DNA from: Allacma fusca | Taxonomy: Eukaryota; Arthropoda; Collembola; Symphypleona; Sminthuridae | DNA: 64,000 bases | Direction: 5' to 3' | Assembly (NCBI GenBank): GCA_947179485.1 | Contig: OX359248.1 | Span: 32,559,378 to 32,623,377, forward strand | In this document: piece by piece, positions 1 through 64,000 of the stretch | How positions within the stretch are numbered: the first letter of the stretch is position 1 | How the letters are laid out: every line of letters starts with the position of its first letter | Program-made: the position numbers and the translations under genes | The notes under the pieces: generated by a model | Told to the model about the DNA's origin: nothing | Database searches by the model: none | Seen by the model: the letters and a program-made list of their open reading frames with translations, nothing else

Positions 1-513
1 TCACTGACCGAAGCATACCAAAAGCAACTTAATTATGCATGTTGGCTCTGTAATAAAAACAGGTGAAAGAGTCCAGTATAAGTAGTGTTTTATATAAATA
101 TATTTTGAATGAAAATTTGTTCACAGGCACAAAACATAATTTTAGCTAAAACGTTAAGAAAAAACTTCAAATCGGTAAGTGAATACTTGTACACATAGAA
201 TGTGGGGCGTGGAAATCGTGGGGGCAATAAAATACAATATTTTTCAGAACTGATGAAACAATTGCCCTACAACACAGAAATCCACACTGACTGTGAGTGA
301 ATAACTTCAAGAGCCAAAGGGTTTCGTTGCATAAGTATCTAGGAGTAACATCAATTCTCATTTAACCTGTTGTTACAACTTATAGTTACGCGTACTTCGT
401 CAGGTCGGCTTACAATGCGGAGACCATTTGTTGTTCACGTAAATGAAGGTTTTTGGCGTTAAGAAAATGTGGGCAACCGATGATAATCAAAATAAATTCA
501 AGCAATAAAACAT
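1..513. other. Non-coding flank left of FNTB
   Basis: AT-rich sequence downstream of the farnesyltransferase gene, which reads leftward. It should hold that gene's 3' UTR. No convincing exon or repeat was seen. Confidence 0.5.
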
Positions 514-2520
514 TTATGACGAAATGGAAATACTCTCGATGATTTCTTCAGAATCAATTTCTTCTACTTCTGCTGACGAACCATAGAAAAATGCTTCTGC
601 TGTTTGAACAACTTCAGTCGTAAGGTTAAAAATAGAATGGATAGGTTCCTAAAACATTTATGGAAAACAGTTAATATTTTTATACATTAAATGTGGTAAT
701 TCATTTAATGCCATGATTTTAATATCACTTGGAATCGTGCCACATGCATCTTACCAATAAATTTCTTTGTGGACCAAGAACAATTTTAGAAGCTCCTGCA
801 TAGTGCTGAGATGCTGCCAACCCACTCAATGTATAGCATGTGTGGTAAAAATCTCGAGGTCTGGAACATCCAGAATAAACGAATAAAATAAGATACCGCA
901 AGAATAATACATACGACATTAATGTGTCTATAGGTTATATTCCAAATTTAATTAAACTGACTTTCCAGGTTTATCAATTAAACCCCCCAGAGAATGTTGA
1001 CAGCAGAGGAGTATATATTCTTGAAGAGCAATGGGGTTGTACAACCACTCTTTCTCGAGCACCTCACTATCATCTTCTCGTTCCAGAGGCAACAAGAGTC
1101 GTTTGGTGAGGAGTGAGAAACAAGCGCCTTGCCAAAATGAATAGCAGCCATCCACTAACTTATTCGTTCGACCCTATCGGATTCGAGACGACACATGTAA
1201 ATCTAATAAAAGCGAAATTTCAATGCAGATAAAATAAAAGCTAGTGTTCATCCGACATACTTGAAACCCGCCTTCCAACGACATTTGTCTGAATGCAAGC
1301 CACCGGACAAGCGATTTACTATTCATAAGTTGTTCCCTTTTAAGTAGCAGCAATGTCGCCAGTGCACAGAAGGAGTATCCGCCATGGGCTTCCATACCCG
1401 GATATCCACTAAATCCACCCTCGTACGTTTGACATCTGTGACGAATAACAGCAAACGATGAGTATCATGGGAGAAGATTAGAACCTCAATTACTATTTAT
1501 AAAACATGTTAAGACAATATATCTTAAAAATGTTCTCACGTTACAACCCACTCCGCCGTACCCTCGAAAAGTTCTGGGCTATATATATTAGTTAATTTCG
1601 CAGCGACAATAGCACAATAAGCTGCCCTTACATCTACTTCCCCGCCTCGGTGCATTCGGAAGGATCCATCCTTAAGCTTCATCGACTTAATAAATTCCAA
1701 TAATTTCTCTCTGCAACACCCGAAACCACATAATTTCCTTTTAATTGGTCCCAAATGATTCTCATTATTAACCATGGACAGGAAATCTCCTTAAAAACCT
1801 CACCTGTTAATAATTTTTAAAGCGTCCACAGAATTCAAACAAACGATAGCATTAATGGCAGCATAGGTTGCTGCTAAATGAGCGAATTGACCAGGACCTC
1901 CACCAAAACCTCCTTCAGTAATACTTTGGCATCTCGCTAAGAAATCACTGATTGCATGTGTTTCCTCACGCGCTAGCTTCACATTCAGAAGATTCAGTGA
2001 ATGTAGTATCCAATAACATAACCACGGTCGACTAGCATCCAGAGACTATGAGATATAATCACTTTTAAAATCTTCATCGACGTTTATTTTCCAGTACACA
2101 TAGATCATTTTAAAAAAATAATGAAGTAACTCTAAAGCAGACCTCGTATGCATCCGAAAGACCGGAGAGACCTTTACGCAAAAATATGGCATGCTTTTCG
2201 CGATTGACATGTATCAGATTCTCCGGACTCTTCCCACTCTGCTCACTGACTGCTGAGTAAATGTTCAGAATATGTTCCTCTACTTCCTCCTGAAACATTA
2301 CAACAAAAGCAAAATAAACAAATGACACTCAATCCCTCCCCCACACCCTCCCACACTACAAAAGTAACTGCAACTACCACCATAAAACTTCTCTATCGCT
2401 ATACACTACATTACTTATCCTTAACGCACTTACTTGCTCATCAAACGTCTGTGTTATACACCCATCATGGTTCGTTCTTGCCTTCTCAACTTCTGAAATT
2501 GGCCTCCTCTTGTAGGACAT
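514..2520 (-). CDS. FNTB: Protein farnesyltransferase subunit beta
   Basis: Catalytic beta subunit of farnesyltransferase, which attaches farnesyl to CaaX-box cysteines (Ras, lamins) as a cytosolic heterodimer with the alpha subunit. Eight exons join in frame with GT-AG sites: 2520-2434, 2289-2143, 2045-1804, 1710-1540, 1435-1261, 1173-962, 860-755 and 648-514. They give 424 aa, against about 437 in human. The prenyltransferase alpha-alpha barrel repeats are clear: GGFGGGPGQ near residue 120, then GGEVDVRAAYC, EGGFSGYPG and EAHGGY. The expected zinc ligands are present: D282 and C284 in the DGCYSFWQ motif and H351 in DFYHTCY. The start ATG at 2520 opens a short unconserved N-terminus before the first conserved exon. 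The C-terminus is acidic. The gene looks intact. Confidence is very high for function and high for each exon edge. Confidence 0.96.
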
Positions 2521-3739
2521 ACTGAGAGTTTCAACAATGGAATATTGCTTTCAAACAAATCATTCATGAAGATCAATCTACAGATCACAGATTCTATTCC
2601 GCACTTTGGCAGCTACAACCGTAACAAATTATTCCGTATCAGGATTTCCTTTACACGCAATTTACAGAAAAAGCAACACCACGTCGGAAAGTTTTTAATC
2701 TCTGAATCACTCTTCAATGACTGAAATTAATTCATAATTGTTCTTCGCCGCTCCTTCGTCCTTATAGTATTTCAATGTTAGCTGATGTCAATGGATCCTC
2801 CGTCTTAAGGGAGACTAGCGACAACCATGATGTTACTGCGGCTTTGCCTATGAACCAGACAGGGAGAAACCTCTTTAGATTGTTTATTACAAGTTACGAG
2901 AGTCCATCGAAGATAAATACTTTACGTCAGTTCATACAGATATAGTTTCCCTTACACATTTACGAGGGACAACTAAAACTAACCATAACCACCTATAAGT
3001 ATACATACAGATCTGCAGACACAATTCAAGACAGGAACAATAAAACCCAAGGATATGAATTAGTAATACCTATATTGATTCAGTAAACAACCTCCCTTAA
3101 TTGTACACGTTTGCTCATACCAGCACTTAAATGTAGTTAAGTACTCCGTCAAAAACGAAACAGAGAGTTAAAAATAAATTGCGATTCTTCTGATCTAAGT
3201 ACTTATCCCTCTTTAAATCCTTTATGCAATTAAATCTCAAGTACGACTTTCCCTCAAAATCTCCAGCCAGATAATGACCTGCCTGCACGTGACTCAGCAT
3301 GCACAGCATATGTTTTCACATGCAGTGACAAACCTCTCCGCTTACCTCCGTTCCTGCTTTTGGGAGAACTCGTATTCTCATAGTACAAATCACCAGGGCA
3401 AAAAACCTGTAGGAAAAGCTGCTCAACAGGAATTCCCGAGAGAGGCTTCATTCACCTGTGAGAGCACTGACCGTGTGGGTGAAAGAGTTTCGCATTTCAC
3501 TGATAATAACATTTGGCTAAAAACCAGTATGAGCAATGAGAATCCAGAAATTAAGACTCCGAATGGAATTGAAGACTATTTGCTGAATGATTTTTAGATG
3601 GACTTGGATGATGCGCTAAATACATACACATACGTGTTGTTCCACGTTAAGTACTACACAAATGATATTGCCAATAATTTAAATTTACAATATATACTAA
3701 AAATAAATAAAGTGACGAATTCGAAGGTATTAGTAAGTA
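2521..3739. other. Spacer upstream of FNTB
   Basis: Should contain the FNTB promoter and 5' UTR, which reads leftward. A 107-codon open frame at 3274-3597 (+) shows no recognisable domain and no splice partners that I could find. I do not call it a gene. Confidence 0.35.
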
Positions 3740-4626
3740 GCGGTGTAATATCCATAGTATACGTTTTGTGACTTTATATTGTGGTTTTGTACGTACACAT
3801 GTTCGAATTCCAAACTAATTTGAAATGCCACTTGGGGCCAAAATTTGAACTTCAATAAATCTTCGGAGGCTTCCAAACCTTACCCAATAGTCTAACATAT
3901 TCTATTTCTGAATTTCGATTCAAAACTGAACTTCGATTCAAATCTGAACTTCGATTCAAATTGCAGCTTCGAATGTGACCTTGTATATCCATCCTTGTAC
4001 AAATTTCGTACTTGGAATCTATCGAGAAAGGTTTGAACGGAAATTTAAGATTAAATTAAAATTCTATGATTCTACCATGCGAAAAAAAATTGTGTGTAGT
4101 AGCTTAGACAATAAATTTGAGATAGCCCATCTTTTAATATTCAAATTTGTTTGGCTACAATAAAATATTGTAGTTTTCGGGTTTTCTCGGTTTTTTGATC
4201 TTCCTATTGGGATTTACGAGGGAAAAAATTTCGGTTTTTTCTTCCAATTCTACATATGATGGGCCCTATCAAGTGTTTCATAAAATAGCTACCTTCGCGG
4301 GTGGCTCTTTTGAAAAAAAAAACAGATTCACGTTTGAATCGAAATTCACGTTTGAATCGAAATTCACGTTTGAATCGAAATTCACGTTTGAATCGAAATT
4401 CACGTTTGAATCGAAAATCGAGTTTGAATCGAAATTCACGTTTGAATCGAAGCGTATATTTGTTGAAGTTTATACGGCGTTTCAAATTAGTTTGAAAGTC
4501 CATATGTGGTATGTTTTTGTGTCGTATTTTTATTGTTGTTTTTGCTTTTGTTATTACAATCTGGCCTATTGTAGTTTTGTAAAAACCACAATACATAAAA
4601 TTTATACTTATTCTATTTTACAGCAC
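3740..4626. mobile_element. Fold-back-type element with long subrepeat-bearing inverted arms
   Basis: About 0.89 kb. The left arm has a TATATTGTGGTTTTGTA motif near 3776, AAACTAATTTGAAATGCC near 3815 and several TTCGATTCAAA units at 3912-3975. The same blocks recur inverted in the right arm: tandem TTGAATCGAAA units at 4327-4452, the reverse of AAACTAATTTGAAACGCC near 4485, and an inverted CCACAATACATAAA near 4590. The outermost ends (GCGGTGTAAT on the left; GTGCTGTAAA read inward on the right) are similar. Both flanks begin TTAGTA (3730 and 4627), possibly a worn target duplication. A relative lies at 41093-42669. No transposase is encoded. Superfamily unassigned. Confidence 0.75.
4327..4452 (+). 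repeat. Seven tandem 18-bp units
   Basis: Unit TTCACGTTTGAATCGAAA, repeated with one variant (sixth unit starts ATCGAG). It forms the inner part of the right arm of the fold-back element. Because 18 is a multiple of 3, every frame stays open here, which creates spurious open frames on both strands. Confidence 0.95.
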
Positions 4627-6087
4627 TTAGTATATTGGACTAAATTTAGAAATTGGTCTGTGGTTGTCACGGATGTGTGGAGTGTGAATATTTTTTTCAT
4701 ACTCATGAATTTTTCCTGCCAGGTAAAATTCGTTTGACCATGAAAATGGCAGAAGAAACAACAGTCCAGGCACCTGCAACAAGGAGTTACATGAAACTTT
4801 CATGTATCAAATTTTCCAGGAATTAGGATCGATTCAATTTTGATTCTCTATATCTGTCATGTAACATGCATACAATTTTACTGCACTGTAGTATGCACAG
4901 GGAATGGAGCATGAATTTCGGTTTTACCACCCACTGAAAAATCGACAGGTCCATTTGCCTCACATAACTTTTCCTGCCCTGAAAACTTCATGTAAGTACA
5001 TTAAAAAATATTCATGCTCGGCCATCCGCGATCATTGTCAAAGCGATGTGTATATTATGTACAAACAACTGTAGATATGACGAGTGCTCCGGGAAGGGCC
5101 AATTTTTGTATACGCTATAAAAATTATCCGTTATCGGCACTCCCCTTAATCATTGTGTATCAGGGACATGGGGCAGCCAAAACTGTCGGTTATATGTACA
5201 TTTCCGCTATGTAAGCATCCGCTTTATTGAGAATTGCCTGTATTTATTGTGGACAAACTATCATTTGAATGTTCTAACAATAAATGTCTACATTAGATTG
5301 CATTTGCTTGCAAGTTAGGGAGACTCCCTTAAATTAATAATAATTACCAACTTGATAAATGGGAATTTAAGTTGAGTATGTAGAATAGTTAGGTCTGAAC
5401 GATGCTACGTTTTGGCTTCTTTCATGTTGAACGTTCCTCAACAGTAGCGTAAAAATGGTGCCAGGCACTTGGGGCTCGCACATGTTTGGATTCGGAACGA
5501 ACGGGTTGAATCAAATGTGCGGTCGCGGTCTGTGTCTGTATTAATTGTTGCGTGTACAAAATACAATTTGTCAATGTTACTTATTAAACACACAATTATA
5601 AATTATATTATTTGATAACGTGTATAATTACAGGTGTAAGTATTTAGAGTGGAATACTTTATGGTCGTTTATGTTAAGTTAACTAAAATTAAGTTCTAGC
5701 GACAGTCTTTTTGAGCAACTAAAATATTGTATTATAAAACAACAAATGGGAAGTCACTATGCAAAAATAATTTGCATTCGACTTACAAATAAGAGCATTA
5801 ATTATTATTGTAAGTAAAGTCTAGTTTATTTGTAATTAATGCTGTTGTTTTCTGAGATTGTGATTTTGTGATAATTATTGATCATTGTGCCCAGTAATTT
5901 GCGTAATCTTTGAAAAATATTAGATTAACCACAGTTAGATTGAAAATAGTAGATGTTTAAAGTTTGAGTTTAGTTGTTGATGTATAACAGTCACTTGATT
6001 GATTAAGGTACTTATATTGGGGAATCAAAATAAATAAGGAATAATTAGTTGGACATATGTCAACGATATAGTTGGAGTGAAATCAAA
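4627..6087. other. Spacer and 5' region of the NEMF gene
   Basis: AT-rich spacer with no recognisable exon. It should include the promoter and 5' UTR of the Caliban/NEMF gene that starts at 6088. Confidence 0.4.
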
Positions 6088-9000
6088 ATGAAAAATCGAT
6101 TTACAACGCTCGATATTGTGTGTGCAATCAAGGAGCTTCAAGAAAGGTAATTGAATAGTCTTTGAAATAATTGTATTGTTTTAGTGGACATGTAAGAAGA
6201 TTAGGCATTGTAAAGTATGAATTGAATGTTTTTTTTTTGTCATTTATTCAAAAGCATTCTTGGACTTCGAGTGGATCAAGTGTATGATGTGGACAAGAAA
6301 ACATACCTGATTCGGCTTACGAAAACTGATGTGAAGAAGGTTCTGGTTCTTGAGTCTGGATGCCGGTTCCACACCACGACCTTCGAATGGCCCAAAAATC
6401 CCGGTTAGTGAGACGTTATGTGGGGTTTTAATGATGGAATAAATTGTAATAGCAGTTCTTTTTATCTTTGTGGAAAAAGTATAAGTGTTAGGGAGGGGGA
6501 GCGAATCTCCAAAAATAATATTGGGTATATAATTCCATAATGACATTTTGTTAACTTGTGGATTCAAACAGCACCCTCCGGTTTTACCATGAAACTTCGA
6601 AAGCATTTGAGCAATAAGCGTGTGGAAAAAATCAGTCAGCTTGGAGCAGATCGTATTGTGGATTTCCAGTTTGGCACAGAAACATTTGCTCATCATGTTC
6701 TCTTGGAACTTTACGACAAGGGGAATATCATTCTTACGGATTGTAATTATAATATTCTCAGTCTACTGCGTCCAAGAATTCAGGGAGAGGAAAGACTGGC
6801 AGCTCATGAGCGGTATGCTGTAGAAAAGGCTAAGCAGGATTTCTCTCTGGCACAACAGGATGTTGAGGATCTTGTTAAGAATAACAGTGGTAAAACGTTG
6901 AGGGAGATATTTTTGTCCAAAGTGGAATTTGGTCCTGCCTTGTTCTCACATGTCCTGAAGCAACGGGATTTAGCTCCTTCTGCAAAAATACCTACTGGGG
7001 ATGGAGCTGAGTAAGTTTAATTGGTATACTTGCTTTTAAAACATTTTTGCTGTTACCATGTAATGTTACGTTGGTTTGCTTTAGAGGATTTACGAAAACA
7101 GTCTTCCAAGCCTTAGAGGCAGGACGTTTAATTTTGGAAAATTTCAAGCTTGTCGGAGGCTTCATTGTTCAAGCACCGGGTGGAAATAAAAACAAAGAAA
7201 AAAATAGTAAGCTGGATAGTTCCAGTTCTGAAGCTCCCGTTTTCTACGACCAATTTCATCCTTCCGTTCTTTTTCCTGATTTTGAAAGCTCGCTCACAAT
7301 CAAATTCGATACACTGAATGCCGCTGTAGATGACTTCTTTTCTAAGATAGAGTCGCAAAAGCTGGATATGAAACAGATGAACCAGGTAGAAATGGATGTT
7401 CGCATTGTTTGCTGAACAGGCTTCATGGTTTATTTTGAAATGTGAATGTGATTTAGCTTGCGTTTATCTTTAAAACAGGAACGAGATGCTCTGAAGAAGT
7501 TGGAAAAAGTGAAACTTGACCAACTGAAGCGTCTGGAAGAACTGAAAATCGGCCAAGAGACTGATAAGCATAAGGCTGAATTGATTTCTGTAAACCAAGC
7601 GTTGGTGGATGGTACAATCTCTGCGATTCGCAGATTAGTTGCTAACCAAATTGCCTGGAATGAAATTTGGGAACAAATTCAAGAAGCTAAAGATAATGGT
7701 GATCCAATGGCCAGTACAATTGAAAAAATGAACTTGATAAAAAATCAATTTACAATGTCATTGAGGTAATACTAATTATTTGTGTAACAACTTTCAGTAT
7801 TTGCAAATTTTTTAAATTGTTCTATAAAATCTGCCGCATTAACACTTTAGGGATCCGTATGAAACACCTGACGAGGAGCCAAAAACTGTTATGGTCGACA
7901 TTGATCTTGGCTTGTCGGCGTACGCAAACGCTACCAAGTACTACGATTTAAAGAGACAATCAGCCAAGAAGGAGGAAAGAACACTGGAATCACAGGACAA
8001 AGCTTTTAAATCAACTGAAAAAAAGACCATGCTGGCTTTAAAAGAAGTGGCGACCATTCATTCAATCAAAAAAGCAAGGAAGGTGTGTACCAAATGACAT
8101 AACTTGCTTCAACTCATCATTCCATCATTCACTGCATTAAAAATTAAACTACGAATGTAAATTCAAAATTTAATTGCAATGACAGGTTTACTGGTTCGAA
8201 AAATTTCGATGGTTTATCTCGTCAGAGAATTACTTAATACTGGGAGGACGCGATGCTCAACAAAACGAGTTGCTTGTAAAGAGGTATCTTCGCCCCCGCG
8301 ATGTCTATCTGCATGCTGATTCTCATGGCGCTCCAACTGTGTTAATTAAAAATGATGTTCAAGATCAGCTCATTCTCCCGAAAACGTTGAATGAAGCTGG
8401 TTCGTTTGCAGTTGCATCGTGGTTAGTAACTAAAAAAATTTATTATTATAGAACCAAGCAAAACAACGTAACACTAAAAGATTTAATTAATGTAGTAACT
8501 TTTAACCTTATTAAAAAATCGATTTAACAGTGGTTCGTGGGAAAGTAAGGTAGTCACAAGTTCCTGGTGGGTATGGGGAGATCAAGTTTCTAAGTCGGCG
8601 CCCACAGGAGAGTATTTACCTACTGGATCATTCATGGTTCGAGGGAAAAAGAATTACTTGCCTCCAACTCAGCTAGTACTTGGATTTGGTTTTCTATTCC
8701 GACTCACAGATGAATCTATGGAGAAACATAAGAACGAGAGACCTCGCCGATTACTGAGCGAGAGCTCCGCAAATGACGTCCGGGAAGCTAAAAGTGACAA
8801 ACCTGAAGTTAATGTAAGTAGGAAATGAAAATGGCGTTGGGAACTTTAATTTCAGTTCGCTTGTAGTAGTGGGAAGTTGAAACTGGTCAGCATTCTTAGG
8901 AAATCTTCTAATTTGTTGACTTTTTAGAATGAGGAACCTCTGGGAGAAGACGATGGAAGCGAGTTTCCCGATACGCAGGTCAAAATAAATCTAGATAGTT

Positions 9001-10219
9001 CCTCCAATCACGTTCGAGCTCGAACACTATCTTCGATGTCCGTTTCCTCTGTCAATACCTTTTTGAGTGAAGCAACAATTAACGAAGCTGATGAATCGGA
9101 AAATGCAGTAATTATAAGTTCTGGAGTTGCACCTATTTCAGTTTCAGCTCAGAAGCTTAGGAGAGATAAAAAGAAAGCTGAAAAGAAAGCACATACTGAT
9201 GGTGCCACAAAAAATACTAAAGTTGAAAAAGTTAAAGTCGAAGAACAAGAAAAGGTTGATGATCAAGATAAAGACATGCAAGCACAAAAACCAAAACGGG
9301 GTCAGCATGGTAGAAATAAGAAGATCAAGGAAAAATATCGTTTCCAAGATGAAGAAGATCGCGCACAACGAATGATGCTACTTCAAGTAATTAGTTTATT
9401 TAAGTTCTTAGTATACGACATAAAATAATCCTCAGAAAGATGAATATTAATCATAATTAAATTGGAACCTATTTTTAAAACAGGGTAAGGGTGGAGACGG
9501 GACAAGTGGAGGAGGTAAAAAAGGCAAAGGTAAAAGTTCTTCGAACGTAGTGCCATCACCTGCTAAACAAAAACTACCCGTGAAAGACGTATCAGACCCG
9601 TCTACCCCTAAGGCTTCACCCATTTCAGCTGAAGACAATAAAGAGGTCGAAGTTCATGCATCCCCCGAGCCTCTTTTAAATACCGAAAATAATATCCAAA
9701 GTGAACAAAATCCTCCAGATGTGGAGGAACCTGTAGATAATGAAGAAAAGCAAGAAATGCACGCAGAAGAGGAACCAGAGGAGGAAGAAGAGGAAGGAAA
9801 TCAGGAAACGGAAATCAGTCTCCTGAATAGTTTAACAGGTTCGCTGGCCGATTTAAATTTTCAGCCTGCAATCTTGACATGTTGTGGTTTCCATGGAAAA
9901 ACAGGAATAACTTCATATGACTAGATATTCATAAATTAAATCTGCTTTTTCAGGTGCTCCACAAGAAGAGGACGAGTTGTTGTTTGCAGTTCCGGTAGTT
10001 GCTCCCTACTCCACCATGCAAAATTACAAATTCAAAATAAAAATGGTGCCGGGCTCTGCTAAACGAGGAAAAGCTGCCAGATCTGCTCTAGAGTTTTTCT
10101 TGCGTGATAAATCCGCGAACCAAAGAGAAAAAGATTTGTTGAAGTCCGTAAAAGATCAAGACCTTGCGAGAAATTTCCCAGGAAAAGTTAAGATATCAAC
10201 AAGCCATGATAAAAGATAG
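6088..10219 (+). CDS. NEMF: Caliban / NEMF (Rqc2-type ribosome quality control factor)
   Basis: Binds stalled 60S subunits with Listerin, and in the Rqc2 family adds C-terminal tails to stalled nascent chains; a nuclear-export role is also reported for the fly protein. Eleven exons join in frame: 6088-6146, 6255-6403, 6572-7010, 7085-7385, 7479-7765, 7851-8082, 8186-8421, 8531-8813, 8928-9386, 9484-9838 and 9954-10219. They give 1021 aa (human about 1076). Landmarks are an N-terminal NFACT-N block with YLIRL and FEWPKN, a coiled coil at about 317-480 ([13 protein letters not shown] at its end), an NFACT-R block at about 490-625 with HADSHGA and [10 protein letters not shown], a Lys/Glu-rich middle, and NFACT-C at 934-1021 ending PGKVKIS. 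The least certain junction is 8421/8531, which gives a Cys codon where human has a related motif. The gene is intact. Its 3' end faces that of the next gene across about 335 bp. Confidence 0.95.
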
Positions 10220-10554
10220 TGGATTACTATTCCCATAATTGGCATTACTACTCCTTGCAGTTTCTTGGTACGTGATATTGAGTACATCCTGATTCTTAGA
10301 ATTATTAACCAGAAAAATTAAAACCAATCGCAGCGTCGCAGTCGCACGAAGTTGAAATGTCGCTGTTTTTGTTTCAGGGTTGAACGACCCAATTATGTAA
10401 ACCAAATTGTTATTTTATACTTGGTATTGGATTTTAATGGTACTTTTCAAAAGTAATAATTAAAGCGTTTACGAGAACACAATTTACATTTACAATTTTA
10501 TGTTACTACAAGGACTGAATTGACCCTCTGAAAAACTGCATACTGCTGAATGTT

Positions 10555-12796
10555 TTAGTCTTTACTAAAACGAAGCTTAAGTTTATCCAGTATATTCTGA
10601 ACCGCCGTTTCGTTCTCCGGTTTGTTATTATCTCCAATTTGATCATACAGCGAGTAAAACTCTTGGAAATCATTGTGATTAGAATCACTCGAGCTATCTT
10701 TTGTACTGCTGGACATTCGACTCTCACTCAAGCTATCTAATATAGTTGTGGTTGCAGCTGAAACGCACGTGGTATCCAAAATTGAAATGTTCGAAGTCCC
10801 AGACAAAGTTGATCCAGAGAGAATAGATTGAAGTTCGCTGTTGTATCGAGGTCTGTCGAAGGTAGCAGGTTTGTGCACGAATGGTTTAGGGAATGTAACT
10901 CGAATACACTCTGCTGTAGATAAAAAGTTTGATAGTAACTCGTTGCTGGGTTGCTGAGCAAATGAAATCATGTCCATCAAGTTCCGCTTGGCAAGATTCC
11001 AGGTTTTCAAGAGGACGGAATAAATCTCTTCAACTTGCTGAAAAAGGATAAAAAGTTACCAAAATCTTGCGACTAACTTGAATAAAAGCTTAAAAATATA
11101 TGCTTTATTTGAAAGATAGTATTAAATTAAATTAAATGATATAATTTAATAATAACCTCCACGTCTGATAGGGCTATCACCCAGTCTCTCATGTTCCATT
11201 GCCGTCGAAGATTTACGAACATATTATCGATATCATTTTCGGGTGAAGGAGTGGAGAAACGATCAGTAGAAATATTTCTGAAAATATTCTCTAACGGCTG
11301 TCCACTTCGATTGTTATGTTGCCGACACCGTTCAACTTTTGCGGATAGGTACTTGTTCCGGATAAGACCCAGAAAATCACTAAGACGGTATCCGATGTTT
11401 GGTTCATTTCTCTACGATATGAAAGAATTTTCGACCCAATGATTATAATAATCTTCACTGTTCCTTATCCCAACATTCTTATATATTAAGTTCCCCGATC
11501 TTTAAGCATCCCCCGCAAAACCCAAACCCAAAGGAAGTATATAAGGACGTAGTATAAAAACTAATAAATAACTCACACATGCTTGTTGGGCAGCCTCCAG
11601 AGATTGTTTTGCTTCTAAAAGGAGCTTTTCTCGGGATTTGTTTTTGAAGAACGCCTGAACATGTGCTGTACTCCAAGAAATGATTAATTCGTTCATCTTG
11701 TCTCTCAGATTTTGCTGCAATCCAATTTGCTGATTTTGTTTGATTAATCTTTGAGTGAACTCTTCGCACATCTTCAAACAGTTAGTTCTTTCCTTATTAG
11801 CCCATTGTAACGCTTTTGAACCGCAAGATTCTTCATTGATTACCGAAATAACCAGTGCCCTGAAATCATCGGCTCTTAACGAACCACTTCCAGCTCTCGG
11901 AGATGAATCATCGCACAAATAATGTCGCATTACAACAGTCTGGAATGCTAGGTGGGCAGCTTCAGTCAAAGCAGGGATGTGACTTCCATTGCCACCTTCC
12001 TTCGAGGTAGACTTCCCTTCATCGCGGTTGGATGAAACCAACTGTTCACATTCTGCAACCACATCACTAGTTTTCCTCACTCTTTCATCCAAAATGTTGT
12101 AATACTGACGTTGGAACACGTAGGACCCATTAGTACTCGTTTCCATCCCTTCACAGATAAAAAAAACGTTGTTAAAGCCTTGCGCTCACAATACCCTATA
12201 AACGAGGTGGTTGCAATCGTGAAAAATTATACTGAATATACTTTTTTTCCGCAGCTTGGCGTGCTTATCATCAGCACTTCCCTGAATCCGGTTACACTCT
12301 TCTTCTAGTTCCTTCAATTTGGCCAGTTTATCTGCAAACAGAGCTGTGTTGATTTCCTGAAATTAAACATTCCATCATCAAAATTCGACCCCTCTCACCA
12401 CAATTTTACAAACTCCAAAAAATCTTAAAAGCACAAAAACTGATAATGATTCATTTAAACATTTTGCAGTACTAGCCCAAGGCGTATACCTTTTCCATGA
12501 AGTCTCCCTCCAAGTTCTCATCCACCTCCTGAAGGTACACATTTGTTCTGAAAGTCTCAATGAAAGAATTTGATCGTGCTAATCGCAGCAGGAAGTTAAG
12601 CTGGAAATCCCTGAAAGGTCCCCTGTTCAAACTAAAAAACCATGGCTCATTGATACTCCTCCTTCCTTGAAAATTTAATCTAACTTTTACATACACAGTA
12701 TTTAATTATTTACTTCGTTATTTGATCCCTGGTAAAAGATATTTGGCCCCATTGCGTGTACCATTCCACCAACTCCCGTTGAACAACCGTACTCAT
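10555..12796 (-). CDS. 542-aa coiled-coil protein, possibly augmin HAUS5-like
   Basis: Six exons join in frame with GT-AG sites: 12796-12714, 12610-12490, 12356-12242, 12148-11577, 11411-11157 and 11037-10555, giving 542 aa. The N-terminus (MSTVVQRELVEWYTQWG) is followed by a segment reading SNSFIETFRTNVYLQE, then a long charged, heptad-like stretch, and a Ser/Thr-rich C-terminus. No enzyme motif is visible. The length, the N-terminal Trp-rich start and the segment before the coiled coil recall HAUS5/Dgt5, a subunit of the microtubule-nucleating augmin complex. That is a guess from memory, not an alignment. It could also be another spindle or trafficking coiled-coil protein. The exon chain is well supported; the identity is weak. 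Confidence 0.7.
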
Positions 12797-13650
12797 TTTT
12801 ACAACAGCCCTGTACTTCAGACTTCAACAAATGTAGATGTAATTATAATTCCAAGATTACCCCCAAGATTACAGCTGTTCGAATCAGGAATAATTATAAA
12901 TTCCCAATACACTATGAACAGGATCAGCTCCGTGAAGAGTACTTGCTAGTCTACGTTTTAGAAAACATAACAAGCTAATTAAATAAACTTCCACATTCAA
13001 GTTAAATCAGCAACAGCCTACAATTCACTGGAAACTAACAAGAGTCCACAATTTGAAGGAGAGCACTTTTAATTGTCAATTGTAACAGTCAAGGATTGTA
13101 CATAACAATTATTTTTACACGTAAAAGGCAGGATTTTAATATTTTATCACATTTCCCAAATGGTTCAGATTCTAGGTTATTCCAAGTTTTTATTCCACAC
13201 GACACGGACACCACTACACAACATTGAAATTATTTTCGGTCAAGCAATTCCTGCCCTTTTTACGTCCTTGTACTACGATAAGAAGCTACAGTTCGTATCC
13301 TTGTAACCTTAAGATTGATTACTTTAAATTCTATTAAAACTAGATTATATTATATAGTCCATACAATAAATTATTTACCAAATAGTACACAAAGTCAAAA
13401 GTACCTTTGAACAACTATTGACATCAACTCACTGAAAAAGAGTGTCAGTGCGAATGAATACCGTTTGTATGCTATTCAAAGGTAGAAGATGAACACACAT
13501 ATGTACACTAAAAACTCATTTGATTAGACACAACGGCTTAAGATTGATCCCGCCACTTCCAGTCCAAAATGTATTTACATGTGCAACGCGCAACGCTTAA
13601 AGGTTTTTTTCTATGCTACTTTATCCTCATATGGACTCGACTCATTACGT
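12797..13650. other. Spacer upstream of the coiled-coil gene
   Basis: No exon recognised. It should include the promoter of the leftward coiled-coil gene. Confidence 0.4.
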
Positions 13651-14262
13651 AGAGACCATTCACAAATGACATCATACAAAGAGGGGATAATAGATGATTT
13701 GGGGGAAATATAATGGTGATACTTTACGTCATTCAATCATTGCACATGTAGTACATCAAATCTTTTAAACTTGACTTATTAGACCTGGGACAACGGAGAG
13801 CCCTCTGGGTAACAGCAGCCATAGCTGACCACCGTAGAAGCCTTCGGGTCACAGCAGCCATAGCTGACCACCGTAGAAGCCTTTGGGTCACAGCAGCCAT
13901 AGCTGGCCACAGTATAAGATCAAGCTGTCAACCATGAGGTCGCTGTTGGTTAATAACAGTACCACGATTGGTCACAGTGGCCAACCCCGGCCACACTCCC
14001 GGGGCCCTGCAGGCTGAGGTCTTCATACGGGTATTCCTACGCGTAGATGACGCATCTGAACGAATTGCATCTCGGTAACGTATGGTTTCTGAGGTATGAG
14101 AGGTCGAAGGTGTATGATGATGTTAGTGCCTGTTGTGTCCTGCGCTGGGTTAGTGTACATTGAACGAGCTCTTTCAGTGCTTCAAGATTCGTGATGACTT
14201 GATGACAACAGAGGGTACTATAAATTGCCACACTGTGCGTGTGTCATTTGTGAATGGTCCCT
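13651..14262. mobile_element. TIR-bounded 0.6 kb non-coding unit
   Basis: Bounded by inverted repeats of about 18-20 bp. The left end reads AGAGACCATTCACAAATGAC (13651-13670). The right end, read inward, is AGGGACCATTCACAAATGAC (14243-14262), with one mismatch. No target duplication was clear. The interior is GC-richer than its surroundings and holds a tandem repeat. No coding capacity was seen. Best read as a MITE-like DNA element of unknown family. Confidence 0.55.
13800..13915. repeat. Three imperfect tandem units of about 39 bp
   Basis: Units begin near 13800, 13840 and 13879. Each carries ACAGCAGCCATAGCTG and a following CCACCGTAGAA or close variant. They lie inside the TIR-bounded unit at 13651-14262. 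Confidence 0.85.
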
Positions 14263-15077
14263 AAATTCTATACCTCTCGGCCTCTCATCATTGAATAAAT
14301 ATTCAGTGCCGTAGTGAGTGCTGTTTTTGAACAACAATTATTAATTAATATTAAACTTACCATTACCAATACTCTGTCTCGTTCACATTTGTGAGAGTAT
14401 ACTCCTTGAAATAATCACAATAATATTTTGAGTTGGGCGACTCTGGAACTTATTTTCAATATTTCAAGGTAAACATATTTCTTCTCTGCAAAATCATGTT
14501 TTTATGGTTATTTAATTATAATTAATAATAAGACAGTAATTGGTAATAAGTGACTGGTTTCGGATCATATCTATCACCTTGAGCCTTTGGAACGTGTGCA
14601 TTATTGTGTACACAACGTGTGACGTGTGGGCCCATGTGAAGGATTTGATTATGTATTTAATGGAATTTGTTGTAATGATTGGATAATTAAATGTGTGAGT
14701 ATGGTTTCCTTCAAAGTAAAAAGTTCGCTGGTATTTAATTATAGGACAAAACAGGTTTACTTAAATGATGAACTTGAAGGGAAATAAATTAATGACCGAT
14801 GGCCTCTTATTTAGGTGGTGTATTTATAGCGACTATATTGATAGTAAATAAAAATATGATAAAAATATGTTCTAATAAGCCCATGTTATTTTAGGAAGTT
14901 GAATTATTATTTTAGGAAGAGGTTTTTAATGTTTGTTGTAATAAGTATCTATGTCTTGGTTTTAGATTGGGAGACGAGATTCCATAAAGTTGCTGGAAGG
15001 AGTGAGGGTCCAGTCTTAATGAAGATTTCCCAGCGAAGATTTTATGCATCTAATGCTCGAGAGATTTTGCGGTGAAA
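14263..15077. other. Spacer and 5' region of EXT1
   Basis: AT-rich; no exon seen. The stretch from about 14950 is probably the 5' UTR or promoter of the tout-velu gene. Confidence 0.4.
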
Positions 15078-18000
15078 ATGGGGAAGAAGGCTAGACCTTT
15101 GACATTCCTGTACTTTCTCGTTCTAGTGGCACTCCTTTCATCGGTGGTGGTCTGGATATTGCATTTCAGGCTGCAACCAGTGGTGCTCGTGGACAATGAG
15201 ACCCTGTCATTCCAAGAGCTATTGGATTCCTCTCCGTCCTACTTGACAGAGACGCATTTGTATAATTATTATGTGGAGAAGAAAAGGGAAAGGGAGCATA
15301 GGGAGAGTGTAAAAGATACTGTGGAGGAGATTCCTTGGCATAATTGTCGGATGGAGAGTTGCTTTAATTTTGAGAAATGCAAGAGAAATAGCTTCAAAGT
15401 TTATGTCTACCCCGTGGATAAATTCGTTCCGAGCAGTGAGACTTACGAGAAGATTCTGAAAGCCATTACTGCATCGTCTTACTACACCCCGGATCCATCT
15501 CAAGCTTGTTTATTTGTCTTGAGTATCGATACACTGGACAGAGATGAACTTTCTCGGGATTTTGTGAGGAATGTACCGTCTCGGCTGAATAAGCTCCCTG
15601 TAAGATATTTAAAGAAATCAGAGATATAATGATTTGAGGACATGGATTTTTCTTGGTGGAAGTATGTATAATGTGAGGATATTTTATGCTATTTTGTAGC
15701 TATGGAATAATGGAGAAAACCACATTGTTTTTAACTTGTATGCTGGAACGTGGCCACAGTACAATGAAACTGAATTAGGCTTTCAGTTAGGGAAAGCAAT
15801 TCTGGCAAAAGCATCTATGTCGATTGAGCAGTATCGACCCAATTTTGACATTTCAATTCCCCTATTTCATCGAACTCATCCAGATAAAGGGGATGATACT
15901 GGAACAGCCAATGTGAATGAATTTCCCTCGAAGAAAAAACATTTGATTGCGTTTAAAGGTAATTCTTGGTTTTTAATATATTTTAAATGGGACTTATTTT
16001 GGTGAAACTTTGATCTGATTGTGATGACTGTAATCGAGGACATTAATAAACTGTTACAATTTTTAGGAAAGCGATATGTCTACGGAATAGGCTCAGATAC
16101 CCGGAATTCAGTATACCATTTGCACAACGGTAACGATGTGGTAATGGTAACCACTTGTAAGCATGGCAAGAATTGGAAGGAAATGAAAGATGAAAGATGT
16201 GATGAAGACAACAAGGAATACGAAAAGTAACTGGAGTAAATTATTTAGTTAAATTGGTAAGAGTAATGTAGAGGCCTTGCAGGTAGTCATTATGATTTTG
16301 TTATTGCAGATATGATTACGATGTATTGCTCCAGAACTCTACGTTTTGTTTGGTCCCACGAGGCAGACGTCTGGGTTCATTCAGATTTTTAGAGGCGTTG
16401 AAAGCTGGTTGTATTCCTGTTCTACTGTCTAATGGGTGGGTTTTACCTTTCTCTGAGGTGATCGATTGGACGGAAACGACCCTTACCGGTGATGAAAGAA
16501 GTTTGTTTCAAGTTTTGGACATGGTTCGTTCAATAGACGACGTTAAAATATTCTCGTTGAAACAGCAGTCACAAATTTTATGGAATCAGTACATGAGTTC
16601 TATTGAAAAAATCATTGAAACGACGTTTGAGGTATGATTATAATTATCTGAATCTGTTTATTTATTCTATTTACGTGTGTAATATTATATTTTCGTGTCT
16701 GGGAATTGTTTTAGATCATTCGTGACAGAATTCGTCAATACACATGGCGAGACAGTACAACCTGGAACACAAGTCCAGGTGCATTAAGCTTTGATGTTGA
16801 CTATGCTGACGATTTAAGTCGTTTTCCGTTTCATCATGAAGGGAACGCTACTCTGTTAAAACCAAATTTCACAGCTGTTATTTATGTTCAATCGGGTATT
16901 AGTGGAATGAAGTCTTCTAGTCTCAGCAGCTACTCAAATTCACCTTTGTTTCGTCTCGTGAGGAGTGCTGGAAAAAGCAACTTTATTTCTAAAGTTAGTG
17001 AAACATAAATTACTGAGTGAAATTTTTATTTGGAAACATATAAATCTAATCAAATATATGTATTTTTGCTTTAGATTCTCATTGTGTGGGATAGTGGCAG
17101 AGCCATACCAAAGATATGGCCAGAAATCTCGGTTCCCCTAGTCATAAAACGAAGCTCGTCGAAGTCAGTATCGCAGCGATTTATTACAGACGGCGAAGTT
17201 GAGACTGATGCTGTATGAAAAATTTTTGGTACATTATGTTTTACCTTCTCTTCACAGATCGAACTCATTTGTTTCCTTATTTCTTTACTTACAGGTGTTT
17301 TCACTTGACGAAGATGCTGTACTCAGCACTGATGAATTAGATTTCGCATATATAGTTTGGAGGTCATTTCCAGACCGCATTGTTGGTTATCCTACTAGAT
17401 CTCATTACTGGGATGACCCGACGGTATTAAAAATACTTAAATTGTGCTATTATACGCATATTCGTGTATGTTTACTGCATATTGGAATTTTATTAGATAA
17501 ATACTGAGGGTCTATATTATCTTTAGTTTCTGTAAAAACTCTGTTTGATTGTCATTGACAGGAATTGTGGAAGTACAGTTCCAAGTGGACTAATGATTAC
17601 AGCATGGTCCTTGCTGGGGGTGCCATTTATCATGTATACTACAACCATTTGTACTGGAATAGAGTTCCTCCTGCAGCCAGTCAGCTCGTTGAATCAATTC
17701 AAAATTGCGAAGATATTCTAATGAATATGATTGTGGAAAGGATTACTCGAAAACCTCCTATCAAACTTACATACAAACGAAGTTTCAAAGATCTTTCTGT
17801 CAGGTAATTGCAATTCCCTTACCCTACAACTCTTGTGTACAGTAGGTACTAGATAAATTATGTATAGTGTTTTATACCTGTATCTATACCTACCTATACC
17901 TGGAAATATTTTATTCATATAATTATGTGCATTACCTAGGTCTTCATGGAATGACCCTGAACACTTCAAACAGCGTCACAATTGTGTGAATCAACTCGCT

Positions 18001-18114
18001 GAAATATTTGGATCAGTTCCACTAAAACGTTCTAGCCTTCGTTTGGACCCGATACTATTCCGTGACCCCGTGTCAAATATGAGGAAAAAGTTTCGACAAT
18101 TAGAGCTACAATAA
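15078..18114 (+). CDS. ttv: Exostosin-1 / tout-velu (heparan sulfate co-polymerase)
   Basis: Golgi type II glycosyltransferase that polymerises heparan sulfate (alternating GlcA and GlcNAc) with EXT2; in insects it is needed for Hedgehog spread. Nine exons join in frame: 15078-15599, 15700-15958, 16067-16226, 16310-16631, 16715-16993, 17075-17212, 17295-17423, 17562-17803 and 17940-18114. They give 741 aa (human 746). A single membrane anchor lies at about residues 7-27. The N-terminal GT47 half shows [29 protein letters not shown] and [17 protein letters not shown]. The C-terminal GT64 half has the metal-binding LDEDAV (D565, D567), [10 protein letters not shown] and NCEDILMN. I start at the first ATG (15078) before the anchor. 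The gene looks complete. Confidence 0.97.
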
Positions 18115-18264
18115 TTTCTATCATTTTTCGTTGTGCCATATTTTATCCCCTATAAATAATAATACCTGCTTCGAAATAGGAGTATTTGCCATACTACAGA
18201 TTGTGACAAAGTTCAGTTAACTTAATAGCTTTATCTACTTATTAATGTTTTCCAAAAATATTTA

Positions 18265-18270
18265 AATAAA
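18265..18270 (+). terminator. Candidate polyadenylation signal of EXT1
   Basis: AATAAA about 150 bp after the stop codon, in AT-rich sequence. Positional inference only. Confidence 0.5.
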
Positions 18271-19703
18271 ACAACTCACTCTTGATTCAACATACATATA
18301 CATACTTCGTTACCTTTGTTTGTTAGACATGTGATGATCATAAAGATTCAATATTAGTTAGCGCAAGATTTTTTAGCACTTGAAACTTTTGTGTTGCACA
18401 AGTTTTTATTCCTTCACTATTAATATCCCATGATGTGGTACATACATTGTTCAGTAATTTCTTATCTGGAATTCACAGCATGTTACTAAGCATCCCCTCC
18501 TGTGGATGTCCATATTTTGTACTAATACATACAATGTTTAGTGCCTTTATTGTGCTTTTCCATTCATGATTTATTCATGAAGTGATTCATTGCGGTCTCA
18601 TTTGAAATCAGAATACTGTATCCATGAAAGAAAGCTATGTATATATACTAGCAGTTATTTGTAACTGAACGAATCCGTGATCACGACTTATCACGAAAAA
18701 TTCCTAGAAATTAAAGCTATCCGAATTCCTTTGCTTGCTGAGGATTACGTTTTTTATCGTAAGTGAAAAAATTAGAAACTAGTTGTGTACATACTTAACG
18801 TTGATTGTTGTATCTCAAATCCGAGTTTGTTTACTTGTTTTCCTTACGTATGTATGTTTGTATAGTTCCTAGTGTTTTTTAAGTGGGACGATACAGTCAT
18901 TTCACTCTTCAACTCGTCACTTTCTGATGCCATCATTTTAAATAGTCAGAAAATGCAGCTGACCTCCATGGCCATGACGCTACGATACTGCATTTTCATC
19001 AAAACAAACATATTCATAATGCTAGATACACAAAACTGAAAGATTGGCACGAGCAGTGTCAAAACATGCAGGTGCTACAAAATGATAATAGTAATACCGC
19101 AGATATTATGTCTGAAGAAACCTAATCACTAAATAGCAGATCCTATAATTACCATAAAAGTTTTATCATTGAATGATGGGGTACAGACAAACAGTGAATT
19201 AAAATTTGTTGAATTTTATTCCTTAATTATTTTGCGCAAACTGCGTAAAAAATCTAATCATATGAATTTGATCATATTATTTGGTTATGAATATGTACAT
19301 ACATATATCAAACTCCCCATCATTACATTGACATGTTATGATGAATAATTACATTTTTTATATGTATAAGGATGGAGTTGCTTCGCCCGTAGCCTAATTT
19401 AAAAGTAAACTCGCATTGCCCAATTTCCAGGTTTGCCAATTCAAACAGTTGTTCAAATACAAGATTTAGATAGCAGACCATTAATTAATAGATACAAGTC
19501 TTATTCCAAGCTGTAATTGCGACTTTGGCCACAGTTCATTGAAAAGAATCATAACTATAACAAGTAATTCTTTTCCCTAAAATTGTAAAAATTTAATTCA
19601 AATAATTATTCGGGAAGGTAAAACAACCTTTTGTTAGTGCGCCCTTAGTGTAATAAAATATACAACAATAAAGAGAAAGCACGAGTGAAGTCTTATTTCT
19701 AAA
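18271..19703. other. Spacer between EXT1 and the scramblase-like gene
   Basis: No exon or clear repeat recognised in this AT-rich stretch. Confidence 0.4.
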
Positions 19704-20922
19704 ATGACTTCCCCAATCGTTCCAGTGCATGAATCTTGCTCCAATGACGCTGTCATAGATATAGATCAAACCGAGTTCCATGAACTTCCTAAATCCTTGC
19801 AAGAGCGTCTGAAAAAATGCTTGGGTCCATTGCATCAACTGGTTTTCTACCCGTACGCCAGAATAGGTAATATTATTGTTTATTGTCCATGTGTAGATAA
19901 TATTTTATTTCTAAATTTTAAGAAAATATTTTATTTTATTTACCACACTGGTTTTCTTACAACAGATTGTGCGTCAAGGCAAGTCTTAACTCATATAAAA
20001 AATGAAGAAAACAAGCTAATTCTACGCCTGGAACATAAATCTAATATCAAAATGAGTGAGAAATATGGTTTCGGAACTGGATCAGTGAGTTCTTTATTCA
20101 AAACTGACTGCCTCTACAATACTCAAAAGGACCAGCACCGTGATGGAACTTCCAGTAGCCATTTGTTCAAGTTTTCAGATGATAGGGGCAACTTAATATT
20201 TTCCAGTGTGGCTTTAAAAGAAGTATGCCCATGCCCATGCCTACATTTAATATACAATTACCTCAAAGTAGAATAGAAAACAAACAGCAACATTAAAAAT
20301 TACTTGACAACAAATTCTTGATAGATCACGAAAGTAATTTGCGACCGGGAAGTTCTTGCAACAATTAATGGGAAAGCGCTGGAGTTCCTGAGCACACCGA
20401 ATCTTCTTGCTACGAACGAGAAAGGAGAAATCATTATTGAAATCCGCATTAATGACAATACCACTACTGCCCTCAACAAGCCCAGAAATCATTATATGAT
20501 TTACGCGAAGGGCAACCAAATAATTGGGAAAATTAGCTTGGATGCTTCTCAGAAAGGGTCTCGATTCGGTGTAACCTTTTTAAAAGATCTGGACAGCTCC
20601 ATAAAAGCTGTTATCTTGACTTCATCATTTTTGTTGGTAAGATGATATTTTATTTGCGGTTCTCTGAGGGTTCATTTCTTTTTGACAATTGATCCAAGTA
20701 TATTTCATTAAAAATTGTATGCAGTAATATTGAAACCTTGTTCTGTTATTTTATTTTCAGTACTGCAACATGGTCTCAAAACCACAGTCTGGTAGTCATC
20801 AGATTGAAGAGAGAGAAAAATGCTGTATCGCAGACTGGAGCCTAGGGAAATCTATTCCAGTTGTTGTAATAACACTTGTTATGAGCATTTTTGTAACAGT
20901 TACTTTACTCTTTACAGTATGA
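19704..20922 (+). CDS. Divergent phospholipid scramblase-like membrane protein
   Basis: Four exons join in frame: 19704-19866, 19966-20222, 20325-20636 and 20761-20922, giving 297 aa. The strongest family signal is near the C-terminus: an IIGKIS strand, then FGVTFLKDLDSSIKAVI and SSFLL, which parallels the scramblase core 'FGISFP.DLDV..KAVLLGA.FLID'. Earlier beta-strand blocks are weaker. A membrane helix lies at about 274-295 and is followed almost at once by the stop, as in a tail-anchored protein. Known scramblases (PLSCR) are calcium-linked membrane proteins of about 250-330 aa with one C-terminal helix, so size and topology fit. The usual palmitoylated Cys cluster is not evident, though CC occurs just before the helix. 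Function unproven. Confidence 0.65.
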
Positions 20923-21038
20923 CATACGCTTAAATCCTGGTAAGGAATCAGGCATTAGGTAAACTTCATTTTTTTTTTATTACTTCTAATAATTATGTTT
21001 ACAAATTTTTACAAAGTGGATGTTGTGAGTTCCCTGTA

Positions 21039-21044
21039 AATAAA
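21039..21044 (+). terminator. Candidate polyadenylation signal of the scramblase-like gene
   Basis: AATAAA about 115 bp after the stop codon. It lies just before the 3' end of the opposing sushi gene, so the two genes are tail to tail. Confidence 0.5.
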
Positions 21045-21120
21045 ACAAATGAAAATAAAATGTATCCAATTAGATAATCAATCTTTGCTTGCTGTGCCAG
21101 TAGTGATGCCCATAGTGTTT

Positions 21121-23695
21121 TTATCTATTATTCCCAAAATAAACAAATTCTTCATCCATATCTAAATGCACTGACAAATTCCTTCCGTCAGACTCATACC
21201 TCGACCTCCGAGCTATTCCTTTATTTCTTGTCCAGCAGTAATAAAATACTACTCCAGAGATGGCTATTGCAGATAATATCATGACCGTACTTAAAGTGGC
21301 GAACATACTAACACCACTTGATTTCTCCGTCCCTGGGGACCCCGTATCAAGTTTAAAGGGAATTATGAACTCACGCTTTTCTTCTACTCCAGACTCAATC
21401 TTTTCGGTTTCCTTGGGTTTGCGTAATACTTGCTCAATTGTATTATCGAATTCCTCCGAGGGCTGGTAGGAAGTGAGACTCAGGCGGTTTGTGGGAAATA
21501 TGTCCCCAATTGACGCGCTGACGGTGGTGCTACCTGGAAACACTCTTGCGGTCACGTTTACCGGAATAGCAGTTGTTGTTGAGCTTGTTGTAATTCTTGT
21601 TGGTATTTTAAAAATTAAAGTGGTTTGAGGAGCCCATGTTTGGGAACGTGTGTTATTTCGTTTGAAGAGTAATGGCCTGGAGGTTTGAATTCTTAACCGA
21701 TTTCTCCATACGGATGGTGTCGGTTTTGCCCTCGCACTACTTGTGGAATTTAAGTGTTGTTGCAAACATTCACGCAGTTGTTGCTGCTGCTTTCGATTCC
21801 TGAACATGAGCGCACAACGAATTAATGATGCTTTTGCAGTATTTTCCGAGGTTGAATTTCTGGTCGAATTTTTAAATGTAGTAGTGACATTGTTGAATAT
21901 TTCAGGAAATTTTAGTAGGGGCGTAATAACTGTCGTAGTACGTTTCTCTGTTGGATTGGTTGACTGAACGCTAGTGTTGTGCCCAGGAGTAGCAATAGTA
22001 TATTTTGTAATAGTTGCAGCTATAGCGGTAGAAATAGCTATGTATTTAGTCACAGTTGGGGGTGGTTGAGTACTAATGATTTTGCCAGTTTTGAGGACCG
22101 GTTGAACAGTAGTGGAGCTACGAACAGTAGATGAGGATTTAAAATTATTACCGGCAGGAGCTAAGGATTGGTCAGTAGTGAATTCACCAGCTGGAAGTAC
22201 GGGTTGAGGACTGAATTCACGAGCAGCGGAAACGGGAACATCAGATATAGTATATTTGGAAATGATTGTGGTAGGTCTCATCGAAGATGTAGTTGAAGGA
22301 ATGGTTATAGGTGGTCTTGTTACCGTTGTTGAGGGTGCCGTTCTGGTTGCAGCAACTCCATAGTCCTTACGAATTGGAATAGCATTTGATGGAGTTGGAG
22401 GAGTGATTGAGGACGCAACTAGAATTGATATTGCCCCTGAGTTAACTGACGTAGGAAATATTTCCCTGACTGCCGGCTCCGTGACAAACTCCACTCCTTT
22501 GCTGACAACAGTAGTATCTTGATGTGCTGCTAAATTTTTATTAAGAGTTGTCATAGTCGTTGTGTGTACCTCAAATGGGGGCTTGTTCTCTAAGGTTTGT
22601 TGCCCCGTAACCATCTCAAGTTTCTTAAATGAAGGGTCCTCAGTGGCTGACATTTCTTCATTCAAGGGTTCACCAGTGGACGGGAAACGTGCGTGATCAT
22701 CTTGATCATCTTCCAACGTGGTTGAAGTCTCTGAGTTGAATGTACCCGTGGTTGCTTTTGATGTTACTGTTGAAGGCGGTGTCATTGTTGAGGGTGTAAT
22801 TATTGCTACAATCAGAAACATATCTAAGGTCATACTGAGTGTATTTTTAAAGCTTGAAAATCTTTTATTTTTTTTTAGCAAAAGTAATAATTACTTGTGC
22901 ATGTTGGTAGAGTTCCATTCCAGCGGAGACCATCGCAGACAATAGTGCTGTCTCCTTGCATTTGATATCCTGGAAAGCATTCGAACACTATGGCAGCTCC
23001 GCCAAATAATGGTCTCCCAATAATCCCATGAGGTAGTTGAGGTCGTCTACATCCAGCGCTAATGCAGACTGGCGGAGGTTCTGACCACTGACCACGGACA
23101 CAGGCCGCAACAGAAGCACCGAAGAGTCTGCGGCAACCAGAAGATCAATTATATTTCAAGAAATAATAGAAAAGGGGAAAGCAATTAAATATATTTCGTC
23201 CTTATTTCTGCGAATAATGAAATTATTGAATATTACTATGGGAAAAAGGAATATAGCCGTTTACAAATGTAAGAATTTACGTTTTTAATTATTTTACTTT
23301 TATTTTTTGGTTAGTTCAAAAAAAATATTGTCGTATTTTGTAGGTCTGATTAAAACTCACATATATCCGTATTCACATCTGAACCTCACTAATGAGCCCT
23401 GCTCCAAAATCCTTCTCCGTCCATTCTCAATCTGAATCCTGTTGTTACATTTCTTGCGACGTTTTTGCATAAAGTCGTTGTCCCGGGTCAGAGCCCGATT
23501 GTCTAATCTTGGTGATAGGTCCCTCCATGAGAAACTACCGTCCACATCATCCGATCTCGGTACTCTCCTCAAGCTGAGACGAGTATTAATTTCTGGCACA
23601 TTACTTGTTTTTATTGCACTAATAACGCTGACAATTAGGAATAAGGTTATGGAAACCCCTGTAGCTCCCGGGGATCTGAACCGCCTACAATTCAT
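21121..23695 (-). CDS. Sushi-domain, mucin-like single-pass membrane protein
   Basis: Three exons join in frame: 23695-23361, 23127-22895 and 22805-21121, giving 750 aa. A signal peptide covers about residues 12-29 (hydrophobic ITLFLIVSVISA core). Two complement-control (sushi/CCP) modules follow, about C83-C133 (ending WSEPPPVC) and C138-C188 (FECFPGYQ, WNGTLPTC). A Ser/Thr/Pro-rich stalk of about 450 residues suggests heavy O-glycosylation. A membrane helix at about 687-714 (ATLSTVMILSAIAISGVVF) leads to a 36-residue tail ending DEEFVYFGNNR. The large last exon could be read from an upstream Met at 22881, but the acceptor at 22806 is in phase and extends the sushi module naturally. Probably a cell-surface adhesion or recognition protein; exact orthology unknown. 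Confidence 0.8.
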
Positions 23696-24464
23696 TTCAA
23701 GAATTTTTGGGGTAATTAAATGAATGGTCTAGCGTGAACAAATAAACTTGAACTAATTTCAGGATGCTGCCACGGCTACAACCTAACATTTTATGAATTA
23801 CCTATACCATAGTCTTACTTATGTAAAACTCAGAAATCATCCCTCATCCCGAGATCATATATCCGTTGCTGGACTTGTAACTTCGGAAAAACAGGAAGTT
23901 CATATGTATGGTGGTGTTGTTCCTATTGAGGACTTTATGGTTGAGTCTTGGAAAATTTACGCATAAGTCTTGAATGATTTCCAATGAAGATGAACTTACA
24001 ATTGGATTTACTGCTCTTCTCTTAGGCTTATCTTTAAACGGATGTTACTTATCACTGGGACTACTAACTACAATACAAGCAAATTACTTGTAGCTACATA
24101 TGCATGTGTGTGTTGTCCCCGTCAAAACAGCCCCTATGTAAATTTCATATCAATTTGTTTAATGCATATTTGGTATGTTCTGTCGGATAACTCTGGCATG
24201 TACGGTGAAAGGCAGACAATCAGGTACACTGGAATTAGGTGACTAATTTTGAGAATTTTATTGCAGGACATTCTAAAAATTCATAATTGAAGCAATAATA
24301 TTCTTGAAGCAACCAGTGCAATATATTATCGTGGCATGGTTTTACAGTGGCATGCATCAAATAGACAAAACTACAGTGATATAAATTCCCTTAACAAATA
24401 TTTGAATACTAGTCTATATAACTGATAGTGGCAGTGATTGTTATATAGGATCCATCCAGTAGAT
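23696..24464. other. Spacer between the two sushi genes
   Basis: Should contain the promoter of the leftward mucin-like gene. I saw no further sushi exon here. Confidence 0.45.
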
Positions 24465-25194
24465 TCAGAGATCCGTCTTGTTAACTGGGTTACTCAAAAC
24501 TTGTCGGGGGAGCTCTGGAAAAAATTACAGGCATTGGTTGCTCATGTAAATTTTAAACCGTAATAATTGTAATTAAACAGAACGTTTAGGGAACTCATAT
24601 TAAAAATCTCAAAATTACTATTGCAAATTGGAGGAGATCCACTCCAGTCGGTTCCATCGCAAGTAAGCACAGGTTCACCAATAAGTTCATAGCCGGAATC
24701 GCAATTAAATGTCGCCAAAGCGCCAGAAAATTCCTCCAATATGTTTCCATGGATTGGTATTTTGAGTTGCTGGCATCCTTTCTCTGTTTTAATTTAAAAT
24801 CACTTTAAATTCCAAGAATTCCATTATATGAGGCTACTATTTTGTCTCCAACTTACTTAAACATTTTGGAGGTTGAGTATCCCATTTGTCTCCTTTGCAA
24901 GTTGCTTTCATATCGCCATAAGGTCTGGTAAAATTGAAATATGAGTAAATTTTTGAAACAGTATGAAAAGGAGAAAAAATCGGGCTCGAGTTTAAAAACT
25001 TACAGGTATCCATTGAAACACTCGAAAAGAATGACGCTGTCGTTCTCCACGAACGTAGCAAATCCGTGAGGGATCAAAATATTTTGGTTGCAGCCTGACC
25101 GCTTAACTGCTGCCTCCCCATAAAATTTGACCCCTGAAATATCCACGTAAAGAATAATTGCTGTTAGCAGGAGGATATTCCGAAGTTGGTGCAT
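24465..25194 (-). CDS. Small secreted two-sushi protein
   Basis: Exons 25194-25004, 24924-24857, 24783-24619 and 24514-24465 join in frame to give about 157 aa. A signal peptide (NILLLTAIILYVDISGV core) is followed by two CCP modules: the first from the Cys of SGCNQN to PPKC, the second from GCQQLK to SGSPPIC. Each has the usual G-x-W and paired Cys pattern. The last short exon (KLPRQVLSN...) is the least certain; without that splice the frame reads on to a stop at 24542. It lies head to tail upstream of the sushi-mucin gene, suggesting local duplication. The two could also be a single transcription unit, but the second signal peptide at 23695 favours two genes. Confidence 0.6.
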
Positions 25195-27347
25195 TTTAAT
25201 AATTTTCCTCCTTTTGGTAATGCCAGGTGTTGACAAAGTTGATCTGCGAGTTGATTACAAGTGAATATTTTTAGTGACTTATAATTAATATCGCAACCCT
25301 TGAGTCACCAACAACAACTAAATCTTTCGCTCTTTTATTGCCTGGCTTGCCGATTTTTACTAGTATCTGACAGGACGATGTGCAGACATAGAACAAAAAA
25401 CCTAACCTACATTTATTCGAAGGCAATTAATCTTAGTTGTACGGGAAATAGGAAGCCTGAGAAATTATCTTTTCCACGAGAAATCCCTTATCAAGCTTTA
25501 AGGCTATGAATTTAATTGCGTCCTCCGTCTCGACATCCTTAGTTTAATATGTAATTAAATATACCGCATTTATGTAATTTTCTAATACGAGTAGTAAATT
25601 TCAGTGGCCAGAAAATAAATATTAGGCACTTTGAATTCCGGACAGCATGCTCAGTAGTAGGGCCCAAGAGCCTGTGAGCAACATGCACATAAGTAATTAC
25701 TAAGAATGCAAAAAGGGCATTGAGAGAGTAAATTTGGTTACTGTAATAGGATACTGACAATTTGAAGCATGAGAGCATGTACAGCTTTATTTTCATACTT
25801 ACATAAATGTTCAGAATGAAAAGATGACAAATCCTGACAAGACGGTACCGGAGACATATCAACGTATGTACTTATGCATAGAATGCTTTGGATAATTATT
25901 TACACATGTATCTCGTTGCCATGCTTAGCGTAGTATTTTTATATTTTTTGTTGTAAGTATGCGACTTGCCCTCACCACTCACTATCGAATTAAGGATCCA
26001 TTCATCTTTAAATTGCAGTACAGTATTGAGAGCTCCATTGACAATTCCTGCAAAAATAGTACCCTATAAATTTGCCTATTTTTGCATTTCAATACTTTAG
26101 AGTACCCCTAGGGTATTTTTATACCAGAGGAGGAACTTATCGTTGCAATAACATTACAATCAAATTCAAAATTAATTACTAGCACTTATTTTTTTGTATG
26201 CCTATGCTCTTGGGATCGGTCAACAACCTTCTCAGTTAATTGCTTCTCCCAAAATCCCAATAACAAATGAAGTGTGTTTACATTACTTACGACAGTTAGA
26301 AATGTAAACGAACACTTAGATTAAGGAGCTGTATCCTTCATGCCCATCATATACATATAGGAAAAATTTAGTAATAGTTTCCCCATTATTTATCATTGCG
26401 CAATCATACATAGAGCCCACGTGAATTTTATGGTATGTTTGTGAATCTACCCATATCTGTTTATGTAATGTAATAACAAACTCAATAGTGTAAAGCAGTA
26501 GTTAAATATGAATGCTACTACTGTACAAATAAGTAGTGGGCACCAATTTATCATTTACATCTTTTAACACCGTCCGTGTGAGTGTTGTGTATGCGTCAAA
26601 GACAATAAATTAATTATGATTATTATTGCTTTAAAAAAATAATCAAGATTTGTTACAATTTAATTACATAGGTTGCGACTGCTGAGATTTAATGTATAAA
26701 TAATTCACATTAACATGAACAGATTTTCATTTGTAAACATTAGAAGGAAGGAGTAAGAGAGGAAAAAGTTCCTACTGATAATAAATCTCAAATAAAGGCT
26801 GGTTTTGATTGTAAACCAATTGTATTAAAAGTTTTCCCACGTATGCATATGTATGTAATTACATTTGTGTGTGTGTGCGTGATACATACTCTTGAAATCA
26901 ATAAAAGTAAAAGTGTTCAATAGCTATGCAAAATGCCATCAGGAGTCTACAATTCAAAGTCAGTCTACAAAGACTCATGTGAATTGTATCATAGCATTTA
27001 TATCTTACTGTATGTTAGGTACATACGTTGTCCTCACAAGGTTACAAATAATTATTTTACATGGTCTCTTATGTAATATCTGTCACTAGTATTTAACTTC
27101 AGAGCAGGTTTGAAAAGATAGCGAATGTAATCAACGATTATATACACAGATGCTATACTTGCTCGGCCATGAATACATATCAAAATTTACATGTAAGTAC
27201 AACCTTTTTTTGTAACCATGTACGTTGATTTTCATACTTCACAGCGTGCGCCACACTTCAACACTGAATCAGAAAAACTCACAAACTTTTAATAATCTCA
27301 GCTCAGCTCTGTTCCTATAATTTGGTTTCAAAATACATGGCAAAAAG
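25195..27347. other. Long AT-rich spacer
   Basis: About 2.1 kb without a recognised exon. Includes short TG-rich and TACATA-like microsatellite stretches (for example near 26870). Probably the promoters of the sushi gene (left) and the GNAT gene (right). Confidence 0.4.
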
Positions 27348-28884
27348 ATGTCACGGGAAAAGACTGGATTTGTTTTAATTGAAAAAACCCCAAAGAATTT
27401 GGATTTGGTGTCGAAAATCTTGAAAACTCGGCTTCCTAAATCAGCTTTGGTAAGTGGAATGAAATTGGAAGAATTTACATTAAAATGTCCAATATTCGAG
27501 ATCAATAAAATACTATTCCTCTTTTCAGTCTTACAATGTCACGAAGTTGGTAGCTGACGGAGTACTTAAAGAACCGACTCATATCGTAAACATTTACGCT
27601 TTTAAAGCCGAATTAGAAGACATTTCTAAAACCTTCCTATGCGTTCAGCTTAATTTTGAGGTATCTATTTTATGTATCTACATAAACATTAGTACTCATA
27701 AATACCAATGTAATGGTTTATTGCGAGTTGCGACAAGGAATAAATGGTTATATACACTCTTCGCTTCCTCACAACCTCAATTATGCTTAGGAAAAAAAAA
27801 AGATTTCTTGTATGTAATTATTACAGAGTAATTATTTTTTTTGTAAATACGCATATAAATTCCAAAGCTTTTTTAATTAAGTTTTGCTAAAAAAATATAG
27901 AAGCTCAATAAACTACACTTAAAGTTTTTGATGTAAACTAAAGCAAATAATATTGAAACGAATAATAATTGATTTTTTTGTTTCGGAAAGTATCCCAAAA
28001 CAGTTTTAACTTCCTCACCAGAGGACCCTACTGACGAAATGGTTGAAGCCTTTAGTGACGCTATAAATGTCTGGACAGAAATGGTTTGGTACGTCATGGA
28101 GAAAACGCTTTGGCCCAAAGTGGAGTGTCGACTCGGCCCCCGGAAACCGTGCCTTCTCGATGAAACCACGTTTGTAGCTTTTTCCCCGAATGATGAACGA
28201 GAAGATGCAATATCCCTGTAAAATATACACATATCTAGAAATAAATAAGTATTAATTTCTATAGCTATGAGGGGCAATATAATTAACAAGAGACAGATCT
28301 ATGTTGTTACATATGTCTAGATATTATATAAGTGCCTTTTTCCTTTGAAATAATATATCATAATAAGGTAAATCAACGAAATAATCTATTGTTTCAGGAA
28401 GGAATCCCCAAAAAATACTGAATTCAAAGTAAAACCACTCTCGCTGAAGGACGCTGGTATAGTGGATCAGAATTGGTTTCCTGACGGCCCCTCAGAAAAA
28501 ATTATATTCATTGAAGATGCAATCAACTATTTTACGACAGCTGGTATTTACGTCAAGGGCGAAGAATCTCCAGCTGCATTCGGAATTGCATCCTTAATAG
28601 GGTCCATCAACTGTGTCCATACAATGGATGACCATCGCAGGAAAGGTTTTGCTGTTGCTGTTGTACAAGATTTAGTGAAACGTTGCAAAGAACTGGGGAT
28701 GGTTCCTTGTGCTCATATTGTAAAGGGTAATTCCCAAAGCCAGGGATTATTTAACAAGTCAGGGTTTAGTTGTGCGAGTGAGAATATCATCATTTGTTTC
28801 GATGATCGGATAGTCCGGCCTAGCACTGCTAACAGCGAAGCTGCTGAAAATACAATAGAAAGTATAGAATTGAATGTCATGTAA
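27348..28884 (+). CDS. Glycine N-acyltransferase-like GNAT-family enzyme
   Basis: Four exons join in frame: 27348-27449, 27529-27660, 27991-28217 and 28398-28884, giving 315 aa. The C-terminal half is a GNAT/FR47-type fold. IGSINCVHTMDDHRRKGFA contains the acetyl/acyl-CoA binding loop (R-x-x-G-x-A pattern), followed by a helix VVQDLVKRCKELGM and a strand with NSQSQGLFNKSGF, as in glycine-N-acyltransferase-like proteins. The N-terminal half is weakly conserved, as usual for this family. These enzymes transfer an acyl group from CoA to an amine such as glycine; the substrate here cannot be told. No targeting signal is obvious. The acceptor before 27991 has a short T-run and is the least certain edge. 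Confidence 0.8.
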
Positions 28885-30213
28885 TTAAGTGTAGATATTA
28901 CTCATTGAATTAATATACATAATGTATTCCTGTATATAATCTACATTTCTCAATTTGTCAAGGTTAAGATTAGATTGGATTTTTAATTAACAAAAGTCTA
29001 TGTTAAAATCAATGAATTGTTCTTGGGACAGGTGAATGCAAAACACAAACACTTATTGTACTGTTTCATAATTACTTCTTGTTTTATAATGCTCGTAAAA
29101 TTCAATTGAGCTGATGCTCCATTGATGGAAGACTTGAAAAGAATTGCATTATAAACTCTTTTAAAAAAAGCTGGAACAATAAAAAGGAATTTCTAATCAA
29201 ATACTGACAAAAGGTAATACTTTTACAGAATCGGGATTTTATTGCTCTTAATCTTAAACCTAAGCCTCGTTAGCTAACCAGAAAGCAAAAAAAATTACAA
29301 ATATTATTTTACAAAAGTATAGTTATGTATCTATCTATCTCGTTACAAACGAATAGCACAACAATCAACTTTTAACGTCCTATTCCAACCCACAAAATCT
29401 TACCACACTATGATCGCTTACGTCAAACTTCCCTTGAACTTGACAGCTGTTACTGTTTGTGTTGGAAAACATGATTGTATTTAGAAGTTAAATTCTCTCA
29501 AAATTGATTCCGTGAACATTAAAATCCATACGCAGCATTTCATAATTGACATTTCCTAGTAACCGTGGATTTTTACGTATCTAAAACCGGTCTAGATGTC
29601 ATAATTTTCTGGGCAGGTAATAATATTATGAGCGGCGACAAAAGTCATAAACTCAACCGAGATACCTTAACCGATACATTAGTATGTAATATGACTGTAT
29701 AATTCGGTTAGAAGTAAGGCTAATGCATTCATATCTTGTAGTTACATATACATATGTGAGTATATAGTGTATGTAATTTTTTAGTGCAAGAGTGCCACCG
29801 CATTTTAAGGAATTACCTGAAAGCATTTCCGAGAACCCATTTTCTGATGATGTTTTTATCAATGCACGTCAGCACTTCACTTGTAATGGTTGTAGCATTC
29901 AGCATCCCTTATATTATTTACATCTAGATGTGTCACAGCAGTACATCATATACATGGGCATGTGCATACAAGTAAAACCTCCGTCATTTATTTATCTGAA
30001 ACTTAGCAAATGCAATCAACTTTAACTACGGCTTGCTGTCAGTACCTACTATTGACCTTTGAGTATGAAATTGAATAGTTACTGAAGTAAAAGTTTTGAA
30101 TTTCTTGTTTTGTATCTTGTTGATTTAGTGCACATTTTACGGACTTACTTTAGCAGTCGACAATCCCTTTACAGAGCATGCCAGTATAACAATAGCTTTC
30201 AATATCTCTTTGC
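28885..30213. other. Spacer downstream of the GNAT gene
   Basis: No exon recognised. A short open frame at 29792-30025 follows an acceptor-like TTTTTTAG but has no partner exon or family resemblance. Confidence 0.35.
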
Positions 30214-30221
30214 ATTGCAAG

Positions 30222-32343
30222 CAAAGCTGGGCAAACTAATTGCATACCTTAAATCCTACATATTTTTAGATTCTTACGTCGAGCCTACATTTTAGCCTAC
30301 ATAAATCACTCCCGAGATTTGACCCTACCTACAATCTACATTCATTACTCCCAAGATTTGTCCCTACCTACAACCGAAATACATCTTTGTCGGAATTGAA
30401 TCATACCTGCAAACTAAAATGATATTATGCATGCATAAATTGAAGCCTACAAGTAATTTACAATGCTCTTACTTTAAAAATGCAATGAAAATGAATGTTC
30501 AATCCACCTTATTAAACTTTTGAAAAGTTTCAGATATTGTTTCAGCAATTTTTTATGTTTACTACTCATTAAAAATAAATTTCTGGAACGTGATTTATAA
30601 TTCACTAATTTAAATAATACAAGGGTACTTAACGAACCTTCACATTTTCCTTTATTTTCCCAAAGAAGTACGTATTTATATTTTCTCACGCGTACAAAAT
30701 AATATATGAAGAAGAATATATAAAATGCATTTATCTACGGAATCATTTTTTTACGTACGAGATGCCGGGTGATACGTGGTTTCCAACCTTAATGCTTATC
30801 GTAAATAAGGTAAGGCTTCTTTCTTTTACATGCTTCATGCAGGAATTTAATTTAACCTTGTGTCCCACCATCAGTAGAATCAACTATTAAGTAATATTTT
30901 TAAAAATCCTCTCTTATTTCGAAGCTTATATACATCTTAGATAATAAATTCACACACTGATTCTCATGTTGAAATATCTTTTCCCTGTAACACGTTATCT
31001 GTATTTCGGAGGGGAAGTAAAATAACATATGTGAAAGAAAATCTAGGCGGGGCTTTTATGCCGGATTTAGACTAGGACGAATCAGAATCAGAATTCGAAT
31101 CAGAATCGGATTTCGAATTCACCAAACACGAAGAGTATAAATGCAGAACCTGTTGCCGTAATTCGAATCAGAATCAGAATCAGTTTCAGATTTGTTGCAT
31201 CAGATTTTCATCCTTAAAGTCTAAATGAACATCAGAATTCTGACACTTATCAGATTCTTAAAATAATGAAAGAGGTTTAGACTTCCACAATTCGAATTCT
31301 AAATTTTTGAAATACATCCTTGAAAGCACGAATTACAATATGGGTGGCAACAAAGTCTTGTCCGGGTGAGATTTGTTGATTATTGTTGAAGTTTAAAATT
31401 TAATGAAAACATCTACCAGCCTGGACTTAATTGAGCACTTTATGTTTCGCCGAAATTTATAGAAATAGAAATAAAAAATTGTAGGTAAAAATGTATACCT
31501 GTTGTGTTCGGATTCTTTTGAACCCAGTTGGCAACGTCTTTCCAGGCTTCAAGTTTAGCTGCTGTATTTTTAAAAATCGTGTGTTTCTTTTTCAAACTAC
31601 AATGGCCATTTTTGGATTTACTCCAATAAATATAATTCGAATTGTAATGAATTTGCATGAACTGAAACTATGAAATAGTAGATATGAGAGCGGTATGAAA
31701 TGTTCCAACACACAATGGCGGACAAAGAAAATAAAAATTATGAGCAAAAATTTTACTCCGATCACTGTAATTCAATGATTCACACCGTACTCTATGGGTT
31801 TGTCAGAATTCTCAAATCTGAAAACTTGACTCCGAGTCAACTCTTCAGAATCTTAAGAATTCCATGATTCCGATTCTGATTCTGAAAACTCTAAAAGGTG
31901 AATTCTGATTCTGATTCGAATTCTGAATCTGATTCCGAATCTTATCAAAAAGTATAAATGCCTTTAAGAATTTAAAAATTTCAGATTCTTAAGATTTCCA
32001 GAATTCTGATTCTGATTCGAATTCTGAATCTTAAGTCTAAATACAAATTCTGACGTGTAACCTGAAGCAAACCTGATTCTGATTCGTCCTAGTCTAAATC
32101 CGGCATTATTCAGCACTTTGGAATACCAAAGGTTCGAACATACATACCTACGTTTTCAAGCTTAAGTACCTACCTTTTTGGTATCGACGTACTGATTATT
32201 CCTGGAAAACATATTGCAGAATGTTTCCCTCGAAATATGTAGCGTACATACGTACAATTGCTTACAAAATATTTGAAAAGTTGAGCATAATCTACAATTT
32301 TGCCTACTCGTAGGCTCACATTTAGGGTATGCGCCCAGCTTTG
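30222..32343. mobile_element. hAT-like element with CAAAGCTGGGC ends, holding a nested MITE
   Basis: Left end CAAAGCTGGGCAAAC at 30222; right end GCGCCCAGCTTTG ending at 32343. Perfect 8-bp target duplication ATTGCAAG at 30214-30221 and 32344-32351. The ends match the larger element at 45857-51513, so both belong to one family. Subterminal CCTACAT/CCTACCTAC motifs repeat at the left. The element is non-autonomous. About half its length is a later Harbinger-type insertion (31059-32105). Confidence 0.9.
31059..32105. mobile_element. PIF/Harbinger-type MITE
   Basis: 1.05 kb. The ends are inverted over about 33 bp: TGCCGGATTTAGACTAGG at the left, and the same inverted at the right. It is flanked by the 3-bp duplication TTA (31056-31058 and 32106-32108), the hallmark of the PIF/Harbinger superfamily. 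Both arms are filled with GAATCAGAATTC-like units that can pair. A minus-strand open frame (31440-31658, KNTAAKLEAWKDVA) looks like a remnant of a SANT/MADF-type Harbinger accessory protein. Its ends differ from those of the intact Harbinger at 53633. Confidence 0.85.
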
Positions 32344-32351
32344 ATTGCAAG

Positions 32352-33636
32352 ACAAATAATTTTCCCGACTGGCGAATATTTTTCAACTGAATCTGGAAAA
32401 ACAAGCGAGCCTATATCTTTATATCCCAGTATCTTCATAAATAACGAATAAAATCCAAATAGTTTAATGCTAACCTTCACTTATTTTTATTATTTGCGTT
32501 TACCTGTTTGTATCTGTATGATTATTTGTAACGGATTCATATACATACATACATATGTACAATCGGCATTAACAGGAGAGAAAAATTGCTGTCAGGTCAG
32601 GAAGTGAAGTACATGTAACTATTGATATTTTTGATATAGGTAATTACTCATCTAAGTATCTACACATGTTTGTGTAATGTGTTTCAAGTTTCATAATGTT
32701 GATGTCCACAATTGTATCGAGGGGTCATTACTTTCAGCATACTAACCGAGAAGCCAAATTGTCTACTGCGACGATAAGTCTTAATCCTTCTTAGAACGCA
32801 ATTACCTGCTATTATTCCCAGAAACATACACTCACTGTTAAGTGAATATCTGATACAAGCTCCCTTCTCTGATTAAATCCCAAGACCTCTTTGACCCCTT
32901 AACTTGGCACATGAAAGCCACTCCGTGTAGCCAATATATTATGCAACTCTTTAATAATCCTGGCAATACCTCTAGCCCGGGTGCTTCTGTCAAAGGTTTT
33001 ACTGTTAACTCTAAATTACAATTACAAATTCCAATGTACACCTAATAACTTCATCGCTAATTGTATGGTAATTTTATGTACGAACAAACAAATGCACAAA
33101 TTACATGTTGTCAACTGTAGATACACAAGACTGTTTACACAGGAGCGCTGATTGTGAGTTGCATGCTAACATGGTCTTGCTCAATGATAATAATTTACAG
33201 ACGTTGTCATGTATAGTAACGGTGCTGAAGTTAAAAGTATAGTTAGAGTTCGAAGAATAGACACGAGTCATAGTCGCTGTCAGAGTCTATGCTTGAAGAC
33301 TATCAACAAGACCAGACTAATCAATCTAGTAAGTGGTCCCATAATAATTCTGTAAGGTACATAATTGTGCATGTTTGCCGTTAACAAACTGTTTGAAAAT
33401 AATACTTATGCTAATTGCCTCAGTCATTGTCAATTGCCACGATCTAGAAATTAATGTGGTAAGGGGTAAGGCTGTATCTCTTGAGGTTAGGAATTATTGC
33501 TAGCAGTATCTCAATAGCATACACCTTACATATAGCGTCATTTCCATTCTCTCTGAAGATATAGGCAAGTATGTCAGGCCGGTGAGATCGGGCTGTAAAC
33601 AAGAAGACTTTTAAACACTCTCTGTAAGGAAAAACA
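32352..33636. other. Spacer right of the hAT-like element
   Basis: AT-rich, no exon recognised. A TACATACATACATATGTA microsatellite lies near 32542. Confidence 0.4.
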
Positions 33637-33846
33637 ATGAGAATTACTTTTATAATCATAGTATCCTCATTGCTACTGCTATGCAATGTTTGCTCAGTTC
33701 ATTGTCAGCTCATCCTCATTGATCACAGTTGTGTCCCAGACATAGATAATTATTATAGTACCGACAATCCTGTCAGCCAAAATGGTACAGATTGGTTCAT
33801 GCAGGAAGTTTGGTTACAAAAATGCAAACTTTGTGAAATTCTCTGA
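33637..33846 (+). CDS. Candidate 69-aa secreted peptide
   Basis: A single open frame begins MRITFIIIVSSLLLLCNVC, a strong signal-peptide pattern with probable cleavage near residues 22-25. A mature part of about 45 residues follows with three Cys and several acidic residues. I recognise no family. The frame has its own stop, but it could also be the first exon of a larger gene. It sits about 400 bp upstream of the SLC7 gene on the same strand. Support is only the signal-peptide composition. Confidence 0.35.
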   Translation: MRITFIIIVSSLLLLCNVCSVHCQLILIDHSCVPDIDNYYSTDNPVSQNGTDWFMQEVWLQKCKLCEIL

Positions 33847-34260
33847 ATGAATGTAGTGTCAGTGTCTTTGTACCTTGTAAATCATCCCATTACAAATTCC
33901 AATACACCAGAATAAATACAACATCGATCATCTACCCCCAGAAGCTACCTATTCCCTCCGACACAGCGAATGTAAATTCCTTAATGTAAATGGTAATGGT
34001 GCTCTTGATTTCCCTGTCACTGTCATTCTCTCTTCATTTGTGTTCGGGTTGTTCTGGTGGTTCGCACGTGTGTATAGGTGAAATAGTTCCTCAGGCATGT
34101 ACTGAATAATTTTTTCCGTTTTTGTTGAGGGAAATAAAATGTAACTCGTGTTCAATAATAATTATCTTCGGGTGATTATTTTTCTTTACCTGCCGTATAT
34201 ATATCAGAGCACAGTCCGAAAAAATAGCACAAAACAGCCTTGGTAAGCACTATCGGTAAA
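33847..34260. other. Upstream region of the SLC7 gene
   Basis: Non-coding. A TATA-like run (GTATATATAT at about 34195) precedes the start codon by about 60 bp and could belong to the promoter. No other site is clear. Confidence 0.35.
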
Positions 34261-36901
34261 ATGACTTTTTTAAAAGATGTGACCGCCTGGAGTACTTCGA
34301 ATAAAGGAGAGAAAAAAGTACCTTCTGCTCAAAACGGGACGTTATCCCAAAATGTTATCAAATTGAAACCAAGAATTGGGTTACTGGAAGCAGTAGCAAT
34401 TACAGTGGGGGCAATCATTGGTTCTGGTGAGCTAATCATCAGTTTTTGTCAATATTATTATCACGAAAATAATTTACAGATGTACAAAATAATTTTCTTT
34501 GGATAAATTCATTGAATAATTTAAGGGATATATTTTAATATCTACTTTTGCAGGGATTTTTGTATCACCAAAAGGTGTTTTAATATCCGCCGGCTCCGTG
34601 GGGTTATCATTAGTCATATGGGTGGCATGTGGATTTTTATCATTAACTGGAGCAATGTGCTTTGCGGAATTAGGAACTTCCATTCCAGGATCTGGAGGAA
34701 CCTATCTGTACCTGAAGAAGGCTTATGGTCCCATCCCTGCCTTCCTGTTCCTTTGGGTGACAGTTCTTATTTCTGCGTAATGCAACCTTATGTGTACAAT
34801 AATTATATATATGCACAGTTATCTGTAGTAATTACTCATTAAAATTTATGCTACTGAGGGATGCAATTAAATGTTATAATGTTTTCCTTGCTGGATTCAT
34901 ATAGACCTTGTGGAATGGCAGTTTTGTCACTGACGTTTGCCAAATATGTAACACAAGTATTTTTCCCCATCGGATGCGTGCTGCCCGAATCCGCGTTGCA
35001 ACTCCTGGCGGTATCAACTGTTGTATTCTTAGTTTTCGTTAGTTGTTACCATGCTCGAGGAGCTATCAAAGTCCAGAATATTTTTATGGTTGCAAAAATC
35101 AGTGCTTTAGTTATTATTATCCTCTCTGGAGCAGTGTATATGATCAAAGGTGAGAATTTTGTAATTACACTAATTGTAAGTCTAATACATTTAGCCGACT
35201 GTTGTATAAAGAGACTGAACGGTAAAGTCTTAGTTTGATTTAACTGTCCGTATACTTGACTTTTCCAGGTAATTTGCAAAACTTTGACCAGCCTTTCCAG
35301 AATAGTATAACAAATCCGGGACAAATTTCTCTAGCTTTTTATTCCGGATTTTTCTCCTACAGTGGTTGGTCAGCTATGAACTTTCTCACGGAAGAACTTA
35401 AAGAACCTAACAAGTTCGTAGTGAGCAAGATATCAATTTAATTTTGAATTTGAACGCATTTTAAGTAGATATCTCATATAGTTCGATCTTGTCATTTAAT
35501 GTGTAAGCAGAAATTTGCCGAGAGCCATCTACATTGCACTTCCTCTCGTAACAGTGGTATACGTTACCGCTAACGTTGCATACTTTGCTGTGATGTCACC
35601 AGAGGAAATGCTCCTTTCTGATGCCATTGCTGTGGTAATTTTGAGTTTTCAACATTCTTGATACTAACGTGGATGCCTGCATATTATGTTTAAAAATCGC
35701 TTTTGTAGCAGCGTACGATGATTACTCTTTGACATATGTATGTATGTTATATTTTACTTCAGACTTTCGGGCAAAAACTATTTGGAGCTATGTCATGGGT
35801 TATGTCATTGTTCGTCGCAATATCTACATGTGGCGGCTTAGCTATTAGTATTATGACGAACTCCAGGTTTGTTGACAAATTATAATTTTGAAATGATACA
35901 AAATGTGCAAAACGTTTTAGTGTGGTTTTATTAATTAGATTGATTTTTGTGGCTGCTCGAGATGGACTCTGCCCTGATTTTTTATCCCATATCAAGATTC
36001 AGACTTTAACCCCAGCACCTGCTTTGATTTTCCTGGTAATATACTTTCTAAGCAATTATTACAAATTAGTATCTTATTGCAATATGAAACTCGAAAAACG
36101 TTTCCATGCGTTGACTTGTGTTATTGCTGAATATGTATTACGAACTATGTGTGCGAATAAGTATATTTTGCTTATAATTTTTAGAAAAATTACCCCTCAA
36201 CAAGTAATCCCTTAAGCTCTACCGATTTTTTAATCGCATTATACATTTACATGATTATGTATGTGCCTATGCATATTACCTAAGCAATTCCAGGAGTTTA
36301 AGAGAAGAACCTACATTGTATCCCTTCATTTTGTTCCACAGGGGTTCATGTCATTATTTTATCTGACTTCCTCAGATGTTATATCACTGATAAATTACGC
36401 CTCGTACACAGACAATTTAGCAAATCTGGGAGTTATTTCAGGACTTCTGTATATGCGTTGGAGGAACCCAGATCTTGAGCGGCCCATCAAGGTTCGTACT
36501 TTACAAAAATTAACGAATGAGTATTGTACTTTTCAAGTTTAAAGAATATATGGGCTTACTGAAGGTATCTTTGATGCACCCCATAATCTACTTGTTGACG
36601 TGCCTATTCACTGTCACGTTACCAATTTACGTGAAACCAATTCAAGTAAGCATTACTGTGGTGATAACCGCATCCGGTTTACCAGTGTATTATTTTATGA
36701 CTAGACCAAAGCAACCGATCTGGCTGTCGGAATTCGCAGGTGGGACTGGTTAAGCAACTCAATTATTACAATATTACTGTTTACGCTTATTAGAAAATGA
36801 TTTTATGGGCACACATTAAAATAATGCACTTGCTGTGTTTTGTAGGGAAATGGACGAGAGCAAGTCAAAAGCTCTTCATGGCGGTTTCTCAAGACGACTG
36901 A
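34261..36901 (+). CDS. SLC7-type amino acid transporter (heteromeric light chain)
   Basis: Twelve-helix amino acid exchanger of the L-type/b(0,+)/xCT group (APC superfamily), normally paired with the 4F2hc/rBAT heavy chain at the plasma membrane. Ten exons join in frame: 34261-34426, 34554-34776, 34905-35149, 35269-35413, 35511-35634, 35763-35866, 35939-36035, 36342-36491, 36565-36739 and 36846-36901. They give 494 aa. Diagnostic points are GAIIGSGIF at about 50-58 (substrate-binding GSG), C154 in [10 protein letters not shown] where light chains form the disulfide to the heavy chain, [17 protein letters not shown], and [13 protein letters not shown]. The donor of exon 4 (GTTCGT) is non-consensus, but the frame and homology demand it. 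Related fly proteins include genderblind, JhI-21 and minidiscs; I cannot pick one. Confidence 0.93.
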
Positions 36902-37231
36902 AAACAAAATTTATCAGTATTTATATCAGCTCAATTTCTAAGCTTTGTAGACAGCTTTGGTTGCGAGAAGCATTTTAGCTAATCATAGACTTATTGCATC
37001 ATATTCTTTAAATTGGATAATTGCTGGCATTCAGCCGGTTTAGCGGAGCCTTTATTTTAACAATTGAAACCTTTAAATTAATATTACATTACATAAAAGC
37101 ATTTATATCCTAAACTTACTGTGATTCTTTCGCCAGAATACAACTACGATTAAATATTTTCACTTCATAGATAAACCATACGAGTATAGATGCATGGCCG
37201 ACTAATAACACGAATTTCATTAAAACTGCTA
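36902..37231. other. Tail-to-tail spacer, SLC7 / malate synthase
   Basis: About 330 bp between converging stop codons. Presumably both 3' UTRs. Nothing else seen. Confidence 0.5.
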
Positions 37232-39698
37232 TTAAGTCCCTTGCAAATGCCGAAACGAAGAATGATTGTACAAGTAGGTGGTAATGAACTCAGGAAATTC
37301 AGAAGCCGTTACGACTTCCACAAATATCTGGCAAGACGTCTCGAGGACAATGACCTCATTCGGCTTGAAACCATTTTGAGATTTTAAATTCTCGAAAGTG
37401 TTCCGGACGATTTCTACAACAAGCTGTTTTGTAATTGGCTCCCGTGTGCTGTCCTCCAGTCTTGCCTGGCAGAATTAAATTTTAATGAAAGAAATTCATA
37501 TTTATTAAAGCAAATAGAAGGTCAGATTTTCCAGCTGAGAATTTGTGTTAAAGTATAAGGACCTGATGGTATATCCACTGCCAAATCTGAGACCTTGAGA
37601 TTTCTGCAGTAGCGGAATCCTCCACAGCGCCATCTAATACAAAATGACCCCGACCATACCACAACCATGAAAAAATGAAGGATATCCCAACTTTAATGTT
37701 GTGTTTTAATCCAGCTAACGTCACACCACCTGTGGGGATCTTTATCATAAAAGGTAAATTACATTATAAGTCATGACCACACGATACACGAAGCAACAGA
37801 AATGAAATGAAAACACATGAAATAATCACGTATGCATTTGCTTTGTTCATATATGCAAGGACTTACAAGCAACAGATCCCGTCCCGTAATCACAATGTCT
37901 TGATGAAGAACATTTTTTATTTGATTTGGTTGAAGAGATCCATATCGATTCCATAATTCATTGATCCATGGGACGAATTGGACATCGTAAACCATAAAGC
38001 CGTCTACTCCACTGTGAATTTCTCGTAGCTTGGCTTTGCATACTTTTTCCGTTATTTCCATCCTAGAATGATTTTTAAATGGAAGTCAGCGCAGTACTTC
38101 CGGTTGTCACTTACTTGTCAAAAACATATCGAAGTAATTTGTAAGAAACGACAGCATTTGTACCTCTCCGACTCATTCATACTTTCATCAATTGTCAGTG
38201 CTGCCATCCCACCAGTGGCCATTGCTCCTCGCTTATGGCAAGTCTGAACTACAAGTTTCATGTAACTAGCAAGAAAATGTTTTTCCATGTTAACGTACTT
38301 GTTCCGGTCGGGAAGCAAAAATTCTCTTCTGGTACCTGACAAAATGAAAATTAAAACAATTAATTTTGCAATGAAGTAGAACCCATAAAATGCAAATACG
38401 CTACCACTGAAGCTTCTATGCATTTTAGAATCTGGTGCATGCTAAAAATAGTGGGGTTTCTAAAAATGTACCGAATTTGTTGACAAAGGAGGCAGCATAA
38501 TCCCAAATCCCACAATTGAGTCCTAGTGAATGATCCTTCAAGGCAAATAATATTTCTTCCATTTCGAAAGAAGCGAGGATATTTTCAATGAGCACACAAG
38601 CTTTGATTGTACCTGGGGAAATTCAATACAAAAATGACAATATCAGTATTATTTTTCTCATTGACTTTAATTTCCATATTTTAACAAAAATAACTGATGC
38701 GAACTAAATATACCGTAAGGCAACCCAATCTTATGTTGAGCCCAAATGAAAATATCATTCCATAACTCAGCTTCATTTGACCCCTCTACTTTAGACAAGT
38801 AAAAAAATGGCCCAGCACCAAATGATGCCAAGATTTTTCCAGTATGAAAAATTAGCAAACCGAAATCCATCAATGGCCCTGGTATTTCTCGTCCTCTAAC
38901 CTGTTATTTCAAAATTTCACTAAGCAATTAGTAAAACCTTTAAAACTTATTATCTTCTTTTATTATGAGGAAACGTTGATAGAACCAGATGAACCGAATC
39001 TTACTAAGATATTATGTTCATTCATATTCCATGCCCGCGGTCGCAGCATCAAAATAGGAGATGATTCAATTGAAGGAACTTCGTTCGGGAAAAATTCCCC
39101 GCGTGCAAAGGCAACAATGTTGTGAAGCCCTTCATATTATAACAAAATCAATTATTTTTCACAATGCTGATTGACTTACCAATTATCTGTATTTAGGATG
39201 CATCAAACGATTTCCTTTAACTGCAAGTATACCTGTAATCATATTGCCCCAAGATGGGCAGCAGCCATCATCATAGTCAACTTGAATTCCCTGTACATTG
39301 GCATTCAGTGCTGCCTTCAAATGATCAGCATTGGCTGGTGCAACGTCACCCAGGTCTAAATGTCTATTTTGCAATCTTTTTGGAAGCGGGCCCACCTTCC
39401 AGTCTGTATTCAGAACGCTTCCTTTGGGTGCAAAATCTGGAATGTCCCCAGCTTTATCTAGAATCAGTTTTTTTATTTTTCTCGTCCTTAATATCTGCAA
39501 GACCAAACCCCAAAAATTGTGACAATAACAATAATTTCTTCTATTTTGTGTTAATACCTAGAAGGACAAGCGAACTCTCACCTCTCTAACTCTGTATTCA
39601 AAAGTTGTCACCAACTCTTGTAAAAACAGCAGGGCCTCAGGTGTGAATAAATTTTTATATTCCAGTTCTTTTCCAGGAGGGCAGCTTGCGACTTCCAT
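37232..39698 (-). CDS. Malate synthase
   Basis: Glyoxylate-shunt enzyme: acetyl-CoA plus glyoxylate gives malate. Nine exons join in frame: 39698-39582, 39494-39233, 39129-39005, 38900-38714, 38612-38472, 38335-38164, 38062-37867, 37739-37563 and 37465-37232. They give 536 aa, normal for the A-type enzyme. Signature blocks are [20 protein letters not shown], a RPRAWN block (156-161; family usually RPRGWH), [30 protein letters not shown] (usually GLNCGRWDY) and [17 protein letters not shown] with the catalytic-base Asp at about 441. The C-terminus ends QGT and has no SKL-like peroxisomal signal. No clear mitochondrial presequence was judged. The family is patchy in animals and absent from flies and placental mammals. 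All junctions are canonical and the frame is intact, so it is likely functional. Confidence 0.95.
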
Positions 39699-41092
39699 AT
39701 TAGTATATGTGGGGTCAGGCCAAACACTTCAATGCTTACTCATACGAACCAAGTTGAATAGTAACTGAATTACCCTATCGAAAGTAGTAATTTAACAAAT
39801 AATTGGAGAGGTAAGATGGTGAAGTTCTTTGATCCTTATTTCCATAAGTGATAAGACACTGATCTTAAGAGATTAGTAAGAAACACATATGTTATATATT
39901 TATACATACGGATACAGAATGGAACCATCAGCACTAAAAATAAGTACTATCATCTACATTGTAATCGACTGGAAGATTCCATTACACAGATGCTTCATTT
40001 TAAAAGATTATACGGCACAGCATTAGTGGGGGTCATAAGGCCGCATCCCTTGGATCATATTATATTCCAAGTTTGTTTGTTAGTACAAAGGATAGATTCA
40101 TGTATCATAGGAGACAGTGTGGTTTGTGCTTGAAAGCTGCTATTATCGTCACAAACACATAGGGACTTGCATGTTACTATGCTTCTTAAGACTGACAAAT
40201 GACAACAACCTACGAGTAGATAAGCAGATGTAGGGAGAATTTAATTAAAATTCGACATCTGTATAGTTGTCATCTCTAACGCCTCCTTTCATCTCCATTA
40301 ATACAAAAATAATAACGAATGAAGTATGGAAAGACTTTATAAAATCCTATAACAAACTTATGAACGTATCTATGTACATTCATGTACATACTTAGTTATA
40401 ATCCGAACAATATTTGTGTATGCGTATATCCGAACCCACATACAAGTTTTTGGTTTCCTCGGTCCAGTGATGTGATTGACAAATTTTGAACAGCACAAAA
40501 TTTACTAAAAACGATTGTCAATATTAATTTTCCTGATTTTTATTTCGGAAAAAATAAATTAATCGTAATTACTTAATAATAGGAATTTAATCGAATAAAA
40601 GTTGTTTAAAAATGCAATTGTGCTTGATTTCACCTTTCTGGACGCATTTTATTGCCCGAGGTCAATGTTTTTAATTTTAACAAATCCACGAGAAATTTCT
40701 CTGCAAAAAAGAGGAATTTAAAATTTAGCAATAGAACTTATGCAATAGAAAAGATAAAAAAATAAATAACGCCTGAATTGCTCATCTAGTGAAAACACTT
40801 ACATGCAGTACTGCATGTGTAAATGGAAATGTTATACAATTAATTACTCTACCTATAAATAGATATACGTCATCAACTATATACGACGAATTTATCTTTG
40901 ATTATCTTTTGTAACTGCACTTATTGTTAAATGCATCCATAGCATCCAATAGCTCCTTAAAAATAAAAACATTAGCATTTCCACCCGTAAGTTTCAGATA
41001 TCCCGAATCTCATCTAAAATAAGAATTAAGGATGTTTTTGCACAAGTGAGTCCGAAGTGAGAATCTTCATTTCCTTTCACTTGGTATGATTA
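39699..41092. other. Spacer upstream of malate synthase
   Basis: AT-rich; holds the malate synthase promoter. No other feature recognised. Confidence 0.4.
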
Positions 41093-41473
41093 GTGCTGTA
41101 ATATTAAGTTTTGTTTGTGTTGTTGGTTATGCCATGTCTCGATTTGTACTATTGCATTGTTTTGTTGGGAGGCATTGTTATTGGATCGAAATTCAGGCTT
41201 GAATCGAAATTTAGGTTTACATTGAAATTCAGGTTTGAATCGAAACTTAGGTTTACATTGAAATTCAGGTTTGAATAAAAAATCATGCTTGAATCGAAGT
41301 TCATATCTGGCGGCGTATGGTGTTCGAATTTGTTTGGAGATCTAGATGTTGTATCAATATTTTTTATTTTGCGTTGCACTTCTGTTGTTACAAATCTGGT
41401 GAATTATTGGAGTTTTTTCATAACTAATGAACAGTTTTATTATAGTGTTGTGGTTCTTTTTTACAAAACCACA

Positions 41474-41480
<7 letters not shown>

Positions 41481-41506
<26 letters not shown>

Positions 41507-42622
41507 TTATTCAGTCGTCTTTTGGCCATTGGCCCTTACAACTTTGCTTTCATTTTTCCTTAATTTATTGTTACATTTGTTTACTTATCCTAAAATTCTT
41601 ATTTACTATCCTATTTACCTTATAGATTGTACATCTTATTCATCATTCATAAGACTATAGTAATATTTTCTCAGCTTCATCGCGTTCTTCCAAAAAAGGT
41701 AGAATGCTACATACTCCTCTCTGCTTATTTTCCCACTGAATATTACATTGATATGATTACTTCTTTCACAGAGCCTTCTAAAACTTTGTGGCAGTGCTTG
41801 CCTGTATCTCTCATAGTGTTTACACTCAAAAATTATGTGAAAATAATCTTCCACTGCTTTCATATTACACAATTCACATCGTTCTCTCATTTTTCCAAAT
41901 TGAGTTGATTGCATTTAAATAACCTTTATGAACAATTATTTTATGACCACATACTCTTAAGTTTTGCACTAACTGAACGTTCTTCCAACATAGACTTAAC
42001 ATATAATGCTCACTCAGAGTCACTTTACTTTTAACTAGTGATAGCTGGGACAGTTTTTCACTTGATTGTATACTTCTGACGTCTTCGTTCACTGACCAAA
42101 GATAGTATTTGGCAATAAGTTCCCTCTTGTTTTCATCTCCGTTTCGCAGGAATTTCTGAAAATCTTCTATAATGCCCGCTTCTGTACATAATTTCTCCAT
42201 GTCTGTTAGCCAGTTCCATTTTGTTCTATCCCTTTTCTTACTTTCTTCCAGACAGTTTCTTGTGAATGATGCGTTCTTTCTTGCTAATATGAAGACGTCG
42301 ATGAAGTTTACACTGGCTTTGAATATTGAGCATTTTATGTTCTCCGTCTCTAGTTCTAACCGCAGAGCATAGGATGGAGTGCTATTGGATGTGCCGGTCA
42401 GTCTTCTTAGGAATTGCGTCTGGAACATTTCGGCTTCCTTAGTATACTTCAAACCCCATACTGGAAATGCGTACAGGAGCGTTGACGTAACTAATGCATT
42501 AAAGAGTTTCAAATGACTTCTTGTATCTTTTATTTTCGCTTTGTAGTATACCTCGAAGAGTTTCCCTTCTGCCCTCTTTGCTTTTCCTATGAAGAGATCT
42601 TTGGCCATTTTAAACGATCCCG
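41481..42622 (-). mobile_element. 5'-truncated non-LTR retrotransposon (LINE)
   Basis: Inserted in minus orientation. It ends 3' in GAATAAATT followed by (ATT)n (plus strand: ATAATAATA from 41481). It is flanked by a 16-bp target duplication, AAAACCACAATATATA, at 41465-41480 and 42623-42638. Only the C-terminal part of the reverse-transcriptase ORF is present, as expected from 5' truncation. The simple-repeat tail and duplication fit clades such as R1, Jockey or I; I cannot choose. Confidence 0.9.
41636..42615 (-). pseudogene. LINE reverse transcriptase C-terminal fragment, frameshifted
   Basis: The segment reads FNALVTSTLLYAFPVWGLKY, typical of the region just after the reverse-transcriptase fingers/palm in non-LTR elements. 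Downstream, in another frame, comes a zinc-knuckle-like CELCNMKAVEDYFHIIFECKHY (C-x2-C...H...C). A frameshift separates the two around 41900, where one frame ends at 41874 and the next opens by 41914. The fragment is therefore dead and was never complete at this locus. The first residues in the long open frame (42623 upward) come from the flanking target, not from the LINE. Confidence 0.85.
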
Positions 42623-42669
42623 AAAACCACAATATATAAAATCCCAAAACGAATGCTATATTACAACAC

Positions 42670-43921
42670 TATAGTGTTGATGTTGATACCTATAGGTATT
42701 ATTAGAGGTTTACACCAAGAGAAAATTTCCATACAATGAACTTTTTATGAGCTAATTGTAAGCGATATAATGGAATGATCTCGGTTGTGAGCTTGTCGAC
42801 ACAAAGGCTTCCGTGCTAATAAATTAGCTGGAAACCAATTTCAGTATCACAACCTCCTGACCACGTAGATGTGCAAATCACTTCGATTTATTCATTTAAC
42901 AAAATTTTTAGAAATTAAAAAAAAAATCCAAAAATCTCCCCAGCACAACCTCCTGACCATGTAGCTGTGTAAGTGCAAACCATTTCGAGTTTTTAATTTT
43001 TCGACATTTCTAGAAATTTCAAAAATATTATTTTCTCTGAACATGCATCTGTGTAAACCACTTCGAATTTTCCGATTTTCGAAACTTTGGAAAACAGAGA
43101 TATCATATAACCTGGGATTGCGTTTTAAACTTAACTTCAACAATTCAGCATGCGTGTATGCAAAGCATTTCAATTTTTCAGTTTCTGAGAACTTCGGAAA
43201 AGTTTCAGATAGAAATTTGCTCATAAAAAACAAATCGAGCTACCCACGAACAGCTGCGAAATTAATTTTCATTTACACTCATCGAAAAGCATACAACGCT
43301 CACCGCTTCGCTCATTGAGCTGTCGGTCACCCGATTGCAATTTACGCTATAGGGAAGTACCCAAGCACCCCACACATGTGTACAAGCTCTGGTGGAACCT
43401 ACACCAACTGCAAAGTATCCTTCACCGAGATTTTACTTTACTGAGACATCTAACGCCTGAAAATGCTAATATTGTCTAAAGACAATTTTAAATGCTTACA
43501 CCATAGTGCTCAGATTTACACTTTAAAAATAACACAAGCAAAGCACAACATCCCACGATAGGTGGCGAATGATGTGTTTCTCGATGCATTATGTACAGAT
43601 ACTAGCGTGTGATTATGTAATCTGAGATTGGTTGACCCGACCTCCTCCAAAAATAATTGACTTCTCTAAGATTTCTAATGTTACTATCAAAAATGAATCA
43701 ACTTGTGTAGTTTGTTCGACAGTTATCGTGTTTACGGCTAAGGAGACAACCTGAGGGTCAGTTTAGATAACATGACATCCACAGTAGGGATTTTCGTTTC
43801 ACCTTACCCCTAAATATATGCAACCGCAGGTAATGAGCTTAAATGTATGTAATTTTGTTGTATCATCTATTCACCTCTTATAATCAAGAGTGCTGCTGCT
43901 GTATTTATGCGGACAACAGTC
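42670..43921. other. Spacer with diverged repeats
   Basis: Between 42849 and about 43230, related segments recur at roughly 90-bp spacing (ACAACCTCCTGACCA..., TGTGTAAACCACTTCGAATTTT...). They look like old tandem repeats. No exon recognised. Confidence 0.45.
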
Positions 43922-43929
43922 GCCCCAAC

Positions 43930-44861
43930 TAGTGTTTCTGATCGAGTTCGGGAAACTCGAGGTTTCGAGTTCGAGTCGGGTTCGAGTCGAGTTCGAGCCT
44001 AATATTTTTGGTACCGTTTGCTTTCGAGTCGGTTTCGGGTATCAAGTTTTTGACCCGAAAAATCGGGTCGAGTTCGCAAAATCTACCGGTCCCTACCAAA
44101 ACTCGAAAGTAAAAAATTATTTTGGAATTATTGATTCATGTTACCTTAACAATAAAAATTGACCTTGCTGCCACCTCTGGTTAAAAAATATGCAGTTTTT
44201 GTGGAAAACATCAAAGAAAACAAAACAGTCTCTGTACGCAGCAAGTATTTGTACATGACCGTATAACACTCATCATACCTAATTGTAAGTTTTATTAGCG
44301 TACGAAGCTAAGTACCCTAATATGGCAAGGATGGCGCTTGAATTCTTGGGTATTCCTGGCATTCCTATCTAGCGTGCTTTTTCGTTGGCTCCGACATTTT
44401 AACACTGAAATGTTTGGCTACTCAAGGAGATACGACATGGAAGTTACCGCTTTTAATATCGTTGTTAAAGTTGGCATATAACAAGTGAACAACGATGAAG
44501 AGCATTACGGAGGGATGGCCGGTTGAACCAAATTATAATAAAAATTTGAAATTATATTGAAAAAATGAAAACGACACAGCGATTGCTGCATTATTTTGCT
44601 TTTACAAACAAAATGCTTTGTTTGATGCTCATTTTTCGGGACGGTGTGATGTTGTATTTGAAGTAAATTTTGTGTCTGGTTTCGGTTCGAGTTCGAGTCG
44701 GTTTCGGGTATAACATTTCTTAACGGTCTCGGTTTCGGGTACGAAAAAATTTCCCGACTCGAATGTCCCGAGTTCGAGTTCGAGCCCAAAAGTGGAATTT
44801 ACACCGGGTTTTTGTTTCGAGTCGAGTCGAGCCCAAATATTTGTTACCGATAGAAACACTA
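43930..44861. mobile_element. Non-autonomous hAT-like element, TAGTGTTTC ends
   Basis: Left end TAGTGTTTCTGATCG at 43930; right end CGATAGAAACACTA ending at 44861. Perfect 8-bp target duplication GCCCCAAC at 43922-43929 and 44862-44869. Both arms are dense in GTTCGAGTC/GACTCGAAC-type units and pair with each other. 932 bp, no transposase. The TAG-type terminus and 8-bp duplication fit hAT. Confidence 0.88.
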
Positions 44862-44869
44862 GCCCCAAC

Positions 44870-45848
44870 ACTGGAGTGTAAACAACATATTACATTTTCT
44901 TGAAATTCTTTCCCCAAATTCACCAAAAACTGTGAGTGAACGCCTATAAAATACTTGCATAGTTGCGTGTTGCGACAATAGACTTACTACTACTAATACA
45001 TTCATTCTTTAATTATGACTTAATACACTATGAAATAGTCAGGGACAAAACAACAGGCATGTTGGGGGAACATAACCCCCCCCCTACTTTTTCCCCAAGA
45101 GGGACAACCGATGCATTTGTCCCCCTCCCCACTTTTGGTAACGGTGGATTAATGTCTTTTAGTATCAACAGGAAGTCAGGTATCTGAGAAGTAGCGTATT
45201 AGTATTTGAAAGTGTTTAATTTATTTTTTGTTTATCAAAATGTATGGGATTATATGAATTTTTTAAACTCTGTCACCGGATAGTTTATTATTATTTTTTT
45301 CAAATAGTAATGCCAAAATTTTCTTGTTACAGCCCTAAATACCTACATATTTAGTTTAATTGAACGTGATTTCGAGATGTCATTTGCCCCCACTCTAACA
45401 CAAATAAAATGAAAAAATATGAAGTATTCACTGCTCTGAATAAAAGTCTCCTTGTTTTAAGTTAATATTTGCTGTCACAGCGGTTCAGAAAATACTGTAA
45501 AGCAGTATATTTTACGTTTTCCGATTTGATGAATTTACTCAATAATACTACATACAATGATTTTCATAATTTGACGTGTTCTTTGAGCCCTATACGCTCT
45601 TCTTTTAGTAAGATATCAGGTTGTAGTCCGTACATTAAAAATTGTATGCATCACAGGACAAAATAATACATAATGTACAGAGAAATTAAGATTCAGGAAA
45701 GAAATTGGATCATTGGAGTGAGAATATTGATCTCCCAATTTTTACATCAAAGATCTTGAGGGATTCAAATTCAAAGCACTACTCTGTAGTAACTTGTATG
45801 GGATAGAAACCACAAGTTTTCAGATAAATCATATAAGTTTGTGTAGCA
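44870..45848. other. Spacer between two hAT-like elements
   Basis: Contains a C-run (CCCCCCCCC at about 45080) within a G/C-asymmetric patch. No gene recognised. Confidence 0.4.
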
Positions 45849-45928
45849 CTTCTGTCCAAAGCTGGGCAAAAAGTTTGCGTATCCTAAATCCTACATACAT
45901 TTTATAGTTTACGAAGAGCATACATTTT

Positions 45929-46025
45929 GCATACATAAATTTGTCCAGAAATGCAATCATACATATATGCATACATAAATTTGTCCCGAAATGCAATCAT
46001 ACATATATGCATACATAAATTTGTC
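45929..46025. repeat. Short tandem units of about 49 bp
   Basis: The block GCATACATAAATTTGTCC(C/A)GAAATGCAATCATACATATAT recurs at least twice almost exactly (about 45930 and 45979) with a third diverged copy. It forms part of the left subterminal region of the hAT-like element. Confidence 0.75.
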
Positions 46026-47403
46026 CCGAAATGTAATCATACATATATTCATCATATAAATAAATTTATGCATAAATATATGTACACGTGCCTATAAAAG
46101 TGCATGTAGAACGTTCTGAACCTTTATATAAACTAATGAAGCATGGCTTCGCGCGTGTATATTGTTAATTAGTTAAGTTTAAAATTATTAATTTCTAGTT
46201 TCGTAGGTTTTAGTCACAACGTATAGAAATCGTTTGCATTGCAGCAGGAAATAATAAATGCGAAAATACTAATAAACACAGACCGTGCCAAGAAAATACA
46301 GATGGAGCTCACTGAACATACACGGTGCATACATAATACATAAAAAATCTCTCCGCCCACACCATGGAGTTAGTATCTTGTAGTACGTAGTATTGTTAGG
46401 TTAAGATGAATTAAGTATGTTTTTCCATACAATAATTTAAGGATCATTTTAAAGTACATTTTAGCCTGCGAGCTAAATCATTAAAATTTATTATTTGCTG
46501 ACTGTATCCAGTCAGCGGCCTTGGTAACTTCCGTTACCCATTTCTTATGTATGTATTAATTTTAGAAATCAGCGATCATTAGGACTAGTGTATCTAGTCC
46601 AGAAGATTTGTAAGAATGTATTTTTAGTCTTGTTCTGGTCTTCGGATCAACCCAATCAATCTTTTAATCTTTCTTTAATTTCCTTTCAGTTTCTTTTGAT
46701 TTCATAAATAAATCACTTTCAATTTTAATCTTCTCATTATTCACAGATCAACTTCAATGGTTTAATTTATTTGTTGGCTTATCATTTTGATTCTCATAAA
46801 TAATTAATAGACTTTCATATTTATTTAATATTCATACATTTTGACATCCGTACTTGTCTCATATTGATACACGCCAACATAAACCAAAAGTATCATACGC
46901 AATTTTGAATTCGCGGGTAAACAGAAGGATACTACTGCGCCATACACCATGCAATTGGAAATGCATGTAAATGTGAATGATACGACAGTGTACTAAAACG
47001 TTGTGCATGAAGGCAATCCACAACCCTATAGCAAGTGCGTGTATACTTCATAATACAAACTTATGCTTTAAACGGTCATGCTAATTATGATATTACATTG
47101 CATGACGACGCATTCCAGCATTCTTTCATACGCAAGAGTACAAATAAATACTCCATCCCGGGTATAGTTAACTTTTCACGAAGAAACATCGTTAAGACGC
47201 AGTGTGCTATAATTTCACTCCAGTGAGGCATTACTTGTTTCACAAAGGTGGAAACTGCGGGAATTAAATTGTATTCTTCAGCATTTAAGGATTAAATTCA
47301 TAGTCGAAAATTTTAAATTCAACTTTAGGTTTCGCAAGTGATAATGAACTACAATATTGTGTCAGTTTCATCCTTGTTAGTATTAACTTAGTTTGAAAGA
47401 TCT

Positions 47404-47425
47404 TACAACACACATGTGTGTTGTA
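47404..47425. repeat. Palindrome copy 1
   Basis: Core AACACACATGTGTGTT, extended by matching TAC/GTA arms to 22 bp. Lies upstream of the exonuclease-like gene, perhaps in a 5' UTR intron. Confidence 0.9.
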
Positions 47426-48014
47426 ATTAGGTGGACGAACTAAGATTGGTCTGTACAAAAGCGTCCATCATTTTCTTAAGGTGAGTTGTGTACACTTAAA
47501 AATTACACTAATTAATTTGTAAAACATCAAATTCCGGTTCTGTGATCCGTACAATGAATATTAATGGAAATATTCACAACTACTTTGTAATTCCAGGATG
47601 AAGAAAAAAGAACCTTTCCACCTACGTGAAGCACGGGCAGAATTAATTTTCGGAACTACCCGGGAACGCCCACAAGAAACTGACAAGGACTTTTTAAGGA
47701 ACAGAAGACGTGGGTTATACTCTAACCAAACGGTGAGGCACTCCAATCCCTTGGGCGTCCTTGAATGGGAATTCGATGCCGATCATCTTAAGCCTCAGTG
47801 TGGTGATGCAATGAATATTAAAAATCCTGCACTATTTGTGAATAACTCGGAAACAATGAACCAAATGATTCAAACTCTTAAACAAGCCCACACGTTAGGA
47901 CTGGACTTAGAAAGTCATTACAAGTACTCCTTCGGAAGTAAGTACCTTTCGAATTCTTATGACGAGAGTTCCTGATTTATTCCAAAATTATTCCTGATGA
48001 GTTGTTTGAAGTTC

Positions 48015-48042
48015 AAGTATAACACACATGTGTGTTATACTT
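48015..48042. repeat. Palindrome copy 2 (intron 1 of exonuclease gene)
   Basis: Same 16-bp core; arms AAGTAT/ATACTT extend perfect self-complementarity to 28 bp. Lies within intron 47938-48075. Confidence 0.92.
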
Positions 48043-48564
48043 TCAATGTGACAAACATAAATATTAATCTTCCAGATATGATTTCGTTAATTCAAATTTC
48101 AACTCACACGGCTGACTACCTACTGGACCCATTCAAAACTTACGATGAGATAATAAGTGATCTTCGCAAAGTCTTGGAAGACCCGAAGAAATTATTGGTT
48201 GTTCACGGGGCCGCAAAAGATTTAATTTGGCTGAAAGGGGAATTAGGTATTTGTCCCAAAGGAGTAATTGATGTTCAAATATATGACATGCTAGAGACAG
48301 GGACAAAACAGGGCATATCGTTTGATCGCCTTCGTGAAAAATACATTCACGGTAATGCATGTGTGAACAAGAAAGTGACTGACAAATCAATATGTCAGTT
48401 AGCAGATTGGCGCCTCCGGCCGCTGCCCAAGGATCTTCAAATTTATGCCTAAGAAGATAGCCACTATGTTCTCAAAATTTGGAATGAAATCCTGAAGCAG
48501 GTATGATAAATATTTGTTTATAAGCCTGCCATGTTTTGATGAAATTTCTCATGAATAACTCATG

Positions 48565-48598
48565 TTGAACTACAACACACATGTGTGTTATAGTTCAA
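48565..48598. repeat. Palindrome copy 3 (intron 2 of exonuclease gene)
   Basis: Same core; arms beginning TTGAACTA and ending TAGTTCAA make a 34-bp palindrome with one mismatch pair. Lies within intron 48501-48627. Confidence 0.92.
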
Positions 48599-48897
48599 AA
48601 TTTAAAATCTTTAAATATCATTTTCAGGGAAAGACGGATCTCATCAAAGCTGCTGTACATCAAACTAAAAACTTGCTCCTCAAAGAATACAGTCCTCCAA
48701 ATTGTCGTTGTCGATTTCCGTGCTTTCCGCTTATTCATGCTTACTCTATAATCTCCTGTTGCGGCAAAGTTTAAAACACGCGGGATGCGCTACGATTTAC
48801 TTTCAAGCCATGACTCCAACAGGCATTTGCCTAGTATAGTGACTAGTTTAAATCTCAAGTAATTTTTTTGCATTTAGTCATCTCATTGAAAGTTGCC

Positions 48898-50430
48898 ATG
48901 GCAACGTCAAATACTCAACAGGGAACAAATCAAATACCACAAAATAATGTTATTCAATTAGTCTCTCTACAAACTGTTTCAGAGTTAACTCAGGGGCACC
49001 GTCAACAGGTAAATTTAATTCATGTTACAATAGCTACCTTCTGAGTGAAGTCCCTGTTACAAGTTATTGCATTGTGGATTTTTTAAAGGTCGAGGGTGCT
49101 ATATTTCAGCTTGGAGAATGTCTTGTTTCGGAAATTAATAAGGTAAACTGTACTATGAATTATACATTTCTTCTGAAATTTAAATCAACGTAATTATTTA
49201 ATATTTTGATAGTGTGTTTCAAGCTTAAAAGAAACTGTTCATTCTTCACACGTGGTGGATAGTGCTCAGGTAAAAATAGTACAAAGTATTCTACATGTAT
49301 AAGTAATAACACACATGTGTGTTATTAGGTTGGTACAAAATTACTTGCGCAATGTTTGGTTTCAGGGCGTACCGGTGGAGACATTTATGTCGGAAATCCA
49401 ACGTTTGGACCATAAATTGGACTCAGTACAATCCGGTAATAACATTCAGGATGCTTTATACTTTCACCCATATCATCTCATCTTGTAGCTAAATTCATTT
49501 TGTGTACATGATTATATATAAATATTCGTTTCTGTAAAAAAAATATTCTTACAGAAATCACTTCAATGCGGTCATTGTTATGCAATGTTCATGAAGACGT
49601 ACGTCGGTACATTACTCCTACGAACGAGGGATCGACACCTGGAGAATGGCGCAACAGTGACTCAGCTATTGCCGACCAGCACAGCCAGATTTTAATCGAG
49701 GTAATGATCCTTTGTTCTGCTAAGCGACTGCAGGTATACAATTTTACACATGTTACTCTTATTGCTTTCACAGCCATTTGTTAGTGTTCAACATGATGGA
49801 GAGGAGCATCAACTGCGTCTGAGCAAAGTAACTCGGGATGCTTTACTGGGTTGTCGGGTTTTACGAGAGGTCGTTCGAAGAATTCTGCTTCATTTTCACT
49901 CTATTTCTGATCTTCGAAAGTTTACTCTAACTGGTCATACGTAAGTTATCATTTTGAATTAACCATAGTTAGGGTTGGTTCAACACACATGTGTGTTGGA
50001 CACATTTTTAGTTTATTATTGTTTCAATGTATTTGTCTTTTAGGTGCGACGCCAAAGAGGGGACTAAAGATCCCAAGGAACAACTTCCACCGTTACACGT
50101 CAAATTTTCACAAGGTGACTGCTAGCTGTTTGCTACTAAATGTTTATGTATTCAATTTTTTGATGATACAATATTCTTTCAGCTGTCGTTCTCCGACTTT
50201 TTCCTGTAAATGATAAGCTGCAACAGATTACAAATGATGATGGCACAACGGCTTATGATGAAAAAATTCAAAACCTTAAAACAGACACGAGGAAAGCGAT
50301 TACATCCATTTTGGAATATTACTCTTCAAACTACGATTCTGAAGGTCGAAGGATTCGAAAATTTGGGCAGAAGCGCAAACCCACTCAAGAGGAAGACCGT
50401 GTTATCTCTCCTGCTAGTATTGAAGGTTAA
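48898..50430 (+). CDS. Unrecognised 307-aa protein, possible BEN-like C-terminal half
   Basis: Eight exons join in frame, all GT-AG: 48898-49008, 49089-49142, 49213-49269, 49366-49435, 49555-49700, 49774-49940, 50044-50114 and 50183-50430. No stop interrupts, and the ATG lies in a good context (GCCATGG). Residues 1-100 are Gln-rich then heptad-like (coiled coil). About 120-146 is polar. Residues 165-235 are helix-rich: LREVVRRILLHFHSISDL, then RKFTLTGHT and a Pro/Leu patch. This order (helix, L-F-x-x-x-E/D-L, 'S/T-L-T/S-G', basic linker, 'P-x-L') recalls the BEN DNA/protein-binding domain, but the match is only by eye. The C-terminus is charged and basic. The intact frame across seven introns argues for recent or current selection. 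Function unknown. Confidence 0.7.
49304..49327. repeat. Palindrome copy 4 (intron of the 307-aa gene)
   Basis: Same core with TAAT/ATTA arms, 24 bp perfect. Lies within intron 49270-49365. Confidence 0.92.
49981..49998. repeat. Palindrome copy 5 (intron of the 307-aa gene)
   Basis: Same core with C/G arms, 18 bp perfect. Lies within intron 49941-50043. Confidence 0.9.
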
Positions 50431-50452
50431 TGTTCTTATTTCAATCTCGGTT

Positions 50453-50478
50453 TTACAACACACATGTGTGTTTTAAAA
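50453..50478. repeat. Palindrome copy 6 (just 3' of the 307-aa gene)
   Basis: Same core with TTTAC/TTAAA arms (one mismatched pair). Begins 23 bp after the stop codon, in the 3' UTR or in an unrecognised last intron (GTTAATG lies at the end of the frame). Confidence 0.88.
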
Positions 50479-51052
50479 CAAATTAATTGTAACCATTATG
50501 AATACAAAAATATTTCGGATACTTTCGTTTGATAATACAATTTATGCAAAAGTATACTACAATGTGTCATTTTGTTATACCCTTGTGCAGTAGCATGCTT
50601 TTATACAATTATTAGAAGGCACACTTTGATATCGTTAATTATGTCATGACACAGCATACGTAATTCAGGCATACATAAGCATTTCTTTTAAGTGGTCAAT
50701 AAAATAGAGTTGGGAGGTATACTAAGTATTTGTATGTTCGAGCACTAGGAGCGGTGATACAAAGTGAAGCGTTGAATCATACGTAGGAATGTGCTAATAG
50801 ATGACAAATTCTTGTATAAGCTTCTGCGCAGACTCCGGCGAGCAGCATACTCGCAGGGATCAGGAGTTGCAATGATGTTGAATGCAAGGTGTCCGTCATG
50901 ACACGAATACCAACTATTGCCGTTTGGTATACTAACTCCTTAAATTGTAGTATGCCGACACCGGGTACCAACACATAATAACCCCATGGTGTGGGCGGCC
51001 TTTTAAACATACATACTCGTAAATACAGTATTCATACCATACATATATCATA

Positions 51053-51389
51053 CTGTCGAGTCAAGCCAGACTGATGCTTTACCAATTAAGGACAGGTGTG
51101 TTACGCACGCCTCTCTTGCCTGCGATTGGCCGATAATTTTTCATGCGTTTCAGCGCGAAATAAAAGGATGTATGCATATGCAATGTAAATATCTTGCAAC
51201 ATGATTACGAAATTGAAACTCGATGGTTCACTCACTCATTACAAATACAGAGTTAATCTATGGTTGACAAGTAAACGATGGTTGACAGTCACTCTATGGT
51301 AACTAGCATAAGCCTATCGGAGGCAAGAGAGGCGTGCGTAACACACCTGCCCTTAATTGGTAAAGTATCAGCCTGGCTTGACTCGACAG
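51053..51389. mobile_element. TA-flanked MITE (Tc1/mariner-like)
   Basis: Two arms of about 80 bp pair at roughly 90 percent. The left starts CTGTCGAGTCAAGCC and the right ends GGCTTGACTCGACAG. Both are flanked by TA (51051-51052, 51390-51391), as for Tc1/mariner insertions. 337 bp, no coding capacity. It lies inside the large hAT-like element near its right end. Confidence 0.85.
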
Positions 51390-51521
51390 TACATTTTTTT
51401 TAGTGGAAACACGCAGCCTACATAAAATACATACAAATATTCGGAAAATGTGCGACCATACATAAAAAACTGCGTATATGTATGCATAAATGTAGGATAT
51501 GTGCCCAGCTTTGCTTCTGTC

Positions 51522-52595
51522 TCTTGAATTCTGACGTGTTGGAACTACAGGGTATAACCCTTGATAATGTGGACTGTGTAAATAGTGTAACTACATTAAA
51601 CCAATGTAGGCATCTCTCCCTACAGGGCCATACGTTTAAAGGATTGCTGCAAATAGTTGGGTTCTTGTTCTTATAGACAATGATTCCTGTTTTTCTTTAC
51701 ACTAGGCTTTTGATAGAGGTTTACGCCCAAGTTCCTGGGACCGGGACAATTTCAGCGCCTAAATAATGTTCCTATGAGGACGGAGTCGGAATAAAGGTTT
51801 TTGCACCAAGATTTTAACCTTCTGTTTGTCAAAAGATAGTAGCCAGTAGCTGTCTTGTGTAAAATATTTCCCTGTTTCAATTAATCCACAAGTCCGGTAA
51901 TTTGGAAATTTGCTACAGCAGCCAGATCTGCGTAAAACATTAAGAACATCTCAAATGTGTACTTCAATTTCAACCCTAAGACTAAATTATTTCTTTCCTG
52001 CAATACAAAAAATTCTCATCTCAAAGGCCTACGAATGAGCTTTACGATAGTCCACGAAGCCTTCTACAAAACGCGTCAAAAGATATGCTTTAAAAAAATG
52101 TAAAAAAAAACATTGAATGGTTTTCAATTTTAAAGAACTAAATGATTTTCACTGTGATTGTGTCAAAGTCACGGAAATAAATTATAGAAAATCTGCTATA
52201 ATATATGGGGGAAGTAGATACTGTATATGTATATCATTAGTTAATCCCACTAGAAGTGCGGGGCCTTCCTAGCCAATTATGGACATACATATGTATACCG
52301 CTTAGTCCTCCCCATACTTTGGCGGACGTTATTTTCCCTCTGGATGTACTAATACTGATTGTGAGTATATGAGTCAAGTGTTGGCTACTTCTGTTGTGAA
52401 GCTGTCACAAAAGTCATAATAAAGTCCTTCAATATAATAAGACATAAGACCCATGATAAGTAAAATATTAAATGTAAGTGATTCACTCAAATGATAATGG
52501 AAGCATCCCGACCTGAATTATTTTTTCCTATTACTCTCACAAACCAACAACATATCCATCTTATTTCCATGACCCTCGGAAATTGATTGTGAGCC
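51522..52595. other. Spacer between two hAT-like elements
   Basis: About 1.1 kb without a recognised exon or repeat. Confidence 0.4.
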
Positions 52596-54284
52596 CTCAA
52601 AAGCAGAGGTGGCCACACTACTATACTTTTTAGTAGTGGTAGTGGAAGTGTGCAAAAAAGTAGAGTAGTTGTTGAAACTGAAATAAAATAATATTTGTTG
52701 GTAGTGTAGGACGAAGGAGACATCAGCAGGTAAGTAAATAGTAGTAACTACTAGTGCCAGTTCACCATTGTTCCTAAAATGTAGTGTAGAATAGTGGAAC
52801 CGACTTTAGTTTGGATGTAGTGTAGAAGTAGTTTACATGCATACACAAACTCCAATAAAAAGTAGTGCAACCCGAGTAAGAACTATACTTAAACATGGAG
52901 TGTGTGATTATGTCTTTTCATAACTTTCTATATCAGACGCCGTTACACCGCCTTTCAATGTTCGAAATATTATTATTGCGTGGATGGATACAGTAACATC
53001 TTGTATTTGTATTGGATCATTGCGCATTCTATTTTGTGATCCTTTTTAGCATCAGTTGAACTTATGCAAAAGCAAAATCTTAGTATTGATCTCTATTTAT
53101 TTAAGTGCTTTAATCCTCCGTTAATTAACAGTTCTGAAATTCAAGCAAAATCCAGATTGTCAGATTCCGTACATAAAATGGCAACGGACATTGTCAGTTG
53201 TAATGATTCATTGTGTCAACTTGTAACACGTTTTTATGGTATAGTCAATGGTTCTCATGTATGCACTTGAGTTATACACGCATGTGAATGTTGTCTAAAA
53301 CAATAAACTAGTTTTTCAAAATGCCTATCCTACAATTGATTTTTGTAAAGATCGGTCCTGCACGCCTCTAATTTAGCATAAACGTCTAGCTTCATCGTCA
53401 CAGGATATATTGTATTTACATACAATGAAACGGGATTTTTTTTTCGCTGGGAATCATATTTCTAGCATATATTTAGAATTTAGGATCCTTTTTTAGGCTT
53501 ATATTAAAATTATATGATTTTAGGCTGACAATGAGATTAAAATTGCACGGCTATTCAGTGAACAAGTAGTATATTGCATAGTGTAGCTTTTTTTACTTTG
53601 GAGAGTAGTGTGATAGTTGTAGTGTAGAGTAAAGCCCCATCTACACATGATGTTTAGGTCGACCTAAGTAGGGTTTAGGCTGGAGAAAGCTGAGCGTGTG
53701 TGGATGCTACTTAACTTCGGTTAACCAAACATAGGCGCGAAACTGCTTTCTTTGCCGCAAATCCCTACATAACTTAGGACCGGTACTCCCAGCTCCTAAC
53801 TTGTGTCGACGAGTGTTGTTTTAAGTTGGATGCAATTTCAGAATACAATTTTTCGCTTTTATTGAGGTTTTGAAAGAACAAACCATAAAAGGATATCCTC
53901 ATGATTATATAACATTGATAAAATAAATATTGATCTCTGGTTGGAACATATATCTCACCCCGACCTGGACGAACTTGGAATTTAAAATAGGTGAGTTCGT
54001 TTTTTCAACTATTTATTGCATCTTGTAATGATATTACTCATATTTACTAAAATATAAATGCGTTCGATATGGTGTACACTGTAAACCTAGTTACTTAAGA
54101 TACTCTTTGTACTGAAAGTGTTCTTAATAAATTTTGTGAATATGATTTATTTGGTAAATTCAAATTCTATAATCAACAATTTTATTGAGTCACACAATTT
54201 AGTATATATGAAAAACGTATTAATAATAAAAGTAATGGAAAGTTTGTAAAATTTGTCTTAGCCTTTTTTGTAATTTCAGATACA

Positions 54285-55130
54285 ATGTCTGCAACTCAAA
54301 ACAACAAATCGAAAAGAGATGGAAATTGGAGGTCTGACGAAATCAAGGAGCTAATTTCGTTATATGGAGATAAATTCGCGGAGCTGGAATCAATGAGTGT
54401 CAAAAAACCGATTTACGAATGGATTTCGAGTCAACTTGCCCAGAGAGTGATTTTTAAAACCTATATTCAAGTCATGCGAAAGGTTCTCCAATGAATAAAT
54501 TAATCACATAACATGGCGTAAATGAGCGTATTTCCATTAGACCAAATGCTTTGTCAATTTATAGATTTCCTGGTTGCGGCAGGAGTACAGAAAGCAAAGC
54601 CCTGGACCAACTGGAGGAACACCGTCCAAGTGGGAGTTTTATGCAGATTTGCATAAAATTCTTCACGAGAGACCTAGTCTTAATCCAGCAGTCGCAGAAA
54701 CTTCCGAAATCGGACTGGACGACGATTCTACGATATTTTCAACGGATTCCAGACCAAGTACTCCAAGTAGCAATGGAAATGTTGAGACGGATGTTGAGAC
54801 GTTTTCTGATACTACCGAAGGTACGAATTAATTTTGCCCTCCATGGATACAATTGATGGACGAATAGATAAATTATAATTATTAAACATCTGTGGTTTTG
54901 CAGAAAGTAACAACTTGCGGAAAAGGAAGAGCAAAAGTGCTGGATCTTCAGATGTAGTGAAGATAGCAAAAGAATCATTCGAGTTCATGAAAGCTGAAGC
55001 TACCAAACGACAAGAAATGCGAGCGGAATTAAAAAATTTTAATGATCAAATTTTGCTACATTTTGACAGGATGGCCACGGCATCCGAGCGTTTTGTTGAT
55101 ATTATGCTTAACACCACAAATAATTCGTAA
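54285..55130 (+). CDS. Harbinger SANT/Myb-like accessory protein
   Basis: Exons 54285-54482, 54565-54820 and 54904-55130 join in frame, giving 226 aa. The N-terminal trihelix/SANT module reads GNWRSDEIKELISLY...PIYEWISSQL...RKISWLRQEYRKQ and is followed by KWEFYADLHKIL. This is the arrangement of the Myb-like proteins of PIF/Harbinger elements, which bind the transposase and help bring it to the nucleus and the ends. An acidic Ser/Thr linker and a basic C-terminal helix (RKRKSKSAGSSD...KIAKESFEFM) follow. The intact frame suggests the element could still work. The donor GTTCTCC of exon 1 is weak, but the join restores the SANT motif. It is divergently placed from nothing: it converges on the transposase gene, with stops about 110 bp apart. 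Confidence 0.85.
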
Positions 55131-55238
55131 AAGATGTCAAGTAAACGATTTTTGTACTGAGTATACTAATGGGGAATTTATTTGAATCATTAATATATAT
55201 TCCAGTATATTTTATACAATCTTACGCATACTAAATCA

Positions 55239-56807
55239 TTACCCTTCGAAGTCTTCCCAGGGTTGTGCTTGATTACTGAAAATGTTCATCAAGGTGTTTC
55301 GCAGGTTTTCTCCTGAGGATTGTACAAGTGTACATTGTGGGTTTGGTTGAGGATGACGATTTTCGTATAATTGTGCAGTTTCTCTGTCCTGAGCTGTCAG
55401 AATAACATTTATTCCGTGCTGTTCACAAAGATTGTGCAAAGCCACTGCTGCAATAATTACTTTATGAGCATCTTTGTACAACACGTCGATTCCACGATAC
55501 AGCCTTCTCCACCTACTTTTTAACCTTCCGAAAAAGTTTTCAACGGACCTTCTGGCTCGGGACAGTCGATAGTTGAATATTTTGCGTGGTCTTGTCATTT
55601 CAGAATGGTGTGTGAACGGTTTCATTAACCATGGCTCTAAAGAAAATCCCGAATCTCCAAGAAGAACCAAAGGTATTGGATTTCCTGCAACAAGTTGAAC
55701 CTTATAGTAACCATTTAATTTTTTAATCAATTCTCGTAATAATGTTTAAACTTTCCCAATAAAATCACTTCACCTTGGATGTCTTTTATTACATTTGGAA
55801 TTGCGCCGTCACGTATTTTGTAAAATAGTGTGCTTTCTTTGAAAGCCCCTGAATCCGACTGTCTACCAGGTATTCCAGTTTTTGCCCAAATGGCTCTTCC
55901 TCTTGCGTCCACAATTGCCAGTAACATTATAGACTTCCACCCTTTATAATTGTAGAAGTCCGACGCCAAACGAGATGGAGGACTAAATGCAATGTGACTA
56001 CCGTCGATTGATCCAAACGCCATCGGAAACTGCCATAACCTCTCGTTCTCATCTGCAAGTGCGATGAACTCATCTGAAGTTTTTGGAAATTTGATCAGCT
56101 TCCTTGCAAGTACCGAATACACCGCGTTAATAAAATCTTTAAAGCACTGATGAGCGGTACTTCGTCCAATCCCAAAGAGAGATGCAACCGTTAGATAATC
56201 ACAAGTGGTGGCAAGTAATTTTAAACCAACAGCAACTTTTTTCCTCACAGGTAATGCATCTCTCCACGATGTATCCTGTAATTAGGAAATTAGAGTTAGG
56301 TATTATCTGAGTAATCCTCAGACTACAGTAAATTATGATACGCCCAAACTGTATTAGTATGACTAAAATAATACCTCTTTGTACAAGGAAATACCCAGCT
56401 CAGCCACTAAATAATCGAAAATCTGAAAATTGACTCTGAAGTGCTGGATAAATAGTTTCTCTGGGAACAGCGGAACTTTATGATCCCACCAATCAGTAGA
56501 TGAAGGATATCTCCAGATAACGCGAAATCTGAAAATCATCAGATGCGGTGTAATAAACCTGAATTAAGGCTTAACCCACGATGGAATCAATTGATTTTTT
56601 AAATGTAATAATGAAAACTAAATAGATCACATACTTTGTCTGAGCTTGCAGCCACTCCAATATTTTCAAATATTCTTCAGTGCTTGCATCTTCTTCGTCA
56701 AGTGTTCGCAATAATTGATTATTTAATTGAACCTGATTCAGCATAATTGTCTTTATTTGGCTTTGGTTTTGCCAAAAAACCTTTCTACAAATTGTTTGCA
56801 ATTCCAT
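55239..56807 (-). CDS. PIF/Harbinger DDE transposase (HARBI1-like)
   Basis: Four exons join in frame: 56807-56635, 56528-56375, 56275-55774 and 55684-55239, giving 424 aa. A helix-turn-helix-like part (TCDYLTVASLFGIGRSTAH) precedes the catalytic core. Core acids are D200 in FGSIDGSHIAF, D287 in LLGDSGFSLEPWLMKPF and E325 in ARRSVENFFGRLKSRW. These are the three DDE motifs of the family, also kept in the domesticated host protein HARBI1. The presence of element ends and target duplication 0.2-1.7 kb away shows it is a transposon gene, not a host HARBI1. The intron at 55773-55685 fixes an apparent frame break between the two long open frames. No inactivating change was found. Confidence 0.93.
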
Positions 56808-57285
56808 TTTTTACTGTAGAAATTTCTCACTTTGATTGCCGCCTAATTTCTATGGTAATTTTCATGGTGATACTAGTTACTTCACGCAACTCATATGTGG
56901 ACGGCATTCGACTTACATATTTTAAGCTTCACTAATAGTGGCATGTGTGGACAGCTCCTGAGATGTGTCAAACCTAACTTGAGCGGCACAACTCCTATGT
57001 TATGCTGAACCAAATTCGTATGTAGACGGGGCTTAACGCTCATTTTTAGCTTCCGGCAAGTAGTCGTAGAGTAGAGTAAAGGTACTCTCTCAAAGTAAAA
57101 CTCTACTGGAAAGTAGTGTAGCGGTAGTATTGATTGTCAACAAAATAGAGTACGAGTAGAGTAGTTGTCAAAGACCATTTTTGTTGGTAGTGTAGTGGTT
57201 AGTGGTAACTAGTGGCATTTACCCTCAATAAGTTTTTAGAGTAGTGAGTGTAGGGGAAAATTGAATGGTCACCTCTGCTCAAAAG

Positions 57286-58085
57286 TCATTCTTCCATCCA
57301 CCTTCGACGCATCCATCAACAAGCGTAAACTCAAAACGTTGAAATGTCGTTTGCTTCTGATATGTTCGTTCGTTCGTTGCACATAATGCTCCGTCCTCAA
57401 TAATACAGATACTCAATACTGCTGAATGATTGGCTGCATAATAAGTGTTTTATCGCTTAAAATTAAAACTTAAAACACAAGCATAGCTAGCTATAAATAC
57501 AAATGACATTGCAATGTCAGATATATACATCAAAATGTCGACAATATTTCATACTTGATTCGTCGGCGTTCGGACTGGACTGTTCGAAGTGACCAGTACT
57601 AAAGATTTGGGCTTCTGCAGGCTATTTAATATTTTATAACTGTCTATAGTTTATTTAACCGATTTATATGAAATTTGATACGCAGGCACTTGTTGGTGAG
57701 CATATTCAGGATTTGAAAGAATACTTGGTGGGTGCTTCTATTTCCCGAGATATCAGAGGTCACAGGTCAGGACCAGTACAGTGTCTTTATTCCCTAGAAA
57801 GTTAATCGGATTATAAAAAATATTCTAAAAAAATATAAAAGTGGTAGGATGGAAATTGACATCAATAGGTTATGGGTATAATTGGAAATTCTGGGTTTTG
57901 GCTTTTTAGAAAAATCGTGAAGAGGTGTGATGTAGTCGGTTGATAGTGAAATGGGAAACTATGCGTGACCTCAACCTTTGACCTCATATATCTCGGGAAT
58001 TAGAAATGCCCGGTTCAAAATTCTTTCAAATCTTTAATCTATACTTGTAAATCTATGGGCGATACTCTAAAGCAACGAGGAAGTC
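57286..58085. other. Upstream region of RCHY1 with an inverted repeat
   Basis: Contains imperfect inverted arms at about 57711-57769 and 57966-58032: GATTTGAAAGAAT...CCCGAGATAT...AGGTCA and its reverse. This is probably a small old MITE. No exon recognised before 58086. Confidence 0.5.
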
Positions 58086-59446
58086 ATGGATCCAAGACCT
58101 GGTACTAGTAAGGGAGGACTGGCCACGGTTCGCCAGCCCCTGGTAAGTCAGACGGACAGACAAAAAGGAATCATTTTTCGGATTATGTGGGTAATAATAA
58201 GCAAAATATAAACGAAAGGAGAAAAAGGATGAGTTTATTACTGTGGGAGTGATGGTAATGATCAATGATCATCGTACTGTAAACCGATTTGTATTAGCTC
58301 ACGAGATGACTCGTGGTGATGGGATTATTGAGTAGCTATAATCGTGTGAAAAATATTCAGTTGCACCTAAGTAATAATTGCTTCTAGTATTTTTTTGTTT
58401 AATTGTTAATTCAGAATCGTTATGGCTCCGGATGGAATACCGAAGAGTCGGACCTTGGCTGTAGTCATTACCGTCGGAAATGTCAACTTGTCGTAAGTCT
58501 GTAATAACACAAGAAACTGTATTTGATGGAGATTAATTCCATTCGATTTATTCAATTAGCTCTATTTGTCTTCAAATGTAATATACATGAGAAAACTACG
58601 AATTATATGGGCCCACCCGAAAAGAGTCCTGAATAAATTGAATTGAATATTGATAAAGACTAAGATGGACCTTGTTTCCATGGATTGAGTGGAAAGTAAA
58701 ATTGACTTTGAGGGAAATTTTTTCTAGTGTCCGGAGAAATCGTGTTTGAGAACTTACACGTGCAGGTTTTGTCACGATGAGACAGAGGGTTCTCACAAGC
58801 TTGACCGATACAATGTATCAATGATTGTTTGCTTAGTTTGTCATCACCAGCAACCCGTTGGTAGCACGTGCAGGAGGTGCAGGACGATTTTTGGGAGGGT
58901 AAGAGAAGATGAAATAAAAATGTATTTGTATGTTGAAAAATTGTGTATATTGTGACTGATATAATTTTTATATTTCTTGCAGTACTATTGTAACCTGTGC
59001 AACTTGTTCAGTGACGAAGAGCAGTTTCAGTACCATTGTTACGACTGCGGACTATGCCGAGTGGGACCGAAAGAGCAATTCTTTCATTGCAAGCGGTGCG
59101 ACATGTGTCTGTCAGTTGATCTCCGGGGAGGTCATAGGGTAATTTTGCTGTTTTTTCATATGTGACTTCGTAGCACGTAATGAATGAATGCAAGGTTAGA
59201 ATTGAGGGGATCATTAATGATTTGCTAATGTTTCAGTGTGTGGAGAGAGCATCCCAGTCTGAATGTCCACTCTGCTTCGAAGACTTGCATACCTCACGTG
59301 TTATGTCTCGTGTTCTTCCCTGTGGACATCTTATTCATCGCACTTGTCTGGATGAGTTGCTTAACAAAGATCATAAAACTTGCCCCATTTGCAGGGATCC
59401 GATTCCGGAGAAGTTTGCAACTCCAATCGGTACTAGCGACAAATAA
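58086..59446 (+). CDS. RCHY1: RING-CHY zinc finger E3 ubiquitin ligase (Pirh2/RCHY1)
   Basis: E3 ligase of the Pirh2 family (p53 and other substrates in mammals). Five exons join in frame: 58086-58142, 58415-58492, 58728-58898, 58983-59138 and 59237-59446, giving 223 aa. CHY zinc finger at about 33-100 (GCSHYRRKCQLV...TYTCRFCHDE). CTCHY finger at about 103-154 (YYCNLCNLF...YHCYDCGLCRVGPKEQFFHCKRCDMCL). RING at about 160-207 (CPLCFEDLHTSR...LPCGHLIHRTC...CPICRDP). The usual C-terminal zinc-ribbon of RCHY1 (about 55-60 residues after the RING) is missing; the protein ends PIGTSDK. The frame of exon 2 was chosen because it alone yields the CHY motif; a Met in another frame at 58423 is a shadow. 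Confidence 0.92.
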
Positions 59447-60239
59447 AACAACCCTTGTCTGAATTGCAATGGAAATAACTTGGATTAAAATATTAGATGA
59501 GCTAATCTATGTTAGTTTGAATTTATACTTTTGAGTTAAAATTAGATTGCGACGTAGCTGACCTTATAGTTAGCTGCTTTGAAGCAGAGTTTCTCATTGT
59601 TATCTCTAACGTAATTTCATTGTTGTATAGTGTAGTAATAATAAAGGTTAAATGATCGATTGTTGAAATATAACGTGAAGTTTATGCAAGTTACACGTAA
59701 CATCTTTTTCGTAGTACTTACTGCATGTGTTTTGGTATTCCTAGCAGTAGTAGACAGTATACGTTACATTTTTGCATTAAATGCAGCTACTACACTTGTG
59801 TAACTTGATATAGTGTAAAGAGTTCAGTGTCGGTGGGCGTAAAAATATTTGCTTTGTTGTTACCTGGTTTGGTATCTAGACTACTGAATGAAATGATTTC
59901 ATTTGAGCAATATTGTATTATTAAGAACTACCAGACCATAAGGTGGACCTGAAACTTTTTCGTTATTATTTAACTAATTTATAATTATTATTAACATTCC
60001 TGAGCAGCCTTTTGTGTTTAAGTAACTTTCATTTTCGTGTTAATTATCACTTTTGAATGCATTGTATTATAGAATGGAATCAGCCGATCGCATTGTAACG
60101 ATAAAGGTGTTAACCTCACTTTCAGGTATTAACTTTTGTAGGCGGAAAAATGTCTGACAGCGTTCCAACTTGCTTCTTTCTCTTTACTGCTTGAGCATAC
60201 TGCAACAAAAGAAGAAAAAACCGTTTCTATAGTATCATA
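59447..60239. other. Spacer downstream of RCHY1
   Basis: Starts with the RCHY1 3' UTR, with AATAAA at 59640-59645 about 195 bp past the stop. No exon recognised further right. Confidence 0.45.
59640..59645 (+). terminator. Candidate polyadenylation signal of RCHY1
   Basis: AATAAA in AT-rich sequence about 195 bp after the stop codon. Positional inference. Confidence 0.5.
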
Positions 60240-61085
60240 ATGACAACTTTTAGGTCTATTGCCATACAAATACTAGCTAGCATCCTGCCGTATGGCTTGT
60301 GCAATCTGGACCTCCCGATTGCTTCAGCTTTTTCGGTACGTACATACCTAATTACATAGTTTCCCCGTTACCTCAAAGTAATGGTTTGTGAGTATCTTAT
60401 TGCATCCAGCTTTAATATACGTATGCATCTATATTTGTGTATATATAATTATATGTGTACAGTAGTATAAAAGTTACTCGACTGTAATTTTATTATTCTA
60501 GGCGTTCTCTCCAGTCTCAAGCAGTTACTCAGATAATTGCAATATTTCTACAAACAGCCCTTGCAATTCTGATTTTCTTAGGTACATGTGTGATTTTTCA
60601 GTCTGTACTTCACTTCGAAGCTTGAATGATAAAAAGCGATCGGTTTGTTCATGCCTAAACTTTAAGGTTTGATTTTGTAAGATATTTTAACACTTTTTTC
60701 CTCCGACTTCAATTTTGTCTCTCTCGATTGTAAGTAATGTTAATAATTTGTCTCCATTTTCTTCTAGAGAGAATCTCATGTGCGTTTCCAAATACAAATA
60801 TTTCTTAACATGCACAGGTGCAAACCCTACCATGAAAGCAGAATCCATGACTACTCTACATGTTTACATAAATGCAATGAAGTTAATCAACATCAAAGTA
60901 GGATTAACGAAATATTTCCACAAATGTACAAAAAAGCATTCGGGTGCATAATTCAGAACAAGATTGCATCAAGAAGCCCCAGTGATCAACTTTCCGCAGT
61001 TGGAAAATTAAATCATCGAATACTTTGTTTTTGCTACACATATGCAAGATTCTCGGAACGCAGAATTTCTAGAGTTTTGGACTGA
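60240..61085 (+). CDS. Candidate secreted Cys-rich protein, unknown family
   Basis: Three exons join in frame with GT-AG sites: 60240-60335, 60502-60666 and 60768-61085, giving 192 aa. The N-terminus (MTTFRSIAIQILASILPYG) is moderately hydrophobic and could be a signal peptide. About 13 Cys are spread through the rest: NCNISTNSPCNSDF, YMCDFSVCTSL, KRSVCSCLNFK, HRCKPYHES, STCLHKCNEV and later single ones. The pattern suggests a disulfide-rich secreted protein, but I recognise no family. The three phase-0 joins and Cys enrichment are the only support. The last part of exon 3 (ILCFCYTYARFSERR) is less convincing, and a different splice could remove it. Confidence 0.45.
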
Positions 61086-64000
61086 AATTGAAACTACTAG
61101 GTATGAGTTTCTTACAATTAGCTAGGAATAATGATTGCATACATTTGCAAGAATTTTGTTGCTTACTTTTATGAATTCCGCTAGCGCCTGTGTTTCATAG
61201 ATATGTAACTTATCAAGGTCCGCTATCTGTAATCATTATTCAGTTCAGTGGAATTAGCACTTCTGCACTACAGAAGGGCCCTTGCTATTATTCGTAGTTA
61301 TTTCCTCCTTCTAATTGTAAGCTCGCTTTCCTCTGCTGATTGAAATATGATCTCAGATTTTTCACAATTAGTAGTTACTAATACAATGATTAAGTACATT
61401 TCAATTAAACTTAATCACCGACCATGTGAGTAAAAAGTAATTAGTTCAAGATTCAATTATCAGATAAGCAGATGATGAATATTTTATATATGTTTAAATC
61501 ATACAAAATTCAATTACAATCTTCCTATAGCTTTTAAAAATACAGCACTATTAAAAAATATCCGGTAATGATTTTGAAATGCATAAAATTTAAGCATACT
61601 TACTTTACTGTTTTTTTTTGCATGAATTACTACTTGTAAAAAGGTTTGATAGTCTCATCACCATTAAAATCAATTTATATTCAATTGCTTTTCGATTCAG
61701 GTACTGTGTATAGTAGAGGCTTTTCATTAACTCGTTGTCAGACTCTGATGTTGTGGGCCACAGTTTCCTCTCAATTAACCCTCTATTTTATTACCTGACG
61801 GTTGTTTTCAAAATTTCAAATTGGAGTTCACCACATGGAATGATTACTAGTTAGTATTACATTGAAAATTACATTATGTATGTAAAAAAAAAATTAACTG
61901 TCGTGTATTGCATAAATTCACGAATGTTGGAAAGAGTAAAAGGTAAAATCAAGTTTTTGTCAGGATCAAATTGTGAGCTTCATGTCATGTGCTGTTTTTC
62001 GCTTCAATTGATCCAACTCAATGGGAATAAATTTAATAAAAAACAGTAATGAAATACAGTGGTCACCATGAATACTATATCTGCGGGTTACTAAAAAGTA
62101 TTAGTATTATCAGTGTCAATGTCGATTTTGTATAAATACCCTTTTAAGATATCTGCATTATATGTTTATGCGTGTACTGGGTACATGTGTCTGAAAATAT
62201 GACCCATTATATCTGCAAATATTATAGCTCCTGGGTTTGATGTAAAGCAAGCATTAAATTTTTTCTGAAGTGGAGGATTTCTAAGAAATGTGATATCAAA
62301 TAGATCGTAAGCACAAGTTAATATGCCGTCGGTGTGCATCATTCATGACTGAACCGGCATCTGAAATAAAAGGAGTGCTAATCATTTAATGGATGGAAAT
62401 AAGGTATTCAGGGCACGAAATCCTCAAAGCAAAGGTGACGCTAATCGGGGAATACTGAGATCCTAACACACTACAAAGTTCCAGTAAGCTGTTTTTCCTG
62501 TTCGGCGTCTTATACGTATGTACATGTTCTAATTAAATAGCCATTACTGTACACTCACTACATAAATCAAAACTTGAGACATATGCTAGATAAAGTAACT
62601 AAAGATTATTGGGTTTGGGTTCTCTGGGTTAAATATGTAAAACTGCGTTACGTGCTTGCAATGGCCCAGACAATTCATTTGAGTAAAATATAGTTTCCAT
62701 ACCTTTCATTTTTTACAAGCAATAATAAATGTTTAGGATTCCTTCTGATGATAATTCATTCATTGGAATTATAAATTATTGTCGGGCAGAGAAATGGTCT
62801 GGTGAAATCAGTGGATAAATAGTTAATGCATGGTATGTATAATTATGTACGATCATGTAAAAGCCCCAAAGTGAAAAGAACTCCTACTGTGCACAGTTTT
62901 TGTGTCTGGAGGATAAATAAGATTAAAGAGGTACAATTAACACTGGACGATTTGGCAGGACAACTAATGTGACTGTTGAACTTCCATGGAATTAAGTGAT
63001 TGCCCATGGGTCTAACCTTGGCATAGCAGTGTCGTTTGCGTGAAACAATTAAGGAATCTACATTTTAGGAAAAAATCCAAGTGCATTGATTTGACACCAA
63101 CTTTTGATTCCATATTATCTTGTTACTTACGCAACTCACAATCAGCCACTCTGTCAATGTCAACGTACATACATATGTATATGTATAAGCGGGACATATG
63201 TTAAAAGCTGTTTACTTTATGGGAGGTATAATTTCTGCATGTATCAAGGACTCTGGAACTACTAAAATTTTGTGGATTTTTTCTCGGGTGTTTTCACAGT
63301 CAGAGAATCACATTTCGCAAGTTATCACCTTCAAAGAATGAGATGTAATGGGCTTTGGCAAACATTTACTTAAATGTTTTTACGTCTCTTGTACTAGTAC
63401 TTGTTTCGTGTTTGACAGCTTACAATTCAGCTTAAGTGGTAGGAATTTGGAAGGATTGTTCAAAAAACTAGTAAAAATTGTAGGCTGTAATCCAACAGGG
63501 AGATCTTTTTCCAATCGAGATCATCAGCAAAATATACAAGAGTCATAATAGTCGGTCTGTGTATGATTATACGAAGCCCCACACCGTTCAACTGTTGCAA
63601 AAGCAGGTAAAACAAATTAAATTACATGGAAAGACGAGTAACTATATATGCATTGTAATGACGGTAGCAGGTGATCTGTGAATAAACCCACTGTCAATTA
63701 ATTGGGGATCCTTCTATTAGAAATTATAGGGTACGGGCTCCTACATTTGCTCTTTTAGAGTACACGCCGAGAAAAATAGAACTGGTTCGATGTCTTTGTT
63801 ATTCAGACTCCTTACTTACAGATGATACATGATTTTGTATGTAATTGCAGACAGCAAGACAACTCTATATACGCAGGGCATTGATACAATTGGATGAAAG
63901 TGATTCAATTCAGAAGTAATATTAGAACAGAACTGGAATTTTTAATCCATGATTAGCTCATTTGAAGCCTGTTATGCAGATTAGGGTGTGTCATTAATTA
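61086..64000. other. Right-hand spacer, no gene seen
   Basis: About 2.9 kb of AT-rich DNA with no exon, repeat array or transposon end that I could support. A short TACATACATATGTATATGTATA microsatellite lies near 63170. Confidence 0.4.

What the first reader, a model, noticed from the sequence alone, without database searches (positions are those of the whole stretch)
45857..51513. hAT-like transposon carrying an Rrp6-type exonuclease and an unknown intact gene
Seen: matching ends (CAAAGCTGGGC / GCCCAGCTTTG) and a perfect 8-bp duplication CTTCTGTC enclose 5.66 kb with two intron-bearing genes and no transposase. A smaller relative with the same ends is at 30222-32343. Known: Pack-MULE-like and hAT elements can capture host genes with introns. 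Inference: this unit mobilised an exosome-type nuclease plus a partner protein. The nuclease could once have served against small-RNA silencing of the element, or be a passenger.
Basis: partly seen in the sequence, partly recalled or inferred. Interest (0 to 1): 0.85.

Follow-up and report, generated by a model that had tools for sequence, protein, structure and literature searches.

The report
Nested transposon with self-marking palindrome sites
The two genes are not cargo of the outer transposon but belong to a second jumping gene nested inside it, one that carries many copies of a short mirror-image DNA sequence which may let a protein of the element recognise its own copies.

Summary
The ends and the 8-bp duplication are real, but the unit is a nest. 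The outer hAT-like element (45857-51513) carries, at 46356-50995, a different transposon with ends CCCACACCATGG and a 2-bp duplication (CG); another hAT copy in the genome has the matching empty site. The assembly is almost certainly the springtail Allacma fusca. Full-length relatives (8.8-10.7 kb) have exonuclease(+), transposase(-) and companion gene(+); two of them differ at 3 of 8759 aligned bases. The window copy lacks 4.6 kb including the transposase, and its exonuclease has an in-frame stop. The core is fixed; flanking arms differ between sites yet stay self-complementary. Some related elements carry other palindromes; others carry none. Best reading: dispersed recognition sites for an element-encoded protein, with arms at least partly made by fold-back copying. 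No binding or expression was tested, and no binder is identified. RNA hairpins remain a serious rival. My BEN-domain idea for the companion protein failed its tests.

The parts
45857..51513 (.). Outer hAT-like element, ends CAAAGCTGGGC/GCCCAGCTTTG, flanked by CTTCTGTC at 45849-45856 and 51514-51521
46356..50995 (+). Inner EnSpm-like transposon, internally deleted copy; ends CCCACACCATGG/CCATGGTGTGGG; 2-bp duplication CG (46354-46355, 50996-50997)
   Evidence: empty site in another hAT copy
46394..46888 (.). 495-bp further insert in the inner element, with direct repeat AGTAT at both edges
   Evidence: absent from C12_21, C10_35 and C8_63 at this point
47598..48774 (+). Rrp6-like exonuclease gene, exons 47598-47937, 48076-48500, 48628-48774; in-frame stop 48450-48452
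48701..48702 (.). Point where 4.6 kb (end of the exonuclease gene and the whole transposase) is missing compared with full-length copies
48898..50430 (+). Companion gene, 307 codons, exons 48898-49008, 49089-49142, 49213-49269, 49366-49435, 49555-49700, 49774-49940, 50044-50114, 50183-50430; no known domain found
47407..47422 (.). Palindrome AACACACATGTGTGTT, site 1, upstream of the exonuclease start codon
48021..48036 (.). Palindrome site 2, intron of the exonuclease
48574..48589 (.). Palindrome site 3, intron of the exonuclease
49308..49323 (.). Palindrome site 4, intron of the companion gene
49982..49997 (.). Palindrome site 5, intron of the companion gene
50457..50472 (.). Palindrome site 6, 26 bases after the companion stop codon
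51051..51391 (.). Fold-back (arms of 80 nt, 94% complementary) in the right hAT flank, probably a further insert

Best explanation
SHOWN: the two genes belong to an EnSpm/tnp2-like DNA transposon nested in a hAT-like element. Full-length copies carry exonuclease, transposase and companion gene as one unit, have 2-bp target duplications and include near-identical pairs, so movement was recent. Copies of this family carry the 16-bp palindrome AACACACATGTGTGTT several times each, mostly in introns and beside stop codons, and every exact occurrence in the genome lies in a family copy. INFERRED: the palindromes are recognition sites for an element-encoded nucleic-acid-binding protein (first candidate the companion protein, second the exonuclease with its CCHC-like motif). 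Occupancy along the element lets the protein pick out its own copies and keep them expressed, as the plant anti-silencing protein VANC does. Some related elements use other palindromes, so site and reader may have diverged together. The variable self-complementary arms are probably built at least partly by fold-back template switching on the palindromic core and may add hairpin structure. The exonuclease may trim 3' DNA ends in transposition, as authors propose for Dada and KolobokD elements, or act on silencing RNA; this is undetermined.
For: Own ends and 2-bp duplications in 7 of the 7 loci that have both ends; 4 more lack one exact end in the stretch held. Empty site in another hAT copy. 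Palindrome: 6 in the window against 0.03 expected with up to 2 mismatches; 60 in the genome against 1 for the reversed control; 54 in the ten fetched loci plus 6 in the window. Those loci were chosen for the palindrome; a check that does not choose for it: exact end patterns mark 10 loci, of which 9 hold the palindrome, the exception being a lone end at C10:52776315. Core kept at 16 of 16 bases while alignable DNA of the subfamilies is about 66-69% identical. Other palindromes in relatives: AACAAACTAGTTTGTT, 7 in the genome, 5 in L045 and 1 in its relative C8_37; CTCTAGTG hairpins, 46 places, 36 of them in four similar elements. Fold-back copying. Plant precedent.
Against: No binding, methylation or expression data. 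The companion protein has no recognised DNA-binding domain. A pure DNA-binding site does not need complementary arms. One exact core lies in an open transposase frame of C10_33. Not every intron has a site: 4 of the 9 coding introns in the window do. Relatives with transposase and companion gene but no palindrome set exist (C8_9, C1_61), as does an exonuclease locus without one in 3 kb (L048). Reader and site changing together was not tested on a tree.
Confidence: 0.48

Rival explanations
1. RNA-level hairpins: the palindromes act in pre-mRNA as stem-loops that control splicing, nuclear retention or decay, perhaps bound by the element's own exonuclease.
For: Arms covary: 65 two-sided changes against 24.0 in shuffles, score 0.437 against 0.139, 0 of 500 shuffles. 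Most sites lie in introns or just after stop codons. In L046/L047 an asymmetric loop CTCTAGTG is constant while stems vary. Predicted introns of the window fold with the hairpin. The exonuclease has a CCHC-like motif (by eye).
Against: Wobble pairs are not clearly enriched in the transcribed strand: 7 G-U, 4 A-C, 37 other mismatches in 192 cells. The asymmetric site is reversed in the first intron of 3 of the 4 similar elements, which are near-identical and count as one event. Stem bases inside the 16-bp core do not covary, they are fixed. Folding of four site-bearing introns is not outside the shuffles (z -1.51, -1.71, -0.11, -1.66).
Confidence: 0.25
2. The palindromes are cis-sites for the transposase or a transposition complex, like the TnpA sites of Spm, and are needed for mobility.
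For: They are kept in the deletion derivatives that moved recently (C8_21, C12_14, C10_52). All 6 complete copies marked by the two exact end patterns hold them. The ends share CACAC with the half-site (by eye).
Against: They are spread through the whole element rather than gathered near the ends; the first and last exact cores stand about 400-620 bp from the ends in C12_21, C10_33 and C8_21.
Confidence: 0.17
3. By-product: short palindromes arose and grew by fold-back template switching and have no function.
For: In C8_37 a 70-bp palindrome has a left arm that is an inverted copy of the right arm, while only the right flank aligns with the homologous site of C8_11. Pairing of arms fades to the shuffled level beyond about position 8.
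Against: A mutational process does not explain one identical 16-bp core at 60 places, kept where surrounding introns no longer align, nor its restriction to one family.
Confidence: 0.08
4. One reading: the hAT element captured a host exosome nuclease and a partner gene.
For: hAT-like ends and an 8-bp duplication enclose both genes.
Against: Separate ends and duplication, an empty site in another hAT copy, and full-length copies with no exact hAT end nearby.
Confidence: 0.01

Closest known systems
VANDAL21/VANC21 anti-silencing transposons of Arabidopsis (PMC5735166: outline with abstract, sections 7 and 8 read)
   Same: A short motif (YAGTATTAY there) dispersed in introns, intergenic and terminal non-coding parts of a DNA transposon, highly enriched in one family, with other motifs in related families.
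   Different: VANC motifs are not palindromic, lie in dense same-orientation arrays and have a proven binder; here the site is a palindrome with self-complementary arms, the host is an animal and no binder is known.
EnSpm/CACTA (CMC) transposons, including animal SmTRC1 (PMC1636069: passages seen)
   Same: Transposase with weak tnp2/Transposase_21 and DUF4218 similarity; 2-bp duplication; a second protein gene, as TNPA in Spm.
   Different: Ends begin CCCACACC, not CACTA; extra Rrp6-like exonuclease gene; dispersed palindromes.
Dada and KolobokD transposons with DEDD exonucleases (PMC3706591 and PMC9587614: passages seen)
   Same: A DNA transposon with its own DEDD 3'-5' exonuclease.
   Different: Other transposases and other exonuclease types: DEDDy inside the transposase in two Dada lineages, DEDDh in KolobokD; here a separate Rrp6-like gene.
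ISL2EU transposons (recalled, not read)
   Same: 2-bp duplication and an exonuclease gene beside the transposase.
   Different: YqaJ-type exonuclease and another transposase family.

Membership tests
EnSpm/CACTA (CMC) superfamily | tnp2-type DDE transposase (Pfam Transposase_21, DUF4218) | tested here: inconclusive
   Transposase_21 E 0.035 and 0.008 (13.7 and 15.8 bits, cut-off 28.6) in two relatives; DUF4218 E 1.4e-4 (22.1 bits, cut-off 27) in a third piece; all below cut-off; other pieces scanned had no such match
EnSpm/CACTA (CMC) superfamily | 2-3 bp target duplication | tested here: met
   2 bp in 7 of 7 loci with both ends; CG confirmed by an empty site
EnSpm/CACTA (CMC) superfamily | termini starting CACTA/CACTG (recalled; PMC1636069 listing says CACTA core) | tested here: not met
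   ends start CCCACACC; hence called EnSpm-like and not filed as CACTA
Rrp6/EXOSC10 | DEDD-Y 3'-5' exonuclease domain | tested here: met
   the last motif lies beyond the stop in the window copy
Rrp6/EXOSC10 | HRDC domain after the nuclease domain | tested here: inconclusive
   HRDC E 0.046 in C12_21 and 7.3e-5, 23.1 bits against cut-off 23.8, in L045
Rrp6/EXOSC10 | N-terminal PMC2NT domain (recalled) | tested here: not met
   no such match in the window protein at E up to 1; so Rrp6-like, not an EXOSC10 orthologue
BEN-domain proteins (companion protein) | BEN domain | tested here: not met
   no BEN match in Pfam or PDB profile search; profile comparison with BEN pieces of the same genome probability 0.2, E 0.33
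VANC-type anti-silencing system | family-restricted motif dispersed in non-coding parts | tested here: met
   one core in an open transposase frame
VANC-type anti-silencing system | element-encoded protein binds the motif | not testable with these tools
   needs a binding assay
VANC-type anti-silencing system | binding reverses silencing or methylation | not testable with these tools
   needs expression and methylation data
hAT (outer element) | 8-bp target duplication and conserved terminal repeats | tested here: met
hAT (outer element) | mobilised by a hAT transposase | not tested
   no autonomous copy was looked for

The most novel reading that the evidence does not exclude
An animal DNA transposon lineage carries a self-recognition code: each family has its own hairpin-forming palindrome scattered through its genes, read by a co-evolving element-encoded protein that keeps the element unsilenced. 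The self-complementary arms grow by fold-back copying, and an Rrp6-like exonuclease acts in the same pathway, against silencing RNA or on transposition ends.
Probability: 0.25. Interest if true: 0.87.

Novelty: new variant of a known kind. Interest (0 to 1): 0.62.

Why it matters
If the sites are read by the element's own protein, this would be an animal counterpart of the sequence-specific anti-silencing known from plant transposons, with a palindromic code that differs between related elements. A sequenced springtail offers a small set of nearly identical, recently moved copies in which binding, expression and silencing can be tested. It also adds an Rrp6-like nuclease to the gene sets carried by DNA transposons, and it shows a case where arm covariation, usually read as proof of RNA structure, may come from fold-back copying of DNA.

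Tried and rejected
Capture of host genes by the hAT element: rejected. BEN domain for the companion protein: suggested by eye, then no support; kept as unknown. A fixed distance from palindrome to 3' splice site: about 38-46 bases in the window, but up to about 80 in other copies by my count; rejected. Strict strand orientation of the asymmetric hairpin: contradicted by the reversed intron site. G-U wobble enrichment: not clear. Relatives in viral contigs: none for either protein; six contigs with the palindrome were listed and not followed. Rfam gathering scan of the window: nothing. Literature: the listings of searches showed no title or abstract start on this gene set or palindrome system; only open-licence PMC papers are held and capped lists were shown, so this absence is weak.
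Full report
Host. The window lies at C12:32,559,378-32,623,377 of a 392,743,791-base assembly in 91 contigs. The genome note of the springtail Allacma fusca, qeAllFusc8.1 (PMC10427803, passages seen) gives 392,786,974 bases in 95 scaffolds, six chromosomes and an N50 of 66,084,411, which is exactly the length of C10. C8, C12 and C5 match chromosomes 2, 4 and X1 to the digits printed; the longest scaffold differs by about 4 kb from C1. I take the host as A. fusca and the window as chromosome 4; this is inference from lengths.

Observation. The ends, the 8-bp duplication and the smaller relative are real, and the end sequence belongs to a repeat family. Both genes have GT-AG introns. The first encodes an Rrp6-type exonuclease with an in-frame stop at 48450-48452. 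The second is open for 307 codons and matches no known domain.

Nesting. The palindrome described below led to ten other loci. Homology of the window to the closest of them lies within 46356-50995 and does not reach the hAT ends. At both limits stand CCCACACCATGG and its reverse complement, flanked by a 2-bp repeat. The duplications are CG (window), TA, TA, AA, AT, AT and CT, in 7 of the 7 loci with both ends; C5_44, C8_17, C8_49 and C8_63 lack one exact end in the stretch held. A hAT copy beside the C10:52.95 Mb element reads through the insertion point with a single CG: 203 bp at 94.6%, of which 16 bp lie beyond the junction on the right. That copy has this segment inverted relative to the window copy, so the right flank then continues elsewhere; the junction itself is uninterrupted. 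A 495-bp insert with repeat AGTAT sits inside the inner element, and a fold-back sits in the right hAT flank.

The inner transposon. Copies with both ends and no large deletion are 8768 (C12_21), 8759 (C10_35) and 10714 bp (C10_33). They encode exonuclease(+), transposase(-) and companion(+) in that order. The transposase is weakly tnp2-like, below Pfam cut-offs; because the ends are not CACTA I call it EnSpm-like. C12_21 and C10_35 differ at 3 of 8759 aligned bases, and two deletion derivatives are identical over 4419 bp, so movement was recent. The window copy is 97.2-98.2% identical to C12_21 and lacks 4.6 kb including the transposase. Copies with an open exonuclease exist: exons 1 and 2 read open, exon 3. 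Exon-level matches in the genome number 51 for the exonuclease, 51 for the companion protein and at least 150 for the transposase (150 scored of 789 candidates). L045 has the same gene order with an exonuclease 38% identical over 128 residues.

The palindrome. AACACACATGTGTGTT is present six times in the window, all in the inner element, against 0.03 expected with up to two mismatches. The genome holds 60, reversed control 1: 54 in the ten fetched loci and 6 in the window. The ten loci were chosen for it, so a check by ends was made: exact end patterns of two subfamilies mark 10 loci (16 places), of which 9 hold the palindrome; the tenth is a lone end at C10:52776315. In the window four sites are in introns, one lies upstream of the exonuclease and one lies 26 bases after the companion stop; 5 of 9 coding introns have none. 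Elsewhere most sites are again in introns or beside stop codons by my reading. One exact core lies in an open transposase frame of C10_33, and a 3-mismatch version lies in an open frame of the same gene of C12_21. More distant companion-gene relatives C10_18 and C12_42 have only decayed versions.

Arms. There are 24 distinct sites among 67 with at most one core mismatch in 11 loci. The 8 bases on either side pair in 144 of 192 cells; 2000 shuffles gave mean 72.1 and maximum 96; pairing falls to the shuffled level beyond about position 8. A formal count on the 24 sites gives 65 two-sided changes against 24.0 and a covariation score of 0.437 against 0.139, reached by 0 of 500 shuffles; the number of pairs with a two-sided change, 8 against 7.3, is not unusual. 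Shuffles ignore relatedness, but sliding the partners by 1 to 3 columns lowers the score to 0.080-0.128. In the exonuclease intron that separates the two halves of the nuclease domain, three subfamilies keep the core with different self-complementary arms.

Other codes. L045 carries AACAAACTAGTTTGTT with its own arms. The exact 16-mer occurs 7 times in the genome, reversed control 2: 5 in L045, 1 in its relative C8_37 and 1 at C8:61660826, not read. Exonuclease loci L046 and L047 show hairpins with loop CTCTAGTG (CTCTTGTG in one) and varied stems; the pattern has 31+15 places, controls 3+5, 36 of the 46 in four similar elements. L050 and L044 have further variants. Against a general rule: the transposase-companion loci C8_9 and C1_61 show no such set, no exonuclease was found in them with several queries, and exonuclease loci L048 and L049 have no hairpin in the 3 kb held.

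How the arms may arise. At homologous sites of C8_37 and C8_11 the right flanks align. In C8_37 the left flank is an exact inverted copy of the right, giving a 70-bp palindrome. This is what fold-back template switching would leave. It is one clear case, but it means that covariation of arms need not show selection on a hairpin; the fixed core is the better sign of selection.

Mechanism. A fixed, symmetric, family-restricted core scattered along a transposon, with different cores in related elements, is best explained by a sequence-specific protein of the element. VANC21 of Arabidopsis VANDAL21 does this with YAGTATTAY motifs in introns and intergenic parts, with loss of methylation (PMC5735166). 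No binder is shown here, and my BEN idea for the companion protein failed. RNA hairpins remain possible, but wobble pairs are not clearly enriched, the asymmetric loop is reversed at one intron site and the four site-bearing window introns do not fold outside their shuffles. The exonuclease has precedents in Dada and KolobokD elements, whose authors propose processing of DNA ends (passages).

Conclusion. The unit is a nest, and the capture model fails. What stands is a recently active EnSpm-like transposon lineage with an Rrp6-like nuclease, a companion protein and a family-restricted palindrome whose reader is unknown; I saw no report of it in the listings of searches.

Noticed in passing
window 30222-32343: The smaller hAT-like relative seems to hold a long fold-back of its own (arms near 31060 and 32105 with repeated GATTCTGATTCG motifs), read by eye.
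   Followed up: no
L035/L036 joined, 9130-9199 (C8:37.30 Mb): A 70-bp perfect palindrome in one copy whose left arm is an inverted copy of its right arm: apparent fold-back copying.
   Followed up: partly
L025/L026 (C10:52.95 Mb): One element copy sits inside an array of tandem repeats with a period of about 530 bp.
   Followed up: no
C12:58139742, C12:57617062, C5:4638854, C8:22971501; also C91:3428: Several near-complete COX1 matches on chromosome contigs, read through TGA only: probably nuclear copies of mitochondrial DNA; C91 may be the mitochondrial contig.
   Followed up: no
L046 2485-2680 and C8:31722063-31722358: The CTCTAGTG hairpin is itself repeated in tandem, three copies in L046 and four in the other element, about 92-96 bp apart.
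   Followed up: no
C10:52776315: A lone right end of the inner transposon family without an exact palindrome nearby in the list.
   Followed up: no
window 55239-56281: Two minus-strand open frames that look by eye like pieces of a Harbinger-type nuclease gene.
   Followed up: no
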